NCBI GenBank assembly: GCA_905182175.1 | Contig: CAJJAT010000014.1 | Span: 124,001 to 188,000, forward strand | Direction of reading: 5' to 3' | DNA length: 64,000 nucleotides | DNA from: Flavobacteriales bacterium UBA1494 | GTDB taxonomy: Bacteria; Bacteroidota; Bacteroidia; Flavobacteriales_E; Vicingaceae | Shown: piece by piece, positions 1-64,000 of the stretch | Position numbering within the stretch: position 1 is the stretch's first letter | How the letters are laid out: each line of letters begins with the position of its first letter | The notes under the pieces: model-generated | Told to the model about the DNA's origin: nothing | What the model saw: the letters and a program-made list of their open reading frames with translations, nothing else | Databases searched by the model: none | Position numbers and translations under genes: made by a program

Positions 1-182
1 GACGTCCATCACCCTTCTCTGTGTAAAATACAAGCACTCAGACGACATGGATTACGGTAAAAAAGCCTTGCCCGCTTCGACTTAACTCAGCATGAAAAGG
101 CTATTTATCTTATGCTACACCTAAGCGAAGTTTGATTACCTAATTGTGTTTAGTCAACGGACGATGTCGAGGTGCTCAAACT

Positions 183-2396
183 TTATCCAATAATCTCGTT
201 CAACGTAGCGCTTGGTCTCATGGTCTTTTCAACGATAGATATGTCTGGATTGAAATATCCTTTTAGATCAACCGCAACACCCTGCGCGCTGTTTAATTCC
301 TCTATGATTTGATCTTCGTTCTGCTCTAATTTATTTGCTAGTGCCATAAATGAAGCTTGTAATTCTTCATCTTCATTTTGAGCAACCAATGCTTTAGCCC
401 AATACAACGCTAAGTAAAAATGACTGCCTCTGTTGTCCAATTCACTAGCTTTACGTGAAGGGGATTTTCCATTCAGCAGCAATTGCTCTGTAGCCTCGTC
501 TAAACAATCACCCAGTACTTTAGCTTGTTGGTTTCCGGTTCTTTCACTCAAATGCTCTAAAGAAACTGCTAAGGCCAAAAACTCTCCTAATGAATCCCAA
601 CGCAAGTGATTTTCTTTGGTCAATTGATCTACGTGCTTTGGAGCGGAACCGCCAGCACCAGTTTCAAACAAACCACCCCCATTCATTAAAGGAACTATTG
701 AAAGCATTTTTGCTGATGTTCCTAATTCTAATATTGGAAATAAATCTGTTAAATAATCTCTCAATACATTTCCTGTTACAGAAATTGCATTTTCTCCTTT
801 GCTAACTCTAGCCAAAGTAAACTTTGTAGCCTCTTTTGGCGACATAATTTGAATGTCTAAGCCGACTATATTATGATTTGACAAGTAGGCCTTAACTTTC
901 TTAATCAACTCAGCATCGTGAGCTCTTTCTGCATCTAACCAAAAAATAGTTGGCCAACCTGTAGCTCTTGCTCTATTCACAGCCAACTCCACCCAGTTTT
1001 CTATTGGCGCATCCTTCACTTGGCACATTCTCCAAATATCCCCTGCTTCAACAGCATGCTCAATTAAAGTTGAACCATCTTGGCTCATTACTTTAACAAC
1101 CCCATCTGCTTTAATTTCAAAAGTTTTATCATGAGAACCATATTCTTCCGCTTTTTGAGCCATTAAACCAACATTAGGAACGGTTCCCATGGTAGTCGGG
1201 TCAAAAGCACCGTGCTCCTTACAAAATTTGAACGTTTCATCGTAAATTGATGCGTAACTACTATCTGGAATAACTGCTTTTGTTTCTTGCAAATTGCCTT
1301 CGCCATTCCACATCATGCCAGAAGTACGAATCATCGCAGGCATAGAAGCATCAATGATAACATCGGAAGGCACATGTAAGTTTGTAATTCCTTTACCGGA
1401 ATGCACCATCGCCATGTCTGGGCCATTCTTCATACACTTTTCAATAGCTGCTAAAACTTGAGCTTTTTTAACTGCATCAAGCCCATCTAATTGTTCTATT
1501 AAGCTACCTAACCCGTCATTAGGATTTGCTCCTATTCGCTCTAAGTCTTCTCCAAATTGAGTAAAAACTTCATCAAAAAATACTCTTACCGCATGACCAA
1601 AAATGATAGGATCTGAAACCTTCATCATAGTCGCCTTCATGTGCAGTGAAAACAAAATCCCTTTTGCTTTTGCTTCTTGCATTTGTTCTTCTAAGAAGTT
1701 CAGCAATGCTTTTTTACTTAAAAAAGTTGCATCAATTACCTCTTTGGCTAGTAACGCAGTGCTCGCTTTTAAAACTTCAATTTCTCCATTTGTTTGGTGC
1801 AATTCAATTTTAACATTGTCAGCCTTAACAAGTGTTATTGATTTTTCGTTTGCACGGAAATCATTTGCTGCCATTGTAGAAACATGTGATTGTGTATCAC
1901 TCTTCCACTCGCCCATTGAATGGGGGCTTCTTCTCGCAAATTCCTTTACTGCTTTTGGAGCTCTTCTATCTGAGTTACCTTCTCTTAAAACAGGGTTTAC
2001 CGCACTACCTTTAATCTTATCGTATCGAGTCTTAATTGATTTCTCTTCATCGGTATTGACTGACTCAGGATAATTTGGTAGCTTAAAACCTTGGCTTTGC
2101 AATTCTTCAATAGCTGCCAATAGCTGAGGAACCGAAGCCGAAATATTTGGAAGTTTAATAATATTCGCTTCTGCTTTTGTCGCTAATTCACCTAATTCAA
2201 CCAACGCGTCTCTCACTTTTTGTTCATCAGACAAATACTCAGGAAACACTGCTAAAATTCTCGTTGCAAGCGAAATATCTCTCGTTTCAACATCAACGCC
2301 AGCTTCTTGCGTAAAGCGCTGAACAATTGGCAAAAACGAATAGGTTGCAAGCGCAGGTGCTTCGTCGGTTTTAGTATAAATTATTTTATAAGACAT
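183..2396 (-). CDS. icd: NADP-dependent isocitrate dehydrogenase, monomeric type
   Basis: Oxidative decarboxylation of isocitrate to 2-oxoglutarate with NADP in the cytosolic TCA cycle. From the chosen start the protein is 737 residues, the usual length of the large monomeric IDH-II family and unrelated in size to the ~420-residue dimeric enzyme. Family stretches visible include [10 protein letters not shown] (substrate region), [19 protein letters not shown] and [12 protein letters not shown]. An upstream in-frame start adds 13 residues, but the protein beginning [16 protein letters not shown] matches the family, so the start at 2396 is preferred. A candidate promoter lies 60-90 bases upstream. 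The gene stands alone. Identification is secure; kinetic details are not visible. Confidence 0.95.
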
Positions 2397-2458
2397 GATT
2401 GGTTTTATTTTAAAGAGCGAGACATTTAAAAGCAAGACAGTGCTTCTTTTACCGTTTA

Positions 2459-2487
2459 CAAAAGTAATTTTTTTCTTCCGTTCTTAA
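2459..2487 (-). promoter_or_regulatory. candidate Bacteroidota-type promoter for icd
   Basis: Read on the minus strand, TACTTTTG at 2466-2459 is an exact match to the Bacteroidota -7 consensus TAnnTTTG. A TTA lies 18 bases upstream at 2487-2485, close to the usual TTG of the -33 element. It sits about 65 bases upstream of the icd start. This is a pattern match only. Confidence 0.5.
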
Positions 2488-2621
2488 GTCATCATACTAA
2501 AATTTCTAACCGCCTCGGGTTCTGTGTAACCCTTTATTTTTCAGTTTTTAGCGTTCCAAAAGAAATGACCTTATTAAATTTTCTTTAACTTTAGTACATT
2601 ATAAATTTAATTTCAGCAGCC

Positions 2622-3449
2622 ATGAAAAAAGCACTACTCGTTGTTATTCTATGCATATTCTCTTTCAGCGTTACCAAAGCTTGATCCTGCAGTCAAGAGT
2701 CTTCTTTTTGTGATGCAAATTTTAGAAATACTACTGGACATGTTTTTATTGGAACAATAATTCGACATGATTCATTGTACACCCAATTTGAAATTATAAA
2801 TCGCCTGCGCGGAATAGAGCTCAAGGACACCATTGTTATTTGGGATAATCGTGATACATCGTCTATGATTTGCAATTCTCCTCATAGCAGCGATTTAGGA
2901 ACAATTGCAGATAGTTTACTAATTATACTATCACAGATAGACACAATTTATACGCAAACTTCTTACGCTTCAGTTGGGGACTATTTTAGACCTCCAAATT
3001 TCTGCGGAAATCCATTTATCTTCATCTCCAACAATTTAATAATTGGCAACATCACCGAAACATATATATACAATACACCTCCAAACCCATACATCGTAGA
3101 TTCTATCTCCATCAATGATTTTGTTACTCGATACAATGCCAATGGCAGAGCTTTAGACTGTGATTTGTTCGTCGGAATACAAACCCCAGTATTAAAGCAG
3201 GATTTATTATCTATTTATCCAAACCCAAGCACTGAAAAAATTACTATTGAGGCAGCACGAGGAATTGCCGCTATAAGAATACTGAACATCTTAGGTACTG
3301 AGCAGTCAAATTTTAGCCAAAAAAAATTAAATACAACTGCACGTCAGGTTGATATTTCAGCATTAGCAAGTGGCATTTATTTTGTTGAAGTAATTTTTTC
3401 TAGCGGAGAGTCGCTGACGCAGAAGGTTATTAAAAGAGCGGCAAACTAA
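2622..3449 (+). pseudogene. T9SS-exported protein interrupted by a stop after its signal peptide
   Basis: ATG at 2622 opens a 20-residue signal peptide (MKKALLVVILCIFSFSVTKA) followed at once by an in-frame TGA at 2682-2684. The same frame then stays open to 3449 and ends in a typical type A T9SS sorting domain (YPNPSTEKITIEAA, later ASGIYFVEV). TGA at this place is one base from TGG (Trp), giving a plausible A-W-S-C-S cleavage region. The middle ~120 residues match no family I recognise. Restart at the TTG at 2775 would lack a signal peptide, so the product could not be exported normally. It is either a genuine nonsense mutation or a sequence error; the joined reading as one gene is strong. 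Confidence 0.75.
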
Positions 3450-3625
3450 ATACTGAACAACAAAGCTTTCCTTTTTAATAAAAGAGGTATTTCAACATTT
3501 GTTATTAATTGACTTCCTATTTTTTACCTAAAAATGCCAAGTAATCCGCATTTTATTCTCTCAAATTGACCTTTCTTTAAAAAAGATGCAGCGTTTTACT
3601 TTGCTGTTTGTCTTTAGTTCGTAAC

Positions 3626-4179
3626 ATGCCGGAAAAAGAAATAACATACATTCATCAAAACTTGGTTGAAAAAGCCAAGCAAAATGACCGACCGGCTCAA
3701 AGTCAGATGTACGAATTCTATTTCAAAGCCATTTTCAACAGTTGTCACAGAATTGTTACTGATTCTTTTGTTGCCGAAGATATCATGCATGATTCTTTTA
3801 TCGAAGCCTTTAAAACATAAAACAGCACAATGAAAGCGCCACGTTCGGGGCTTGGCTAAAAAAAATAGCAATTAATCGCTCCATTAATCATCTGAAGAAA
3901 GAAAAGTTAATTGCCAATAAATTAAAAGACTACACTGCTTCAGAAGAAGTTGAGAGTAAAAAAGAGATCAAACTGAGCATTCAAGAAATAAAAATAGCGC
4001 TTACTCAACTTGCTCCAAATTATAGATCAGTGTTTTCTCTTTACCTCATTGAAGGATATGACCACGATGAGATTGGAGAAATCATGAACATAAGTGCGAG
4101 CACTTCTCGGTCACAATTGAGCAGAGCAAGGAAACAAGTAAGAATGCTACTAAAGCAACCAAATTATTCAACTACATGA
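3626..4179 (+). pseudogene. ECF-type RNA polymerase sigma factor, frameshifted
   Basis: The first frame (3626-3820) encodes the sigma-70 region 2 start, ending DSFIEAFKT before TAA. The frame one base earlier continues at once as IKQHNESATFGAWLKKIAIN, then a region 4 helix-turn-helix (YRSVFSLYLIEGYDHDEIGE, ISASTSRSQLSRARKQ) to the TGA at 4177-4179. Adding one A to AAAA at 3812-3815 restores one open frame of about 184 residues, normal for ECF sigma factors. The stop overlaps the start of the next gene (ATGA), as in sigma/anti-sigma pairs. The lesion may be a true mutation, slippage or a homopolymer sequence error. The start at 3626 is preferred to the upstream TTG. Confidence 0.85.
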
Positions 4180-4709
4180 TAACTAAAAAAACAACTGCTT
4201 CCAACTTTGATGACTTAGAGCCTCTGCCCGGTCACCGACTGCGTTTTGAAAACAGAATAGAAAAGGAGTTACACCAAAAACGATTCAATTGGAAATGGCT
4301 TGCAGCTGCGGCGAGCATCGCTATTCTGATTTCAGTTGGATATGTTCAATGGAATGATCCCGATCAAAATAATACTGCTCAAACCGATTCAAATCATGAA
4401 GAATTTCCACTAAAGCAAGCTGAAAATTACTATAAAAACTCCTTTACCCTTCTGCTGGATTTAATCGCTAATGCTTATAAAATAGCGGAGAGCAAGCAAA
4501 TGCTCAAAGAGAGTTTAGAACTCATTAATGAATTACAAAAAGAATATAAAGTACTAGAGCAAGACCTTAAAAATACCGGTGATCAAAGAGTAGCAACGGC
4601 CATGATTTTAAATTACAAAAGCAGAATTGAAATTCTAGAAAAGCTGCTTGAGCAACTGGAATATGTAACCCAACTTAAAAATCAAAGAGATGAAAAAATT
4701 AGCGCATAA
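4176..4709 (+). CDS. single-span membrane protein, probable anti-sigma factor
   Basis: 177 residues: a cytoplasmic N-terminus of about 39 residues, one membrane helix at about 40-58 (WLAAAASIAILISVGYVQW), then an extracytoplasmic region rich in Glu/Lys/Leu that looks like a coiled coil (about 110-170). It has no zinc-binding HxxxCxxC anti-sigma motif. It overlaps the sigma factor stop by four bases and its own end overlaps the next gene by 20 bases, so the three are one transcription unit. Position and topology suggest it holds the ECF sigma factor at the membrane; this is inference from context, not from a recognised domain. Confidence 0.65.
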   Translation: MITKKTTASNFDDLEPLPGHRLRFENRIEKELHQKRFNWKWLAAAASIAILISVGYVQWNDPDQNNTAQTDSNHEEFPLKQAENYYKNSFTLLLDLIANAYKIAESKQMLKESLELINELQKEYKVLEQDLKNTGDQRVATAMILNYKSRIEILEKLLEQLEYVTQLKNQRDEKISA

Positions 4710-5796
4710 AACGAGCTACAGTCTGACCTTATTGTTGTTCCTATTTGGCTTCACCGCAACGGCCGAAAGAAGTGGGACGGAAAAGTCCAAAGAGGTTAAG
4801 GAGACTCATGTAATAACCTCAAAGCACAAAATTTTAATAGACAATCGTTTTGGGGAAGTGAATATAACATCATGGGAGAAAAGTGAGATAACCATAGACG
4901 TTCAAATTAGAGTAAAAGACGGAAATGAGAGAAGGGCGCAGGAACTGATAGATCGCATAAAAATTGACATTGTTAAAACGGACAATAAAATTGCGATAAA
5001 GACAATTATTGAAGGCGGAGATAAAGACCTTGAGAAAAAAATAAGAAATGACGGTTACCTAAAAATCGATTATAATTTACAGATTCCAGCCGCAAATTTG
5101 CTAGAGATAAAAAACTCTTTTGGCCTTGTTACTATTGATAGGATGGATGCAAGTGTCAAGGTTGATCTGAGATTTGGAGCAGCAACCATTGGAAGTTTAA
5201 ATGGTGACGAAAATGATTTAAATTTTGAATTTTGCGACCCTGCAGTGGTGAGCAAATTTTCCAAGGGAAAAATTAATTTAAAATTTTCAAAACTTGAATT
5301 ACTGGAGAGTGAAGATTTAATATTAACTCATTCAATGTCAGAGTCTAGTATTGATAAAGCAACTAAAGTAGCATGCCATTTAAAATTTGGATCGCTAGAT
5401 ATTAAAGAAGTGGAAGAGTTGGCAATAGAATCGCAAATGAGCGCTGTAAAAATTGAAAGCTTGCTCAGTTCCGGAGATATTACTAACAAGTACGGAGCGT
5501 TAAATATTGCAGAAGTTTTACCAAGTGTAAAAAGCTTAACAATTGATGGGCAGTTTTCTCCAATAAAAATCAACTTAAGTGCTAGGGGAAGCTATAAGGT
5601 AATTGCAGAAGCAAAAATGTCAGGCTTAAAATTGCCTAGCGGCAGCATTATGGAAGAGCAAATATTTGAACCTAACCAGCCTGCTATAAAAACAACAAAC
5701 AACTTTAAAGGAAGAATTGGCGAAAAAAGAGAGCACCCAACTCTTTTAAATTTGACCAGCTCATTCGGAGAAATTAAAATACTCTTAGAAGACTAG
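4690..5796 (+). CDS. exported adhesin-like protein (DUF4097-like beta-repeat)
   Basis: 368 residues with an N-terminal signal peptide (hydrophobic TLLLFLFGFTATA, cleavage near residue 26). The rest is a run of short beta-strand repeats of the type seen in DUF4097 / putative auto-transporter adhesin-head proteins: IDNRFGEVNITSW near the start, IKNSFGLVTIDRM, LHLKFGSLDIKEV-like units, and NLTSSFGEIKILLED at the C-terminus. Such proteins commonly follow ECF sigma/anti-sigma pairs in Bacteroidota and are taken to be envelope-stress outputs or sensors. No sorting domain or membrane anchor is seen. Exact function unknown. Confidence 0.7.
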   Translation: MKKLAHKTSYSLTLLLFLFGFTATAERSGTEKSKEVKETHVITSKHKILIDNRFGEVNITSWEKSEITIDVQIRVKDGNERRAQELIDRIKIDIVKTDNKIAIKTIIEGGDKDLEKKIRNDGYLKIDYNLQIPAANLLEIKNSFGLVTIDRMDASVKVDLRFGAATIGSLNGDENDLNFEFCDPAVVSKFSKGKINLKFSKLELLESEDLILTHSMSESSIDKATKVACHLKFGSLDIKEVEELAIESQMSAVKIESLLSSGDITNKYGALNIAEVLPSVKSLTIDGQFSPIKINLSARGSYKVIAEAKMSGLKLPSGSIMEEQIFEPNQPAIKTTNNFKGRIGEKREHPTLLNLTSSFGEIKILLED

Positions 5797-5925
5797 CCCT
5801 TGAAACTAAGCTCGAATTCTTTCGTAATAAATGAACATTCGTTCATCAAACAATTATAACATCATGTATTATTTAGTTCAATCAATTATTTCAAACTAAC
5901 CATTAACTAAGTCTCAAATACATGC

Positions 5926-5954
5926 AAAAAGGAGAGGCAGTGCCTCTCCTTTTT
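5926..5954. terminator. bidirectional intrinsic terminator
   Basis: Perfect 14-base inverted repeat (AAAAAGGAGAGGCA / TGCCTCTCCTTTTT) around one central base. The A and T ends supply a T-tract for either strand. It lies between the sigma operon and the convergent gene at 6033-6494, so it can end both transcripts. Confidence 0.85.
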
Positions 5955-6032
5955 AAACTAACACCGATTTCTCGGCATATTAAAATGAGTTGTTACTAAC
6001 TCAACTCATTTCTCGACGAGAAAACACTACTT

Positions 6033-6494
6033 CTAATGCTCTCTCTCTGAAACTAACTCTTGTTTCTCATTCCACATCTTCCAGATTCCAACTTTTTCAC
6101 CTTTTATGTAGAACATCTCATATCTCTTATTTCCTTCAGCATCCCAAATCGTCCAGTCGCCATCTTTATCACCTAAATAATAATTTGCTTCTGTTACTTT
6201 TTTACCTGCCTCATTCCATTTCATCCACTTACCGTGCTTCTCTCCATTTCTGTATTCTCCGACTTCTTTCTTCGCTCCACTTTCATAATAGAATAGAGCT
6301 TGCCCGCTTAATATCCCATTTTCTAGGGTATACGTCGCTTCGGTTTTACCGTTTTCGTAAGTTTCTGAATATTGACCTTTCACCAATTCCTTATTAGAAG
6401 TATAGTATTGTCCATTTTCATAAACAAGTGCATCTTGAGCAAATACAGTTCCCATGAACATTCCCATTAATCCTACTACTATTGCCTTCTTCAT
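6033..6494 (-). CDS. exported MORN-repeat (YwqK-like) protein
   Basis: 153 residues with a signal peptide (MKKAIVVGLMGMFMGTVFAQ, cleavage before or near Q20). The mature part is built of MORN-like units of the YwqK type: GEYRNGEKHGKWMKWNEAGK, DKDGDWTIWDAEGNKRYEM and GEKVGIWKMWNEKQ. Such repeats form an extended beta-sheet; in Bacteroidota they are frequent in small secreted or periplasmic proteins of unknown role. It stands alone between two terminators. The label toxin-antitoxin YwqK sometimes given to this family is not supported by anything here. Confidence 0.75.
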   Translation of the reverse strand: MKKAIVVGLMGMFMGTVFAQDALVYENGQYYTSNKELVKGQYSETYENGKTEATYTLENGILSGQALFYYESGAKKEVGEYRNGEKHGKWMKWNEAGKKVTEANYYLGDKDGDWTIWDAEGNKRYEMFYIKGEKVGIWKMWNEKQELVSEREH

Positions 6495-6571
6495 AATTCA
6501 AAATTTAATTGTTGATAATACAAAAGTACTAAAAAATTAACACTGAGTTAACATTGGGAATGTTAAAATAT

Positions 6572-6605
6572 AAAAAAAGCCTCAAAACGAATGCTTTGAG
6601 GCTTT
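6572..6605 (-). terminator. intrinsic terminator downstream of the 6627-6944 gene
   Basis: 11-base perfect stem (AAAGCCTCAAA / TTTGAGGCTTT) with an eight-base loop. On the minus strand the stem runs into a seven-base T-tract, matching the direction of the gene that ends at 6627. Confidence 0.8.
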
Positions 6606-6626
6606 AATATAATGTTAAGATAGGCT

Positions 6627-6944
6627 CTATTTCGACTGAATCTGAAGTTCGATTGCAGTTTTTAGTAAATTTTCTAATTCCAATTTGGTTACTAAGTCTT
6701 CGTGAGAAACAAAGCTCACTTTAACCGTATGAGTTTCCTTACTCACGTTTTCAAAAATGAAAGCACCATCAAAATCTGTGTACACCTCTTGTTGTAAATC
6801 CAACAATGAAACTTTCGCTCCTATTACTGGATTCCCTTCATCATCAATAACTTTGCCTTCAATGGAAGTAAACTTTACATTTCCTCCTGCCATTAGTAAA
6901 AATGTACTCAAACAAAAAACGATACTAAAAAGTGCTTTTTTCAT
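6627..6944 (-). CDS. exported carboxypeptidase-regulatory-like domain protein
   Basis: From ATG at 6944 the product is 105 residues: signal peptide (MKKALFSIVFCLSTFLLMAGG) and a single carboxypeptidase D regulatory-like beta-sandwich (IEGKVIDDEGNPVIGAKVSL, then TDFDGAFIFENV and VSFVSHEDLV). This is the fold found at the N-terminus of SusC/TonB receptors in Bacteroidota, here as a free domain. A longer reading from 6965 would put seven basic residues before the signal peptide and is less likely. Function unknown; the protein is periplasmic or on the surface. Confidence 0.75.
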   Translation of the reverse strand: MKKALFSIVFCLSTFLLMAGGNVKFTSIEGKVIDDEGNPVIGAKVSLLDLQQEVYTDFDGAFIFENVSKETHTVKVSFVSHEDLVTKLELENLLKTAIELQIQSK

Positions 6945-7115
6945 GGTTCTTTTCTTCCTGCACAAATCTATAGGTAGTGTTTGTATCTGAAATTAAATTA
7001 TACTTATCAATGCGTTAAAAGCGAGTTAACTTTATGTTAAGTAGACTTCATTCGCCATTCCTATTTACCTTTTAGATATGGTTAACTTAGCGCACCAAAT
7101 TTTGATACTTTACCT

Positions 7116-9017
7116 ATGAAAAAATCATTGTTAGCAATTGCTGTATTCTCTTTAACCATTATTGGTTGTGAAAACAAAAAGACCACTGAGAAAGGAACTA
7201 CCCCAACCGAGAAACCTACCCTATCTTCCATGACATACACAGACCATCATAGTTTTTCAAAACCTAACGAGGCAGTAGTAAAGCACTTGAATTGGGTCGC
7301 CACTGTTGATTTTGACAAAAAAATAATTTCAGCAAGTGCTACCTATCAAATTGAAAATAAAAAAGGAGTTGATTCTATCTTTTTGGATGTTAGAAACCTA
7401 AAAATAACATCTGTTTCAACGGATGATAATAAAGATGCTATTGGCTTTGTGGTAAATGAGCGAGCTGACTTTTTAGGAGGACAACTTGCTATACCAATTG
7501 ATGAAAGCACAAAAAGCATTACAATTAATTACGAAACGACAGAAGGCGCTGACGCTTTACAATTTTTAGATCCCGAACAAACTGCCGGAAAAAAATCCCC
7601 CTTCCTCTTCACGCAGTCACAAGCTATTTTAGCTAGAACGTGGTTGCCTTGTCAGGATAGTCCGGGAATTAGATTTACCTATGAAGCTACCGTTACCGTT
7701 CCAAAAGGAATGTTAGCTTTAATGAGTGCGACTAACCCACAAGAGAAAAATGAAACTGGAGTGTATACCTTTAAAATGGAGCAAGCCATTCCTTCCTATT
7801 TATTTGCATTGGCTGTTGGCGATGTTGAGTACCAATCTTTAGGAAGCGTAACTGGTGTATATGCTGAACCTTCAGTGCTTGAATCTGCAGCTTACGAATT
7901 TGCAGACATGCAAGACATGGTTGACACTGCCGAAACACTATATGGTCCTTATCAGTGGGGAATGTACGATGTTATCGTATTGCCTCCTTCTTTCCCTTTT
8001 GGGGGAATGGAAAATCCACGGTTAACTTTTGCTACACCAACCATTATAGCCGGCGATCGCTCTTTAACCGCGCTTATAGCCCATGAATTAGCCCACTCTT
8101 GGTCTGGTAATTTAGTAACCAATGCAACTTGGGAAGACATTTGGTTAAATGAAGGCTTTACCGTTTATTTTGAGAATAGAATAATGGAAGAGATTTTCGG
8201 AAAAGACTTTGCCAACATGCTTGCGCTACTTTCTTACCAAGATTTACAAGATGAGATTGTATGGTTAAACAGTGAAAACAGATCAGCTGATACTCGACTG
8301 CGAGTTGAACTAGAGGGCAGAAACCCTGACGATGGCCTAACGGGAATACCTTATGATAAAGGCTTCTTTTTATTGAAATTGATGGAAGAAACAGTTGGTC
8401 GCAAGAACTGGGACAAGTTCTTAAATGACTATTTCAACGAGTTTAAGTTTAAAGTGATGACTACCGATTCGTTTTTAGAGCATTTAGACAATAACCTTTT
8501 AAGTCAAAACCCAGAATGGGAAAAGACGATTCAACCTAGAAAGTGGATTTTTGAAGAAGGATTACCTGACAATTGCCCAATAATTACTTCAACTAAATTT
8601 GAAACTGTTGAAAGCGAATTAGCAAAATGGACAAATGGTGGTGAAGCAAAAGCAATTCCATCTGGTGATTGGGTAACACCACAATGGTTGCATTTCATCC
8701 ACTTAATAAACGATACATTGAATCAAAAGCAAATGCATGAATTGGATGCAGCATTTCGTTTCACTCAATCAGGGAATTCGGAAATTAAAGCTGCTTGGTT
8801 CGAAAAAGTAATTCCAAACAACTACAACGGGCTTGGTAACTCAGTTGAAGACTTTTTAGTAGAAGTTGGACGTCGTAAATTTTTAACGCCTATTTACAAA
8901 GCTCTTTTGAAATCAAACGGTGGATTACCGGCTGCAAAAGCAATTTATGCAAAAGCACGACCAAACTATCATGCTGTCTCTAGAGAATCAATGGATGCAC
9001 TTTTAACTAATAAATAA
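7116..9017 (+). CDS. M1 family zinc aminopeptidase (leukotriene A4 hydrolase-like), lipoprotein
   Basis: 633 residues. The N-terminus is a lipoprotein signal with Cys18 in a lipobox (TIIGCEN), so the mature enzyme is lipid-anchored. The substrate-binding GGMEN motif is at 296-300, the zinc motif HELAH at 323-327, and the third ligand Glu346 lies in WLNEGF. The C-terminal helical half resembles the LTA4-hydrolase C-terminal domain. Removes N-terminal residues from peptides in the envelope. It precedes trmB by six bases, and both may be co-transcribed with the gene at 9709. Identification of family and catalytic residues is firm; substrate preference is not visible. Confidence 0.93.
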   Translation: MKKSLLAIAVFSLTIIGCENKKTTEKGTTPTEKPTLSSMTYTDHHSFSKPNEAVVKHLNWVATVDFDKKIISASATYQIENKKGVDSIFLDVRNLKITSVSTDDNKDAIGFVVNERADFLGGQLAIPIDESTKSITINYETTEGADALQFLDPEQTAGKKSPFLFTQSQAILARTWLPCQDSPGIRFTYEATVTVPKGMLALMSATNPQEKNETGVYTFKMEQAIPSYLFALAVGDVEYQSLGSVTGVYAEPSVLESAAYEFADMQDMVDTAETLYGPYQWGMYDVIVLPPSFPFGGMENPRLTFATPTIIAGDRSLTALIAHELAHSWSGNLVTNATWEDIWLNEGFTVYFENRIMEEIFGKDFANMLALLSYQDLQDEIVWLNSENRSADTRLRVELEGRNPDDGLTGIPYDKGFFLLKLMEETVGRKNWDKFLNDYFNEFKFKVMTTDSFLEHLDNNLLSQNPEWEKTIQPRKWIFEEGLPDNCPIITSTKFETVESELAKWTNGGEAKAIPSGDWVTPQWLHFIHLINDTLNQKQMHELDAAFRFTQSGNSEIKAAWFEKVIPNNYNGLGNSVEDFLVEVGRRKFLTPIYKALLKSNGGLPAAKAIYAKARPNYHAVSRESMDALLTNK

Positions 9018-9023
9018 GGACCT

Positions 9024-9719
9024 GTGGCTGGAAAGAGAAAATTAGAACATTTTGCGGAGATGAAAGACTTTCCGCATGCCTTTGAGCCGGAACTAGACGA
9101 AGTGTTTAGAACCGACTACAAAATGAAAGGCAACTGGAGAAAGGAATTCTTCAAAAATGATCATGCATTGGTAGTTGAGTTTGGATGTGGAAAAGGTGAA
9201 TACAGTGTTGGAATGGGCAGAAAATTCCCTGAGAAAAACTTTATTGGTGTTGACATAAAGGGAGCTAGAATGTGGCGTGGTGCCAAAACTGCAGAAGAGG
9301 AAAATTTGAAAAACATTGCTTTTTTGCGCACTCGAATTGAATTCATTGAAGGCTGCTTTGCCGAAAATGAAGTAGATGAAATTTGGATTACGTTCCCAGA
9401 TCCCCAAATGAAAGATCGAAGAGAGAAAAAACGGTTAACGGGACCTTTATTTATTGAGCGATACAAAAAATTTCTAAAACCAGACGGAATCATTCACCTC
9501 AAAACAGACAGTGAATTCTTTTATAAATTTAGTGTGGAGGAATGTGAACAAAACGGATACGAAGTCCTTTTCAAATCTGCGAATTTGTACAAGGAAGGAA
9601 TTCAAAAATTTGATGCTGATTTTCAAGAAATTTTAAATATTAAAACGCATTACGAACAAATATTTACTGAGAAAGGGCACAATATCCACTACTTAAGGTT
9701 TAGACCGAATGCCGGATAA
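9024..9719 (+). CDS. trmB: tRNA (guanine46-N7)-methyltransferase
   Basis: 231 residues starting at GTG. Uses S-adenosylmethionine to make m7G46 in the tRNA variable loop. SAM-binding motif I is EFGCGKGEYSVGM (about 51-63), and the family hallmark FPDPQMKDRREKKRL follows at about 126-140, then LKTDSEFF. It begins six bases after the M1 peptidase and overlaps the next gene by 11 bases, so the three are likely one transcript. Length and motifs are normal for the family. Confidence 0.93.
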   Translation: MAGKRKLEHFAEMKDFPHAFEPELDEVFRTDYKMKGNWRKEFFKNDHALVVEFGCGKGEYSVGMGRKFPEKNFIGVDIKGARMWRGAKTAEEENLKNIAFLRTRIEFIEGCFAENEVDEIWITFPDPQMKDRREKKRLTGPLFIERYKKFLKPDGIIHLKTDSEFFYKFSVEECEQNGYEVLFKSANLYKEGIQKFDADFQEILNIKTHYEQIFTEKGHNIHYLRFRPNAG

Positions 9720-10071
9720 TACGATTAAAATCAGTGAGAAAAACAAAGATTATTTTGATGCTGTTTTTCAAGTCGTTCGATTAATTCCCAGAGGAAGAGC
9801 GACTTCGTACGGCGCCATTTCTAATTATTTAGGCACAAAAAGTGGTGCTCGAATGGTAGGTTGGGCAATGAATGCTTCCCACACTCAAAAAGTACCTGTT
9901 CCTGCCCACCGAGTTGTTAACCGAAACGGAATGCTAACAGGGAAACACCACTTCTCTTCGCCAACTGCAATGCAAGAAGCATTAGAGGTCGAGTGTATTA
10001 ATGTGAAGGGCGATAAAATTCAAAATTTCCAATCCGTTTATTGGGATCCGACAGAAGAGCTGGGTTTCTAG
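9709..10071 (+). CDS. alkyltransferase-like (ATL) protein, MGMT family
   Basis: 120 residues forming only the DNA-binding alkyltransferase domain. The usual PCHRV active site of O6-methylguanine-DNA methyltransferase reads PAHRV (65-69): the alkyl-accepting Cys is Ala66. The helix-turn-helix region (IPRGRATSYGAISNYLG, 27-42) and the following Arg are kept. Proteins of this type bind O6-alkylguanine without repairing it and hand it to nucleotide excision repair. The C-terminal DPTEELGF tail is common in Bacteroidota members. It overlaps trmB by 11 bases. Family placement firm; the repair role is from known ATL biology. Confidence 0.9.
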   Translation: MPDNTIKISEKNKDYFDAVFQVVRLIPRGRATSYGAISNYLGTKSGARMVGWAMNASHTQKVPVPAHRVVNRNGMLTGKHHFSSPTAMQEALEVECINVKGDKIQNFQSVYWDPTEELGF

Positions 10072-10533
10072 ATTTTAGCCCACTATATTATTAGAAAAGA
10101 AAAATAGACTCCTGCTCTGTTAGATGATAGATTAGATGATAGATTAGATGAAAAATTAAAATTGACTTTTCATCTAATATTTATGTGTTTTGTGCCTTGT
10201 TGTTCATCTTTTTCAGATTTAATACTCATATAATATCGCACACTTCGTTCCACGTTTGCTTGTTATTTAAGCATTCAACAATTCTACGTTTTAAAATAAT
10301 TGACTTTGTAATAGTATGCAGCAATAAAAAACTTAATTGATATAAGATATTCAGCAAAACCCTTTGTGAATTGAATACAGTTCTTCGATCAGAATATTAT
10401 TACAGCTATGCTCTAACTTCCGTTCCCGAACAATAAAAGGATCTAACATTACTCTATTTCAACCTGCCTATTCATTCTCATCTTTTCTGGACTTTCTTGG
10501 CTAAAAGCTACATTCTAGGCTTAATTTTACGGA
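10072..10533. other. 462-base intergenic region, no gene seen
   Basis: Holds a short tandem repeat and hairpin (separate entry at 10121-10178) and otherwise AT-rich sequence with no convincing reading frame. Just before mrp, TTG at 10498-10500 and TAATTTTA at 10522-10529 resemble a Bacteroidota promoter but would leave almost no leader, so I do not call it. Confidence 0.5.
10121..10178. repeat. 12-base tandem repeat joined to a perfect hairpin
   Basis: TAGATGATAGAT occurs twice head to tail at 10121-10132 and 10133-10144, and a third partial unit begins the hairpin ATTAGATGAAAA (10143-10154) / TTTTCATCTAAT (10167-10178). The 12-base arms are perfect with a 12-base loop. It lies about 70 bases after the ATL gene and may end that operon, though no T-tract follows. 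Confidence 0.6.
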
Positions 10534-11613
10534 ATGCAAATTACCCTCGAAAAAATTATAGAAGCACTCTCTTTTGTCATTGAACCTGATCTAAAAAAAG
10601 ATATTGTTGCACTCAATTTGGTATCAAATATTGAAGTGAAGAATCGAGTAATTTCCTTTGACTTAAAAATTTCTAACCCTGCAATGCACAATCGCAAGCG
10701 GTTAGAAGAGGCTTGTGAACACCAATTAAAACGTTTTTTAGGGGCAGACGTTAAGTTTGAAGCAAACATTACCGCTATGGGAAAAGCGCACGAAAGAGCG
10801 CCAGAGCATAGAAGTATTTTGCCAAATGTACAGCACATTATTGCAGTAGCATCGGGCAAAGGTGGCGTAGGAAAATCTACAGTAGCTTCTAATTTAGCGG
10901 TAGGTTTGGCAATGCAAGGGTTTAAAGTTGGAATGGTAGATGCTGACATTTACGGTCCTTCTGTTCCTGCAATGTTTGATGTTGCCATGGAAAAGCCAAC
11001 CACCATTGATGTTGATGGCAAAGAATTCATTAAGCCAATCGAAAGCCACGGAGTAAAAATGCTATCCATTGGATTTTTCTCAGCTCCTGACCAAGCTGTT
11101 GTTTGGAGGGGACCAATGGCAACCAAAGCACTAACACAGTTATTTAAAGATGCTCATTGGGGATCGTTAGATTTCATGATTATCGATTTACCTCCAGGAA
11201 CAGGAGATGTTCATTTAACCATGGTACAGCAAGTTCCATTAACAGGCGCTGTTGTGGTAAGTACTCCTCAAGAAATTGCCTTAGTTGATGTTCGAAAGGC
11301 GTTGGGCATGTTTAGTTTACCGGAAATAAACGTTCCAGTTTTAGGCTTGGTCGAGAATATGGCTTACTTCAGTCCTCCTGAGTTACCAGAGAAAAAATAC
11401 TATATTTTTGGTGAAGGCGGAGCAAAAGAGTTAGCTGAGCGAATGAATATTAATTATTTAGCTGAGATTCCTATCGTACAAAGCATTCGAGAAGCCGGTG
11501 ACGCAGGAAGACCTGCTGTTTTACAAAGAACAACACCTCAAGCTATCGCATTTATGGACTTGGCAAGGAAAGTGGCTGAAAAAGTAGGTTTAACTGCACC
11601 AAAAGTAATTTAG
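10534..11613 (+). CDS. apbC: Mrp/ApbC family iron-sulfur carrier ATPase
   Basis: 359 residues. The N-terminal ~90 residues are a MIP18/DUF59 domain; the rest is a deviant Walker A P-loop ATPase with GKGGVGKST at 108-116 and MVDADIYGPSVP and DLPPGTGDVHLT further on. It binds and transfers Fe-S clusters to apoproteins in the cytosol. The CxxC pair that carries the cluster in E. coli Mrp is absent: the equivalent stretch reads ENMAYFSPPELPEKKYY, a replacement I associate with Bacteroidota homologues. The NifU-like gene starts 32 bases downstream, supporting an Fe-S role. Confidence 0.9.
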   Translation: MQITLEKIIEALSFVIEPDLKKDIVALNLVSNIEVKNRVISFDLKISNPAMHNRKRLEEACEHQLKRFLGADVKFEANITAMGKAHERAPEHRSILPNVQHIIAVASGKGGVGKSTVASNLAVGLAMQGFKVGMVDADIYGPSVPAMFDVAMEKPTTIDVDGKEFIKPIESHGVKMLSIGFFSAPDQAVVWRGPMATKALTQLFKDAHWGSLDFMIIDLPPGTGDVHLTMVQQVPLTGAVVVSTPQEIALVDVRKALGMFSLPEINVPVLGLVENMAYFSPPELPEKKYYIFGEGGAKELAERMNINYLAEIPIVQSIREAGDAGRPAVLQRTTPQAIAFMDLARKVAEKVGLTAPKVI

Positions 11614-11645
11614 AACTAAAATTTACCTAACATTGTTTTAATACT

Positions 11646-11894
11646 ATGGAAGCAGTTCAAGAATCAATACTTTTCGCAAAAATAAAAGAAGCCATAGATC
11701 AACTTCGCCCTTTTTTAGAAGCTGACGGAGGAGACATTAGACTCCTGAGAATTGAAAACAACATTGCCAAAGTGCAGCTGTTAGGTGCTTGTCATTCTTG
11801 CAGCATGTCTGCCATGACTTTAAAAGCGGGTATTGAAGAAGCAGTTAAAAAAGTAGCTCCTGAGATAATTGCGGTAGAAGCGGTCGAGGAATAA
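11646..11894 (+). CDS. NifU C-terminal-domain Fe-S scaffold protein
   Basis: 82 residues, just the NifU C-terminal domain. The cluster-binding CxxC is Cys49-His-Ser-Cys52 in LLGACHSCSMSAMTL, preceded by the conserved LRPFLEADGGDIRL. These small proteins hold a transient 4Fe-4S cluster for transfer. It follows apbC by 32 bases, most likely in one operon, and could give clusters to it or take them from it. Confidence 0.9.
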   Translation: MEAVQESILFAKIKEAIDQLRPFLEADGGDIRLLRIENNIAKVQLLGACHSCSMSAMTLKAGIEEAVKKVAPEIIAVEAVEE

Positions 11895-12529
11895 TAAATT
11901 TAAAACGGAGCATTAGAGCTCTCAACATAGTTATCGCGCTACCTATTTTTGTCGCTTCAACAAAAACTATTTCATAACAAAGTAAATTAAGCTTTGGGGT
12001 TTTGTATTTTCAATTGATTAATGAAAATTTTCAGCAAGGACAATAAAACCTGTTGTTAATTGTTATTTAGAAACCTATTTAGTGAGAAGAAATGCACCAC
12101 TTTGGCTTTACTCTACACTGAAATTTTTCTACGTCTGAATACAACGAGTATAGAAATTTTAACACCCTACAACTTCGCATAAATTACAAGATTTCAGCTG
12201 CTAGTAGTGCAAGAATTCACCATGTTATGGGTGAACAATTAGTCGATTTGCGAATAGAGAAATAAGGAAGCACAACGTCTCTGGAAACAGCAACACTAAT
12301 GGTAATTCAACAACAGATCTAGTAACAAACTACTGGACGAATAGCCCTCTTTAGGAATCGACTGTTTTTTGGATAGTGAAAAAATAATTTAAATCAAATT
12401 TCAGTTTTTTGAAAACTTAACTAGTTTTCCTAATTAAAAGTATGTAACCACAATATCATACTTCATACTAACCATTTTGTGTCGAAATAAGAAACAGGCC
12501 TTACTTCCTTCGTGAAGCCAACCAACTTA
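11895..12529. other. 635-base region with no recognised gene
   Basis: Many stops in all frames. On the plus strand near 12180-12260 there is a short open stretch (ARIHHVMGEQLVDLRIEK) without a start or a known family. It lies between the Fe-S genes and the decayed LytTR gene and may be further decayed sequence. Confidence 0.4.
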
Positions 12530-12982
12530 TTAATTCAAGTTTTCTTTATAATTTCGAGATACAGGAATTTTAACCTTCTTATTCACAACGAAGTTAGCCT
12601 TCTTTTGATCGATCTCATTCTCATTAATTAAAGGTGAACAATGCACTCGTATGAAAAAATCAGGTAACTGGTGCTTCAGCTCTTTGATTAATTTTCGTTG
12701 TAAGGTCATCCTTTCTCTAGTGTATATTTCAACATACGCTCCTTCTCCTTTGATAAACAGAATTTGATCAATACTAATTAGTTCTATTCCATGTGCTCCT
12801 CTAACTTGTAATTTAGGTGAAACCTTATCTGAATCATTACGATTAACGTAAAACTTAACCATGGAAACGTGTAACAGTTGTTCTGCAGTGTACCATCCTC
12901 TTCCCTTAATTAAAGACGCAAGTTCTTCATATGTTTCAAATGTCTTTGCAGAATTTTTCAAGGTTTCATAGGTCATTAACAT
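12530..12982 (-). CDS. LytTR DNA-binding domain protein (intact 3' part of a broken gene)
   Basis: 150 residues. The C-terminal half is a LytTR domain (GIELISIDQILFIKGEGAYV, QRKLIKELKHQLPDFFIRVH, ending KVKIPVSRNYKENLN) that binds direct repeats at promoters. There is no receiver domain. The N-terminal 60 residues are helical and belong with the TPR-type sequence upstream: the same frame runs on upstream of the ATG past a TAG at 12989-12991. The open part could still make a LytTR protein, but its natural start has been lost, so expression is doubtful. Confidence 0.55.
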   Translation of the reverse strand: MLMTYETLKNSAKTFETYEELASLIKGRGWYTAEQLLHVSMVKFYVNRNDSDKVSPKLQVRGAHGIELISIDQILFIKGEGAYVEIYTRERMTLQRKLIKELKHQLPDFFIRVHCSPLINENEIDQKKANFVVNKKVKIPVSRNYKENLN

Positions 12983-13574
12983 ATTCGTCTATGCAGTAAT
13001 ATAGTTTTGAGTGTCTTTACTTTCTATAAATAACTTAGAAGATTTTGCTAAATAATAGAAACAAGAATCTGCCCGATTACTACCTAACAAATACCCCAAT
13101 TCATTTGTATAAAATCGCCTGCATATTTTTTAGTCCAAGTTCTCTCGCCAAAATAATCGCACTATCCAAATAAAGCTTTACTGAATCAAATTTTTGAACT
13201 GCCCCTAACTTGATTGTATATTCATTCAGAAGAGCGGCTATTCGACGTAATTTTTCTAAGTAGAAAGTGGGAAAATTAACAGAGTTTCTCAGGTCATTTA
13301 AAATTGATATCCCTTCTTTAAAATCCTCTGTCTTTCGTTTTACTTCTGCCAAAAAAATGCCTGTGGTTACCTCTCTTTTTAGCCACTTTTGTTCTTTGGT
13401 AATTTGTAAGGCAATGTTTATTTATTTAATACATTTCGCATAGAGAGATACTTGATCGTACAACACAGCTTGTTCAAAATGTTTTTCAAATGCATCAAGT
13501 GCCGCTGGGTCCTGACCAAAGACACTAGATAACGAATATATAAATAAAATGCAGGAGCATTATAGACGCTTCAT
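12530..13574 (-). pseudogene. TPR-LytTR transcriptional regulator, decayed
   Basis: Read as one gene from ATG at 13574. A signal peptide (MKRL, stop, then CSCILFIYSLSSVFGQ) is broken by TAA at 13560-13562; a TPR-like part (FEKHFEQAVLYDQVSLYAK) is broken by TAA at 13422-13424 and continues in the same frame to 13101. One extra base near 13105 shifts it into the frame of TNELGYLLGSNRADSCFYYL. A TAG at 12989-12991 then separates the LytTR domain. Three stops and a frameshift in one gene argue for real decay. The intact ancestor would be a secreted or membrane TPR protein with a LytTR output, a common Bacteroidota layout. Confidence 0.8.
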
Positions 13575-13758
13575 ACCATGTAATGAACATCAAATACAAA
13601 TGTATTCTTAAGATCTTTGATCAAATACGTTGTAAAGTACCAATTTTTGTAATGAAACGACAATTGCGACAATAAATCAATAGAGAAAGTATCTTAAATT
13701 ATTAATTTACAGACTACTTAAATTAGTTATTGAACAATCTCAAATTGCACCTTAAGAA

Positions 13759-15060
13759 TTACAATACCTCCAATCGATCTGCATCCATTTTAATGAAAAC
13801 GAACAACAGAATTGTAAATGCCCAAAGCGAAGAACCGCCGTAGCTAAAAAAGGGCAATGGAATCCCGATAACTGGAGCTAAACCGATCGTCATTCCAATG
13901 TTAATCATAAAATGAAAAAAGAAGATAGCAGCAACTCCATAACCGTATATTCGAGCAAAATCAGAGCGTTGTCTTGAACACATAAATAGTATGCGCAGCA
14001 ACAATGACATAAATAAAGCGACTACAACAAAACTGCCAAGAAACCCCCACTCTTCGCCAATGGTACAAAAGATAAAATCAGTGCTTTGTTCTGGCACAAA
14101 ATCATATTTAGTTTGCGTGCCTTTTAAATACCCTTTCCCGGTAAGACCTCCTGAACCAATCGCAATTAAAGACTGATTCACGTTATAACCTGCCCCGTAT
14201 GGATCAGATTCTATGCCCAACATTACATTAATTCGTTTCGATTGGTGAGGCTCTAAAATATTATTAAATACATAATCTACACTCTTCACCAGACCTGAGC
14301 ATGCGATGAAAATTACAGTTGAAAACAAAAGTATTTGTTTCTTTTTACGATTAAGGTAAAATACCAGACCCATCATAATAAACAGCGCGATGATTAGCAT
14401 CCAGCCGCCTGTTAATTCTACTTCAAAAGGCAATTGATATACATCGTTTTGAAAGACGAGTGTAATCACAAATAAGAAGGCCGTTATTAGTCCAATAAGT
14501 AAAAAGTTACCTGATAATCCTTCTCTAAAAAGAACTAAAACAAAAGCACCATATACCAGGGCTGAGCCAGTATCATTTTGCATTAAAATTAACACTGCAG
14601 GCAGGCCGAGGATTGCTGCTGCAATTAACTTGGTTTTCAGGTCCTTCATCCGAATATTGAGCGTACTCAAATACTTCGCCAAGGCCAAATTCGTAGCGAA
14701 CTTAGAAAACTCAGAAGGTTGAATTTTAAACCCGCCTATTTCGAACCAAGAGGTTGCTCCTTTTGTGGCAGCTCCAACCAGGAGCACTGCCACCAATAGC
14801 ATAATAATAAACCCATAAATAAGATAACCAAACGTGGAGAAGAACCGTTCGTCGATAAGTAGAATAACGGTCGCAATAATACCTGCCGTACCTATCCAAA
14901 GCAATTGTTTACCGTACCGTTGAGTGGTATCAAAAATACTTTCAAACTCCTCGTTGTAAACAGCAGCATAAATGTTCAACCAACCGGCCAACACCAATAT
15001 AAAATAAAGGCCAACAGTCACCCAATCTATGTTGTCGATTAAACTTTTAGTTCCCCGCAT
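13759..15060 (-). CDS. rodA: RodA, SEDS peptidoglycan glycosyltransferase of the elongasome
   Basis: 433 residues from ATG at 15060 (a TTG nine bases earlier is less likely). Polytopic inner-membrane SEDS protein with about ten helices; family stretches include KIQPSEFSKFA, QNDTGSALVYGAFVLV, GAGYNVNQSLIAIGSGGL and PLPFFSYGGSS. It polymerises lipid II into glycan strands during side-wall growth together with PBP2. The start lies inside the end of mrdA (14-base overlap), and it is the last gene of the purH-mre-mrdA-rodA series. Confidence 0.95.
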   Translation of the reverse strand: MRGTKSLIDNIDWVTVGLYFILVLAGWLNIYAAVYNEEFESIFDTTQRYGKQLLWIGTAGIIATVILLIDERFFSTFGYLIYGFIIMLLVAVLLVGAATKGATSWFEIGGFKIQPSEFSKFATNLALAKYLSTLNIRMKDLKTKLIAAAILGLPAVLILMQNDTGSALVYGAFVLVLFREGLSGNFLLIGLITAFLFVITLVFQNDVYQLPFEVELTGGWMLIIALFIMMGLVFYLNRKKKQILLFSTVIFIACSGLVKSVDYVFNNILEPHQSKRINVMLGIESDPYGAGYNVNQSLIAIGSGGLTGKGYLKGTQTKYDFVPEQSTDFIFCTIGEEWGFLGSFVVVALFMSLLLRILFMCSRQRSDFARIYGYGVAAIFFFHFMINIGMTIGLAPVIGIPLPFFSYGGSSLWAFTILLFVFIKMDADRLEVL

Positions 15061-16888
15061 TGCGTTCAACTTTTATTGCCGTTCCTATTAAGTTTCCTTC
15101 CAACATGCGTTTTTCAATTGCTGGTCTTGTAATGGTATCTCTCAAATATTCTTCAATCAATAATCCTGCAATAGGCGCTGCCCATCGAGAACCCCAGTAA
15201 CCATTCTCCACATAAACCGAAAGTGCAATTTTGGGATTATCCTTCGGAGCAAAAGCGATGAAAGTGGAGTGGTCATCTCCATGAGGGTTTTGAACCGTTC
15301 CAGTTTTACCACAAACCTCCAAAGAGTCAATTTTTGCAGAGGTTCCTGTTCCCTGCTTTACCACTAAATACATCGCCTCCACAACTTCGTCAAAATACTT
15401 GGGGTCTACTCCTGTTTCATTTCTCACAATGCTAGAATCCAATTCTCTAATCGATGTTCCATTTACTTCTTTTGCTATGTGCGGCGTGATATAATGCCCT
15501 CTATTTGCAATTGCAGTAACCATATTTGCCATTTGCATTGGTGTAAAACCTAGTTCTCCTTGGCCAATTGCTAAACTCAAAATAGTAGTTGCTCCCCATC
15601 TCCCTTTCAAATAATATCGATCATAGTAGTCTGTTTCAGGCACAAACCCGCTCAATTCATTGGGTAAGTCTATCCCAGTTTTTTTACCCAAACCAAAATT
15701 TGTAACATATTTGCGCCAAACCTCATACCCTTCTTCCGCAGTTGGGTACTTGTCTATAATTGTTCGAAAAACATTGCAATAATAGGCATTGCAAGAAGTT
15801 TGAATAGAGAACTCCAAATTAACAGGCGAAGGATGCGGGTGGCAGCCCATTTTTCGGCTTCCAAAACGATACCCTCTATGACACGAATATTGGGTATTCG
15901 GCGTCAGCACACTTTCTTGTAATCCAATTAATGCGTTAATGCTTTTAAAGGTTGACCCAGGAGGATATTTTGCCATCAATGCCCTGTTAAAAAGAGGCTT
16001 CAGAGTATCCACACTTAACTTTCCGTAATTTTTAGACCTTTTTCGACCAACCAATAAATTAGGATCGTATGTCGGCATGCTAATCAACGCTAAAATCTCT
16101 CCAGTCGACGGATCAATTGCAACGATACTTCCTTTTTTATTTTGCATTAATCTTTCACCATAGGCTTGCAGCTTAGCATCGAGGGTAAGTTGTAAATTAC
16201 TGCCTGAAACGGCTGTGGTATCAAAATCTCCGTTTTGAAACTTTCCTTTGGGGCGATTAAAAACATCTACCATCTGAACTTCTTGCCCTCGTTTACCTCT
16301 AAGAACTTCTTCGTACTGTTTTTCTATTCCACTAATCCCAATGTGATCCCCTGATTTATAGTAGCTGTTTTTTTTTATGATTTTAGGACTTGCTTCTCCA
16401 ACGTAGCCTAACATGTGAGCTGCAGTTTGTTCAGGATACTTTCGCAGGGTTCTTGTTTGAACGTAAAACCCCGGATAGTTAAATAACTGCTCTTGAATTT
16501 TAGCATAAGCTCTTGCGGAGATCTCTTTCTCAAAAATTGAAGCTTTGTAACGAGAGTATTTTTTTGCCTTTATGAATTGCTCTTCAAAATCCTCTAATGG
16601 CATTTCCAGTAGCTTGCAAAATCCTAGTGTATCAAACTCATCATCAATAGATTTTGGCACTACCATTAAATCGTACGCAGCCTCATTGTACACCAACAGC
16701 TCTCCATTTCTATCGTAAATCAATCCGCGAGCAGGGTACTTTATGACTGTCCGGAGTACATTATTAGTTGCGTCTAACTTGTAATGGGAATCCACTACTT
16801 GGACGTAAAAAAGCCGAATTAAAAAGATAACTCCTACAACAAGAAAAATAAGACCAATTGTATATTGTCTAGATTCGTATTGCTTCAT
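15047..16888 (-). CDS. mrdA: penicillin-binding protein 2, elongasome transpeptidase
   Basis: 613 residues: N-terminal membrane anchor (about 9-29), dimerisation/pedestal region, then the transpeptidase domain. The active-site serine is in STFK (Ser312-Lys315), followed by SCN (365-367) and KTG (528-530). Cross-links peptidoglycan in the periplasm during rod elongation and works with RodA, whose gene overlaps its end. Its ATG overlaps the mreD stop by four bases. All three penicillin-binding motifs are present, so it should be active. Confidence 0.95.
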   Translation of the reverse strand: MKQYESRQYTIGLIFLVVGVIFLIRLFYVQVVDSHYKLDATNNVLRTVIKYPARGLIYDRNGELLVYNEAAYDLMVVPKSIDDEFDTLGFCKLLEMPLEDFEEQFIKAKKYSRYKASIFEKEISARAYAKIQEQLFNYPGFYVQTRTLRKYPEQTAAHMLGYVGEASPKIIKKNSYYKSGDHIGISGIEKQYEEVLRGKRGQEVQMVDVFNRPKGKFQNGDFDTTAVSGSNLQLTLDAKLQAYGERLMQNKKGSIVAIDPSTGEILALISMPTYDPNLLVGRKRSKNYGKLSVDTLKPLFNRALMAKYPPGSTFKSINALIGLQESVLTPNTQYSCHRGYRFGSRKMGCHPHPSPVNLEFSIQTSCNAYYCNVFRTIIDKYPTAEEGYEVWRKYVTNFGLGKKTGIDLPNELSGFVPETDYYDRYYLKGRWGATTILSLAIGQGELGFTPMQMANMVTAIANRGHYITPHIAKEVNGTSIRELDSSIVRNETGVDPKYFDEVVEAMYLVVKQGTGTSAKIDSLEVCGKTGTVQNPHGDDHSTFIAFAPKDNPKIALSVYVENGYWGSRWAAPIAGLLIEEYLRDTITRPAIEKRMLEGNLIGTAIKVERNAGN

Positions 16889-17403
16889 CGTTTTTCCTCA
16901 ACATTGAAATTAAAGATCTGAGCAAGAGCAATCAGTACCAAACTGAACGCTGTACTCGTTAAAATTCTTCCCATAGTATCAAAAAACTCAGAAAATCGAA
17001 ATACTTCAACAAAGAACAAGAAAAAATGATGAAAAAAAATGCCAATAGCAGCATAACGCAAAAACCAAAACCATCCTAAACCTGAAGCTGTGGGCGGTAT
17101 ATTTACTTCATACCCATCTCGAGGGGCTAATGTTCTGAGCACGAAGGGACGAACAAAAGCGAGAAAAACGGAAGCAGACGCATGCATTCCAACCGTGTCA
17201 GTAAATACATCAATAGAAAGGCCTAATAGAAAGGCAATTCCCATCACCAATGCTTTATTCGTTTCGATCGGCAACCACAAAATAAACAGAATGTACACGT
17301 ACGGATTTGCGGTACCTCCAAGCTGTATGTTATTTAATACCAAGCCTTGTATTAGTACAAATAAAACAAACTGAATCGGATAGCTGAAGATTTTCTTAAT
17401 CAT
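16885..17403 (-). CDS. mreD: MreD-like rod-shape protein
   Basis: 172 residues, mostly hydrophobic with about five membrane helices. Sequence similarity of MreD proteins is weak; the call rests on size, topology and its place between mreC (eight-base overlap) and mrdA (four-base overlap). Part of the MreBCD-RodA-PBP2 complex at the inner membrane. Confidence 0.85.
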   Translation of the reverse strand: MIKKIFSYPIQFVLFVLIQGLVLNNIQLGGTANPYVYILFILWLPIETNKALVMGIAFLLGLSIDVFTDTVGMHASASVFLAFVRPFVLRTLAPRDGYEVNIPPTASGLGWFWFLRYAAIGIFFHHFFLFFVEVFRFSEFFDTMGRILTSTAFSLVLIALAQIFNFNVEEKR

Positions 17404-18232
17404 TCTGCCCCTCCCTATTCTCTTCTAATTCTTGCAACTCTGTTGACGTATTATTTTTAACTATGTATACATATGACAATTGCTTGAAGTCACTTAGCAG
17501 TTTCATTTCTATGTCATAAAAGTTTTCACCTTCCCGCACTTCAAAACTTTGAATAACCGCGGTACTCAGCCCTTCGGGAAAAATACTCGAATAACCACTT
17601 GTTACAACAGTGTCGCCTTTCAATAACTCAACATGATTTGGAATATCAATCAATTGAGTGTTCCTGTAATTAACTCCGTTCCATTGCATAGAACCGAAGT
17701 ATTGAGATGTTTTTAGTTTTACACTAATCTTAGCCTCTCTGTGCAACACTGAAACTACTGAAGCATAATGATCTGAAACATTTTTAATAACGCCCACTAC
17801 ACCGTTTGGTCCGATAACCCCCATGCCTCTTTCAATCCCGTTCTTAATGCCAACGTTTAGTGTTAAATGATTATTTTGATGTGAAATAGAGTTATTCACC
17901 ACTTTCGCTTTAGTATACAAATACTTCCTTCTAAAAATGGTATCCAGTACGTAAACATTTTCGCCAAAAAGACGCTCAAAACTTTGGATCTGTCGACCTC
18001 TAAGTCTCTTATTTTCTTCACTCAAAGCTTCATTAACTTCTGCTAGATGCACGTAGTCATTAAAATTTGAATACTTGGTATAAAACCCACCAGTAACTTC
18101 GTTTGTAGAATTTAAAAAAGAGGAACGCTGAAAATGATTCTTGCTAAAAAGCAAATAAAACGCCAGTACCTCAACAGCCAAAAACAGGAAAAAAAACGAA
18201 TACTTACGAATGAAGGCGATTAAGTTTCGCAT
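17396..18232 (-). CDS. mreC: rod-shape-determining protein MreC
   Basis: 278 residues: one N-terminal membrane helix (about 10-28), a coiled-coil segment (about 55-80), and the MreC beta-domain (INNSISHQNNHLTLNVGIKN-type stretch, IGPNGVVGVIKNVSDHYASV). It links cytoplasmic MreB to periplasmic PBP2. It starts 16 bases after mreB and overlaps mreD by eight bases. Confidence 0.93.
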   Translation of the reverse strand: MRNLIAFIRKYSFFFLFLAVEVLAFYLLFSKNHFQRSSFLNSTNEVTGGFYTKYSNFNDYVHLAEVNEALSEENKRLRGRQIQSFERLFGENVYVLDTIFRRKYLYTKAKVVNNSISHQNNHLTLNVGIKNGIERGMGVIGPNGVVGVIKNVSDHYASVVSVLHREAKISVKLKTSQYFGSMQWNGVNYRNTQLIDIPNHVELLKGDTVVTSGYSSIFPEGLSTAVIQSFEVREGENFYDIEMKLLSDFKQLSYVYIVKNNTSTELQELEENREGQND

Positions 18233-18247
18233 CTACTATCTGGACTG

Positions 18248-19273
18248 TTAATTTCTGATTAAGAACGGCAATTTAGCAGAGTTTTTCAATGCAATTCCTG
18301 TGCCTCTTGCTACAGCTCTTAGCGGATCTTCTGCTACGTGAACTGGTAATTTTGTTTTCAATGAAATACGTTTATCCAAACCTCTCAACAGCGATCCGCC
18401 GCCTGCAAGATATAATCCAGTTCTATAAATATCGGCTGAAAGCTCAGGAGGAGTCATTTCTAATGCATTCAAAATTGCCGCTTCAATTTTGGTAATCGAC
18501 TTATCTAACGCATGTGCAATTTCAACGTAAGAAACTTTAATTTCTTTTGGTGTTCCAGTCATCAAATCTCGACCTTGAATCGGATAATCATCTGGAGGAT
18601 TGTCTAATTCTGGCAATGCCGAACCTACTTCAATCTTAATTCTTTCTGCAGAACGTTCTCCAATTAGCAAATTGTGCTGACGGCGCATGTAATCAACAAT
18701 ATCATTGGTAAAATCATCTCCTGCAACTCTAATCGACTTGTCACAAACAATTCCACCTAACGCAATAACTGCAATCTCAGATGTTCCTCCCCCAATGTCA
18801 ATAATCATATTACCCATTGGCTCCAAAACATCAATTCCAATTCCAATTGCCGCAGCCATTGGTTCGTGAATTAGATATACATCTTTACCACCTGCGTGCT
18901 CTGCGGAATCTTTTACTGCTCTTTTTTCAACTTCAGTAATTCCCGAAGGAATACAAATTACCATTTTTAACGATGGGTTGAATAAACGTTTCTTTTGATT
19001 AATCATTTTAATCATTCCGCGAATCATGTACTCTGCAGCTTGAAAATCAGCAATTACTCCATCTTTTAGCGGTCGAATTGTTTTAATATCTTCATGAGTT
19101 TTACCGTGCATTTGCATGGCTTTTTTACCCACAGCAATTACTTTTCCGGTACTTCTTTCAATGGCAACAATAGAAGGTTCATCCACCACAACCTTATCGT
19201 TGTGAATCACTAGAGTATTTGCAGTACCCAAATCAATTGCAATTTCTTGCGTAAAAAAATCGAAAAATCCCAT
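18248..19273 (-). CDS. mreB: MreB, actin-like cell-shape protein
   Basis: 341 residues with the actin-fold ATP motifs: phosphate 1 IAIDLGTANTLV (11-22), phosphate 2 MIIDIGGGTSEIAVI (about 157-171), and adenosine LYLAGGGSLLRGL near 310. Forms membrane-associated filaments that direct wall synthesis. It starts seven bases after purH, a neighbourhood I know as conserved in Bacteroidota. Confidence 0.96.
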   Translation of the reverse strand: MGFFDFFTQEIAIDLGTANTLVIHNDKVVVDEPSIVAIERSTGKVIAVGKKAMQMHGKTHEDIKTIRPLKDGVIADFQAAEYMIRGMIKMINQKKRLFNPSLKMVICIPSGITEVEKRAVKDSAEHAGGKDVYLIHEPMAAAIGIGIDVLEPMGNMIIDIGGGTSEIAVIALGGIVCDKSIRVAGDDFTNDIVDYMRRQHNLLIGERSAERIKIEVGSALPELDNPPDDYPIQGRDLMTGTPKEIKVSYVEIAHALDKSITKIEAAILNALEMTPPELSADIYRTGLYLAGGGSLLRGLDKRISLKTKLPVHVAEDPLRAVARGTGIALKNSAKLPFLIRN

Positions 19274-19279
19274 TCCTAG

Positions 19280-20812
19280 TTAATGTTTAAAGTGTCGTAC
19301 ACCGGTAAATACCATTTTCAAATCGTTGTTGTTGCAATAGTCAATTGACAATTGATCTTTAATTGATCCACCCGGCTGAACTACTGCTGTAATTCCTGCA
19401 AGTTTTGCTATTTCCACACAATCGGGAAAAGGAAAAAATGCATCGGAAGCCATTACAGCTCCTGCCAAGTCAAATCCAAAATGATTTGCTTTCACAATTG
19501 CTTGCTGCAAAGCATCTACTCTAGAAGTTTGACCTGTTCCACTTGCCAACAATTGACCGTGCTTAACAAAAACAATAGCATTTGACTTTGTGTTCTTCAC
19601 CATTTTAGCCGCAAACACTAAATCGTCTTTTTCTTCTTCTGTTGGCGCTAAATTAGTCACCGTTTTAAAATCGACTTTCGTCTCAGTTTCTAAATCTTTG
19701 TCCTGCACCAAGTAACCATTCAATGCCGTTCGAACTGTCTTTGTGGGCAAAGTCACCTCGTTCTGACGCAAAATAATTCTATTCTTTTTGCCTTGCAGAA
19801 TTTCTAAAGCCTCCAACTGATAAGATGGGGCAATTACTACCTCACAAAATAATACATGAATTTGCTCTGCTGTAGCAATGTCAATTGTTTCATTAGAAAT
19901 TAAAACCCCTCCAAAAGCTGAAACAGGATCTCCTGCTAGTGCAGCTGCGTAAGCACTCGATAAACTCTTTCTTGTTGCAATACCACACGCGTTGTTGTGC
20001 TTTAAAATTGCAAAAGTTGGATCATCATTTTTAAATTCAGCAATTAAGTTAACGGCAGCATCTACGTCTAACAAATTATTGTAAGACAATTCTTTACCGT
20101 GAAGTTTTTCAAACATTGCATTCAAATCACCATAAAAAGAACCTTTTTGATGAGGGTTCTCTCCATAACGCAACATTGAAGATGACCGCTCACTGACCTT
20201 TAACGATTCAGTTTCGCCTTCAGCATTGAAGTAGTCAAATATCTTAGAATCATAGTGAGATGAAATATCAAATGCTTTTCTTGCCAAAGCTTTTCTATCG
20301 GCTTTACTCGTTTCTCCATTTTTCTCCTTCAACAAACTCAAAACCTCATCGTACTGTTCTCTCGACGAAACTGTCAATACATCTTTAAAGTTTTTAGCTG
20401 CTGCTCGAATCAAAGAAATTCCGCCAATGTCAATCTTCTCAATTATTTCAGATTCTGAACCGCCATTTGCAAGCGTTTCTTCGAACGGATATAAATCCAC
20501 AATCACCAAATCAAACTCTGGAATTTCATATTCTGCGAGATGCTTTTCATCCTCTTTCAAACCTCTCCTACTCAAAATTCCACCGAACACTTTTGGATGC
20601 AACGTTTTCACTCTCCCACCCAAAATTGAAGGGTAAGAAGTAAGGTCTTCTACTCTTTGTATGTTAATACCTAAATTTTCGAGGTGTTTTTGAGTTCCTC
20701 CGGTTGAGTAAATGTTTACTCCTTGCTTTTGCAATTGTAACCCGATGGCATCTAATCCATCTTTATAAAACACTGATATTAAAGCGTTTTTTATTATTCT
20801 GTTGTCTGACAT
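19280..20812 (-). CDS. purH: bifunctional AICAR transformylase / IMP cyclohydrolase
   Basis: 510 residues. The N-terminal MGS-like cyclohydrolase domain shows GGRVKTLHPKVFGGIL (65-80); the larger AICAR transformylase domain has the catalytic Lys-His of ILKHNNACGIA (about 270) and DAFFPFPDCVEIA near the C-terminus. It carries out the last two steps of IMP synthesis. It heads the mre operon; the product is cytosolic. Length matches the family. Confidence 0.96.
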   Translation of the reverse strand: MSDNRIIKNALISVFYKDGLDAIGLQLQKQGVNIYSTGGTQKHLENLGINIQRVEDLTSYPSILGGRVKTLHPKVFGGILSRRGLKEDEKHLAEYEIPEFDLVIVDLYPFEETLANGGSESEIIEKIDIGGISLIRAAAKNFKDVLTVSSREQYDEVLSLLKEKNGETSKADRKALARKAFDISSHYDSKIFDYFNAEGETESLKVSERSSSMLRYGENPHQKGSFYGDLNAMFEKLHGKELSYNNLLDVDAAVNLIAEFKNDDPTFAILKHNNACGIATRKSLSSAYAAALAGDPVSAFGGVLISNETIDIATAEQIHVLFCEVVIAPSYQLEALEILQGKKNRIILRQNEVTLPTKTVRTALNGYLVQDKDLETETKVDFKTVTNLAPTEEEKDDLVFAAKMVKNTKSNAIVFVKHGQLLASGTGQTSRVDALQQAIVKANHFGFDLAGAVMASDAFFPFPDCVEIAKLAGITAVVQPGGSIKDQLSIDYCNNNDLKMVFTGVRHFKH

Positions 20813-21276
20813 GAAAGAGTTTACTTATACTAACAAGTTTAACAATTATCTCAAAATTTAAAAAGGTTTTAACCAGAATTTCACAAGAAGAAATGAACAA
20901 TTTAAAAGAGTTATTAACCACTTGAAAATGTGGAAAGAAAGGAATGTTTTCTTTCATCTATCCATTTTTAGTCTCAATCTTTAGTTGCGAGATGGTCTTC
21001 CCATTTCCTCTTTTCCATTTTTCATCCTCATTCATTTCTCTTAAGTTCTGTGCATAACTTTCATCTTTTCGTATTCTACCAACCTAAAATCTCATTGGGT
21101 CTTTCCTTCTTTTATATTTCATCCGATCAATCCCTTTTATTCAAGTCAAACCCTACCTTTTCATTTTTGTCTTCCATCCTTTGTCCTTTGTCCGCATTCT
21201 GTTTACAACTCATTTTTATATGAACGGTACTTTAAAAGAATTTTACTTCGCTTAACTTGGCACCTTAATATTTGCC
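20813..21276. other. 464-base divergent intergenic region
   Basis: Lies between purH (minus) and the ABC permease (plus). The plus strand from about 20940 to 21210 is unusually pyrimidine-rich, with repeated TTTCC/CATTTTT-like words, but no gene, hairpin or exact repeat stands out. Promoters of both genes must be here; I cannot place them. Confidence 0.5.
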
Positions 21277-22521
21277 ATGCTTTACCTCCGACTTTTAAAA
21301 GAAAGTTTATTTTTTGCAATTGATTCCTTAGTAGTGAACAAACTGAGAACCATATTGTCTCTGCTCGGCATTACGATCGGAATTTTCGCTATGGTTTCCG
21401 TTTTTACAATGGTTGATTCATTGGAAAACAATATCCGTAGCAGTATTTCCAGTCTTGGCGATAATGTTATTTACGTAGCAAAAATGCCATGGGATTTTGA
21501 CCCCAACCAACCGTGGTGGGATTATATTAGACGACCGCAGCCTGATTTAAACGAATTTAGAATGCTAAAAAAGCAGATTGCTAATGCTGAAGCTATCGCC
21601 ATGGTATTGGGTGGTGGAACAACTGTTAAATTCGAAAACAACTCCATGAACAATGTGGAAGGTACAGGAGTAACAAGCGAGTATAATCAAATTTGGGATT
21701 TAAAAATTGAAAAAGGTCGGTACATAACAGAACTTGAGAGCAACAGCGGGAGACCCGTTGGCGTGATTGGCGCCGATGTAGCAAGTGGACTATTTGGAAG
21801 CACTAACCCCATTGGCAAAAAACTAAAAATTAAGGGTCGAAAACTCGAAGTAATTGGAATTTTAGAAAAAGAAGGCGAAAGCATAATGGGCCAAACTAAC
21901 GATCGAAAAATATTTATGCCGCTCCAATTTGCTCGAAATTTTTACAATCTGAAAAGCCGAAACTCAAATGCTGTGATCATGGTAAGAGCCAAAGATGGTG
22001 TTGGGAACGAAGAACTGAAAGACGAGCTTACCGGAGTAATGCGCTCTTTGCGAAAATTGAAACCAAAAGTAAAAAACGATTTTGCATTGAACGAAATGAG
22101 CATGCTCTCGCAAGGATTTGACGCTATTTTTGGCGTCATTAATATCTCAGGATTTGTAATTGGAATATTCTCTATTCTAGTGGGAGGGTTTAGCATTGCT
22201 AACATTATGTTTGTTTCTGTGAAAGAACGGACAAGTCTTATTGGAATTCAAAAGTCTTTGGGCGCAAAGAATTTCTTTATTCTATTTCAGTTTTTATTTG
22301 AATCTGTTTTCTTGTGCTTAATTGGGGGTGCCGTGGGTTTATTCTTAATTTTTTTAGGCACACTTGCCATGACTCACATTTTCGATTTCCCTACCGCTTT
22401 AGGCTTAAACAACATTCTTTTAGGAGTTGGCCTTTCAGCCGGAATTGGCATTATTGCAGGAATTATTCCTTCCTACCAAGCAAGCAGGTTAGACCCCGTT
22501 GAGGCAATTCGGGCGAATTAA
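21277..22521 (+). CDS. MacB/FtsX-type ABC transporter permease
   Basis: 414 residues with the MacB layout: N-terminal membrane helix (about 25-45), a large periplasmic MacB-PCD domain (about 46-280), and three C-terminal helices. Family stretches include KLRTILSLLGITIGIFAMV, FSIANIMFVSVKERTSLIGI and IIPSYQASRLDPVEAIR. Such permeases couple ATP use by a separate ATPase to export or release of substrates at the envelope. No ATPase gene is adjacent, so its partner is elsewhere. Substrate unknown. Confidence 0.9.
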   Translation: MLYLRLLKESLFFAIDSLVVNKLRTILSLLGITIGIFAMVSVFTMVDSLENNIRSSISSLGDNVIYVAKMPWDFDPNQPWWDYIRRPQPDLNEFRMLKKQIANAEAIAMVLGGGTTVKFENNSMNNVEGTGVTSEYNQIWDLKIEKGRYITELESNSGRPVGVIGADVASGLFGSTNPIGKKLKIKGRKLEVIGILEKEGESIMGQTNDRKIFMPLQFARNFYNLKSRNSNAVIMVRAKDGVGNEELKDELTGVMRSLRKLKPKVKNDFALNEMSMLSQGFDAIFGVINISGFVIGIFSILVGGFSIANIMFVSVKERTSLIGIQKSLGAKNFFILFQFLFESVFLCLIGGAVGLFLIFLGTLAMTHIFDFPTALGLNNILLGVGLSAGIGIIAGIIPSYQASRLDPVEAIRAN

Positions 22522-22821
22522 TTCGCAATCTCATCCAGTTTATTGCCTCCCTTTCCTGCGATTTCTTTCCTTGTTAAATTCAATTACAAATGGAATAAGT
22601 ACTCCAAAAGGATTGCAAATCCAGGACAGTTTAAAAAATAATAATATTTTTTTGTGTTTTTTTAACAAAACTTAACTTATTTATTTAAAGGGATATACAA
22701 TTTAAAAAAGGTGGCTTTTTGGATAAAAAACTAGTTTTACGTTTAACAATTCCAACAAAAGATTAAACATTCTTCAACCTTTGCTGTTACAACTGAAATA
22801 ATTAAACTTAAATAATTAACT

Positions 22822-23580
22822 ATGGATTTATTAAATGTACTTGTTATACCGAAAGATGACCCGATAGCGTTCACTTTCTTTACCGGCTATATGGCAATGC
22901 TTGCAGCCTCAATTTTTTTCTTCTTCGAAAGAGGCAGAGTTGATGATAAGTGGAAACTGTCATTATTAGTATCAGCACTAATTACATTTATTGCTGCAGT
23001 TCATTATTATTACATGAGAGACTATTATCTCGCGACAGGGGAAAACCCCACCGCACTAAGGTACATAGATTGGACCTTAACAGTTCCGTTAATGTGTGTT
23101 GAATTTTACTTGCTTACAAAAGCTGCAGGTGCAAAAATTGCTTTATTATGGAAATTAATTGCTGCATCAGTTTTGATGCTTGTAGCTGGTTACATTGGAG
23201 AAGCTTTTAATCCAGAAGGTGGAGACACTGCTCACTCTGTATTATGGGGAGTAATTTCAACTATTGGATATATTTACATTCTTTACACTGCATGGTTTGG
23301 TGAAGTAGCTAAGTTAGCGGCAGCAAGCAACAATGAAATTGTGAAAAAAGGTGTTAGAACGTTAGCATGGTTTGTGCTTGCAGGATGGGCTATTTACCCA
23401 ATAGGTTACATGTGTATGCCTGGAGGTTGGTTAAATACAGCATTCGGATGGGGTTCTGAAAATGTTGATTTATTCTACAACATTGCAGATGCCATTAATA
23501 AAATTGGATTTGGTCTAGTAGTATATGGCATAGCCATTACTGCAACTGAACAAAATAAAGCGAAAGCAAAAACTGCTTAA
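22822..23580 (+). CDS. proteorhodopsin, probably green-absorbing, light-driven proton pump
   Basis: 252 residues, seven membrane helices. Key residues by alignment with proteorhodopsin: Schiff-base lysine Lys227 (NIADAINKIGFG), proton acceptor Asp83 and donor Glu94 in RYIDWTLTVPLMCVEFYL, and helix B His61 (counterion partner). The spectral-tuning position is Met91, the residue common in flavobacterial green-absorbing forms. The DTE triad (Asp83, Thr87, Glu94) indicates a proton pump rather than a sodium (NDQ) or chloride pump. A terminator follows and the retinal-making enzyme Blh comes next. Confidence 0.96.
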   Translation: MDLLNVLVIPKDDPIAFTFFTGYMAMLAASIFFFFERGRVDDKWKLSLLVSALITFIAAVHYYYMRDYYLATGENPTALRYIDWTLTVPLMCVEFYLLTKAAGAKIALLWKLIAASVLMLVAGYIGEAFNPEGGDTAHSVLWGVISTIGYIYILYTAWFGEVAKLAAASNNEIVKKGVRTLAWFVLAGWAIYPIGYMCMPGGWLNTAFGWGSENVDLFYNIADAINKIGFGLVVYGIAITATEQNKAKAKTA

Positions 23581-23587
23581 ATTTAAG

Positions 23588-23627
23588 ACCCTGTGCTACT
23601 AACCTTAGCACAGGGTTTATTTTTTTC
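23588..23627 (+). terminator. intrinsic terminator between proteorhodopsin and blh
   Basis: Perfect 11-base stem ACCCTGTGCTA (23588-23598) / TAGCACAGGGT (23606-23616), seven-base loop, then TTATTTTTTTC. The T-tract ends immediately before the blh ATG at 23628. It would end most proteorhodopsin transcripts, with blh made from read-through. Confidence 0.9.
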
Positions 23628-24560
23628 ATGACCAAAGCCATCTTCTTCTTTATTTCTTGCTTACTTCTCCTGTTGCCACTAGTATTTAATGCAGGAGAAA
23701 TTTCTATGTCCAGCCAATTACTATTTACAACACCTTTTCTTCTGTTGTTTGGTATCCCTCACGGTGCAATTGACAATGTACTATACCTGCGAAACAATAA
23801 AATTAAAAACACTCACTTTATTGCGATTTACTTGGTTTTTGTTGCCTCCAATATTGCAATTTGGATTTTCTCTCCAACCATAGCGTATGTGCTGTTTCTA
23901 TTTCTCTCAGCCTATCATTTCGGTCAATCACAATTTACTCATTACTTCGACAAGCAACCATCAAGCCACAAAGCGCTCTATTTGTTTTGGGGCATTTCAA
24001 TCCTTTCCGGTCTTTTGTATTTCAACATAGCTGAAACCCACTCCATCATGGTTCAACATGAAGAATTTGCTGTTTTCAGTCCTCTGCACCAAGAAGTTGA
24101 CATGCTGTATCTGTTCCTTGCCTCTACATTACTTACAGTGTCATTCATTATCTATCTTACTGCCAAAAAATTCCTAACGATTGAGAATATGTTTATGGAG
24201 TTACTCGTAATTTCTCTGGTTCTAATTTGCTTTTACTTGCTCCCTTTTTTAATAGGCTTTACTTTGTACTTTATCGTTCTTCACTCATTTAAAGTATTGA
24301 AAGAAGAATACCATTTTCTTGATTCTAAGAAAGAGATTAGCTCCTTTAAAGGCTTCATTCAACTCATCGCACCATTTACACTACTTTCCGTTTTTGGTAT
24401 TTTATTTCTTTTTGGATTAATTTATTTGGATGTCCTGACGTTTTCTTACGGTTATTGCTTGTTGATTGTTATTTCCTCTATTACCCTTCCGCACGTATTT
24501 GTAATGAACAAGTTTTACGGGATTCTATTTAGCAGTAAACGATCACCCGAACTGGTCTAG
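23628..24560 (+). CDS. blh: Brp/Blh family beta-carotene 15,15'-dioxygenase
   Basis: 310 residues, integral membrane protein with about eight helices. It splits beta-carotene into two retinal molecules, the chromophore of proteorhodopsin. The conserved iron-ligand histidines appear as His45 (GIPHGAIDN), His97 (SAYHFGQSQ), His219 (FIVLHSFKVLKEE) and His289 (ITLPHVFVMNKFY). It begins 47 bases after the proteorhodopsin stop, directly behind a terminator. No carotenoid synthesis genes (crt) are in the window. Confidence 0.93.
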   Translation: MTKAIFFFISCLLLLLPLVFNAGEISMSSQLLFTTPFLLLFGIPHGAIDNVLYLRNNKIKNTHFIAIYLVFVASNIAIWIFSPTIAYVLFLFLSAYHFGQSQFTHYFDKQPSSHKALYLFWGISILSGLLYFNIAETHSIMVQHEEFAVFSPLHQEVDMLYLFLASTLLTVSFIIYLTAKKFLTIENMFMELLVISLVLICFYLLPFLIGFTLYFIVLHSFKVLKEEYHFLDSKKEISSFKGFIQLIAPFTLLSVFGILFLFGLIYLDVLTFSYGYCLLIVISSITLPHVFVMNKFYGILFSSKRSPELV

Positions 24561-24608
24561 TCAACATTTTACTACCCGAATTTTTGATTTTGATGGGCAA
24601 ACAAATGC

Positions 24609-24872
24609 GATGTATAAAAAATGGGTTAAGTGCAACTTTAAGGAAGTAAACCAAAAAACACCTTAACTTCTCTAACTCAAGTATACCTCTTGTGATGTCC
24701 TTGCTCATGCTCTTCATTAAATAACTCCACATACCCGTCAGCTTATTTTCTATTTTATTCATCAGCCTTTCTGCAACTCTAAAACTTTTCATAGCGCATC
24801 CAAATCGCAGAAGCATTTTATTAATGCACCCCAACGCAACTCACAACGTATCTTATCGATTTTTTATACACC
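24609..24872. repeat. imperfect inverted repeats bounding ~260 bases
   Basis: TGTATAAAAAAT occurs at about 24612-24623 and again, inverted, at about 24858-24870 (ATTTTTTATACA). Similar but diverged bases lie next to each core. A small element or cassette boundary is possible; no transposase or target duplication is seen. Confidence 0.35.
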
Positions 24873-25025
24873 CTAATTGGGCTGGGTATGTCTATTCAAC
24901 TTCGCCAGTGCTCTGCCCTTATTTACATAAGCATCAATATTCTCGCCATCTTCAAAACGTTGTCCGCCAACCTTGTTTACATTGTAATTAGGTTCTACAA
25001 ATGCAGGCTCTAAACCGTCCAACTA
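24873..25025 (-). pseudogene. unidentified coding remnant
   Basis: Fifty open codons after a TAG at 25023-25025: LDGLEPAFVEPNYNVNKVGG then DAYVNKGRALAKLNRH, ending at TAG 24873. Composition looks protein-like. The upstream sequence in another frame (ENINYLKGLAK) could be the start of the same gene. Family not recognised; low certainty that it was ever a gene. Confidence 0.3.
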
Positions 25026-25514
25026 CATTTTGCCAAGCCTTTCAAGTAATTAATATTCTCGCTGACGGGCTCTCTAAACATCTATAGTAATGAAAATAAG
25101 GGAAATAATAAGGATAAGTAAGCCTGTCACAAAGTTAAAATTAATCCAACTCAAGAGCAATGAATGCTTTGCAAGCCAAAATAAGAAGCACACTTAGTAC
25201 TTTTTTAATGTGTAAAATGTGACCAATGGATTTCAGAAACTAGTAACCTCACTAACTGTTACGAATTAATTGACTCTCCCTACAAAATAAATTTCACCAA
25301 GGTAAGTTGAAAGCATTCTTCACCAGGAGAAGTACCTTACAAAGAAGCTAAAGAAGCCTTTGACCGTTTAATTTTGCTTACAATACGTTACAAACTAAAC
25401 CCTTAATCACAAGTTATTTTAAACTTTTTCTCTTATATTGGAGTTTCGAAAATACTACAGAACAAAAGGAGAATAAACTCACCTTTCCGTTTATCTGGGT
25501 GTTAGCAAAAATTC

Positions 25515-25802
25515 ATGTATATAAAACGTTCAATTTCTTTAATTGCTTCAGCAATTGCAATTCTTGTCATGATTTATCATTTAAATCTAATAGAAGAGTC
25601 CTACAAAGACCCAGAGCTTGGTGCGCTAAGAGAATTTGTTTCACTTTTTATCTATAGCCGTACAACCAGAATCATAATGTTGGTTTTTCTAATCTCAGCC
25701 ATTTTAGTAGATAGGATTTTAAATAAACGGAAATTTGGGTTCCTAAATATTGTTGGTAATATCTTAGCATTACTTATGCTTATTCACTTTTACCTACAAT
25801 AA
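25515..25802 (+). CDS. small three-helix membrane protein of unknown function
   Basis: 95 residues starting at ATG. Three hydrophobic segments: about 7-25 (ISLIASAIAILVMIYHL), 50-68 (TRIIMLVFLISAILV) and 75-93 (FLNIVGNILALLMLIHFYL), with charged loops (EESYKDPELGALREF, NKRKFG). Composition is natural for an inner-membrane protein and the stop follows a clean C-terminus. It is isolated within gene-poor repeats and may be a cassette-type gene. No family recognised. Confidence 0.5.
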   Translation: MYIKRSISLIASAIAILVMIYHLNLIEESYKDPELGALREFVSLFIYSRTTRIIMLVFLISAILVDRILNKRKFGFLNIVGNILALLMLIHFYLQ

Positions 25803-25815
25803 ATAGACTGAGAAC

Positions 25816-26120
25816 CTAACTCAAAACATACTCAACTCAGGGACTAAATTGATTTCATCTGTTAAGATTTTGAACAAACAAAATCACAAACTTTAGCTTT
25901 TCAATTTAGCACAAAGTTTCTGTGTAAGTTGACTTGGTATTTGACTCGAGAACAAGACCTGAGAACCTAACTGTTAGAACAATAACTTTTGCTAACATTA
26001 TGTAAAATGCATTGAACGTAAGTAGGTTACGTTAGTTTAGTAGCCGTCTGAAACTTCTCAAAATCTACTTGGCAGATTTCGTAATGGCTGAAAAAATACA
26101 AAACTGCAAAGCAGTTTTTG
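25816..26120. repeat. ~305-base direct repeat, copy A
   Basis: Diverged copy of 29071-29378. Shared words in the same order include CTCAAAAC, GATTTTGAACAAACAAAA, TTAGTTTCTGT-like, GAAACTT and TTGGCAGATTTCGTAAT. Contains AACGTAA/TTACGTT (hairpin with loop GTAGG) near 26012-26030 and AAACTGC-AAA-GCAGTTT at 26100-26116. Follows the small membrane protein gene closely. Confidence 0.7.
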
Positions 26121-26534
26121 CTAATTAGTTAAACGTTAATTGTATCTTTATCAAGCGCCCAACGACATCTTACATGGGCGTTGTGTGAAAAATTAGAGAT
26201 AAAATTAATGCTTTGAAGGTAGTACTTTAAAATCTCATGCAATTGAAGTCGTTTCCTATTAAAATCAACCGTATAATTGAATAAATAGAGATTAAGATAT
26301 AGCATTTCTTCTAAAATAAGAGGGGCGAGATAAATCCCATTAATTTCTTTGGTATCATTTTTTCTCTGGTGTTTCTGAGTGGTTTCAAAATAAAAATTAA
26401 AACCCTACGAACGCATTCCACTCCCTTTTTTGAAAGAGTATGGTTGATCCGGAGTTCTACTAGAAAAGTTCCCCTCATTAACAAAAATAAATCAAGTCTC
26501 CTCGCTATTTAATAGCTATTTATAGTCGCATTCA
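26121..26534. other. 414-base region downstream of the hydrolase gene
   Basis: No gene seen. Holds an imperfect palindrome at 26154-26186, GCGCCCAACG...GGGCGTTGTGTG, in which CGCCC pairs with GGGCG or CAACG with CGTTG. It resembles the boundaries seen at 28290-28322 and 28967-28995. Confidence 0.4.
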
Positions 26535-27686
26535 TTATTTAATAAACTTAGTAGAATACAGATACCCTTCTTTAGAGATTAAAACTAAGTAAGTCCCTGT
26601 AGGGAGATGAGAAACATCAATTTGAACATTATCTTTTTTAATTAAATGCTCGTGAAGCTTTTTACCAAGGACATTATAAATTTGAAGCCTTCCTCCTCTT
26701 TGCTCCTCTGTTATTGCTAGATTAATTTGATTTGATGCGGGATTGGGATATAGTTTAATCTCACTATCCACGTGAAGTTCTTGCATACTAGTAATGTTGC
26801 AACGCTGAGAAGAGTTTATGCGAAAAGAATTTTGTAATGAATCATTGAAACGAGTCCAAGCACTCGTATCTCCTTTTAAAGAATAAGCCAACCAAGGATT
26901 TAAAAAATCAAATGTGACTGATTGTTGCTGTGCTCTGCTAATGTTAAGAGTTGGGTTACAAAATGATTCCCCTAGGTTACAATTGAAGTTATTGTTCGCA
27001 AAATAACAATGTCCTCCATTAATAATACGGATGTGGGTTTTACAAATAGAACTCAAACTATCATACATTAAAGTTTGGTTGGTATTAGTCGGAGCAACGC
27101 AGTCGTCGTCACCCGAAAAAACAAGCGAAGGAACGTTAACATTTAAGGCCGCAGCTATAGCTGAAGGAGTAGTTTCTGCCGCAGCAAAATTGACTAATGC
27201 ACTAATTGTGGTATTATTCTCCGCTGCTAAAAAAGAGGCCCCTCCACCCATAGAATGTCCCATTAGTGCAGTTTCTAGGGCTAAAGAATTAAAAAATAGC
27301 GAAGTACTATCTAAGTTTTCGTTTTGCATTTGAGCGGCTAAAAATTCTAAATCAAGTCCAAAAGCGCCATGATTGGGACTTATACTCATTTCTGTTGTTG
27401 GAAAACACATCACATATCCTTTTGGGACTAATTCTGTCCAAAAGTTTTGATAAGCATTCCAAGACATTAAAAACCCATGTCCAAAAATCAAAACAGGGAA
27501 ACTACCAGAATCAACTGCCACATTTTGACCTGTACTGATGCCTGGATAATAAATTTCAGTTGAAATGTTTCTACTTCTACTGCTATCCCTATAGGTGATT
27601 GTAGTATGTCCTATATTAAAGGACTGTGCCATTGAATTGGTGGAAATAATGAATAAACTAATAATGATAAATTGCCTTAATTTCAT
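26535..27686 (-). CDS. secreted alpha/beta hydrolase, polyesterase/cutinase-like, with T9SS sorting domain
   Basis: 383 residues. Signal peptide 1-20 (ending NSMAQ); alpha/beta hydrolase domain about 25-295; T9SS type A sorting domain about 308-383 (IKLYPNPASNQINLAI, GTYLVLI). Catalytic Ser145 in GHSMGGGAS, Asp193-195 in FSGDDDCVAP, and His226 in INGGHCYFAN. These motifs resemble the PETase/cutinase/PAF-acetylhydrolase group: APxN...YDS and INGGxH lie where IsPETase has APVNSSALPIYDS and INGGSH. Oxyanion segment FGHGFLMSW at 68-76. It would be exported by T9SS and act outside the cell on esters. Activity on plastic is not implied by sequence alone. The VOC remnant lies upstream on the same strand. 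Confidence 0.88.
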   Translation of the reverse strand: MKLRQFIIISLFIISTNSMAQSFNIGHTTITYRDSSRSRNISTEIYYPGISTGQNVAVDSGSFPVLIFGHGFLMSWNAYQNFWTELVPKGYVMCFPTTEMSISPNHGAFGLDLEFLAAQMQNENLDSTSLFFNSLALETALMGHSMGGGASFLAAENNTTISALVNFAAAETTPSAIAAALNVNVPSLVFSGDDDCVAPTNTNQTLMYDSLSSICKTHIRIINGGHCYFANNNFNCNLGESFCNPTLNISRAQQQSVTFDFLNPWLAYSLKGDTSAWTRFNDSLQNSFRINSSQRCNITSMQELHVDSEIKLYPNPASNQINLAITEEQRGGRLQIYNVLGKKLHEHLIKKDNVQIDVSHLPTGTYLVLISKEGYLYSTKFIK

Positions 27687-27722
27687 TTTAATCGAATTGT
27701 GTTTCTTACTTACTATATTGCA

Positions 27723-28024
27723 TTATTCAGTGGGTGCTCCATTGTATTCAATAAAGCAACGGTTAATCCTTCTGAAAGAAAATTGGGTTCAACAATTACT
27801 TTTTGACCTTTAATTGCCTCTGCTAAGTCATCTACCTCAAATGCTAGAGGAGGAACTGGTGGCACCCATTTAGGATAAAGAGCATCTTCTTGAAAACGCA
27901 TCCATTGTGTTTTATGCGGGCCCTTTTCATAATCAGCTACCATCATTTTTAAATGCGGAAGATAAATTTCGCCTTCTTTCGTTTCTGTTGTAGGAATTCC
28001 TAAGTGATAGAATTTTTTCTTCAT
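27723..28024 (-). pseudogene. VOC (glyoxalase/bleomycin-resistance) family protein, frameshifted
   Basis: The frame from ATG at 28024 has a typical VOC pattern (FYHLGIPTTE, DALYPKWVPPVPPLAFEVDD, KVIVEPNFLSEGLTVA). At the AAA at 27753-27755 it leaves the family: as written it ends LLNTMEHPLNNAI at 27713, but one more T on the minus strand gives the expected FIEYNGAPTE and a stop at 27723. Even then it ends about ten residues short of usual members. Probably a decayed gene; a homopolymer sequence error is the alternative. Confidence 0.7.
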
Positions 28025-28396
28025 TGCAAATCCATTTCACAAAGGTGCTGATTTTAAAAATCACTGTGCGAACTTTCCTAAGAAATAAGAATAAAATTTA
28101 CAGACTGATAGTAAAACAACTTTTGCTAGCAGGCTGTATGTTGCATCTTGGGTTTGGCAGTTAGATTAGCTCCTATTCCATTTTCTAAGCCTACAAAATC
28201 TGCAAGCAGATTTTAAGAAAATCAGATAGTTGAAAAGCTGCTTCGCTACTTTTACTCATTAGTAAATTGAAAGTATTATTTTTATCTACCTTGCAACGGC
28301 AACATACAAGGTTGGTTGTAAGCAATTCCCAAAAAAATCAACTCCCCATTTGAATTCCTATAATCAAGGTGTTTGATTTACGCCAAACTTTAAATT
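28025..28396. other. 372-base spacer with cassette-boundary-like repeats
   Basis: Between VOC (minus) and parD (plus). About 28090-28260 shares words with the 305-base repeats (ACAACTTTTGCTA, AAATCTGC). AAAATCTGC-AA-GCAGATTTT is a perfect hairpin at 28195-28214. CTTGCAAC (28290-28297) and GTTGTAAG (28315-28322) form an eight-base stem with one mismatch about 75 bases before parD. Confidence 0.5.
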
Positions 28397-28629
28397 ATGG
28401 GGCGTCAAAGTATATCATTTACAGATTCAAATAATGGTTGGTTAAAGTCCCAATCAATTAATACGCAAGTAAAAGCGGTTTAGTCAATGATTTAATTAGG
28501 CAACCAAGAGGGCAGCAACAAAAGATAGATTGGCTTGCAACAAAATTGGATTGGACAAAAAAGAGTGGAATTTCAACTAGTTCAGCATCTGAAATATTAG
28601 CCAAATCCAAAGCTTCGTTTAATGGCTAA
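28397..28629 (+). pseudogene. parD: ParD-type antitoxin, frameshifted
   Basis: ATG at 28397 begins the canonical ParD start MGRQSISFTDSNNGWLKSQ, then stops at TAG 28481-28483. One frame over, the sequence goes on as SKSGLVNDLIRQPRGQQQ and ends with TAA at 28627-28629, overlapping parE by eight bases. Near 28465-28475 bases are missing compared with the usual QEYxSKSELVNDLIR. The ribbon-helix-helix DNA-binding part and the toxin-binding C-terminus are thus in different frames. As written no working antitoxin is made. Confidence 0.82.
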
Positions 28630-28915
28630 ATATCGGTTAACTGCTGAAGCAGATTCTGATTTAATTACAATTCATCAATTGGAGATAAGACAGTTTGGAA
28701 AGTCTCAAGCAGACAAATATTTCAATAATTTTTTTGACTATTTTGAATTAATTGCTCAAAAACCTCTAGCGTTCAAATCAGTTGATGAGATAAGTAAAGA
28801 CTGCAGATGTTGTCCTTTTGTTTCTAACCGCATTTACTATACTTATCTAAATGATATTGATCAAATTGTGGCAATTGTAGGAAGTCAAAATTTAGATAAT
28901 ATTTTCAACCATTAA
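28622..28915 (+). CDS. parE: ParE/RelE-family toxin
   Basis: 97 residues with the ParE fold pattern: AKYRLTAEADSDLITIHQLE start, FGKSQADKYFNNFFDYFELI helix pair, and the C-terminal strand SNRIYYTYLNDIDQIVAIVG. ParE toxins poison DNA gyrase and are neutralised by ParD. It overlaps the parD end (ATGGCTAA), the usual coupled layout. The reading frame is open and of normal length, yet the antitoxin is frameshifted, so the toxin is either silent, weak or held by another antitoxin. Confidence 0.82.
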   Translation: MAKYRLTAEADSDLITIHQLEIRQFGKSQADKYFNNFFDYFELIAQKPLAFKSVDEISKDCRCCPFVSNRIYYTYLNDIDQIVAIVGSQNLDNIFNH

Positions 28916-29070
28916 TTCATAATTTTTATATTTTAGCATTTTAAATATCAGTTTTAAAACTAATAACTTGCAACATTCATACTAGGTTAGCGGGCTGATT
29001 AAAATTCCTATATTCCCTTTCCTCTAAATTTCAACTACTCCACTTCGCACCTACGATTTAACTGATTGCC

Positions 29071-29378
29071 AAACTCAAAACTTACATAGCTAACGGACTT
29101 AATTAGCTTCATCAATTTAGATTTTGAACAAACAAAACCGCAAGCCTGAACTATTCCATTTAGTACTTAGTTTCTGTAAAACAGACTGAGAAATTGACTT
29201 GCGTATTTTCTTGTGAGCATTTGGCTCTTAGGACAATAACCCTTTACAGCATAATGTTAAATACGTTGGTCAGCAGAAGGTTACGACATTTTGGTAGTTA
29301 TTTGAAACTTCGCAAAACCTGCTTGGCAGATTTCGTAATTTCACTAAAATTAGTAAAAACTGCTTTGCAGTTTTTACT
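29071..29378. repeat. ~305-base direct repeat, copy B
   Basis: Diverged copy of 25816-26120 in the same orientation, sharing GATTTTGAACAAACAAAA, TTTCTGTAA, GACAATAAC, GAAACTTC and CTTGGCAGATTTCGTAAT in order. Its distal end carries the long hairpin at 29339-29391, far longer than in copy A. Confidence 0.7.
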
Positions 29379-29391
29379 AATTTTAGTGAAA
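29339..29391. repeat. 53-base perfect hairpin
   Basis: Arms of 25 bases (29339-29363 and 29367-29391) pair perfectly around a TTT loop. The core is AAAAACTGC-TTT-GCAGTTTTT, the tips TTTCACT / AGTGAAA. No T-tract follows, so it is not a typical terminator. It ends repeat copy B. Confidence 0.85.
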
Positions 29392-29434
29392 GCTGATGAC
29401 TTTGATGAAGCAATTAAAAAAAGCTGAGAAGTGA

Positions 29435-29629
29435 GCTTTAGAATACAGCAATGAGTTAGGAGAAGAGGTTGAATACATTAAATTTTGTAGTGAAGATCAT
29501 GCCGCAGAATCAAAAATAGTGAACACGACCGAAATTTATTCTCTGATAACAAAGTCGGACTTAGAAGCGACAGGTTATCTAAGTACTCGTTATAATACAG
29601 GGGGTGAATTGATACAGAAAACAAAATAA
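29435..29629 (+). pseudogene. unidentified coding remnant
   Basis: After a TGA at 29432 the frame is open for 64 codons (LEYSNELGEEVEYIKFCSED, later ITKSDLEATGYLSTRYNTGG) to TAA at 29627-29629, without a start codon at the head. Composition is protein-like. Family not recognised; perhaps the tail of a cassette gene. Confidence 0.3.
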
Positions 29630-29748
29630 CTGCATCAAACCCTTACTGCATTAAATCATGCTAGTAACCTCACTTTCCAACGCTCGAAACTTTGGAAAAG
29701 TTACAGCATTAACGGGCTGTTTTATATTCCAAGTATTAATCTAATCAA

Positions 29749-32700
29749 TCAAACCCTCCCCAACAAGTTCAGTGCCTTCACAATCGTCTTCACATGTTCA
29801 AAAACCAAACTCAGTCTCCCATTTCGCTCTTTTAAGATACACAGATTTGGATTTTTCTGCACAAAATTCAACACTTTCGTAAACAGCGGAGATTGGTAGT
29901 ACAAAGAATCTTGATTTGAGATGAAATAACAAATCAACTTGTTTTGTTTCAGCACTAATTTTTCTACTCCAATCGCTTTACCAACCCAACGCAAACGCAG
30001 GGCTTGTATCAGTTCTTTGGTAGATTCAGGAACAGGTCCAAAACGGTCAATTAACTCCTTTTCAAAATTCGCTAACTCTTCCTCGGTTTCGTAATTATCT
30101 AATTCTTTATACAAGTTTATCCGCTCAGCTATGTTACTCACGTAATCGTCCGGAATTAGTATTTCCATATCGGTTTCAATCTGACAATCATGTACAAAAG
30201 CAGTTTGCAGTTCATCGTACATGTCTTTGAATTCCGTTTCTTTCAATTCTTGAATGGCTTCATTCAAAATCTTCTGGTACATGTCAAAGCCAATCTCAGA
30301 AATAAATCCACTTTGCTCGGCACCCAAGAGGTTGCCTGCTCCTCGAATGTCTAAATCCTTCATGGCAATTTGGAACCCACTCCCTAAATCAGAGAACTGC
30401 TCTAATGCTTGTAAGCGCTTCCGAGCTTCAGGAGTCAACGAAATCATGGGCGGTGCCAACAAGTAACAAAATGCTTTTTTATTGGATCGCCCCACTCTAC
30501 CCCGCATTTGGTGCAAGTCACTTAGTCCAAAATTGTTGGAATTGTTGATAATGATGGTATTTGCATTTGGAATATCCAAGCCACTTTCTATAATGGTGGT
30601 TGCTACTAACACATCGAACTCGTGATTTATAAAGCTCATCATTCGTTCTTCCAAATCTTCTCCTTTCATCTGACCGTGGCCTGTTAAGACTCTTGCATCA
30701 GGTACTAAACGCTGAATCATTCCGGCTACTTCCTTAATATTCTGTACTCTATTGTGGATAAAGAAAGCCTGCCCTCCACGACTAATTTCATATGCTATTG
30801 CATCCCGTATCAACTCCTCATCAAAAGTTCTAACCTCCGTTAAAATCGGTTGTCGATTAGGTGGTGGGGTATTAATTACTGACAAATCCCTAGCTTTCAT
30901 TAACGAGAATTGTAGTGTTCTAGGAATTGGTGTTGCGGTTAACGTCAGCGTATCTACATTCACTTTAAACAGTTTTAGCTTGTCTTTTACAGAGACGCCA
31001 AACTTCTGTTCTTCATCAATCACCATTAAACCCAAATCATTGAATTTAACATCCTTTCCAACAATTCGATGCGTTCCTATTAAAATATCAACATCGCCAC
31101 TCTCTACTTTACGAAGCGTTTCTTTTTGCTCTTTCTTACTTTTAAAACGATTAATGTAATCTACTGTAACCGGAAAATCTTTTAACCGAGCTTTAAAGGT
31201 TTGGTAATGTTGCCAAGCCAAAATGGTAGTGGGCACAAGTATTGCCACTTGTTTGCTGTCGCAAACCGCTTTAAAGGCGGCCCGAATAGCAACCTCCGTT
31301 TTCCCAAAGCCGACATCTCCGCAAATCAAGCGATCCATTGGAGTTCCTGCTTCCATATCGGTTTTTACATCTTGTGTCGACTTAAATTGATCTGGGGTAT
31401 CCTCGTATAAAAAGGAGGCTTCCAACTCGTTTTGCAAATAGTTATCCGGCGCAAAAGCAAAGCCTTTCTTCTGCTTTCGCTCAGCGTATAGTTTAATTAA
31501 ATCATACGCAACCGTTTTTACATTTTTCTTGGTTTTTGCCTTTAGCTTTTTCCAAGTATCAGAACCTAACTTATCAACTGAGGGTGCTGTCCCGTCTTTG
31601 CCAACAAATTTTGAAATACGGTGCAGCGAATGAATAGAAATATATAAAATATCTTGGTTTTTATATAGAATTCGAATTGTCTCTTGCGTTTTTCCGTTGG
31701 TTGTAATTTTTTCTAATCCCGAAAATTTTCCAACGCCATGATCAATGTGAACGATGAAATCGCCCGGAGTTAAATTGTGTAACTCTTTTAATGTAATTGC
31801 TTGATCTTTCTTTTTAAATCCCTCTTTTAATCTAAATCGATGATAGCGATTAAAGATTTGGTGGTCTGTGTATATTGCTAGTTTTTGGTTGTTATCTACA
31901 AAGCCTTCGTGCACCGATAAAAGAATCGTCTCAATTTTAATATCTCGCCCTAAGTCCTCGAAAATAGAATACAGTCGTTCAATTTGCTTGGCATTGTTGG
32001 CAACAATCACATTGTCTACTCCTGCCTCAGAGTTCTCATTCAAATTCTTACCCAACAATTCAAAATTCTTGTTGAATGCCGGCTGAGGACTGCTGTCAAA
32101 CATTACTTTTAAGTCTTGTTTAAAGTACGTTTGCTGACCAAACTCAATGGTATTCAATCGCAATGAAGCATGAATAAATTGATCTTTAGAAATAAACAAC
32201 TCCTCCGGCGGAGTGTGGTGAATTGGCGAGTTCATTCCTTCAAATATGCCTTTAGCCTCTTCGTATTGTGCTCCTACCCTATCTCTCGAAATACTAAAAT
32301 CTTTAAACCAAAACAACGTATTGTCGGGCATAAATTGAAAAATTGGAACTCGCGCTTCTTCCAAAATCTTTCGCTGCACGTTTGGTAAAATAGAGATTCG
32401 CGTCAACTTTTTAATCGAAAGCTGCGAAGCCGGATCAAACACCCGAATAGAATCGATGTCATCTCCAAAAAATTCAAGCCGGTACGGATTTTCATTCGCA
32501 AAAGAGTAGATATCAACGATCCCACCTCGAACTGAAAACTCCCCAGGATCTCCTACAAAATCGACTCGTTCAAAGTGATACTCATTCAAAGTTTCCACTA
32601 AGAAATCAATACTTAATGAATCATTTAAATGAATCTCTAATGTGTTTTTTTGAAGATTCTTTTCCGTAACTACGTATTCAGAAAGCGCATCAGGATAAGA

Positions 32701-33066
32701 AACCACAAAATATTGTTGCTCCTTAGCACTTATTTTATTCAGCACCTCAGCCCGCAGTTGAATGTTGGCATTGTCAGTTCGCTCAGATTCGTAAGCTTTT
32801 CTATAAGAAGCCGGATAAAACAGGGCTTTCTCTCCTACTAACGCCTCTAAATCATTCAAAAAATAGGCTGCCTCTTCCTTGTCCGGTAACACAATAAACT
32901 GATGTATGGGCAAATTCTTTGAAATTCCATACGCTATAAACGCATTTAAACTGCCAGCAGTCCCCAACAACTGAACGTGAGAAAGTGGGTCATTTCTGAA
33001 CTTTTCTGCAATAGTAGTAACCCGCTTATCGTTCTGATAGCGGTTTTTCAAATCATCTAATTTCAT
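29749..33066 (-). CDS. mfd: transcription-repair coupling factor
   Basis: 1105 residues. Removes RNA polymerase stalled at lesions and recruits UvrA. Domain order: UvrB-like N-terminus (about 1-330), CarD-like polymerase-interacting domain (LTPGDFIVHIDHGVGKFSGL, about 430-500), superfamily 2 translocase with Walker A GDVGFGKTEVAIRAA, DEEQKFGV box and MRGRVGRS motif VI, and the TRCF C-terminal domain. Slightly shorter than E. coli Mfd (1148). It stands alone on its strand between two gene-poor regions. Intact along its whole length. Confidence 0.96.
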   Translation of the reverse strand: MKLDDLKNRYQNDKRVTTIAEKFRNDPLSHVQLLGTAGSLNAFIAYGISKNLPIHQFIVLPDKEEAAYFLNDLEALVGEKALFYPASYRKAYESERTDNANIQLRAEVLNKISAKEQQYFVVSYPDALSEYVVTEKNLQKNTLEIHLNDSLSIDFLVETLNEYHFERVDFVGDPGEFSVRGGIVDIYSFANENPYRLEFFGDDIDSIRVFDPASQLSIKKLTRISILPNVQRKILEEARVPIFQFMPDNTLFWFKDFSISRDRVGAQYEEAKGIFEGMNSPIHHTPPEELFISKDQFIHASLRLNTIEFGQQTYFKQDLKVMFDSSPQPAFNKNFELLGKNLNENSEAGVDNVIVANNAKQIERLYSIFEDLGRDIKIETILLSVHEGFVDNNQKLAIYTDHQIFNRYHRFRLKEGFKKKDQAITLKELHNLTPGDFIVHIDHGVGKFSGLEKITTNGKTQETIRILYKNQDILYISIHSLHRISKFVGKDGTAPSVDKLGSDTWKKLKAKTKKNVKTVAYDLIKLYAERKQKKGFAFAPDNYLQNELEASFLYEDTPDQFKSTQDVKTDMEAGTPMDRLICGDVGFGKTEVAIRAAFKAVCDSKQVAILVPTTILAWQHYQTFKARLKDFPVTVDYINRFKSKKEQKETLRKVESGDVDILIGTHRIVGKDVKFNDLGLMVIDEEQKFGVSVKDKLKLFKVNVDTLTLTATPIPRTLQFSLMKARDLSVINTPPPNRQPILTEVRTFDEELIRDAIAYEISRGGQAFFIHNRVQNIKEVAGMIQRLVPDARVLTGHGQMKGEDLEERMMSFINHEFDVLVATTIIESGLDIPNANTIIINNSNNFGLSDLHQMRGRVGRSNKKAFCYLLAPPMISLTPEARKRLQALEQFSDLGSGFQIAMKDLDIRGAGNLLGAEQSGFISEIGFDMYQKILNEAIQELKETEFKDMYDELQTAFVHDCQIETDMEILIPDDYVSNIAERINLYKELDNYETEEELANFEKELIDRFGPVPESTKELIQALRLRWVGKAIGVEKLVLKQNKLICYFISNQDSLYYQSPLFTKVLNFVQKNPNLCILKERNGRLSLVFEHVKTIVKALNLLGRV

Positions 33067-33124
33067 ACCGAATGTAAAAGTAGGGGTATAAAGGTTGAGG
33101 AGAGGTTTTTGTTTTAAGAAATTA

Positions 33125-33720
33125 TCGAATCTGCAACTTTCTAATTTTATTTGATACGAAGTACTTCTTCCAGCGCCATAACTTTGAAGTACACATTTCC
33201 ACTAATTTTCGAATATCTCAGGTTGCAGTTGGCTTGCTAGTTTTTGCGCTTTTCATGCACTTCTTGGCACTCATCCCTCCCTTGAAAGCTTCTTTTACCT
33301 CAAGCATTTTTACCCCTATTCGCTTTTGACGATCGTTTAAATGTTGGTCAATTTTTTGAAAAGTGCTATTTTTTGAATCACAAATTGAACATTTGCTATC
33401 GCCTCATCTTGGGCTGCAATTAAAACATCTAACCAATGGTGTATCCAAGCAGTTATTTCGATGGTGCGTTGAGCTGTTATAAGACCGAACAATAGGCTTT
33501 CCGATTCTTTTCTGTGACTGTTGAAATACTCAAAAGCAACGGCGTATTGAGCGACTCAAACAACACTTTTTCTGCAATTGCCCTACCAATTCACCCATTG
33601 CCATCTTCATAAGGATAAATGCTTTCAAAATACAAATGTGCGATACTGAACAAATAAGTGCCGCAAAACTCTTTTTCTCCTGATTGCCAATTTTACTTCA
33701 TGAGCCGATTGAGAATTATA
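33125..33720 (-). pseudogene. Fic-domain protein, decayed
   Basis: The minus-strand reading gives SIAHLYFESIYPYEDGNG, a TGA at 33591-33593, then IGRAIAEKVLFESLN and TEKNRKAYCSVL. This is the Fic motif HPFxDGNGRxGR with His changed to Tyr and the Arg codon (CGA) changed to TGA. Further stops and shifts follow through QDEAIANVQFVIQKIA-like and winged-helix-like sequence to about 33125. Fic proteins transfer AMP to target proteins. Loss of the catalytic His plus several stops shows real decay. The ends are approximate. Confidence 0.78.
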
Positions 33721-33923
33721 ATCATCTCATAATTTTACCTCCTGTTAATTTTTATGTTTTCACCAACTTACAGAAGAAAGAAACAACCTAATTAAATAAC
33801 TACTCAGTAAATACTTAACAAAAAAACAGGCATCCTTTAGCACACCTGAACTACTTAATACCAATTCTAACTTACCCTGCTTATTTCAAGTTGCAATACA
33901 TGTGACTGGAGTAGACACATACC

Positions 33924-34359
33924 TTTCCTTTTAAGGAAAACGAAAAAGCACTGATTGACCTCAGGTTAGACAGCAATTTCACATTTCAAGATTTAGATTC
34001 CAACATTTTTAATGCTTTTTAACGTATTATTTTATCTGCTTTTATTCAAGAGTTACCAAACGATGATGAATGTGAAGGGAGTGAATTTGAGTCTATAATA
34101 ATTTCAACCAACATTGACTCCATGCCATTTCTACGGTTAATCATAAACTTCAAAAGGTCCTCAAATGCTCTAATTCTTTCCCTGAATTTTCATTTGCGAA
34201 AGCCAAACAGCATTGATCAAAAGAATTACGTGTACGAATGTTTTTAATTTAACAACAGGAAACTCCAACCTAGAACCTGAAACACTTTTATACTTTCCGG
34301 AAAAAGGAATCGAGTAGTGTAAGTCCTTTGATGCTAAAGAGAAGATTTTAGTGAATTAA
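33924..34359 (+). pseudogene. decayed gene of unknown family
   Basis: A 107-codon frame starting FPFKENEKALIDLRLDSN with one TAA at 34020-34022, continuing IILSAFIQELPNDDECEG and FLRLIINFKRSSNALILSLN to TAA at 34245. The next frame then carries LTTGNSNLEPETLLYFPEKG to TAA at 34357-34359, with a TAG between. The residue pattern is clearly protein-like. No start codon or family recognised. It lies just before the end of the TonB receptor gene on the opposite strand. Confidence 0.55.
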
Positions 34360-34372
34360 GTTAAATATCAAC

Positions 34373-36682
34373 TCAAAAACTCACCACAGCTCCTACGGTA
34401 AGGTTTCTTCCTACTTCATCTGCAAAATAGCGCTGTCTATTTAGATAGTCTCTATACTTAGCATTCAACGCATTTTCAACTCCTACATGCCCTCCTAACC
34501 GAATGCTTTTAAATTGCTTCTCAGCAGAAGCCCGAAATCCCAATAAGTAATACCCGTCAGGAGGTACCACAAAATCTTGATCTTTGGTAATATTTGTTTG
34601 CTCAAATACATATTTGTGAATCATCTCTAACTCCACATTTTTAAGTGATTTCACCTGAGGAATTTGAAAACTTGTCGTGGATAAAATAGAATTACTGGGC
34701 AAGTTAATTAATGCTGTATTGTCATCAATTTCATTTCCTTGAATAAAGCTATAGTTCAATTCCGTGAGCCATTTTTCATTGATTTGATATTTGGTTACCA
34801 AATCCAACCCGTAAATCTGAGCATCAGCCTGCTCATAGCGAAAGACAGGAAAAGCCCCTCGAATAGTCAAACGAAACTCATCTTGCGCCTGTAAATAAAT
34901 GTAATCTTGAATGTATTGGTGATAAATCAACACTTCAACAAACAGTCTATCTTTCTTTTTAGTAGTAAAGGATAAGGTGTTTTTTATGGCATTCTCAGAA
35001 CTTAAGTTAATGTCCCCTTCTTCAATTCCACTAACCCCTTGATGCAAGCCATTGCTATACAATTCATTTACTTCTGGGTTACGTGTAGCAAAACCGACGT
35101 TGTAATTCATTGAAAACTGCTCGCTAAAAGTATATAGCATTCCTAAAGATGCCGTATAATTCAGGTATCTATTCTCAAAATTGAGCACTTTACGTGGAAC
35201 AGTATTCGATATGCTCGCCACTTTCCGAACTTCCTCTTCTACCCTTGCCCCAAACTCTAACTTCATCTTTTCAAAATCTCTAGCAGCAATTAAAAATCCT
35301 CCCCTTTCAGTGGTCAAATAATTCGGAATTAACGGTAAAATACCTGTTTCCGGAATGTTTTGATTGTTTACTCGGTTCGTTTGAAACCCAGCCTTCAAGT
35401 GCCATTCGTTTTTAAAGTAATAGTGAAATTTTGCTTCAAAAAAATCGCTTTCTTGATCCAAACTCAATGCGGGCATATCATCTCTATCGCCTCTTCTTAC
35501 ATCAAACTCTTTTCTGTAATTCAGTTGTTTTGCATACACAAACTCAATCCAAGCTTGTTCAGAAAATAGATACTTTGAACTCGCTTTGAATAAATGATGA
35601 TTTACCTCCTGTCTTGGATTTTGTATGTCGTAAGAAAATTCTTTTTGAGTAAAGAATGGTTGTTCACTCTCGAAAGCCGCTTTCAAATCAGTTAAATTGC
35701 CAACATGGGACCCTCGTAAAATTCCAATTTTAGTGTTGAAGGAGCTGTAGTATAGATTAGTTGTCCACTTAGCAGTAATTTGCTTTTCAAGTTCAACAGC
35801 GAAATTGTATTCTTCAATTCCTGTATTGGTGAGAAAGTAATCAGGTGTTTTCGCATCACCGCTCTTCTTGAGCGTTCCATTTACCTTCCAAGCTAGCCAC
35901 TTATGATATTGTTGCAATTCAACATTTACTCCGTTACCCAATCCATTGGAATTAAAAAAATACCGGGCCATTCCATGTAAATGAGGTTCTTTTTCTATTT
36001 TCTTGGGTTCAACCAAAATAACACTCCCCAAGCTATTTCCCATAAATTCAACTGCTCCAACTCCCTTAATTACTGTAATTCGATTCGCCAATAGCGGATC
36101 AATTTCAGGAGCATGATCAAAACCCCATTGTTGACCGCTTTGAGCAATTCCGTTGTTCAGAATAGTTAAGCGATTTCCATACAATCCGTGGACAACCGGC
36201 TTCGCCACTCCATTGCCGTTCTTTATGGCAGAAACGCCACTTATATTTTCTAGTGCTTGCCCTAAGTTTTTTGAAAGTTGCCGATTAATATCTTTTGAAC
36301 TCAATACCTCCAACTCTTGGCTTTTCGATTCTTGCGCATGATTTTCAACGGTAACTTCGTTCAAAAGCTGACTCCCATGCTCTACGTAAACGGTCCAAAG
36401 TGTATCTGACGTAAGTGTAAATAAAACATTCTGAGTTTCGCAACCAATATGCCGAACAACAAGATGATATTCCCCAGGACATAAGTTTTTTATTTCAAAA
36501 TTTCCCGAAAAATCTGAAACAGTTCCTTGCACCAACTCCTCAACATAAACGGATGCGAATTCAATTGATTTTAAGCTGTTTTTGTCTACAACTTTTCCTA
36601 AAATTTTTAGCTCGCATGTTTGAGCATGCGAGCTAAAAGATATAAATATCAAAAATAAAAAAAAAGGAAATTTACCGAACAT
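34373..36682 (-). CDS. TonB-dependent outer-membrane receptor, probable metal uptake
   Basis: 769 residues: signal peptide (1-20), carboxypeptidase-regulatory-like domain (about 25-105, KILGKVVDKNSLKSIEFASV), plug domain (about 115-225, DINRQLSKNLGQALENISGV, HGLYGNRLTILNNGIAQSGQ), then a 22-strand-type beta-barrel ending in Phe (LTVGAVVSF), the usual outer-membrane signature. It imports a ligand with energy from TonB. It overlaps the lipoprotein gene upstream by 11 bases, and that gene is divergent from a Fur/Zur-type regulator, so a metal or metal-chelate substrate is likely. Which metal is not visible; zinc is my guess from the regulator. Confidence 0.9.
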   Translation of the reverse strand: MFGKFPFFLFLIFISFSSHAQTCELKILGKVVDKNSLKSIEFASVYVEELVQGTVSDFSGNFEIKNLCPGEYHLVVRHIGCETQNVLFTLTSDTLWTVYVEHGSQLLNEVTVENHAQESKSQELEVLSSKDINRQLSKNLGQALENISGVSAIKNGNGVAKPVVHGLYGNRLTILNNGIAQSGQQWGFDHAPEIDPLLANRITVIKGVGAVEFMGNSLGSVILVEPKKIEKEPHLHGMARYFFNSNGLGNGVNVELQQYHKWLAWKVNGTLKKSGDAKTPDYFLTNTGIEEYNFAVELEKQITAKWTTNLYYSSFNTKIGILRGSHVGNLTDLKAAFESEQPFFTQKEFSYDIQNPRQEVNHHLFKASSKYLFSEQAWIEFVYAKQLNYRKEFDVRRGDRDDMPALSLDQESDFFEAKFHYYFKNEWHLKAGFQTNRVNNQNIPETGILPLIPNYLTTERGGFLIAARDFEKMKLEFGARVEEEVRKVASISNTVPRKVLNFENRYLNYTASLGMLYTFSEQFSMNYNVGFATRNPEVNELYSNGLHQGVSGIEEGDINLSSENAIKNTLSFTTKKKDRLFVEVLIYHQYIQDYIYLQAQDEFRLTIRGAFPVFRYEQADAQIYGLDLVTKYQINEKWLTELNYSFIQGNEIDDNTALINLPSNSILSTTSFQIPQVKSLKNVELEMIHKYVFEQTNITKDQDFVVPPDGYYLLGFRASAEKQFKSIRLGGHVGVENALNAKYRDYLNRQRYFADEVGRNLTVGAVVSF

Positions 36683-37235
36683 TAACAGGGAAGACTACCT
36701 CTATATCCGTTTCTCCTCCAGCATTGGTTATGTCTCCACCAGGAACTCCTGTCGCAGTTTTATTGGGCTCGTGTCGAAGAATTACCGTTAACAAACCTCC
36801 TGCTGTTCTAGATTCGAATGTCGTAGACAATCCAATTGGATTTCCATTTCTATCTGTATCTGTGTATGCTACCACAAAATCTCCGGATGTATTTTGGTAA
36901 AAAACTTGATGCTCATCACCTTCTTCTAATACTTCATTTGTGATAGTGTCTGCAGGAGTTTCAAGTTCATTAAAAAATTCTAGTGACCCAGTATAACTCC
37001 TATTTAAGTCTAAGGTATCACCAGAAATTACCGGCATATTTCCTCCGTCGCCATCTAAATCTTGGAATTGGAAAACTTTAACCGTTCCGCCGCCTGAGGG
37101 AGTAAGGGTATAACGCACGGTAGTAATTACCTCTTCTTCATTTGGAATAACAGGAGCCACAGGCTCATTTTCATCGTCTTCTTTGCAAGCAAATAATGCC
37201 ATGGCTAAAAACACGTAAAGTAATTTAGTTTTCAT
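36672..37235 (-). CDS. lipoprotein co-encoded with the TonB receptor
   Basis: 187 residues with a lipobox at Cys17 (AMALFACKEDDE), an acidic linker, and a beta-rich domain (TVRYTLTPSGGGTVKVFQFQ, LRHEPNKTATGVPGGDITNA). Similar lipoproteins sit beside TonB receptors in Bacteroidota and are thought to bind the ligand at the surface. Many Asp/Glu residues but few His or Cys. It is first in the two-gene unit, 80 bases from the divergent Fur-family gene. Function inferred from context. Confidence 0.75.
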   Translation of the reverse strand: MKTKLLYVFLAMALFACKEDDENEPVAPVIPNEEEVITTVRYTLTPSGGGTVKVFQFQDLDGDGGNMPVISGDTLDLNRSYTGSLEFFNELETPADTITNEVLEEGDEHQVFYQNTSGDFVVAYTDTDRNGNPIGLSTTFESRTAGGLLTVILRHEPNKTATGVPGGDITNAGGETDIEVVFPVNVR

Positions 37236-37284
37236 AATTTTTTTATTTAACTGTTAAATTTTTTGTAAATATATAGAATATTTG

Positions 37285-37311
37285 TATTATTGCAACATAG
37301 TCGCAATAGTA
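37285..37311. promoter_or_regulatory. palindromic operator candidate between the lipoprotein and fur-type genes
   Basis: TATTATTGC (37285-37293) and GCAATAGTA (37303-37311) form nine-base arms with one mismatch around a nine-base spacer. It ends four bases before the regulator ATG and lies 50-76 bases before the lipoprotein start, well placed to control both directions by the Fur-family protein itself. Confidence 0.6.
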
Positions 37312-37315
37312 TTTT

Positions 37316-37693
37316 ATGAATAGAAGAAAAACCCCATCCAAAGAAAAAATTCTCGCCATATTAAAATCCCAAGGTGATGCAATAAGTCATGAGACGATCA
37401 CAAATCAGATTACAGATATAAACAGGGCAACCATTTATAGAATCTTAAATCAGTTTTGTGAAGATGGAATTGCGCATCGAATAATTGCCGAAAATGGCAA
37501 ACAGTTTTTCGCGTTATGCAAAACCTGTGAAGTAGAAGAACACCACCACAACCACCTTCATTTTCAATGCAACACCTGCGAAAAAGTAGAATGTTTCGAA
37601 AGTGAAATCAACATTTCCCTACCAGAGGGATATGCTATAGAGAACTTTAATGGACTCATTAATGGATACTGCAATACCTGTGCTCCAGCCTAG
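37316..37693 (+). CDS. Fur-family metalloregulator, probably Zur
   Basis: 125 residues: winged-helix DNA-binding domain (about 8-65, TNQITDINRATIYRILNQF) and dimerisation domain. Structural zinc cysteines are Cys85-Cys88 and Cys119-Cys122; an extra Cys68-Cys71 pair and a His cluster (76-82, EEHHHNHLHF) form the sensing site region. Short members with this pattern and the target operon next door favour zinc sensing, but Fur itself cannot be excluded. Its stop overlaps the convergent gene by four bases. Confidence 0.88.
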   Translation: MNRRKTPSKEKILAILKSQGDAISHETITNQITDINRATIYRILNQFCEDGIAHRIIAENGKQFFALCKTCEVEEHHHNHLHFQCNTCEKVECFESEINISLPEGYAIENFNGLINGYCNTCAPA

Positions 37694-38082
37694 CAGTCGC
37701 AGTCTTTGCCTTTTTTAGAAATGCTTAACAGCTCTACCTCTTCTGCAAATTCACATACTTTCCAAACCATCGCGTACTCTGCCTCCTCAGATTTATTTTC
37801 CAGTCGGTATACCGGACAGGGCTTTTTTTGCGGATTACTTTCGGAAAAGTTAATGTCTGAAGAATGTTGAGTTTCTACCCATTTTTTATCTTCTAAACCC
37901 AAGCATTTAAGTTGGCATTCGGCACGCAGCGAAATACTTACTGCAGAACTATCTATGGTTGTCATGATTCGTTTCTGAGGTGTCCAAGTATTTAATTCAC
38001 GGTCCCCAAAGATTACATATACGACAAGACATCCTAAGCCAACACCAATTAAATAAGTTCTAAATCTTTTCCAAAATGTCAT
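37690..38082 (-). CDS. conserved small membrane-anchored protein of unknown function
   Basis: 130 residues with one N-terminal membrane helix (about 9-27, TYLIGVGLGCLVVYVIFG) and an extracytoplasmic domain with several cysteines (CQLKCLGL, KKPCPVY, ending KGKDCDC). The pattern FWKRFRTYLIGVGLGCLVVY is familiar from Bacteroidota conserved hypotheticals, sometimes listed as DUF4258. The stop codon overlaps the stop of the Fur-family gene tail to tail (CTAG). No function known to me. Confidence 0.7.
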   Translation of the reverse strand: MTFWKRFRTYLIGVGLGCLVVYVIFGDRELNTWTPQKRIMTTIDSSAVSISLRAECQLKCLGLEDKKWVETQHSSDINFSESNPQKKPCPVYRLENKSEEAEYAMVWKVCEFAEEVELLSISKKGKDCDC

Positions 38083-38573
38083 GTTTCTAGGTTTTTTGTT
38101 AAATCCATTCGTTGATGTAAAATTCGGAGAATTCTAATGCTAACCACTCTATTTAGTCGAAAATATTATCAGATTTAAAAACAATTCTGAAAACAGGAGC
38201 TAAGTAACCGACTGTTTGTGATCCACATTTTGGATGCTTTACATAAAAATAGGCTCTTTCACCAATCCTCCCTGATAATAACCTGCTTGTCTTCTAGTTC
38301 ACTTCTTAACGCCGTAAATGCTCTTCTGAATTATAATTAATAACATTTTTAATTTCAATTATTTACTGAATTTATTTGCACAAATATTAGGCTGCTGCTT
38401 CCTTCGCAATCACTGTACGCAAATCATCCCTCAATACTTCGCTGATGGAACGGCATTTACCAGAGCTTACTTACTCATTAATAAACTCTTTGTAATAAGA
38501 ATATAAAGAAACTGACGTGTTTTTTACAATAACAAGTTGGACTTATTACTAAGTTCCCAAATTTTTGTAATGC
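38083..38573. other. 491-base gap holding a decayed antitoxin
   Basis: Apart from the ParD-like remnant at 38387-38530, the minus strand near 38260-38340 has a short protein-like run (FTALRSELEDKQVIIREDW), possibly the antitoxin's C-terminal extension in another frame. No toxin gene is recognisable. Confidence 0.4.
38387..38530 (-). pseudogene. ParD/CopG-like antitoxin remnant
   Basis: Minus-strand codons read KNTSVSLYSYYKEFINE, TAA at 38471-38473, then VSSGKCRSISEVLRDDLRTV and AKEAAA to TAA at 38387-38389. This follows the ParD (ribbon-helix-helix) pattern KNTSVSLxxxFxxFIxxQVxSGRYxSxSEVxRxxLR, with the Gln codon CAA turned into TAA. The start also seems lost (ATT in place of ATG before GTA-AAA-AAC). 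A clear second toxin-antitoxin relic in the window. Confidence 0.7.
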
Positions 38574-39794
38574 CTAATAAGCAGCCAATAACAAATCCAA
38601 ATCTTTGTAAGGCAAACCAAATTCTTCTGCCAAAAATGGATTCGTTAGCATTCCTTTGTAAACGTAAATTCCCGAGCGGACAGATAAGATTTTCCTCACA
38701 CAATGATCAATTCCTCCACCGTCACCTAACTCTATAATTACAGGTGCAAAAATGTTACTCAGTGCATAAGACGCTGTTCTAGCTGCTCTAGATGGGATAT
38801 TTGGAACGCAATAGTGCAGTACACCATGTAAACTATACGTTGGGTTTGAATGTGTGGTTACTCTTGACGTTTCAAAGCACCCGCCTTGATCGATGCTAAC
38901 GTCTACAATGACAGAACCTTCAGGCATGTTTTGCACCATTTCTTCGGTTACAATAATTGGCGAACGGCTTTTAGGTGAGCGCATTGCTCCTATTGCGACG
39001 TCTGCTTGCGAAAGCGCATTCGCGATCACCTCAGGTTGCAAAGTAGAAGTATAGACCCTTCTTCCAACAACATCTTGTAATCGTCTTAATTTAGAAGTAT
39101 TGTTACTAAAAACCTTAACGGATGCTCCTAAACCCAACGCTGCTCGTGTAGCATATTCTGCCACAGCTCCTGCACCAAAAATAACAACCTCTGTAGGTTT
39201 AACACCTGAAATCCCACCCATCATTAAACCTTGGCCACCATTTACATTGCTAAGGTATTCTGCAGCAATAAGAATTGAACTATTTCCTGCAATTTCGCTC
39301 ATGGCACGAATGACAGGTAAGCTTCCAGTATTGTCTTTTATATAATCGTAGGCAATGGCCGTAACTCGTTTTTCTATTAATTTTTTGAGAAAATTCTTTG
39401 GTTGAACGGGCAATTGTAAGGCAGAAATCAACGTTTGACCTTGTTGCATTAAATCTAACTCTGCGTGAGAAAGGGGCTCCACTTTTAGAATAATATCTGC
39501 CTTGTAAACTGCTTTTGTATCGTACGCTATTTGTGCTCCAGCCTCACTGTAGTCATTGTCAGAAAAATTTGCTTTTTCACCCGCCTTCGATTCAATAAGA
39601 ACTTCATGACCATTGTTTACCAACAATTCCACATCTTGCGGAACAAGTGGAACCCTGCGCTCCTGCATAGAGGTCTCTTTTGGAACGCCAATAAAAAGGC
39701 TATTGCTCTTTTTTTGAACTGTTTGCATTTGCTCTTGAGGAAGCATCCTTGTGGCCGCTTGAGCCAATGATTTAACTACGTCTTCAGACATCAA
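38574..39794 (-). CDS. ald: alanine dehydrogenase
   Basis: 406 residues. Interconverts alanine and pyruvate with NAD. The N-terminal catalytic domain shows IGVPKETSMQERRVPLVP (substrate Arg/Lys region); the Rossmann motif is VVIFGAGAVAEYATRAALG, then VSIDQGGCFETSRVTTHSNP. An N-terminal extension of about 33 residues before the catalytic core is common in Bacteroidota Ald. The start overlaps the tsaE stop by four bases; a second ATG is one codon further in. Confidence 0.93.
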   Translation of the reverse strand: MMSEDVVKSLAQAATRMLPQEQMQTVQKKSNSLFIGVPKETSMQERRVPLVPQDVELLVNNGHEVLIESKAGEKANFSDNDYSEAGAQIAYDTKAVYKADIILKVEPLSHAELDLMQQGQTLISALQLPVQPKNFLKKLIEKRVTAIAYDYIKDNTGSLPVIRAMSEIAGNSSILIAAEYLSNVNGGQGLMMGGISGVKPTEVVIFGAGAVAEYATRAALGLGASVKVFSNNTSKLRRLQDVVGRRVYTSTLQPEVIANALSQADVAIGAMRSPKSRSPIIVTEEMVQNMPEGSVIVDVSIDQGGCFETSRVTTHSNPTYSLHGVLHYCVPNIPSRAARTASYALSNIFAPVIIELGDGGGIDHCVRKILSVRSGIYVYKGMLTNPFLAEEFGLPYKDLDLLLAAY

Positions 39795-40207
39795 CTGATT
39801 TGGTTTATGGTAAATTCTCGCCCTTTTTCCGCCAACAAAATATGAACTTCGATTCTCTTCTTAGGCAATAAGCTTTCAATTTTCGAAGGCCATTCTATTA
39901 AACAAAGCTTTCCGCTATAAAAATATTCTTCTGCTCCTATATCGTACGCCTCTTCCTCCTTGTTTAACCGATAGAAATCAAAATGAAAAATACCTTCATT
40001 ATCAGCTGATTTATATTCGTTTACAATCGAAAAAGTCGGAGACCTTATCGCGTCTTTTACTCCAAGCAATTTACACATATTTTTAATTAGCGTCGTCTTA
40101 CCTGCACCCAAATCTCCTCGAAATACTATTACCTTGAAATCTTCCGCAGCTTCAATCAAACAATGGGAAACTCTTTCAAGCTCATCTTCAGTCGCTATAA
40201 TTCTCAT
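39791..40207 (-). CDS. tsaE: tRNA threonylcarbamoyladenosine biosynthesis ATPase TsaE
   Basis: 138 residues. Walker A GDLGAGKTT at 31-39, then SPTFSIVNEY and IFHFDFYRL, family hallmarks. It drives the TsaBDE complex that makes t6A37 in ANN-decoding tRNAs. It sits between porX (six bases upstream) and ald (ATGA overlap) in one transcription unit. Length normal. Confidence 0.94.
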   Translation of the reverse strand: MRIIATEDELERVSHCLIEAAEDFKVIVFRGDLGAGKTTLIKNMCKLLGVKDAIRSPTFSIVNEYKSADNEGIFHFDFYRLNKEEEAYDIGAEEYFYSGKLCLIEWPSKIESLLPKKRIEVHILLAEKGREFTINQIS

Positions 40208-40213
40208 TTCAAT

Positions 40214-41767
40214 CTATTTCTTTGGCGAAAGCTGAATAATTGGTACAATCATTTCTTCCATAGAGATTCCTCCATGTTGAAAAGTATTTTTATAATAACT
40301 AACATAATGATTGTAGTTGTTTGGGTACGCAAAAAACAAATCCCCTTTTGCAAAAATAAACGATTGGCTGACATTTACTTTTGGTAAACGTGCATCTTCC
40401 GGTTTTTTAATGGCCAAAACATCATTTTCCTCGTAAGTTAAATTTTTCCCTTGCTTATAGCGTAAATTGCTGTTTACTGTTTTATCGCCAATTACTTTTG
40501 ACGGTTCTTTCACTTTTATAGACCCATGATCAGTTGTAATTACAACTTTCCCGCCTCTAGCCGCAATTTCTTTTAACGCTTCCTTCAACGGTGAATTCTC
40601 AAACCAAGAAACTGTTAACGATCGATATGCCTTTTCATCTTCCGCGAGTTCTTTGATAATATCCGTATCCGTTCTAGCATGAGAAAGCATATCAATGAAA
40701 TTGTAAACAATAACATTGAAAGCATTATTCATTTGGTTTGGGATCTCGCTTACTACCTTTCTGCCATAGCTTGGATTTAAGACTTTATTGTAAGCGAATC
40801 GAGTATCTTTTCCCAATCGTTTCAACTGATGTCCGATCAGCTCCTGCTCATTCATATTCTTACCCCCTTCATCAGCATCATTCAGCCAAAGTCTAGGGTA
40901 CATCTTTTCTATATCCAATGGCATCAAACCGGCAAACAATGCATTTCGAGCGTACTGTGTGGTAGTTGGCAAAATACTCATATAGGTTTCCTCCCTGTCA
41001 ATCCAAAACATTTCCTCAATTTGCGGCCTCAACAATTGCCACTGATCTAACCGCAAATTATCAATTACAATCAAAAAAGTTGACCCATCTTTTTGTATTA
41101 ACGGATTTACTTTTTCTTTAAAAACATTGTGCGACATCAAGGGAGCATCTTCCGGAAACTCCATCCAATCCAAATAATTGTCCTCAACAAATCGAGCAAA
41201 TAAATTCCCGGCTTCCTCTTTTTGAGTGTTTAGAATCTCTCTCATTCCGGTATCTTCAGACTTTTCCAGTTCAAGCTCCCAGTAAATTAATTTTTTATAC
41301 ACTTCTTCCCAATCTTCATAATCCATGTTGTTGTGAAGACTCATCCCAATGTTTCGAAAATCTTGCTGATACCCAATGTTAGTTTTTTCACTTACTAACC
41401 GCGCAGTATCTAAATGTTTTTTAATCGTCAATAGAATCTGATTTGGATTTACTGGCTTAATCAAATAATCAGAAATTTTTGCCCCGATTGCATCTTCCAT
41501 AATCGATTCTTCTTCACTTTTTGTGATCATAATCACAGGAAGCGACGGACTCATAGTCTTAATTTTGGTCAACGTCTCTAAGCCCGACAACCCCGGCATG
41601 TTTTCATCTAAAAAAACTAGATCATATCGGTTCTTTTCAATTAAATCCAACGCTTCATCACCACTAATGGCGGGAGTTACTTCATAATTTTTAGCCTCCA
41701 GAAAAATGATGTGTGGTTTTAATAGAGCAATTTCGTCATCTGCCCATAGGATTCTTATCTTCGTCAT
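40214..41767 (-). CDS. porX: PorX, T9SS response regulator with PglZ domain
   Basis: 517 residues. The N-terminal receiver has acidic WADDEIALL, phospho-acceptor Asp54 (VFLDENMPG), Thr near 82 and Lys104 (DYLIKPVNP). After a helical linker, residues ~205-515 form the PglZ / alkaline-phosphatase-like domain (IDNLRLDQWQ, LPTTTQYARNALFAGLMP, TTDHGSIKV). Known as PorX, which with the kinase PorY controls T9SS genes; its PglZ domain acts on oligonucleotides. The presence of T9SS-tailed proteins in this window fits. porY is not here. Confidence 0.94.
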   Translation of the reverse strand: MTKIRILWADDEIALLKPHIIFLEAKNYEVTPAISGDEALDLIEKNRYDLVFLDENMPGLSGLETLTKIKTMSPSLPVIMITKSEEESIMEDAIGAKISDYLIKPVNPNQILLTIKKHLDTARLVSEKTNIGYQQDFRNIGMSLHNNMDYEDWEEVYKKLIYWELELEKSEDTGMREILNTQKEEAGNLFARFVEDNYLDWMEFPEDAPLMSHNVFKEKVNPLIQKDGSTFLIVIDNLRLDQWQLLRPQIEEMFWIDREETYMSILPTTTQYARNALFAGLMPLDIEKMYPRLWLNDADEGGKNMNEQELIGHQLKRLGKDTRFAYNKVLNPSYGRKVVSEIPNQMNNAFNVIVYNFIDMLSHARTDTDIIKELAEDEKAYRSLTVSWFENSPLKEALKEIAARGGKVVITTDHGSIKVKEPSKVIGDKTVNSNLRYKQGKNLTYEENDVLAIKKPEDARLPKVNVSQSFIFAKGDLFFAYPNNYNHYVSYYKNTFQHGGISMEEMIVPIIQLSPKK

Positions 41768-41850
41768 TCAGTTTTGTTTTGGTTGCAAGTAAAGTGAAAA
41801 TGGCCGTAGCTAAAAATCACACTTGCTAAAATTAGTTAAATCTATATCGC

Positions 41851-43113
41851 TTGAGAAATAGTAAATACAATAAAAAGAAGATTTTTAACGACCCAGTTTA
41901 TGGGTTTATTTCATTGCCCTTCAATTTAATTTTCGATATTATAGAACATCCGTTCTTTCAACGACTTCGGAGAATAAAACAATTGGGTTTAACACACTTG
42001 GTGTATCCAGGAGCTTTACACACCAGATTTCACCATGCTATGGGAGCAATGCATCTTACCATGAAGGCGCTGGATGTTATTGAATCAAAAGGACAAAAGG
42101 TAACTAAAAAGGAGCGAAAAGCAACTTTAATAGCCATTTTACTACATGATATTGGTCACGGTCCTTTTTCACATGCGCTAGAATATAGCATTGTTGGTAA
42201 TGTGACTCACGAAGATATTTCTACATTCTTTATGCAACATTTGAACAAGGTATTTGATGGAAAACTAGGTTTAGCGATTCAAATTTTTGAGAACAAATAC
42301 AAAAAGCCTTTTTTACATCAATTGGTTTCTTCGCAACTAGATATGGACCGTTTAGATTACTTGAAGCGAGATAGCTTTTTCACCGGTGTATCTGAAGGAG
42401 TGATTAGCTCGGAGAGAATTATTTCCATGTTACATGTAAAAAACGGAGACTTGGTGATAGAGGCCAAAGGAATCTACTCTATTGAAAAATTTATTATTGC
42501 AAGGAGACTTATGTATTGGCAGGTATACTTGCACAAAACCGTTCTATCGGCGGAAAGACTTGTCGTTAATATTTTACAGAGGGCGAAAAAGTTAGCGCTT
42601 AATGAAGCGGAGTTATTTTGTACCGATGCGCTAAGGTATTTCTTATATGCCAATCACGACAAGCAATCTTTTGAAGAAAACCCTGAGACCTTAATTCGCT
42701 TCTCAGAATTAGACGACTTCGACATTACTGCCTCCATTAAAATGTGGCAAAACCACTCAGACCCAATTTTAAGCAGCTTATGTAAATCTTTGGTAAATCG
42801 AAATTTATATAAAATCGATATCCGGAAAAAGCCATTTACAGAAGAAGAACTAAACAGTCATTTCAAAGAATTAACCGCATCAACAGGAATTTCAGAACAA
42901 GAAGCGAAATATTTCATCTTCTCTGACTCCATAAAAAATAACGCTTATTCTCCTAAAAAGGATAAAATAAATTTACTATACAAGGACGGAACTATAATTG
43001 ACATTGCCGAAGCTGCCGACCAGTTAAATATCAATGCATTAACTGAAGAAGTTATAAAGTATTTCATCTGCTACCCCAAACAAGTGATGGTTGATAACTT
43101 GAAAAACGAATAG
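41851..43113 (+). CDS. HD-domain phosphohydrolase (dGTPase/SAMHD1-like)
   Basis: 420 residues from a TTG start, since no ATG precedes the conserved IFNDPVYGFISLP. Metal-binding HD pattern: HTRFHHAMGAMHL (57-69) with His61/62, and LLHDIGHGPFSH with His99-Asp100. Proteins of this group hydrolyse deoxynucleoside triphosphates or related nucleotides; the exact substrate is not visible. It is divergent from porX and lies 36 bases before lpxD. Confidence 0.85.
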   Translation: MRNSKYNKKKIFNDPVYGFISLPFNLIFDIIEHPFFQRLRRIKQLGLTHLVYPGALHTRFHHAMGAMHLTMKALDVIESKGQKVTKKERKATLIAILLHDIGHGPFSHALEYSIVGNVTHEDISTFFMQHLNKVFDGKLGLAIQIFENKYKKPFLHQLVSSQLDMDRLDYLKRDSFFTGVSEGVISSERIISMLHVKNGDLVIEAKGIYSIEKFIIARRLMYWQVYLHKTVLSAERLVVNILQRAKKLALNEAELFCTDALRYFLYANHDKQSFEENPETLIRFSELDDFDITASIKMWQNHSDPILSSLCKSLVNRNLYKIDIRKKPFTEEELNSHFKELTASTGISEQEAKYFIFSDSIKNNAYSPKKDKINLLYKDGTIIDIAEAADQLNINALTEEVIKYFICYPKQVMVDNLKNE

Positions 43114-43149
43114 CCAAAGGCTACTTTATTAATTTATTACTTTTGAGCC

Positions 43150-44199
43150 ATGGAATTTTCGGCCAACCAAATCTCTGAATTACTACAAGGAAAGATCGAA
43201 GGAAACGGCGAGACAAGCGTCTCAGCCCTTTCTAAAATTGAAGAAGGAAAATCTGGGTCTCTTTCTTTTTTGGCCAATCCCAAGTATACGGAGTATATAT
43301 ATGACACAGAAGCCTCAATTGTAATTGTTGGAAACGACTTTATTGCTGAAAGAGAGTTAAAACACAAACCGACTCTTATCAGAGTTGAAGATGCTTACGG
43401 CGCTTTCGGAAAGTTATTGGAGATGTACAACCAGGTAAAAAACAACAAAGTTGGCATTTCCAATTCTGCAATCATTTCTGAATCAGCTGTTATAGGAAAA
43501 GATGTTTATTTAGGTGAAAACGTAGTTATTGGGGACAATACGACAGTTGCAGATGGAGTAAAAATCTTTCCGCATTCCTTTATTGGTGATAATGCTTCTA
43601 TTGGAGCAAATACCACAATTTTTGCCGGGGCTAGAATTTACTCTGAAACGCAAATTGGAAAGGAATGTGTTATTCATTCAGGAGCTATTTTAGGTGCTGA
43701 TGGATTTGGTTTTGCTCCAAACAGTGAGGGGAACTATAAAAAAGTACCTCAAATTGGCAATGTAATCCTTGAAGACTATGTGGAAATCGGCGCCAACACT
43801 TGTATTGACCGGGCTACTTTAGGCTCAACAATTATCAGAAAAGGAGTTAAGTTAGATAATCTAATTCAAATTGCTCACAACGTAGAAATAGGAGAAAACA
43901 CAGTAATTGCTGCTCAAACGGGAGTAGCAGGCTCTACCAAAATTGGTAAAAATTGCATGATAGGCGGGCAAGTTGGCATTGTTGGCCACCTTAAAATTGC
44001 TGACGAAGTAAAAATAGCTGCTCAAAGTGGCATTGGAAACTCTATCGTGAAAAAAGGTGCTATCGTTCAAGGTTCACCTTCTATCCCCATTGGAGACTAT
44101 AAAAGATCATATGTAATGTTTAGAAAATTACCGAGTATGGCTAGCCAAATTCGTGATTTAGAAAACCAATTGAAAGAATTAAAATCTGCCTCAAACTAG
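43150..44199 (+). CDS. lpxD: UDP-3-O-acyl-glucosamine N-acyltransferase
   Basis: 349 residues: N-terminal uridine-binding domain (about 1-100) then a left-handed beta-helix of hexapeptide repeats ([20 protein letters not shown]) and a C-terminal helix (about 320-349). The catalytic His is His243 in [19 protein letters not shown]. Adds the N-linked hydroxyacyl chain in lipid A synthesis. It precedes lpxC/fabZ by three bases. Confidence 0.95.
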
Positions 44200-44202
44200 T
44201 TT

Positions 44203-45591
44203 ATGAGCACCAAACAAAAAACCATAAAAAACTCCATTTCTTTGAGTGGAGTTGGATTACATACGGGAGAGAAAGCGACCGTAACCTTTAAAACAGCTCC
44301 TGAAAACCACGGATTTGTTTTTCAAAGAGTAGATATTGAAGGACAGCCCACTATAAAGGCTGATTGCGATTTAGTTGTAGACACCTCAAGAGGAACTACA
44401 ATTGAGCAAAACGGAGCAAAAGTCCACACAACTGAGCATTTATTAGCTGCTGCCTATGGCTTAGAAATTGACAATTTGTTAATTGAAATTAATGGACCTG
44501 AAGTTCCAATTTTGGACGGTAGTGCTTATTTTTTCTTGCAAGCGTTAAAGGATGCAGGCGTTGAAGATCAAGAAGCAGAAAAGGATTATTTTGTAGTTGA
44601 AGAGAACATAACTTACGAAGATTTGGATCGCATGACAGAAATGTTAGCCGTTCCACAAGATGAATTCCGTTTAACAGTGATGGTTGATTATAATTCGCCA
44701 ACTTTAGGAACGCAACATGCCCACATGTATAAATTAGGTGAGTTTGAGGAGAATATTTCCATGTGCCGAACATTCGTTTTCTTACGCGAATTAGAATTTT
44801 TAGCGAAAAACAACCTTATAAAAGGTGGAGATTTAGACAATGCCATTGTCCTAGTAGATCACATTCCACCTCAAGAGAAATTAGATGAAATTGCAGAATT
44901 GCTAGGCAAGCCAAAAATTTCCGTTACGGATACAGGAGTACTCAACAACTTAAAACTCCACTTTCAAGATGAGCCTGCAAGACATAAGCTGTTAGATATT
45001 GTAGGAGATTTAGCGCTAGTTGGGCGACCGATTAAAGGACATATTTTAGCTGCTAGACCTGGCCATAAGGGGAACGTTGATTTTGCCAGAATTGTAAAAG
45101 CGGAGATTAAAAAGCGAGAAAGAGCCTGCCCTAAGTTTGACTTAACAGCAGAACCAATCTACGACATCAATAGCATTGAAAAAATACTACCGCACCGTTA
45201 CCCGATGTTGTTAGTAGATAAAATTATTGAGCTTAGCGATACGCATGTAGTTGGAGTTAAAAACGTTACTATGAATGAGCAATTCTTTCAAGGACACTTT
45301 CCGGGAGCCCCCGTAATGCCGGGAGTTTTGCAAATTGAAGCTATGGCTCAAACAGGAGGTATACTGGCGCTCAGCACGGTGCCAGATCCTGAAAATTATT
45401 TAACCTACTTTGTTAAAATTGATAAAGCAAAATTCAAGCGCAAGGTAATTCCTGGCGATATTTTAATTCTTAGACTAGATTTGTTACAACCAATTCGAAG
45501 AGGAATGGTTTTAATGGCAGCGAAGGCTTATGTTAATGGAAACATCGTTGCTGAAGGTGAATTAATGGCACAAATTGTAAAAGAAAAATAA
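44203..45591 (+). CDS. lpxC/fabZ: fused LpxC deacetylase / FabZ dehydratase
   Basis: 462 residues. LpxC part, about 1-305: zinc site region HTTEHLLAA with His79, LDGSAYFF, and the catalytic HKGNVDFARIV stretch. FabZ part, about 320-462: HRYPMLLVDKII, then the active-site GHFPGAPVMPGVLQIE. The fusion joins the committed step of lipid A synthesis with hydroxyacyl-ACP dehydration, which compete for the same acyl pool, and is characteristic of Bacteroidota. Its stop overlaps the lpxA start by one base. Confidence 0.96.
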   Translation: MSTKQKTIKNSISLSGVGLHTGEKATVTFKTAPENHGFVFQRVDIEGQPTIKADCDLVVDTSRGTTIEQNGAKVHTTEHLLAAAYGLEIDNLLIEINGPEVPILDGSAYFFLQALKDAGVEDQEAEKDYFVVEENITYEDLDRMTEMLAVPQDEFRLTVMVDYNSPTLGTQHAHMYKLGEFEENISMCRTFVFLRELEFLAKNNLIKGGDLDNAIVLVDHIPPQEKLDEIAELLGKPKISVTDTGVLNNLKLHFQDEPARHKLLDIVGDLALVGRPIKGHILAARPGHKGNVDFARIVKAEIKKRERACPKFDLTAEPIYDINSIEKILPHRYPMLLVDKIIELSDTHVVGVKNVTMNEQFFQGHFPGAPVMPGVLQIEAMAQTGGILALSTVPDPENYLTYFVKIDKAKFKRKVIPGDILILRLDLLQPIRRGMVLMAAKAYVNGNIVAEGELMAQIVKEK

Positions 45592-46364
45592 TGGAGCACG
45601 CTTATATTCATCCCAACGCAAAAATAGGTAAGAACGTTATTATAGATCCTTTCACCTACATTGCCGGTAATGTAGTAATTGGAGACGATACTTGGATTGG
45701 GCCTAACGTTACCATTATGGATGGTGCTCGTATTGGAAACAATTGTAGGATTTTTCCAGGGGCTGTTATTTCGGCTATACCGCAAGATTTAAAATTTCAT
45801 GGAGAAGAAACAACAGCTGAAATTGGAAATAACACGACCATTCGAGAATGTGTTACCATAAACAGAGGAACGGTTGACCGCAATAAAACTGTAGTTGGAG
45901 ACCATTGCTTGCTAATGGCATATGTGCACATCGCACATGATGCCTTTATAGGAAACCATGTAATTTTAGCCAATACTGCAAATATCGCAGGCCACGTTAC
46001 CATTGAAGATCATGTTATTTTGGAAGGTGTTGTTGCAGTGCAACAATTTATTAGAATTGGAGAGCACTCTTTCATAGCAGGAGGATCACTGGTCAGAAAA
46101 GATGTACCACCATTTGTCAAGGCTGCAAGAGAACCATTGACCTATGCAGGCATTAATGCTATTGGATTAAGAAGAAGGGGTTACGACACGGCTATTATAA
46201 GCCAAATAGAAGACATTTACCGTCATATCTTTGTGCACGGAACCAATGTATCAAAATCGTTGGAAGAGATCAAAGCATCAATTACCGATTCCCCGGCAAA
46301 AACACAAATTCTAAATTTTATAGAAGGTTCTCAAAAAGGAATTATTAGAGGCCCTTTGAGCTAG
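45591..46364 (+). CDS. lpxA: acyl-ACP--UDP-N-acetylglucosamine O-acyltransferase
   Basis: 257 residues of left-handed beta-helix (IHPNAKIGKNVIIDPF onward) and a C-terminal helical domain (about 190-257). The catalytic His is His116 in VHIAHDAFIGNHV; His113 is also kept. First acylation of UDP-GlcNAc in lipid A synthesis. It follows lpxC/fabZ with a one-base overlap. Confidence 0.95.
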   Translation: MEHAYIHPNAKIGKNVIIDPFTYIAGNVVIGDDTWIGPNVTIMDGARIGNNCRIFPGAVISAIPQDLKFHGEETTAEIGNNTTIRECVTINRGTVDRNKTVVGDHCLLMAYVHIAHDAFIGNHVILANTANIAGHVTIEDHVILEGVVAVQQFIRIGEHSFIAGGSLVRKDVPPFVKAAREPLTYAGINAIGLRRRGYDTAIISQIEDIYRHIFVHGTNVSKSLEEIKASITDSPAKTQILNFIEGSQKGIIRGPLS

Positions 46365-46375
46365 ACTAACTTACA

Positions 46376-46996
46376 ATGGAGATTCAACTTCAGTCATTGG
46401 CAAAGCGATTCAATAAAGAGTGGGTCTTTAAAGAAGTGAGTTTGACCTTTAATTCCGGTTCTAGAACCGGCGTAGTTGGCTCGAACGGCAGTGGAAAATC
46501 TACCTTGATAAGACTAATTTCAGCAGCAGAATTACCTTCAAAAGGAGAGATTACTTACAAGCTCAATAATACTATTATTGAGCAAGAAGACATTTATCAA
46601 TCAATCACCTACGCTGCTCCTTACATTGACTTAGTTGAAGAATTTACGGGTAAAGAATTAGTTCAATTCCACCTGAATTTTAAACCTTTTCAAGAAAATT
46701 TAACAGCTGCACAATTCTTAGAATTAATTTACTTACAAGACGCTGGAAACAAGCACATAAAAAACTTCTCTTCAGGGATGAAGCAAAGACTCAAATTGGG
46801 ATTGGCAATTTGTAGTAAGTCAGACCTGCTGTTACTTGATGAACCTTGCTCCAACTTAGATGCCAAAGGAATTAAATTATACCATACTCTACTCCGTCAA
46901 TTCAATCAAAATAGAACAACCATCATCGGCTCTAATGAGCAGACAGATGAACTATACAGCACAGAAAAAACAATAAGAATTTCAGATTATAAATAA
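46376..46996 (+). CDS. ABC transporter ATP-binding protein
   Basis: 206 residues: Walker A GSNGSGKST (35-43), signature NFSSGMKQRLKLGLAI, Walker B LLLLDEPCSNLD and a His-lacking switch region near SNEQTDE, where many family members have His. No permease gene is adjacent. It lies within the lipid A operon, 11 bases after lpxA, so a part in envelope export is plausible but unproven. Confidence 0.85.
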   Translation: MEIQLQSLAKRFNKEWVFKEVSLTFNSGSRTGVVGSNGSGKSTLIRLISAAELPSKGEITYKLNNTIIEQEDIYQSITYAAPYIDLVEEFTGKELVQFHLNFKPFQENLTAAQFLELIYLQDAGNKHIKNFSSGMKQRLKLGLAICSKSDLLLLDEPCSNLDAKGIKLYHTLLRQFNQNRTTIIGSNEQTDELYSTEKTIRISDYK

Positions 46997-47041
46997 GGAT
47001 TTCAAGTTGAATCCCTATCTTTGATTTAAGACTACAAAATT

Positions 47042-47608
47042 ATGGCAAATACTTCAGATTTTAAGAATGGATTATGTATGAATTGGAACAACGATTTGTT
47101 CAAAATTCTCGAATTTCAACATGTGAAGCCAGGAAAAGGACCAGCTTTTGTGCGCACTAAAATGCAGAGTCTGACATCGGGTAAAATCATTGACAATACC
47201 TTTAATGCAGGTGTAAAAATTGATCCAGTTAGAATTGAAACTAGGCAATATCAGTATCTATTTAATGACGACAGTGGCTATCACTTTATGAATACTGAAG
47301 ATTACGAGCAGACTTTCTTGCCAAAAGAAATGATTAATGCTCCTCAATTTTTGAAAGAAGGAGACATGGTTGACATTATGTTCCATGCGGAAGAAGAAAA
47401 ACCTCTTTCTTGCGACTTACCTCCTTTTGTAAATTTAGAAATTACTTTTACCGAACCAGGTATTAAGGGTGACACTGCTACGAATGCGACCAAACCTGCA
47501 ACTGTTGAGACTGGTGCAGAAGTAAGAGTGCCCTTGTTTATTAACGAAGGAAATAGGATTAGAATTGATACCAGAAATGGTTCCTACTGCGAGCGTTTAA
47601 AATCATGA
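47042..47608 (+). CDS. efp: translation elongation factor P
   Basis: 188 residues in the three beta-barrel layout. The ribosome-reaching loop is HVKPGKGPAFVRTK with Lys32, the residue equivalent to modified Lys34 of E. coli EF-P. Helps the ribosome through proline runs. No modification enzyme (EpmA or other) is in the window. It overlaps the next gene by four bases. Confidence 0.95.
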   Translation: MANTSDFKNGLCMNWNNDLFKILEFQHVKPGKGPAFVRTKMQSLTSGKIIDNTFNAGVKIDPVRIETRQYQYLFNDDSGYHFMNTEDYEQTFLPKEMINAPQFLKEGDMVDIMFHAEEEKPLSCDLPPFVNLEITFTEPGIKGDTATNATKPATVETGAEVRVPLFINEGNRIRIDTRNGSYCERLKS

Positions 47609-48537
47609 AACTAGGCAAAACGTATACATTATCGGCAATAGCATCGTTGTTGGATTCTCCATTTAAAGGAAATGAAAACCTTGGAGTCAATGGGTTTAAT
47701 GAAATCCACAGAGTTGAACACGGTGATATTGTGTTTGTTGATCACCCAAAATATTACGCCAAAGCGCTAAATTGTAGCGCTTCTGTTGTTTTAATTAATA
47801 AAGAAGTTGACGTACCAGACGGAAAGGGTATCATTATTTGTGAGGATCCTTTCAGAAGTTTCAATTTTATAGCAGGCTATTTCAATCCTTTTGTGTTTTC
47901 TGAACAACATCAGGAAGATACGGCGGTTGGAAGTGGCACAAAAATTCATCCTTCCGTTAGTATCGGCAGGAATGTGAAAATTGGAAAAAACTGCCTTATC
48001 TTTTCTAATGTCAGTATCATGGACGACGTTACTATTGAAGACAATGTTATTATTCAGTCAGGAACAGTAATTGGTTCTTTTGGTTTTTATTACAAAAACA
48101 GGAGCACCCATTTTGACCGTTTAAATAGTAATGGGGGTGTTTTAATTGAAAAGAACGTTGAGATTGGAGCAAATTGCACAATTGATAAAGGAGTTACATC
48201 TATAACTACGATAGGGGAAGGCACAAAGATTGATAACCTTGTTCAAATAGGACATGACACGTACATCGGTAAAAAGTGTCTTATTGCAGCCCAAGCAGGA
48301 ATTGCAGGCTGCGTAGAAGTTGGAGATGAAGTAACCATTTGGGGCCAAGTTGGAATCGCTAGCGGAATTTCTATTGGGAATAAAACAACGCTTTACGCAC
48401 AGAGTGGCGTTGGAAAGACACTGGAAGGTAACAAAAGCTATTTGGGAAGCCCGGTAGATGAAAGCAGAACTAAATTTAAGGAGATGGCTATGGTTCGTCG
48501 CCTTCCTGAACTTTTTAGTAAGTTGAACAAAGAATGA
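47605..48537 (+). CDS. LpxD-like acyltransferase paralogue
   Basis: 310 residues with an LpxD-type N-terminal domain (about 1-100) and hexapeptide beta-helix (IHPSVSIGRNVKIGKNCLIF, IGEGTKIDNLVQIGHDTYIG). The equivalent of the LpxD catalytic His is kept (QIGHDTYIG). It is shorter than LpxD by about 40 residues and lacks its C-terminal helix length. A second LpxD-like gene next to efp is a recurring Bacteroidota layout; its own acceptor is unknown to me. Confidence 0.85.
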   Translation: MKLGKTYTLSAIASLLDSPFKGNENLGVNGFNEIHRVEHGDIVFVDHPKYYAKALNCSASVVLINKEVDVPDGKGIIICEDPFRSFNFIAGYFNPFVFSEQHQEDTAVGSGTKIHPSVSIGRNVKIGKNCLIFSNVSIMDDVTIEDNVIIQSGTVIGSFGFYYKNRSTHFDRLNSNGGVLIEKNVEIGANCTIDKGVTSITTIGEGTKIDNLVQIGHDTYIGKKCLIAAQAGIAGCVEVGDEVTIWGQVGIASGISIGNKTTLYAQSGVGKTLEGNKSYLGSPVDESRTKFKEMAMVRRLPELFSKLNKE

Positions 48538-49765
48538 TAGATGATAAAACCAGTCGGGTTAGAGGAAAGCTTCAGCAATCAAAAACGAAGTTGGATACAC
48601 TGCTGAATATCACAAATGCAATTAACAACTCCTTCTCGAAAGATTCTCTTTTTTTTTACTTCAAACTGTTCTTACAGAAAACCTCAACATTGCAAAACTT
48701 GCTTTATTTACACTAAATTCTGATACTTGGAACATTTCAATAACAAAAGGAGTTAGTGCAGGAGTCTGCGATAAAATTGATGTATCCTATTTAATTAAGT
48801 CGTTTCCTGACATTGGCATTATAAACAGAGATGAAGAGAGTAAGTCCCTGTCACAATTCGATATCGCTATCCCGGTATTTCATCACAACAAACCGTTTTC
48901 GTTCATGCTTTTAGCAGATATGGATGGTGAAAAATTAGAAATTAGTCCAATTATAAAGCACCTACGCTTCATACAGACACTAATTAACATCATTGTTGTC
49001 GCCTTAGAAAACAAACGTTTAAATGAGCAAGAGATTAAGCAGGCGGCAACAAATAAGGAATTGGAGTTGGCTCGTAACATGCAAACCTTGCTATTTCCAA
49101 AATCGTTACCAAACACAAATTTGCTAAAAGTAAGCGCAGTTTATTTACCTCATAGTGAGGTTGGTGGTGATTACTATGATGTTATTTCATTATCTAACAA
49201 TAGGACTGCATTGTGCATTGCAGATGTATCGGGAAAAGGTATTTCTGCAGCTTTATTAATGGCAAATTTCCAAGCTAACTTAAGAGCTCTGGTGCGAATT
49301 GCAGCAAATCTCAATGAATTGATTGAATTTTGCAACCAGAAAGTGATAGAGTCAGCTAATTTTCAAAAATTCATAACTCTGTTCATAGCCATTTATGATC
49401 CTAATAAAAGAGAGTTAAGCTATGTAAATTGCGGACATCAACCTCCTTTATTAATTCAAGAAGATGGAAATTCGTTTTTGCGCACAGGCTCAACAGTTTT
49501 AGGTATGTTCGACCAACTACCGTCATTAAAAACAGAGAGTTTAACTATTAAAAAAGGCGATAAACTAGTTTGCTACACGGATGGATTAACAGAAATGCCG
49601 GATGCCAATGGCGATCAATTAGAAATAGAGGGAATTAAAACCATGCTAAAGAATAAAAAAAGCATAGAAGAGGTAGTTAACACGCTAGAAAATTGCATTC
49701 ACAAGAATGACAAGTACAGGGAGATAGACGATGATATTACTTTTCTAACTGCCCAGTTTCTTTAA
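48534..49765 (+). pseudogene. SpoIIE/PP2C-type serine phosphatase, frameshifted in a T-tract
   Basis: The first frame (48534-48716) reads DTLLNITNAINNSFSKDSLF then leaves the protein at nine T (48649-48657). One further T gives FLLQTVLTENLNIAKLALFT and joins, in one open frame, the GAF-like middle and the PP2C/SpoIIE domain (EVGGDYYDVISL, ADVSGKGISAALLMANFQAN, CYTDGLTE) to 49765. Joined length is about 410 residues. It dephosphorylates anti-sigma antagonists in related systems. The lesion may be a sequence error, a slippage switch or a true mutation; a restart at 48905 would keep the phosphatase domain. Its end overlaps the convergent ligase gene by 29 bases. Confidence 0.82.
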
Positions 49766-51185
49766 CTAAAAATCGTTTATAATTCAAATCTATTGCTACT
49801 ATTATTGCAATAAACGACCAAAAAGGAACACTTGCTTTATCTGTGTCTAAGAAATTATTTAGAATCCCATTTATAATATACGAAGTAAATGCTAATATCA
49901 CAAAAAATACAATTGTCCGGAGTTCCCCTTTGGGCAAACGATAAAAAAGAATAGATGCTCTGTAATAAAACACCACCAAGATAGAGATAAATGTAAGAGC
50001 TCCAAGTATTCCACTTTCAGCTAGGGGACCAATAAATTCAGAATGGGCGTTTCCTCCATCTCCAGCATTAGTGCTAATAATTGTAACATCATCAGATGAC
50101 TGAAATGGAGCGTATTGAAAGGCATATGTGCCAGGTCCCCAACCCAAAATAGGCTTTCGGCTAAACATTTCGAAAGCGGAGTTCCACCTATTAATTCGTT
50201 CTAAATTTGATGCATCTGTAGAAATATTTGTAATAGATTGAACATGTTCTCCTAAATTTTCGGAGGTAGAATCCTGCTCATTTTTTTGAAGAGTATTTAT
50301 GATATCGGTCCAAAAAAATCCTACGAATATTAACACAAGACCTGCCGCAGAAAGCACAAAAGTGCCCTTTAAACGAAATAAGTAAATGAGGGAGACAGCA
50401 AACGCCACAAGTAAACTAATCCATGCTGCACGACCGTAGGAAAAAATAATTCCCAAGACCAAAACAACAATCATTAATGCAGAAATAACCCTGTATTTTT
50501 TATACCGTTTAAGTAGAAACAACAAAATCATTATTGGGAACATCATAGCAACAACTGCCCCATATACAGTATGATCCTTAAAAAAAGGCTGCATTACCCA
50601 ATGTGCTGGACGTTCTGCAAAACCATATTTGCTATGGTGAAGAAATGTATAAAGTGCCACACAAGCCAGAGGAATTAAATATAGCCAGAAGAACAGCCTA
50701 ATATTTTCAACCTTTTTGAAAAGTTGCGTCGCTATAAAGTAAAATGCAATAATAAACCACAGCCTTGCTAGCAGGTACTTTAGAGATACAAAAGGCAATG
50801 TACTTGTCAAGGTAGTTATTATAATCCAAGCTAAATTGATAAGAATTGCTATTGTAATGGGGTGTTTAAGCACCGACAAGTCATACTTTCCATCGTAAAG
50901 AACTCTTAAAATAAAGATCAGCATTACTCCAAACAAAAGCGGCTCTGTAGGCAAGAACATTCCGATTCCGCCAAATTCAAGCGCCTCCAAATTTAATGAA
51001 AGAGGTGTTGTAAAAACAATAAACCAGATAAGCTTATCCGTCGCTACGAAAGCCATAAATAACAAAACTAAAGCAAATGGTATAACAGCAAACCAATACT
51101 GTTCGAGTGCTATAAGCGCACTGTTGGTCATAATGAACAAGAAGCTCAATATCAATACCCAGTTTGACTTTAATTCTTCCGACAT
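49737..51185 (-). CDS. O-antigen ligase/polymerase family membrane protein
   Basis: 482 residues from ATG at 51185 (an upstream start would add 21 residues overlapping the previous gene). About twelve membrane helices with the Wzy_C large loop (KPILGWGPGTYAFQYAPF, NAHSEFIGPLAESGILG). Such proteins polymerise or ligate surface polysaccharide in the inner membrane. The start is two bases before the stop of the Wzz-like gene at 51187. Ligase versus polymerase cannot be told from sequence; the neighbouring Wzz proteins favour a polymerase. Confidence 0.85.
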   Translation of the reverse strand: MSEELKSNWVLILSFLFIMTNSALIALEQYWFAVIPFALVLLFMAFVATDKLIWFIVFTTPLSLNLEALEFGGIGMFLPTEPLLFGVMLIFILRVLYDGKYDLSVLKHPITIAILINLAWIIITTLTSTLPFVSLKYLLARLWFIIAFYFIATQLFKKVENIRLFFWLYLIPLACVALYTFLHHSKYGFAERPAHWVMQPFFKDHTVYGAVVAMMFPIMILLFLLKRYKKYRVISALMIVVLVLGIIFSYGRAAWISLLVAFAVSLIYLFRLKGTFVLSAAGLVLIFVGFFWTDIINTLQKNEQDSTSENLGEHVQSITNISTDASNLERINRWNSAFEMFSRKPILGWGPGTYAFQYAPFQSSDDVTIISTNAGDGGNAHSEFIGPLAESGILGALTFISILVVFYYRASILFYRLPKGELRTIVFFVILAFTSYIINGILNNFLDTDKASVPFWSFIAIIVAIDLNYKRFLVKETGQLEK

Positions 51186-51186
51186 A

Positions 51187-52149
51187 TTACTTGTTTTGAT
51201 AGCCAGACACCAAGAGTAACGCGAATGTGAATACAACAGACGCACCAATTGCAGCTACTAGAATGAACCACCTTACCGGCGAAGACTTCCGATCAGGAAC
51301 TTCAGGAGCCACTACCACATTAGAATAAGTTTGTATTTTATTTAAATTCTTTAATGCCAGTTCATACTCTCTCAAGCGATTCATGTAATGAGAGTTAATC
51401 GCGGTTTGTTGAAAATGGTAATCGTAAGATTTCCTGCCGTATTTCTGTAAATTTTCAAACAAAGTTTTAGCCTCCTCAAAATCTTCCCCTTTTTTACCTG
51501 ACAACAGGAAATCCATGTACTTTTCCGTTACCCGCTCAGATTGGACCTCGTAATCCAAAATTCCATATCTCGTACTTAGTTCAGTAATTTTCTTTTCTAA
51601 ACTATCAAGATCAGCCTTTTTATCCTCAACCATCCTCTTCGTAATAACAACAATTTCTTGATATTTTTTTCTTTCCGTTCTTCTAATAATCTGATTTAAT
51701 TCTTCAATTATTTCCTGTGCTATGTCTCTGGCTTTTATCGGTTCAGTGGAAAGCACTTCAATTTTAATAGATTCAAATCGAGTTTTGTCAAACGTAATAT
51801 GTTCATCATAGGCAAGTTTTATCCATGATTTTTTATTTGGATCATCTTGATCAATGTCGTATTCATCATACAAATTATACTTTGCGACAATGTGGTTCCG
51901 CAATTCATTGGATTCCAGATATTGTTGCATTTGCTCTAACCCATTTTCTTCTGCATATTGTCCTAAATTAGCTGGGTAAATTACAGCTTTAGACTTAAAC
52001 TTGGGCGGAATGAATTGAGGCAAAGTAAAAACGAATGCAAAAATTCCTGCAATAAGTCCAATTGCAAGTAATAACTTCCATTTCTTTGCTGCAAATTGTA
52101 CAATCTCTATGTTAGACTTCATCATTGTTTTGGTTTCTAAATTTTCCAT
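51187..52149 (-). CDS. Wzz-like polysaccharide chain-length regulator
   Basis: 320 residues from ATG at 52149, one base after the upstream gene's stop. Layout: N-terminal membrane helix (about 25-45, LLLAIGLIAGIFAFVFTLP), a long coiled-coil periplasmic domain, and a C-terminal helix (WFILVAAIGASVVFTFALLL). No kinase domain. Sets polymer length together with the Wzy-like protein. It is the second of two tandem, diverged Wzz proteins. Confidence 0.83.
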   Translation of the reverse strand: MENLETKTMMKSNIEIVQFAAKKWKLLLAIGLIAGIFAFVFTLPQFIPPKFKSKAVIYPANLGQYAEENGLEQMQQYLESNELRNHIVAKYNLYDEYDIDQDDPNKKSWIKLAYDEHITFDKTRFESIKIEVLSTEPIKARDIAQEIIEELNQIIRRTERKKYQEIVVITKRMVEDKKADLDSLEKKITELSTRYGILDYEVQSERVTEKYMDFLLSGKKGEDFEEAKTLFENLQKYGRKSYDYHFQQTAINSHYMNRLREYELALKNLNKIQTYSNVVVAPEVPDRKSSPVRWFILVAAIGASVVFTFALLLVSGYQNK

Positions 52150-52150
52150 G

Positions 52151-53143
52151 CTAAGCTTTTGGATCAAAAAGGATTAATACAATCACGGTAAAAAGAAAGG
52201 TTGCTATTGTTGATGCAACTACGATTATCCAGCGAATAGGATAACTTGCTTTCTCTGCTGGATAAGCTCTATTGACAATAAAAGTTTGATCAATGGTAGA
52301 CTCAGCATTTACCCTTGCTTCGGAATAAACTTTTTTTAAATCACTAAGTTTTTCACGTTCATATTCCATTTGTTGAACTAAGCTCAGGTACTTTCCTCCG
52401 TACTTAGATAGCGTATCCAACTTATTTTGCAGTGCTTTTACTGCTGCGTTATTTCCCTTTACCAAAGCAGCTCCGTACTGATTACTGAGCACTTCAACCT
52501 GAGTCTCATAATCCTGAACACCTTTTGCCCTAATTTGATTTAAAGTATCTTCCATTCGATTGATTTCTGCCACCAAATTATTGTACTCCTTCTCTACAAT
52601 AACAAAACCTTGCTTGGCCGCTTTTTGCAAAATATTATTCCTAACCTCGTCTACCTTTTTTGTTATTTCGTTAGCTATGTTAGCAGCATATTCTTTATCA
52701 GTATCTAGTACTTCTATTTTTACAGACATAAATTTTGTGCGATAAAAATCTATGTTTCCTTTATATTCATTAAACAACTCAGTTTGTCGATACTCTTCGT
52801 GTGGATTAATATCATAATGGCTCATTAGATTGAACTTCTGAATAATATAATTTCGAATCGTGTCAGAATTTAACAATTGTATTAATTGCTCTGCTTCTTC
52901 CTCTTCACCGAACTCTAAAAAGTCTTTTTCCTTGTAATTTTCATCGTTCAATAAAGCTCTTGAAATAGAGGTGGTTGTCGATGGAAATAAAATAACCGAT
53001 GATTCGTATTTATCTTCTATTAAAAGAGAGAATATTATAGAAGAAATTAATGCCAATGAAGAGATAATGAGAAGTACATTCCTCCTTCTTCTTAGAAAGT
53101 AGAATATCCCATTTGAGTTGATGTCGTAAGACTGTTCGTTCAT
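52151..53143 (-). CDS. Wzz-like polysaccharide chain-length regulator (first of pair)
   Basis: 330 residues: N-terminal helix (about 20-40, NVLLIISSLALISSIIFSLL), coiled-coil periplasmic domain (AEINRMEDTLNQIRAKGVQD) and C-terminal helix (IIVVASTIATFLFTVIVLIL). Shares the PxRWxIxVA pre-helix pattern with its downstream neighbour, so the two arose by duplication. Likely transcribed with it and the Wzy-like gene. Confidence 0.83.
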   Translation of the reverse strand: MNEQSYDINSNGIFYFLRRRRNVLLIISSLALISSIIFSLLIEDKYESSVILFPSTTTSISRALLNDENYKEKDFLEFGEEEEAEQLIQLLNSDTIRNYIIQKFNLMSHYDINPHEEYRQTELFNEYKGNIDFYRTKFMSVKIEVLDTDKEYAANIANEITKKVDEVRNNILQKAAKQGFVIVEKEYNNLVAEINRMEDTLNQIRAKGVQDYETQVEVLSNQYGAALVKGNNAAVKALQNKLDTLSKYGGKYLSLVQQMEYEREKLSDLKKVYSEARVNAESTIDQTFIVNRAYPAEKASYPIRWIIVVASTIATFLFTVIVLILFDPKA

Positions 53144-53294
53144 GGCTAGCTATTATTTTAAAGGATGTCAAATTTAATGAAAAACAAAGAGAGGATTCCA
53201 CCCTCAATAGGCTGAAGAATTTACTGGCATTACGTTTTGCATTCGGAAGGTTGAAAAATAAATTTAGATTCGTGACCTTTTAGTTGCAAGAATG

Positions 53295-54560
53295 TTATAG
53301 GACTTCGGCCAATACAAATCTCGCTGTACTTCGTGTTCTTTGCTCTAACAGTACTAATCTGTCCTTCAATAAATCAGTAATAATTTGATCGGTAAAGTGG
53401 CGAATTGTAATTAATGTGGCTCCTTCATTGTAGGTAACTTTATATTTTTGGGATACTAATTTTCTTAATTCATCAATTTTTGAAGGGTCGTTATCAAATA
53501 CAACAGTAAAACTGATTGCTGAATTCTGTAAAATATTTACTGACAGGCCAATATTTGAAAACAATTCAAATATTTCAGCTAGTTTATGCTCGTCAATAAA
53601 ATCAAAATCTCTTGAACTGAATGAAACTAGAATTTGGTTCTCTTTGTGAATATAGGAAGGTATATCGCGGTCTCTTGAAGAATCTCCATTAATTAAACTT
53701 CCGCTTGCAGTTGGGTTTTTAAACGATTTCACATGGAGCGGAATCTGCTTATTTTCTAGTGGTTTTACTGTTTTTGGATGAATAACCGAAGCACCATAAT
53801 ACGCTAATTCCACAGCTTCTTTGTATGAAATATTCTCCAACTTAACGGTTGATTGGTAGTGTTTTGGATCGGCATTTAGCATCCCTTCCACATCTTTCCA
53901 TATAACAACTTCAGTTGCATTTAAGGAACTTGCAAATATTGCCGCTGAGAAATCAGACCCTTCTCTACCTAAAGTAGTAGTAAAGTTTTCTGAACTGGAA
54001 CCTATAAACCCTTGCGTGATTGCTATTCGCTCACTAAGATTGCTAAACCTTTCTTGAATTAACTTCTCTGTTTCCTCCCAATCAACCTTGGCTGACTGAT
54101 ACCTGTTATCCGTTCTTACAACGTCTCTAGCATCTACCCATACGTTTTCAATTTCTTTTGAGTCTAAATAAGCCGATACAATTCTTGTAGACAGCAACTC
54201 TCCCAATCCTATAAGCTGATCATATTCAAAACCTTTAGTTCCTATTGGTTCATCCTCTATCTGCCATTCAGCTTCAACAAAAGTGTTGTGTAATTCTTGA
54301 AAAACAGGATTATTCTTATTCACAAAGAGATCATTACACACACCAAAATGGTACGACTTTATTTCTTCTAATTGTTTAAAAACGGCCTCATCTCTGCTTA
54401 AATGAAGTTGCAATAATTTCTCTAAAGCGTTAGTTGTTTTTCCCATTGCAGAAACAACGACTACAAGCCTACCGTCTAATTGCTTCTCTATTATGGTGGC
54501 CGCATTTTTAACACCCTCCGCATCTTTTACAGACGCTCCACCAAATTTAAATACCTTCAT
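53295..54560 (-). CDS. lysC: aspartate kinase
   Basis: 421 residues from ATG at 54560 (MKVFKFGGASVKDAEG). Kinase domain with KFGGAS (4-10), GFIGSSSENFTTTLGREGSD and NADPKHY; C-terminal ACT domains about 300-421 (SFSSRDFDFIDEHKLAEIF, LSVNILQNSAISFTVVFDND) for feedback by lysine or threonine. Phosphorylates aspartate at the entry of Lys/Thr/Met synthesis. It starts four bases after the GNAT gene. Confidence 0.93.
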   Translation of the reverse strand: MKVFKFGGASVKDAEGVKNAATIIEKQLDGRLVVVVSAMGKTTNALEKLLQLHLSRDEAVFKQLEEIKSYHFGVCNDLFVNKNNPVFQELHNTFVEAEWQIEDEPIGTKGFEYDQLIGLGELLSTRIVSAYLDSKEIENVWVDARDVVRTDNRYQSAKVDWEETEKLIQERFSNLSERIAITQGFIGSSSENFTTTLGREGSDFSAAIFASSLNATEVVIWKDVEGMLNADPKHYQSTVKLENISYKEAVELAYYGASVIHPKTVKPLENKQIPLHVKSFKNPTASGSLINGDSSRDRDIPSYIHKENQILVSFSSRDFDFIDEHKLAEIFELFSNIGLSVNILQNSAISFTVVFDNDPSKIDELRKLVSQKYKVTYNEGATLITIRHFTDQIITDLLKDRLVLLEQRTRSTARFVLAEVL

Positions 54561-54564
54561 ATAT

Positions 54565-55038
54565 TTACAAATTGATGTTTTGAAGTTGCTCTTTTGTAAA
54601 CCTTCCATTGTACCACGTTCCATCTAACTCTGCATTGTATGACTTATAAAAATCGATTGCAGGTTGATTCCAATCCAACACCTGCCATTCCATTCGACCA
54701 CTATTCCTTTCTTTTGCGTAATTTATTACCCCCTCAAACAATGCCTTTCCGGCGCCAACTCCTCTTTTCGATTCAGTTACAATTAAATCTTCTAAGTAGG
54801 TGCAGCGCCCTTTCCAAGTAGAGTACTTTTCATAAAAAATCGCAACCCCTATAATTTCTTTTCCCTGCTCCGCAACCAGAAACTCGAAAATAGACCTTAC
54901 TCCAAAACCATCTTCTTTAAAATCTTGAACAGTCACGCCAACTTCGTTTGGTGCTTTTTCATATACCGCTAGCTCTTGAATTAGCTCGAGTGTTCTTCTA
55001 CAATCTTCTATTCGGCCTTTTCTTATGACAAAATCCAT
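54565..55038 (-). CDS. GNAT-family N-acetyltransferase
   Basis: 157 residues from ATG at 55038. GNAT fold with acetyl-CoA loop SKRGVGAGKALF, and DWNQPAIDFYKSYNAEL near the end. The pattern FVIRKGRIEDCRRTLELIQE and the C-terminus are like spermidine/thialysine acetyltransferases; the amine substrate is unproven. Coupled to lysC by a four-base gap. Confidence 0.85.
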   Translation of the reverse strand: MDFVIRKGRIEDCRRTLELIQELAVYEKAPNEVGVTVQDFKEDGFGVRSIFEFLVAEQGKEIIGVAIFYEKYSTWKGRCTYLEDLIVTESKRGVGAGKALFEGVINYAKERNSGRMEWQVLDWNQPAIDFYKSYNAELDGTWYNGRFTKEQLQNINL

Positions 55039-55156
55039 TCCTTTTTTAAGCAAATGTAGGGATTGAAGTGCTAAATAAACAGCAATTTTTTGTCTTTAGT
55101 AAACCTTTGAATTTTCCGATATTTACGACTCTGAAGCCAACCAAATAAAACATACA

Positions 55157-56155
55157 ATGTCAGGAGTTAAAATGCTTAGTGAATTTATTACCGAAACACA
55201 AGATGATTTCCCTTTTGCAACTGGAGAATTAACCAGATTGTTGAACGATATCGTTATTGCTTCAAAAATTGTGAATCGAGAAGTTAATAAAGCAGGATTA
55301 GCTGATATTTTAGGTGCAACTACACAAGAAAATATTCAAGGAGAAACACAACAAAAATTAGACGTTTTTGCCGATGAGCAATTTATTGCAGCATTAAAAA
55401 ATGGAGGGGAAGCTTGCGGAATTGCCTCTGAAGAGGTAGATGAGTATTTATCATTTGATAGTCCTCGTTCACAAAACGGTAAATATATTGTAGCATTTGA
55501 CCCGTTAGACGGTTCTTCTAACATTGACGTAAATGTTTCAATTGGAACAATCTTTAGCATTTATAGAAGAGTATCTGAAGTTGGCACGTTAGCTACGGAA
55601 GCTGATTACTTGCAAAAAGGCGATCATCAGGTGGCGGCAGGTTATGTAATTTACGGTTCTTCCACTATGTTGGTTTATACGACAGGAAATGGCGTAAACG
55701 GGTTTACTCTAGACCCAACAATTGGCGAATTTTGCTTGTCTCATCCGAATTTAACCATTCCAAAAACTGGCAAAATTTATTCTATAAATGAAGGAAATTT
55801 AGCCTATTGCTCTGCGGCAGTAAACAACTATATTAACTACTGTAAAGAAATAGATGCATCAACAAACAGGCCTTATTCGGCAAGATATATTGGTTCAATG
55901 GTTGCTGACTTACATCGAAATATGATCAAGGGTGGCATTTTTATTTACCCAGAAACAACCAACGCTCCTAAAGGCAAGTTACGCTTGCAGTACGAATGTA
56001 ACCCTATGGCATTTCTAATGGAGCAAGCAGGAGGTATAGCGAGCACAGGCAGGAAAAGAATTATGGAAGTCGAACCTACTGAACTTCATCAAAGAGTGCC
56101 CACAATAATGGGTTCTAAAGAAATGGTAGAAAAGCTCCTCAGCTTTTATAAATAA
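55157..56155 (+). CDS. fbp: fructose-1,6-bisphosphatase class I
   Basis: 332 residues. Metal and substrate motifs: [10 protein letters not shown], then [20 protein letters not shown], and sugar-binding [13 protein letters not shown] and [20 protein letters not shown]. Key step of gluconeogenesis. It is followed after six bases by the histidine kinase gene. Length and motifs are normal. Confidence 0.95.
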
Positions 56156-56160
56156 ATTAA

Positions 56161-58224
56161 ATGAAAAAGTTAAGAGTCTCACTTTTAAGTTTTCTGACTT
56201 TAGTTGTCTTCTCTTTTTCTGTTTCAAGTCAGGAAACACTTCCTGATAGTATCGCTCAACTGATTTCTTCTCAAGAAACTGAAAACAAAGGAAGGGGAAT
56301 GTTGGAAGCTATAGAATACTATCAACAACAGTCTGATAGTATTAATGTATCAAACACTTTCAAAAGTTTCGAAGAATTAGACCTTTCGAATTCTTCTGTC
56401 AAAAGCAGGCAAGAGTTAGTGCTGAGTTTTGATTTACTCCTAAAGAACAGCTTTCAATACAACGTTGCTAAAAGATATCTTCTTAAAAACATAGTATTAG
56501 CAAGAGAGTCTAGAAACTTTGAAAACGCAGCAAAGTTTCACCAAAGCCTCGTTCATCACTACTTTTACACTTTTGACTATGACAGCACTGATTACCACAT
56601 AAACAAGGCTATATCTCTTTACAAACAACTCAACAACCAACAAGAAATTGGCGAATTAACAGCAAGACAAGCAGGAACAAGTTACGCAAAAGGAAATTAT
56701 GAAAAGGCAATAGACTATGTATATAAATCCATAGAAATTTTCAAAAAAACAGGAAATAAAGAACAACTAGCCGTTTCATATCTTCAATTGGGAAATATTT
56801 TTTACTTTCTATCGGATTATCGCGAATCAATGCAGTACTACGAACTTTCCTTATCTGCTTTTAAAACGAACAACGATAGAAAGGGAGTTTATAGGGCATT
56901 ATCAAATATTGGCTTGATTAATTTAATGCTAAAAAACTATCGTAAATCCATATCTCAGCAGTTAGATGCACTGCAATATTTTGAATCAAAAAACAAAGAG
57001 CTTGAAAAAGGAAATGCCTATTTATTTTTAAGTGCTTCCTATTGGGGGATTGAGAAATATGACAGCGCAAAGTTTTATAACGAACTGTCTATAAAATCTA
57101 ATCGCTTAACAAAGTATCGTATCGGACTAGGAGAAGGATATTTGATGAGATCAAAAATTTTCCACACAGAAAGCAAGCTCCAAAAATCATTAGAAGCTGC
57201 CAAAAGAGCTTTCTCTATAGCCGATTCTGTTAAACAATTTGAGATCATAAAGAGTACTGCGGAGCAATTATCTATCGCCTACGATGCTTTGGGACAAATT
57301 GATAGTAGCTACCGCTATTTAAAAATACATAACAATTTACGAGACAGCCTGGATTTGGACCCACAAGTGTTGAAGAACTATGCCATAAAACAACAGTTTC
57401 AGGTAGAAGAAGCTCAATTCGAATTGCTATTGGCTAAAGAAAAAGCTCAAATTCAAGAGCAACAAAACTCAAAAAAGCAAACCCAATTGGTCACTGCCAC
57501 AGTTGTTGCAATGTGTTCCATTTTATTATTGGTATTGGCAGTTATCATTTTATATCGCAACAAAATCCTATCAAAGCAATTAATTGATAAACAAACCCAA
57601 GTATCATCCGAGTTACAAATTAAAGAATCGTTGTTGAACGAAATACACCACCGAGTAAAAAATAACTTACAAGTAATATCAAGCATGTTGAGTCTTCAAA
57701 CTCAATACATATCAGATGATAGAGTTCAAAAAGTAATCTCCGATTGCAAAAATAGAATTAACTCTATGTCATTAATTCATGAAAGCTTATACAAGAAGAA
57801 TGATGGTATTGAAGCCCCGTTTAGCGAATACATAAAAGTCCTTATCCCTCAACTAATTGAAGCATACAAAATTGATGAGTCAAAAATTAAAGCAAAAATA
57901 AAATTGGATGAGATTCACTTAAATTTAGATGAATCGATTCCTTGCGGACTTTTAATTAATGAAATAGTCTCTAATGCGCTAAAACATGCGTTCCCGAATG
58001 GAGAGAATGGAGAGATCAACATTCATTTATCGAAAAAAGAGGGGTTTATACGATTACAAATTGCTGATAACGGAGTTGGATTTAATGATGAAACTACTAT
58101 TCAAAAACAGGAATCTTTCGGTTTTCTGCTAATTGAAACACTAGCAAAGCAGTTAGAAGCAAATATGGAATGTGTGAACGATAACGGTATAAAGTACGAT
58201 ATTAAATGGAGGTGTGTTTCGTAA
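56161..58224 (+). CDS. TPR-containing sensor histidine kinase (HisKA_2 type)
   Basis: 687 residues: signal peptide (1-23), several TPR repeats in the periplasm (about 125-400), membrane helix 442-465, HisKA_2 domain with EIHHRVKNNLQ (494-504, phospho-acceptor His496 or His497) and HATPase (INEIVSNALKHAFP, IADNGVGF; about 570-685). Detects an unknown periplasmic signal. No response regulator gene is adjacent. It is a common Bacteroidota design. Confidence 0.9.
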   Translation: MKKLRVSLLSFLTLVVFSFSVSSQETLPDSIAQLISSQETENKGRGMLEAIEYYQQQSDSINVSNTFKSFEELDLSNSSVKSRQELVLSFDLLLKNSFQYNVAKRYLLKNIVLARESRNFENAAKFHQSLVHHYFYTFDYDSTDYHINKAISLYKQLNNQQEIGELTARQAGTSYAKGNYEKAIDYVYKSIEIFKKTGNKEQLAVSYLQLGNIFYFLSDYRESMQYYELSLSAFKTNNDRKGVYRALSNIGLINLMLKNYRKSISQQLDALQYFESKNKELEKGNAYLFLSASYWGIEKYDSAKFYNELSIKSNRLTKYRIGLGEGYLMRSKIFHTESKLQKSLEAAKRAFSIADSVKQFEIIKSTAEQLSIAYDALGQIDSSYRYLKIHNNLRDSLDLDPQVLKNYAIKQQFQVEEAQFELLLAKEKAQIQEQQNSKKQTQLVTATVVAMCSILLLVLAVIILYRNKILSKQLIDKQTQVSSELQIKESLLNEIHHRVKNNLQVISSMLSLQTQYISDDRVQKVISDCKNRINSMSLIHESLYKKNDGIEAPFSEYIKVLIPQLIEAYKIDESKIKAKIKLDEIHLNLDESIPCGLLINEIVSNALKHAFPNGENGEINIHLSKKEGFIRLQIADNGVGFNDETTIQKQESFGFLLIETLAKQLEANMECVNDNGIKYDIKWRCVS

Positions 58225-58233
58225 TCTTATACT

Positions 58234-59967
58234 ATGAAATGGGATAAAAGAATTCTTTACTATTCGACAATTACAATAATTGCCTGTATCCTTTATCTTC
58301 CCAGCATAAACAACTCTTTTACTTTTCTAGACGACCATGTTCAGGTTGTGGAAAATCCATTTATAAAATCACTAGATTTTCAATCTATAAGAGGAATATT
58401 CTCTAGCTTTTTTGTGGGAATGTATCAGCCCATCACAACCATCCTTTACGCTATAACATTTGCTCTTTCAGGACTAAACCCTACGGCTTTTCATGCCATA
58501 TCGTTACTTTTTCACGTTGCTAATTGTTGGCTTATATTTAGGTTATTGAACTACTTTTTGGCAAACCAAAACCTAAGCTTTTTACTTTGTCTCGTTTTCT
58601 TGGTTCATCCCATGCAAGTAGAAAGTGTCTCATGGATTTCTGCCCTCAGTAACTTAGTTTTTAGCTCCTTCTTTTTAGCAGCTTTTTGGGCTTATTTAAA
58701 ATACAGTCAACAACAAAAAGCAAGTTCCCTCCTTTTATGTTTTGGATTATTTATTTTATCCTGTTTATCAAAATCAGCAGCAGTTGTTTTTCCCGTTGCC
58801 TTAATTGCGTTCGACTTTTTCAAAATTGGCAGGCTGAAGTGGAAGTTACTTTTACAAAAAATTCCATTTTTTGCAATTTCTATTTTATTTGGAATCATTA
58901 CTATTTTCGGAAGAGAAACAGCAGAGCATTTGTCAGATTTGACGGCTACCTATAGCTCTTTTGATAGAGTGTTTTTAGTTAGTCACTCCGTGCTATTTTA
59001 TCCCATAAAATTTTTATTTCCATCTCAGCTTTCCGCTTTCTACCCTTACCCTCTTTTTACTCAAGGAGTTTTGCCTACACTATACTATCTAAGTCCAGTA
59101 GTACTTATTGGGCTAGGGGTTATAACCTATTTAAAGCGCAAAAACCATTTACTATTATTTGGAATTATGTGGTTTCTTATAACCATTGCTTTGGTGCTCC
59201 AATTTGTACCTTTTGGCAATCAGATCACAACTGACCGTTATCTTTATTTACCCTTATTTGGTTTACTGGTACTACTTGGTAGCGTTTTACAAAAATTAAA
59301 AGACTTCAAGTGGTTGTGGTTTTCAATTTTACCATTGCTCGTCTTTTCATTTTTATCTTTTCAGAGAACACACATTTGGAAAAACGATGAAAAACTTTGG
59401 AAATCTGTTATTGAGACCCACCCCACTGTTTCACAAGCATATAACAACCTAGGTTCATACGCGTTAGAACAGAACAAAAACAAGAAAGCATTTGACTATT
59501 TCAACCAAGCCATTCAGGTTCGACCCAACTACGCAGATGCATACTCTAATCGAGGGAATTTATTTGCTCAAGCTGGAAATTCGGGCGAGGCGATGAAAGA
59601 CTTCAATAAAGCCATTCAACTGCAACCCCATGCGGACGCTTACTTTAACAGAGCAAATGAATATTCTAAGTTGAATCGACTGGATCAGGCAATTTTAGAT
59701 TATTCCAGAAGCATTGAGTTACAACCAAGAGCAGATTCTTATACAAATAGAGCTTTTACTTATTTGAAATTGAAAAAGATTAGCTTAGCAAGGGAAGATT
59801 TAAGCAATGCCAAGAAGCTAAGTCCTAATTATGGAAGGGCCTACTTCTTGGAAGGAATATTAGAGCAAAACTTAGGGAATAAAGCTAACGCTTGTGCCGC
59901 CTTTTTGAAAGCGGCTAACCTTGGAGAAAAAAATGCAAATCAAGCTTACTCTCAATCTTGCCGTTAA
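58234..59967 (+). CDS. multi-span membrane protein with C-terminal TPRs (TMTC-like)
   Basis: 577 residues: about eleven membrane helices over residues 1-385 with an acidic LDDHVQVVENPF loop near the first helix, as in PMT/TMTC-type mannosyltransferases, then four TPR units (about 400-575, AYNNLGSYALEQNKNKKAFD, AYSNRGNLFAQAGNSGEAMK). By analogy a glycosyltransferase acting on surface proteins; no catalytic proof. It ends four bases inside the convergent prmC gene. Confidence 0.75.
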   Translation: MKWDKRILYYSTITIIACILYLPSINNSFTFLDDHVQVVENPFIKSLDFQSIRGIFSSFFVGMYQPITTILYAITFALSGLNPTAFHAISLLFHVANCWLIFRLLNYFLANQNLSFLLCLVFLVHPMQVESVSWISALSNLVFSSFFLAAFWAYLKYSQQQKASSLLLCFGLFILSCLSKSAAVVFPVALIAFDFFKIGRLKWKLLLQKIPFFAISILFGIITIFGRETAEHLSDLTATYSSFDRVFLVSHSVLFYPIKFLFPSQLSAFYPYPLFTQGVLPTLYYLSPVVLIGLGVITYLKRKNHLLLFGIMWFLITIALVLQFVPFGNQITTDRYLYLPLFGLLVLLGSVLQKLKDFKWLWFSILPLLVFSFLSFQRTHIWKNDEKLWKSVIETHPTVSQAYNNLGSYALEQNKNKKAFDYFNQAIQVRPNYADAYSNRGNLFAQAGNSGEAMKDFNKAIQLQPHADAYFNRANEYSKLNRLDQAILDYSRSIELQPRADSYTNRAFTYLKLKKISLAREDLSNAKKLSPNYGRAYFLEGILEQNLGNKANACAAFLKAANLGEKNANQAYSQSCR

Positions 59968-60806
59968 GACAACACTGCGCGAATCATTCGATCTCTACCG
60001 TAAATATCTTCTTTCAGTTCAACTTGTTCAAAACCGCCATTTTTAAGAATTGAAATACATTCTTTTCCTAGATCTTCATGAATTTCCCAATACAGAATTC
60101 CTTTTTGCTTTATCATCTTCGGGGCAATTTCAACCATTCGTTTGTAAAACAACAAAGCATCATCACTTTCCGGAGCCAAAGCAATAACCGGCTCATATTC
60201 TATCACATTTTTATCTAGAGCTTCTAATTCTTCCCGCTTGACGTAAGGTGGATTACTCACCACGATATCATAAAGCTCTTTTGGAACTTGAGTTAAAATA
60301 TCATGAACGACTACCTCAACTTTTGCATTCAATAAGGCTGCATTTTTAATTGCTGTTTTTGTGGCCGTTTCAGAAACCTCAGTAGCATCCACTTTTTCAA
60401 AGTCTCCTTCTAAAAATAAAGTAATTGGAATGCAGCCACTACCAGTTCCGATATCTAAAATGGTTTTGCCCTTGGTTTCTTCTCGCTCCAAAATCCACTG
60501 CACTAATTCTTCCGTTTCCGACCTTGGAACCAATACACTTTCATCTACAAAAAAGTCTCTGCCGTAAAAAATATTTTGATTTATAATGTAGTCAATTGGC
60601 TTATTTTTCTCCAACTCTCGAATTGCTGCATTCAATTTATCGAGAGTTTCCTCGAGAATCAGTTCCTGAGTATTCATGACCACCTGAGCGCGGTTATACT
60701 CTAAATAAAATTCATATAAAATGGCCAAATGATTTTTAAGTTCACTTTCGCTAAATTTCGATTGAAGAATGGATTTAAATTGATTCGTAAATTCAGTAAT
60801 AGTCAT
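59964..60806 (-). CDS. prmC: peptide chain release factor N5-glutamine methyltransferase
   Basis: 280 residues. SAM motif LDIGTGSGCIPITLFLE (about 118-134) and catalytic NPPY in VVSNPPYVKREELEAL. Methylates the GGQ glutamine of release factors RF1/RF2. An N-terminal helical domain (1-90) precedes the fold. It is divergent from ribD. Confidence 0.94.
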   Translation of the reverse strand: MTITEFTNQFKSILQSKFSESELKNHLAILYEFYLEYNRAQVVMNTQELILEETLDKLNAAIRELEKNKPIDYIINQNIFYGRDFFVDESVLVPRSETEELVQWILEREETKGKTILDIGTGSGCIPITLFLEGDFEKVDATEVSETATKTAIKNAALLNAKVEVVVHDILTQVPKELYDIVVSNPPYVKREELEALDKNVIEYEPVIALAPESDDALLFYKRMVEIAPKMIKQKGILYWEIHEDLGKECISILKNGGFEQVELKEDIYGRDRMIRAVLS

Positions 60807-60864
60807 AGAAAGAAAGCATTTTTATTAGTTCGGTGAAGTTATCAAAATATCTACTTTTGACTTC

Positions 60865-61896
60865 GTGCAAAATTTCGACAAAACATACATGCAAAGAGCG
60901 CTTCAACTAGCCAATTTAGGAAAGTTTGAAACAGCTCCCAACCCTAGAGTTGGGGCGGTAATAGTGCACAACAACAAGATTATAGGCGAAGGCTTTCATC
61001 GCAAATATGGCAAAGCCCATGCTGAAGTAAACGCTGTAAATTCAGTTAAAAATAAATCTTTACTCCCAGAATCTACGATTTACATTACATTAGAACCCTG
61101 CTCTCATGCCGGAAAGACTCCTCCTTGTGCCGACTTATTAGTTAAGCACCAGTTTAAAAGGGTTGTAATTTGCAATAAAGATCCTTTTGATCAAGTAAAT
61201 GGCTCAGGAATTAAAAAATTGCAAACTGCGGGAATTAAAACGGAGGTTGGAGTATTAGAAGAGGACGGTCGTTTTTTAAACCGAAGGTTTTTTACTTTCC
61301 ACGAACAAAAGAGACCCTACATTATTTTAAAATGGGCGCAAAGTGCAGATGGGTTTATAGCTCCTGAAAACCAACAACAAAAATGGATTACCGGCACCAC
61401 TGCCAAGCAGCTGGTGCACACCTGGCGAGCAGAGGAAGCTGCAATCCTAGTTGGAAAGAATACTGCCTTAATTGATAATCCTCGGCTTACCGTTAGAGAA
61501 AGTTCGGGCAAGAACCCCACTCGAATTTTAGTCGATGAAAGCCTATCTGTTTCAAGGAAATGTCTGCTTTTTTCAAATAAAGCAAAGACCCTCATTTTAA
61601 ACGGAGTAAAAGAAAGTGTGGATGACAATTTAGAGTTAATCAAATCGGACTTTAGAGTAAATTTGCCTACTAAAGTAGCAGAAGTTTGCTTTGAAAGAAA
61701 TTTAGACTCTCTGATAATTGAAGGTGGAGCATCTATTCTACAACAATTCATTGATGCAAATATTTGGGACGAAGCACGAATCTTCACAGGAAAGACTTCT
61801 TTTAAAAATGGAATTAAAGCTCCAATTTTAGACGGCAAAACCATTCGAGAAGAAACAATTGAAAACGATCAACTTGAAGTAATAAGAAACCTATGA
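60865..61896 (+). CDS. ribD: bifunctional riboflavin biosynthesis deaminase/reductase
   Basis: 343 residues from GTG (an ATG at codon 9 would cut into the conserved YMQRALQLA). Deaminase domain 1-145 with zinc ligands His52 (HAEVNAV), Cys79 and Cys88 (PCSHAGKTPPC). Reductase domain about 146-343 (ITGTTAKQLVHTWRAEEAA, IEGGASILQQF). Two steps of riboflavin synthesis. It overlaps the EamA gene by four bases. Confidence 0.94.
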   Translation: MQNFDKTYMQRALQLANLGKFETAPNPRVGAVIVHNNKIIGEGFHRKYGKAHAEVNAVNSVKNKSLLPESTIYITLEPCSHAGKTPPCADLLVKHQFKRVVICNKDPFDQVNGSGIKKLQTAGIKTEVGVLEEDGRFLNRRFFTFHEQKRPYIILKWAQSADGFIAPENQQQKWITGTTAKQLVHTWRAEEAAILVGKNTALIDNPRLTVRESSGKNPTRILVDESLSVSRKCLLFSNKAKTLILNGVKESVDDNLELIKSDFRVNLPTKVAEVCFERNLDSLIIEGGASILQQFIDANIWDEARIFTGKTSFKNGIKAPILDGKTIREETIENDQLEVIRNL

Positions 61897-62765
61897 TTTA
61901 TTTAATTCTTAGCATCTTATGCTCCGCAGCAATCTTTATTATTTTCAAATCGTTTGAAAAGTTTAAGGTGAACACATTTACGGCAATTGTAGTAAACTAC
62001 TTTATTGCTGGAATTACAGGGTTTGCTGCCTTAGGAGAAAGCCCTTCTTTCGAAAAAGTTACAACCGCCCCTTGGCTTGTTAATAGTTTAATTTTGGGTG
62101 TTGTCTTTATTTTACTTTTCAACATCATGGCAGTTACGGCGCAAAAGCTAGGAGCTTCCGTTGCCTCCATTGCGAATAAAATGGCACTAATTATTCCGGT
62201 AGTTTTTGCCGTATTTTATTACAACGATGCAGTAAATAGCGCAAAAATAGTGGGCGTGCTCTTAGCGTTAGTTGGAGTTTATTTATCTACTCATAAAGAA
62301 AAAGTCAATGGTAAGAAATTTGATAAACGACTTCTGGCTATTCCCCTCGTCCTCTTTTTAGGCTCGGGTTTTATCGATACTTTTTTAAAGTACAATCAAG
62401 AAGTTTACCTAAATGCTAGCATGTTCGATGCAAAGCTTTTCCCGGCTATGACATTTCTCACCGCCTTTATTATTGGAATTGTTGGTATGGCCTTAGATAA
62501 ATCTAAAAGAGACTTTAGCAGAAATACACTAATTGGCGGTGTAATTCTGGGAGTTATCAATTACGGATCTATCTTTTTTTTAATTCAGATTTTCAACCAA
62601 ACAGATTTAGAAAGCTCCGTTGTTTTTCCAATTAACAATATGGGTGTAGTGTTAACTACTGCAGCTGCTTCATTGATTCTTTTTAAAGAACAATTTTCGT
62701 TCAAAAACAAATTGGGAATACTGGTTTCCATTGCGGCCTTGTTACTCATCATCTTTTCTGCATGA
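61893..62765 (+). CDS. EamA/DMT-family transporter
   Basis: 290 residues, ten membrane helices in two EamA repeats (about 1-135 and 140-290; VGVLLALVGVYLST, NNMGVVLTTAAASLILFKEQ). Substrate unknown. Overlaps ribD and the next gene by four bases each, so it is in one unit with riboflavin synthesis; a flavin-related role is possible but unproven. Confidence 0.87.
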   Translation: MIYLILSILCSAAIFIIFKSFEKFKVNTFTAIVVNYFIAGITGFAALGESPSFEKVTTAPWLVNSLILGVVFILLFNIMAVTAQKLGASVASIANKMALIIPVVFAVFYYNDAVNSAKIVGVLLALVGVYLSTHKEKVNGKKFDKRLLAIPLVLFLGSGFIDTFLKYNQEVYLNASMFDAKLFPAMTFLTAFIIGIVGMALDKSKRDFSRNTLIGGVILGVINYGSIFFLIQIFNQTDLESSVVFPINNMGVVLTTAAASLILFKEQFSFKNKLGILVSIAALLLIIFSA

Positions 62766-63346
62766 GTGCCTTCAGAACTATAAGAAAGGTTTCGACCTCC
62801 TTCTTCAAAGAAAAAGGAAGTAAGTTTTATGGTTATGCTTTCCCCATTCAATCGAAAGAGGATGTAAAAGGCTGTTTAGAAAAAATAAAAACAGAACACC
62901 CAAAGGCTAGGCACATATGCTCTGCGTTTTTATTAGGAGTTGGCGATGATGAATATTACATTGCAAATGATGACGGAGAACCGGCCAATTCTGCAGGGCC
63001 CCCTATTTTAGGCCAAATTAGATCTGTCGGCATTACAAATACTTACATAGCTATTGTCCGGTATTTTGGGGGAACAAAATTAGGCGTTGGTGGATTGATA
63101 CAAGCGTATAAACTTGGAGCTTCATTGGCGCTTGAAGCAAATCAAATAATTGAGGTAGAGCCACAAGCTAACCTAAGTTTTAAAATTAGTTTCGAGTTAA
63201 TGGGAATTATACTACCCATCATTGATAAAAACAATTTGAAAGCAAAAATCGAAAATTTAAGCGATGGAGTTCAAATAAATTTACAGACAGATAAAAAAGA
63301 CGAGTCTAGAGTTAAAGGAATGTTTGAGCGGTGGGTAGAATTTTAA
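62762..63346 (+). CDS. YigZ/IMPACT-family protein (UPF0029)
   Basis: 194 residues. N-terminal UPF0029 domain with KGSKFYGYAFPI, DDGEPANSAGPPIL and VRYFGGTKLGVGGLIQAY; C-terminal DUF1949-like half. Role in cells unsettled. Overlaps the EamA gene (ATGA). Confidence 0.9.
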   Translation: MSAFRTIRKVSTSFFKEKGSKFYGYAFPIQSKEDVKGCLEKIKTEHPKARHICSAFLLGVGDDEYYIANDDGEPANSAGPPILGQIRSVGITNTYIAIVRYFGGTKLGVGGLIQAYKLGASLALEANQIIEVEPQANLSFKISFELMGIILPIIDKNNLKAKIENLSDGVQINLQTDKKDESRVKGMFERWVEF

Positions 63347-63360
63347 ATTAATACTAAAGA

Positions 63361-64000
63361 CTAACTTCCCTTTAGCACCTTCACGACATCACTTTTCTTC
63401 ACCAAACCTAAAATCAAAGCCAATGCTCCAAATAAAGTAGCAATCGCTACAGCATGAATTCGAAAATCTGAAAAGTACGATACAGAATAAATTGACAAGC
63501 CACCTCCTACTCCAATCAAAATAAACTGCTTCAGTACAAACGGGAATTCATACTTCATTTTGAATACACTTTTTGTGATGATAATTTGAGCAAAAATTAC
63601 AAAAAACTGGGTAATTAAGGTTGCTACCGCCGCTCCCCATGCACCGTAAATTGGAATCATAACCCAATTGGAAACGAAGTTTAAAACGAGACCTATTAGC
63701 GAGATAGCATTTAGATGCTTTAAACTGCCATTTGCGGTTAATAATGTACCATAGACATAAGTTAACGAAATGGCTATAAACGAAAGCATTAAAACTGAGA
63801 AAATCTCAGCTGACTCAATTATGTTTGCAACGTACAAAAGATCCATAATCTCTTGTGGATAGAGCACAGAAACCAATGCCACGGCGACCGCAGGAATAAA
63901 AATAAGATTGAAGGAGGTTTGAACCAACTTTGCAACTGATTCTTTATTTTTTAACATTCTAGAAAATATAGGCAACAACAACCCTGCGAATAAATAACCG
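63361..64000 (-). CDS. polysaccharide flippase (MATE-like), C-terminal part
   Basis: Partial: the frame is open to the window edge (GYLFAGLLLPIF upstream of the first codon). At least 206 residues with about six membrane helices (VKLVQTSFNLIFIPAVAVAL, IYGAWGAAVATLITQFFVIF). Typical of Wzx-type exporters of lipid-linked sugars. Runs off the end, so the N-terminus is not seen. Confidence 0.85.
   Translation of the reverse strand, partial: GYLFAGLLLPIFSRMLKNKESVAKLVQTSFNLIFIPAVAVALVSVLYPQEIMDLLYVANIIESAEIFSVLMLSFIAISLTYVYGTLLTANGSLKHLNAISLIGLVLNFVSNWVMIPIYGAWGAAVATLITQFFVIFAQIIITKSVFKMKYEFPFVLKQFILIGVGGGLSIYSVSYFSDFRIHAVAIATLFGALALILGLVKKSDVVKVLKGS

Follow-up and report, generated by a model that had tools for sequence, protein, structure and literature searches.

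The hairpin that separates the proteorhodopsin gene from blh in Flavobacteriales bacterium UBA1494 is the opsin gene's own intrinsic terminator, whatever gene comes next, and the distinctive feature of the locus is not the hairpin itself but the position of the retinal gene against it. The best explanation of this arrangement, and one that we consider probable, is that blh is fed by read-through of the opsin terminator. Both the termination at the hairpin and the supply of blh by read-through are predicted from sequence. Opsin and retinal-synthesis genes are described as often adjacent "for concerted expression" (PMC5932025). Despite this common adjacency a strong terminator usually stands between them in the Bacteroidota sampled here. 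The opsin-blh hairpin is a widespread case of an already known type of element. A single cis element would, if the retinal gene is fed by read-through, set the amount of pigment enzyme made per opsin.

The features of the locus are listed in Table 1, with coordinates that refer to the window, i.e. the whole stretch of 64,000 nucleotides that was analysed. The opsin gene, which is the sole rhodopsin match in the genome, and blh lie 47 nt apart on the same strand. The ATG assigned to blh is backed by relatives whose proteins begin at this residue (MTKAIF, MTKATF, MTKEIF, MSKEIF and MNKTFF). A preliminary description of the window had placed a strong hairpin and T-tract (23588-23627) immediately before this ATG. 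The arrangement was confirmed, with the small corrections that the stem begins 2 nt upstream of that span and that the T-run, which ends at 23626, is followed by a single C at 23627 before the start codon. The hairpin is real and not a chance structure: its fold has a z-score of -7.1, none of 200 shuffled sequences was equally stable (0/200), and 8 T are found within the 9 nt 3' of its core. A simple scan of positions 21500-26000 yielded 3 terminator-like sites against 3.1 expected from shuffles, so that the number of such sites is uninformative by itself and strength and position carry the weight. The GC-rich stem, the short loop and the T-tract just 3' of a stop codon are those of an intrinsic (Rho-independent) terminator, with the difference that here the next same-strand gene starts two bases after the last T. 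No Rfam family matched at gathering score in 22500-24800.

Table 1. Features of the proteorhodopsin-blh locus (positions in the window).
Feature	Coordinates	Strand	Basis
Candidate opsin promoter -7 box (AACCTTTG, 1 mismatch to TAnnTTTG)	22776..22783	+	Weak: best upstream score, model drifted T-rich, no mapped start
Proteorhodopsin gene, 252 aa, TAA at 23578-23580	22822..23580	+	PF01036, E=3.3e-43
5-nt gap from opsin stop codon to hairpin	23581..23585	+	Sequence
Terminator hairpin, 13-bp stem, 7-nt loop	23586..23618	+	-20.7 kcal/mol, RNA fold
T-tract TTTATTTTTTT, first bases paired in stem	23616..23626	+	Sequence
blh, beta-carotene 15,15'-dioxygenase, 310 aa	23628..24560	+	PF15461, E=1.5e-39; TIGR03753, E=5.3e-40

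Terminators were called with a strict rule that required a G-C-closed stem of at least 6 pairs, a loop of at most 12 nt, an energy of -8 kcal/mol or better and 5 or more T among the first 9 nt 3' of the core. It replaced a first hairpin caller, which allowed long windows and picked wrong hairpins (e.g. in locus L008). Within 200 nt 3' of blh (24560-24760) the strict rule finds no terminator, unlike 3' of the opsin gene. A class-wide sample of 395 genomes contained a rhodopsin in 90 and a Blh domain in 72, and gave 85 rhodopsin loci after removal of duplicates, all with a readable downstream side. A strict terminator was identified 3' of the opsin gene in 75 of the 85, compared with 2.8/85 in shuffled copies and 24/121 for other genes of the same loci. 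It is present in every class of downstream neighbour: in 37/41 loci where a same-strand blh frame comes next, in 13/16 with another same-strand frame, in 23/26 of the convergent class and in both loci with no neighbour in view (2/2). Tighter limits (-12 kcal/mol, 7 T) retained 27/41 of the same-strand-blh loci and 26/44 of the remainder. Because the terminator occurs across all of these classes, the hairpin is assigned to the opsin gene. The comparison of this spacer between related loci, proposed in the preliminary description, thus recovered the terminator in 37 of 41 opsin-blh loci, whereas the reading of the hairpin as a device of blh was not borne out, given its presence in 38/44 loci outside the same-strand-blh class.

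By eye, the stems of different lineages show no apparent kinship, which indicates that it is the structure and its spacing that persist, and not the sequence. Among three stems of the genus labelled g44 one pair had changed on both sides, a degree of covariation that was matched by 173 of 500 shuffles. The same genus label includes two loci (L049 and L053) in which blh follows the opsin stop after 14 nt without a hairpin, next to four (L056, L061, L063 and L066) with a hairpin in a spacer of 66-70 nt; together they offer a natural comparison of expression with and without the element, although the two loci that lack the hairpin count against a read-through origin of blh mRNA.

A deliberately leaky terminator before retinal genes was considered and rejected, as these terminators are no weaker than those of opsin genes that face a convergent gene (stem energy, p 0.74; T count, p 0.55). 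For this comparison and for the distances given below, L065 and L138 were reassigned manually to the convergent class, since their same-strand frames lack a Pfam match and a longer convergent frame follows. Since the terminators before retinal genes are as strong as the others, a tuned leak is not visible in the sequence, which counts against the read-through reading.

Downstream retinal genes take three forms: standalone blh, a fusion of lycopene cyclase and Blh (PF05834 and PF15461 in all three tested) and crtY followed by blh (L116, L124 and L135). The distance from the hairpin core to the start of the retinal gene (blh, crtY-blh or crtY) is 7-49 nt in 39 scored loci, whereas non-retinal same-strand neighbours, which include TetR, S24 peptidase, PhnA, YHYH, amine oxidase and DUF4252 families, start 56-168 nt away (8 loci; p 1e-5; with one value per genus, 29 vs 5, p 5e-4). 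The close layout was found under 15 GTDB family labels and in one unplaced locus. These distances include starts set by hand in L111, L124, L135, L116 and L129 and, in L114, L107 and L082, starts put at a GTG or TTG near the terminator where there is no nearby in-frame ATG; L033 and L099 were left out for uncertain starts. With first-ATG starts only, 6/38 distances fall outside 7-49 nt (-11 in L111, 97 in L114, 236 in L033, 248 in L099, 584 in L082 and 609 in L107). In L099 the Blh frame begins no sooner than 207 nt past the opsin stop and its usual N-terminus is missing; it is possibly a decayed copy.

A terminator that abuts the next start is rare in the source genome, but opsin-blh has company. 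In the 1.24 Mb sampled of the 3.33-Mb genome, with genes called by a simple longest-ORF rule and not by a trained gene finder, the strict rule called a terminator for 72 of the 849 genes, against 75/85 for the rhodopsin genes of the class-wide sample, and in 41 of the 593 same-strand gene pairs. Only 4 of the 329 same-strand pairs with a spacer below 60 nt have one. Among the 41, opsin-blh has the shortest distance from core to ATG (12 nt; the next are 16, 17, 17 and 18 nt), and 13 of them, counting opsin-blh, are no more than 34 nt from the start that follows. Other pairs, in which 16-30 nt separate the terminator from the following ATG, are found at L181 (- 15016), L191 (- 12819), L151 (+ 2845), L158 (- 6723 and - 12787), L182 (+ 5048), L160 (+ 11908) and L171 (- 4736). 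In the second L158 case a TACCTTTG box comes directly behind the T-tract, a layout suggestive of a promoter that overlaps the terminator. The lycopene cyclase of the source genome (PF05834; G000 C28:41129-42196, L200) is encoded on another contig, apart from opsin and blh.

In the reading that we favour, RNA polymerase would start at the opsin promoter and in most cases stop at the hairpin, releasing a monocistronic opsin mRNA, while the fraction that passes would give an opsin-blh mRNA with blh as a read-through cistron. The preliminary description had proposed that blh lacks a separate leader and depends on read-through or on a start site inside the stem. The lack of a leader and a probable dependence on read-through are in line with the 7-49 nt separating retinal genes from the hairpin core, against 56-168 nt for other neighbours, and with the absence of an exact TAnnTTTG box from all 37 opsin-retinal spacers. 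A promoter inside the opsin gene, there named as grounds for refutation, fails as such, because its transcript would have to cross the same hairpin and would not bypass it. Partial termination at intrinsic terminators has been described in a flavobacterium, in the form of 67 "3' PT" regions (PMC9723704). For the high opsin to low Blh ratio that the preliminary description had suggested, the nearest published observation is the weak expression of blh reported for Dokdonia PRO95 (PMC3587595), which would fit if the genes there are laid out in the same way. Among the open-access papers listed by searches on opsin and blh transcription, terminators and read-through, none dealt with a rhodopsin-blh terminator.

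The promoter search used only the exact published flavobacterial -7 box, TAnnTTTG. In the source genome this box occurs upstream of 30/141 genes and inside 17/285. In the 37 spacers it is absent (0/37, with 3.4 expected by shuffle), which we regard as weak evidence because opsin genes show no upstream enrichment of the box either (16/81 vs 16.7 expected). The candidate box of the opsin gene in the window (Table 1) lies 46 nt before its ATG. A -7 box model trained by expectation-maximisation on 141 upstream regions was dropped, as it drifted towards T-rich sequence and did hardly better than shuffles.

These boxes bear on the possibility that blh has a promoter of its own on the hairpin and T-tract, which would give a leaderless or near-leaderless mRNA and leave the terminator to insulate blh from the opsin gene. 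In the source genome many -7 boxes begin as close as 12-34 nt to the ATG, TATTTTTT at -10 from blh fits TAnnTTTG save for its last base, and the tight pair at L158 (12787, - strand) carries TACCTTTG right behind its T-tract. However, the exact box is missing from all 37 spacers and a box at -10 would put the start of transcription at or inside the gene; likewise, transcription from a site 3' of the stem but 5' of the ATG would give an mRNA with hardly any leader. Leaderless mRNAs make up only 5.5% in the account of F. psychrophilum given in PMC9723704. We think it unlikely that blh is transcribed in this way.

The hairpin might instead mainly protect or mark the 3' end of an opsin mRNA cut from a co-transcribed precursor, so that the ratio of the two products would be set by decay and not by termination. 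The hairpins of L101 and L043, which lack a T-tract and thereby count against the read-through reading, would fit such a role, as does the puf operon of Rhodobacter, where segmental mRNA stability is described as contributing to the ratio of LHI to reaction centre (PMC6238624). There, as in opsin-blh, a hairpin (pufA-pufL) stands between photosystem genes of unequal stoichiometry, but the puf ratio is attributed in that source to RNase E cleavage and mRNA stability, whereas the opsin-blh hairpin is followed by a T-tract. Indeed, 37/41 spacers pass the strict caller, with its demand for 5 or more T in the 9 nt 3' of the stem, and a like hairpin is found in 23/26 convergent-class opsin loci, where nothing co-transcribed lies behind, which makes protection a quite unlikely main function. 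That there is no regulation at all, and that genome compaction has brought blh near an ordinary opsin terminator and left it to be transcribed by leakage, is very improbable: 12 other same-strand pairs of the sampled genome do show only 16-34 nt between a terminator and the following start, but unrelated same-strand neighbours of opsin genes keep their 56-168 nt and the short spacing of retinal genes extends across 15 family labels.

A natural precedent for read-through is found in E. coli, where a partial terminator lies inside an operon, between rplL and rpoB. As in that case, the opsin-blh terminator separates same-strand genes with products required at different levels; functionally linked same-strand genes with a terminator between them, by which partial terminators are recognised, are found in 37/41 opsin-blh loci. 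Unlike the rplL-rpoB element, the opsin-blh hairpin lies against the start codon, where it would be part of the translation start region of blh, and read-through is here a proposal. On a read-through mRNA the hairpin would stand 9 nt upstream of the blh AUG. Of the 906 starts sampled, that of blh ranks fourth in structure over the region from -45 to +20, and A makes up 15% of the 20 nt preceding its ATG, a value equalled or undercut by only 5.3% of 285 genes. Such a structured, A-poor start may lower the translation of blh; it could also mean that blh is scantly translated, which counts against the read-through reading.

A tentative and rather doubtful extension of the favoured reading, made by analogy, is that read-through is coupled to translation and that the retinal gene has been kept against the opsin terminator across the Bacteroidota for this reason. 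A ribosome finishing the opsin would cover the base of the hairpin, which lies 5 nt downstream, and polymerase would enter blh, such that retinal synthesis would follow opsin translation; when opsin translation slows, the terminator would close and retinal, a reactive aldehyde, would not be overproduced. In E. coli, the tR2 constructs described in PMC4824070 are nearly fully repressed by the ribosome when the terminator lies 5-8 nt after the stop codon, and fully active beyond about 27-30 nt. The 5-nt gap of opsin-blh is inside the range of nearly full repression, with the difference that opsin-blh is a natural Bacteroidota locus for which coupling is proposed from spacing. In B. subtilis, where coupling is absent, terminators near stop codons are reported to work (PMC7858274).

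The opsin stem starts at position 6 after the stop codon, whereas the 31 convergent-end terminators of the source genome start at position 13 or later; a gap of at most 5 nt was found for 4/72 sampled terminators of this genome and for 0/31 at convergent ends. With a cut-off of 12 nt that was picked after the data had been seen, the stem starts within this distance in 8/22 standalone-blh loci, 2/19 fusion or crtY loci and 1/32 loci with other neighbours. The other 14 of the 22 standalone-blh loci have their stem begin at position 13 or beyond, and the short range excludes most retinal loci. Per genus, the stems of standalone-blh loci are nearer to the stop codon (median 16 vs 23, p 0.0075; in genus counts 6/15 vs 1/19, p 0.028), in comparisons that are not tree-based.

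Finally, the blh of the window is a standalone gene whose nearest relative in the family sample (72% identity) belongs to another genus. Four of the five sampled genus mates (L002-L005) have only weak Blh matches (33-35%), inside frames of about 690-710 aa, and one of these, L004, is a lycopene cyclase-Blh fusion. This pattern of sequence kinship suggests exchange of the locus.
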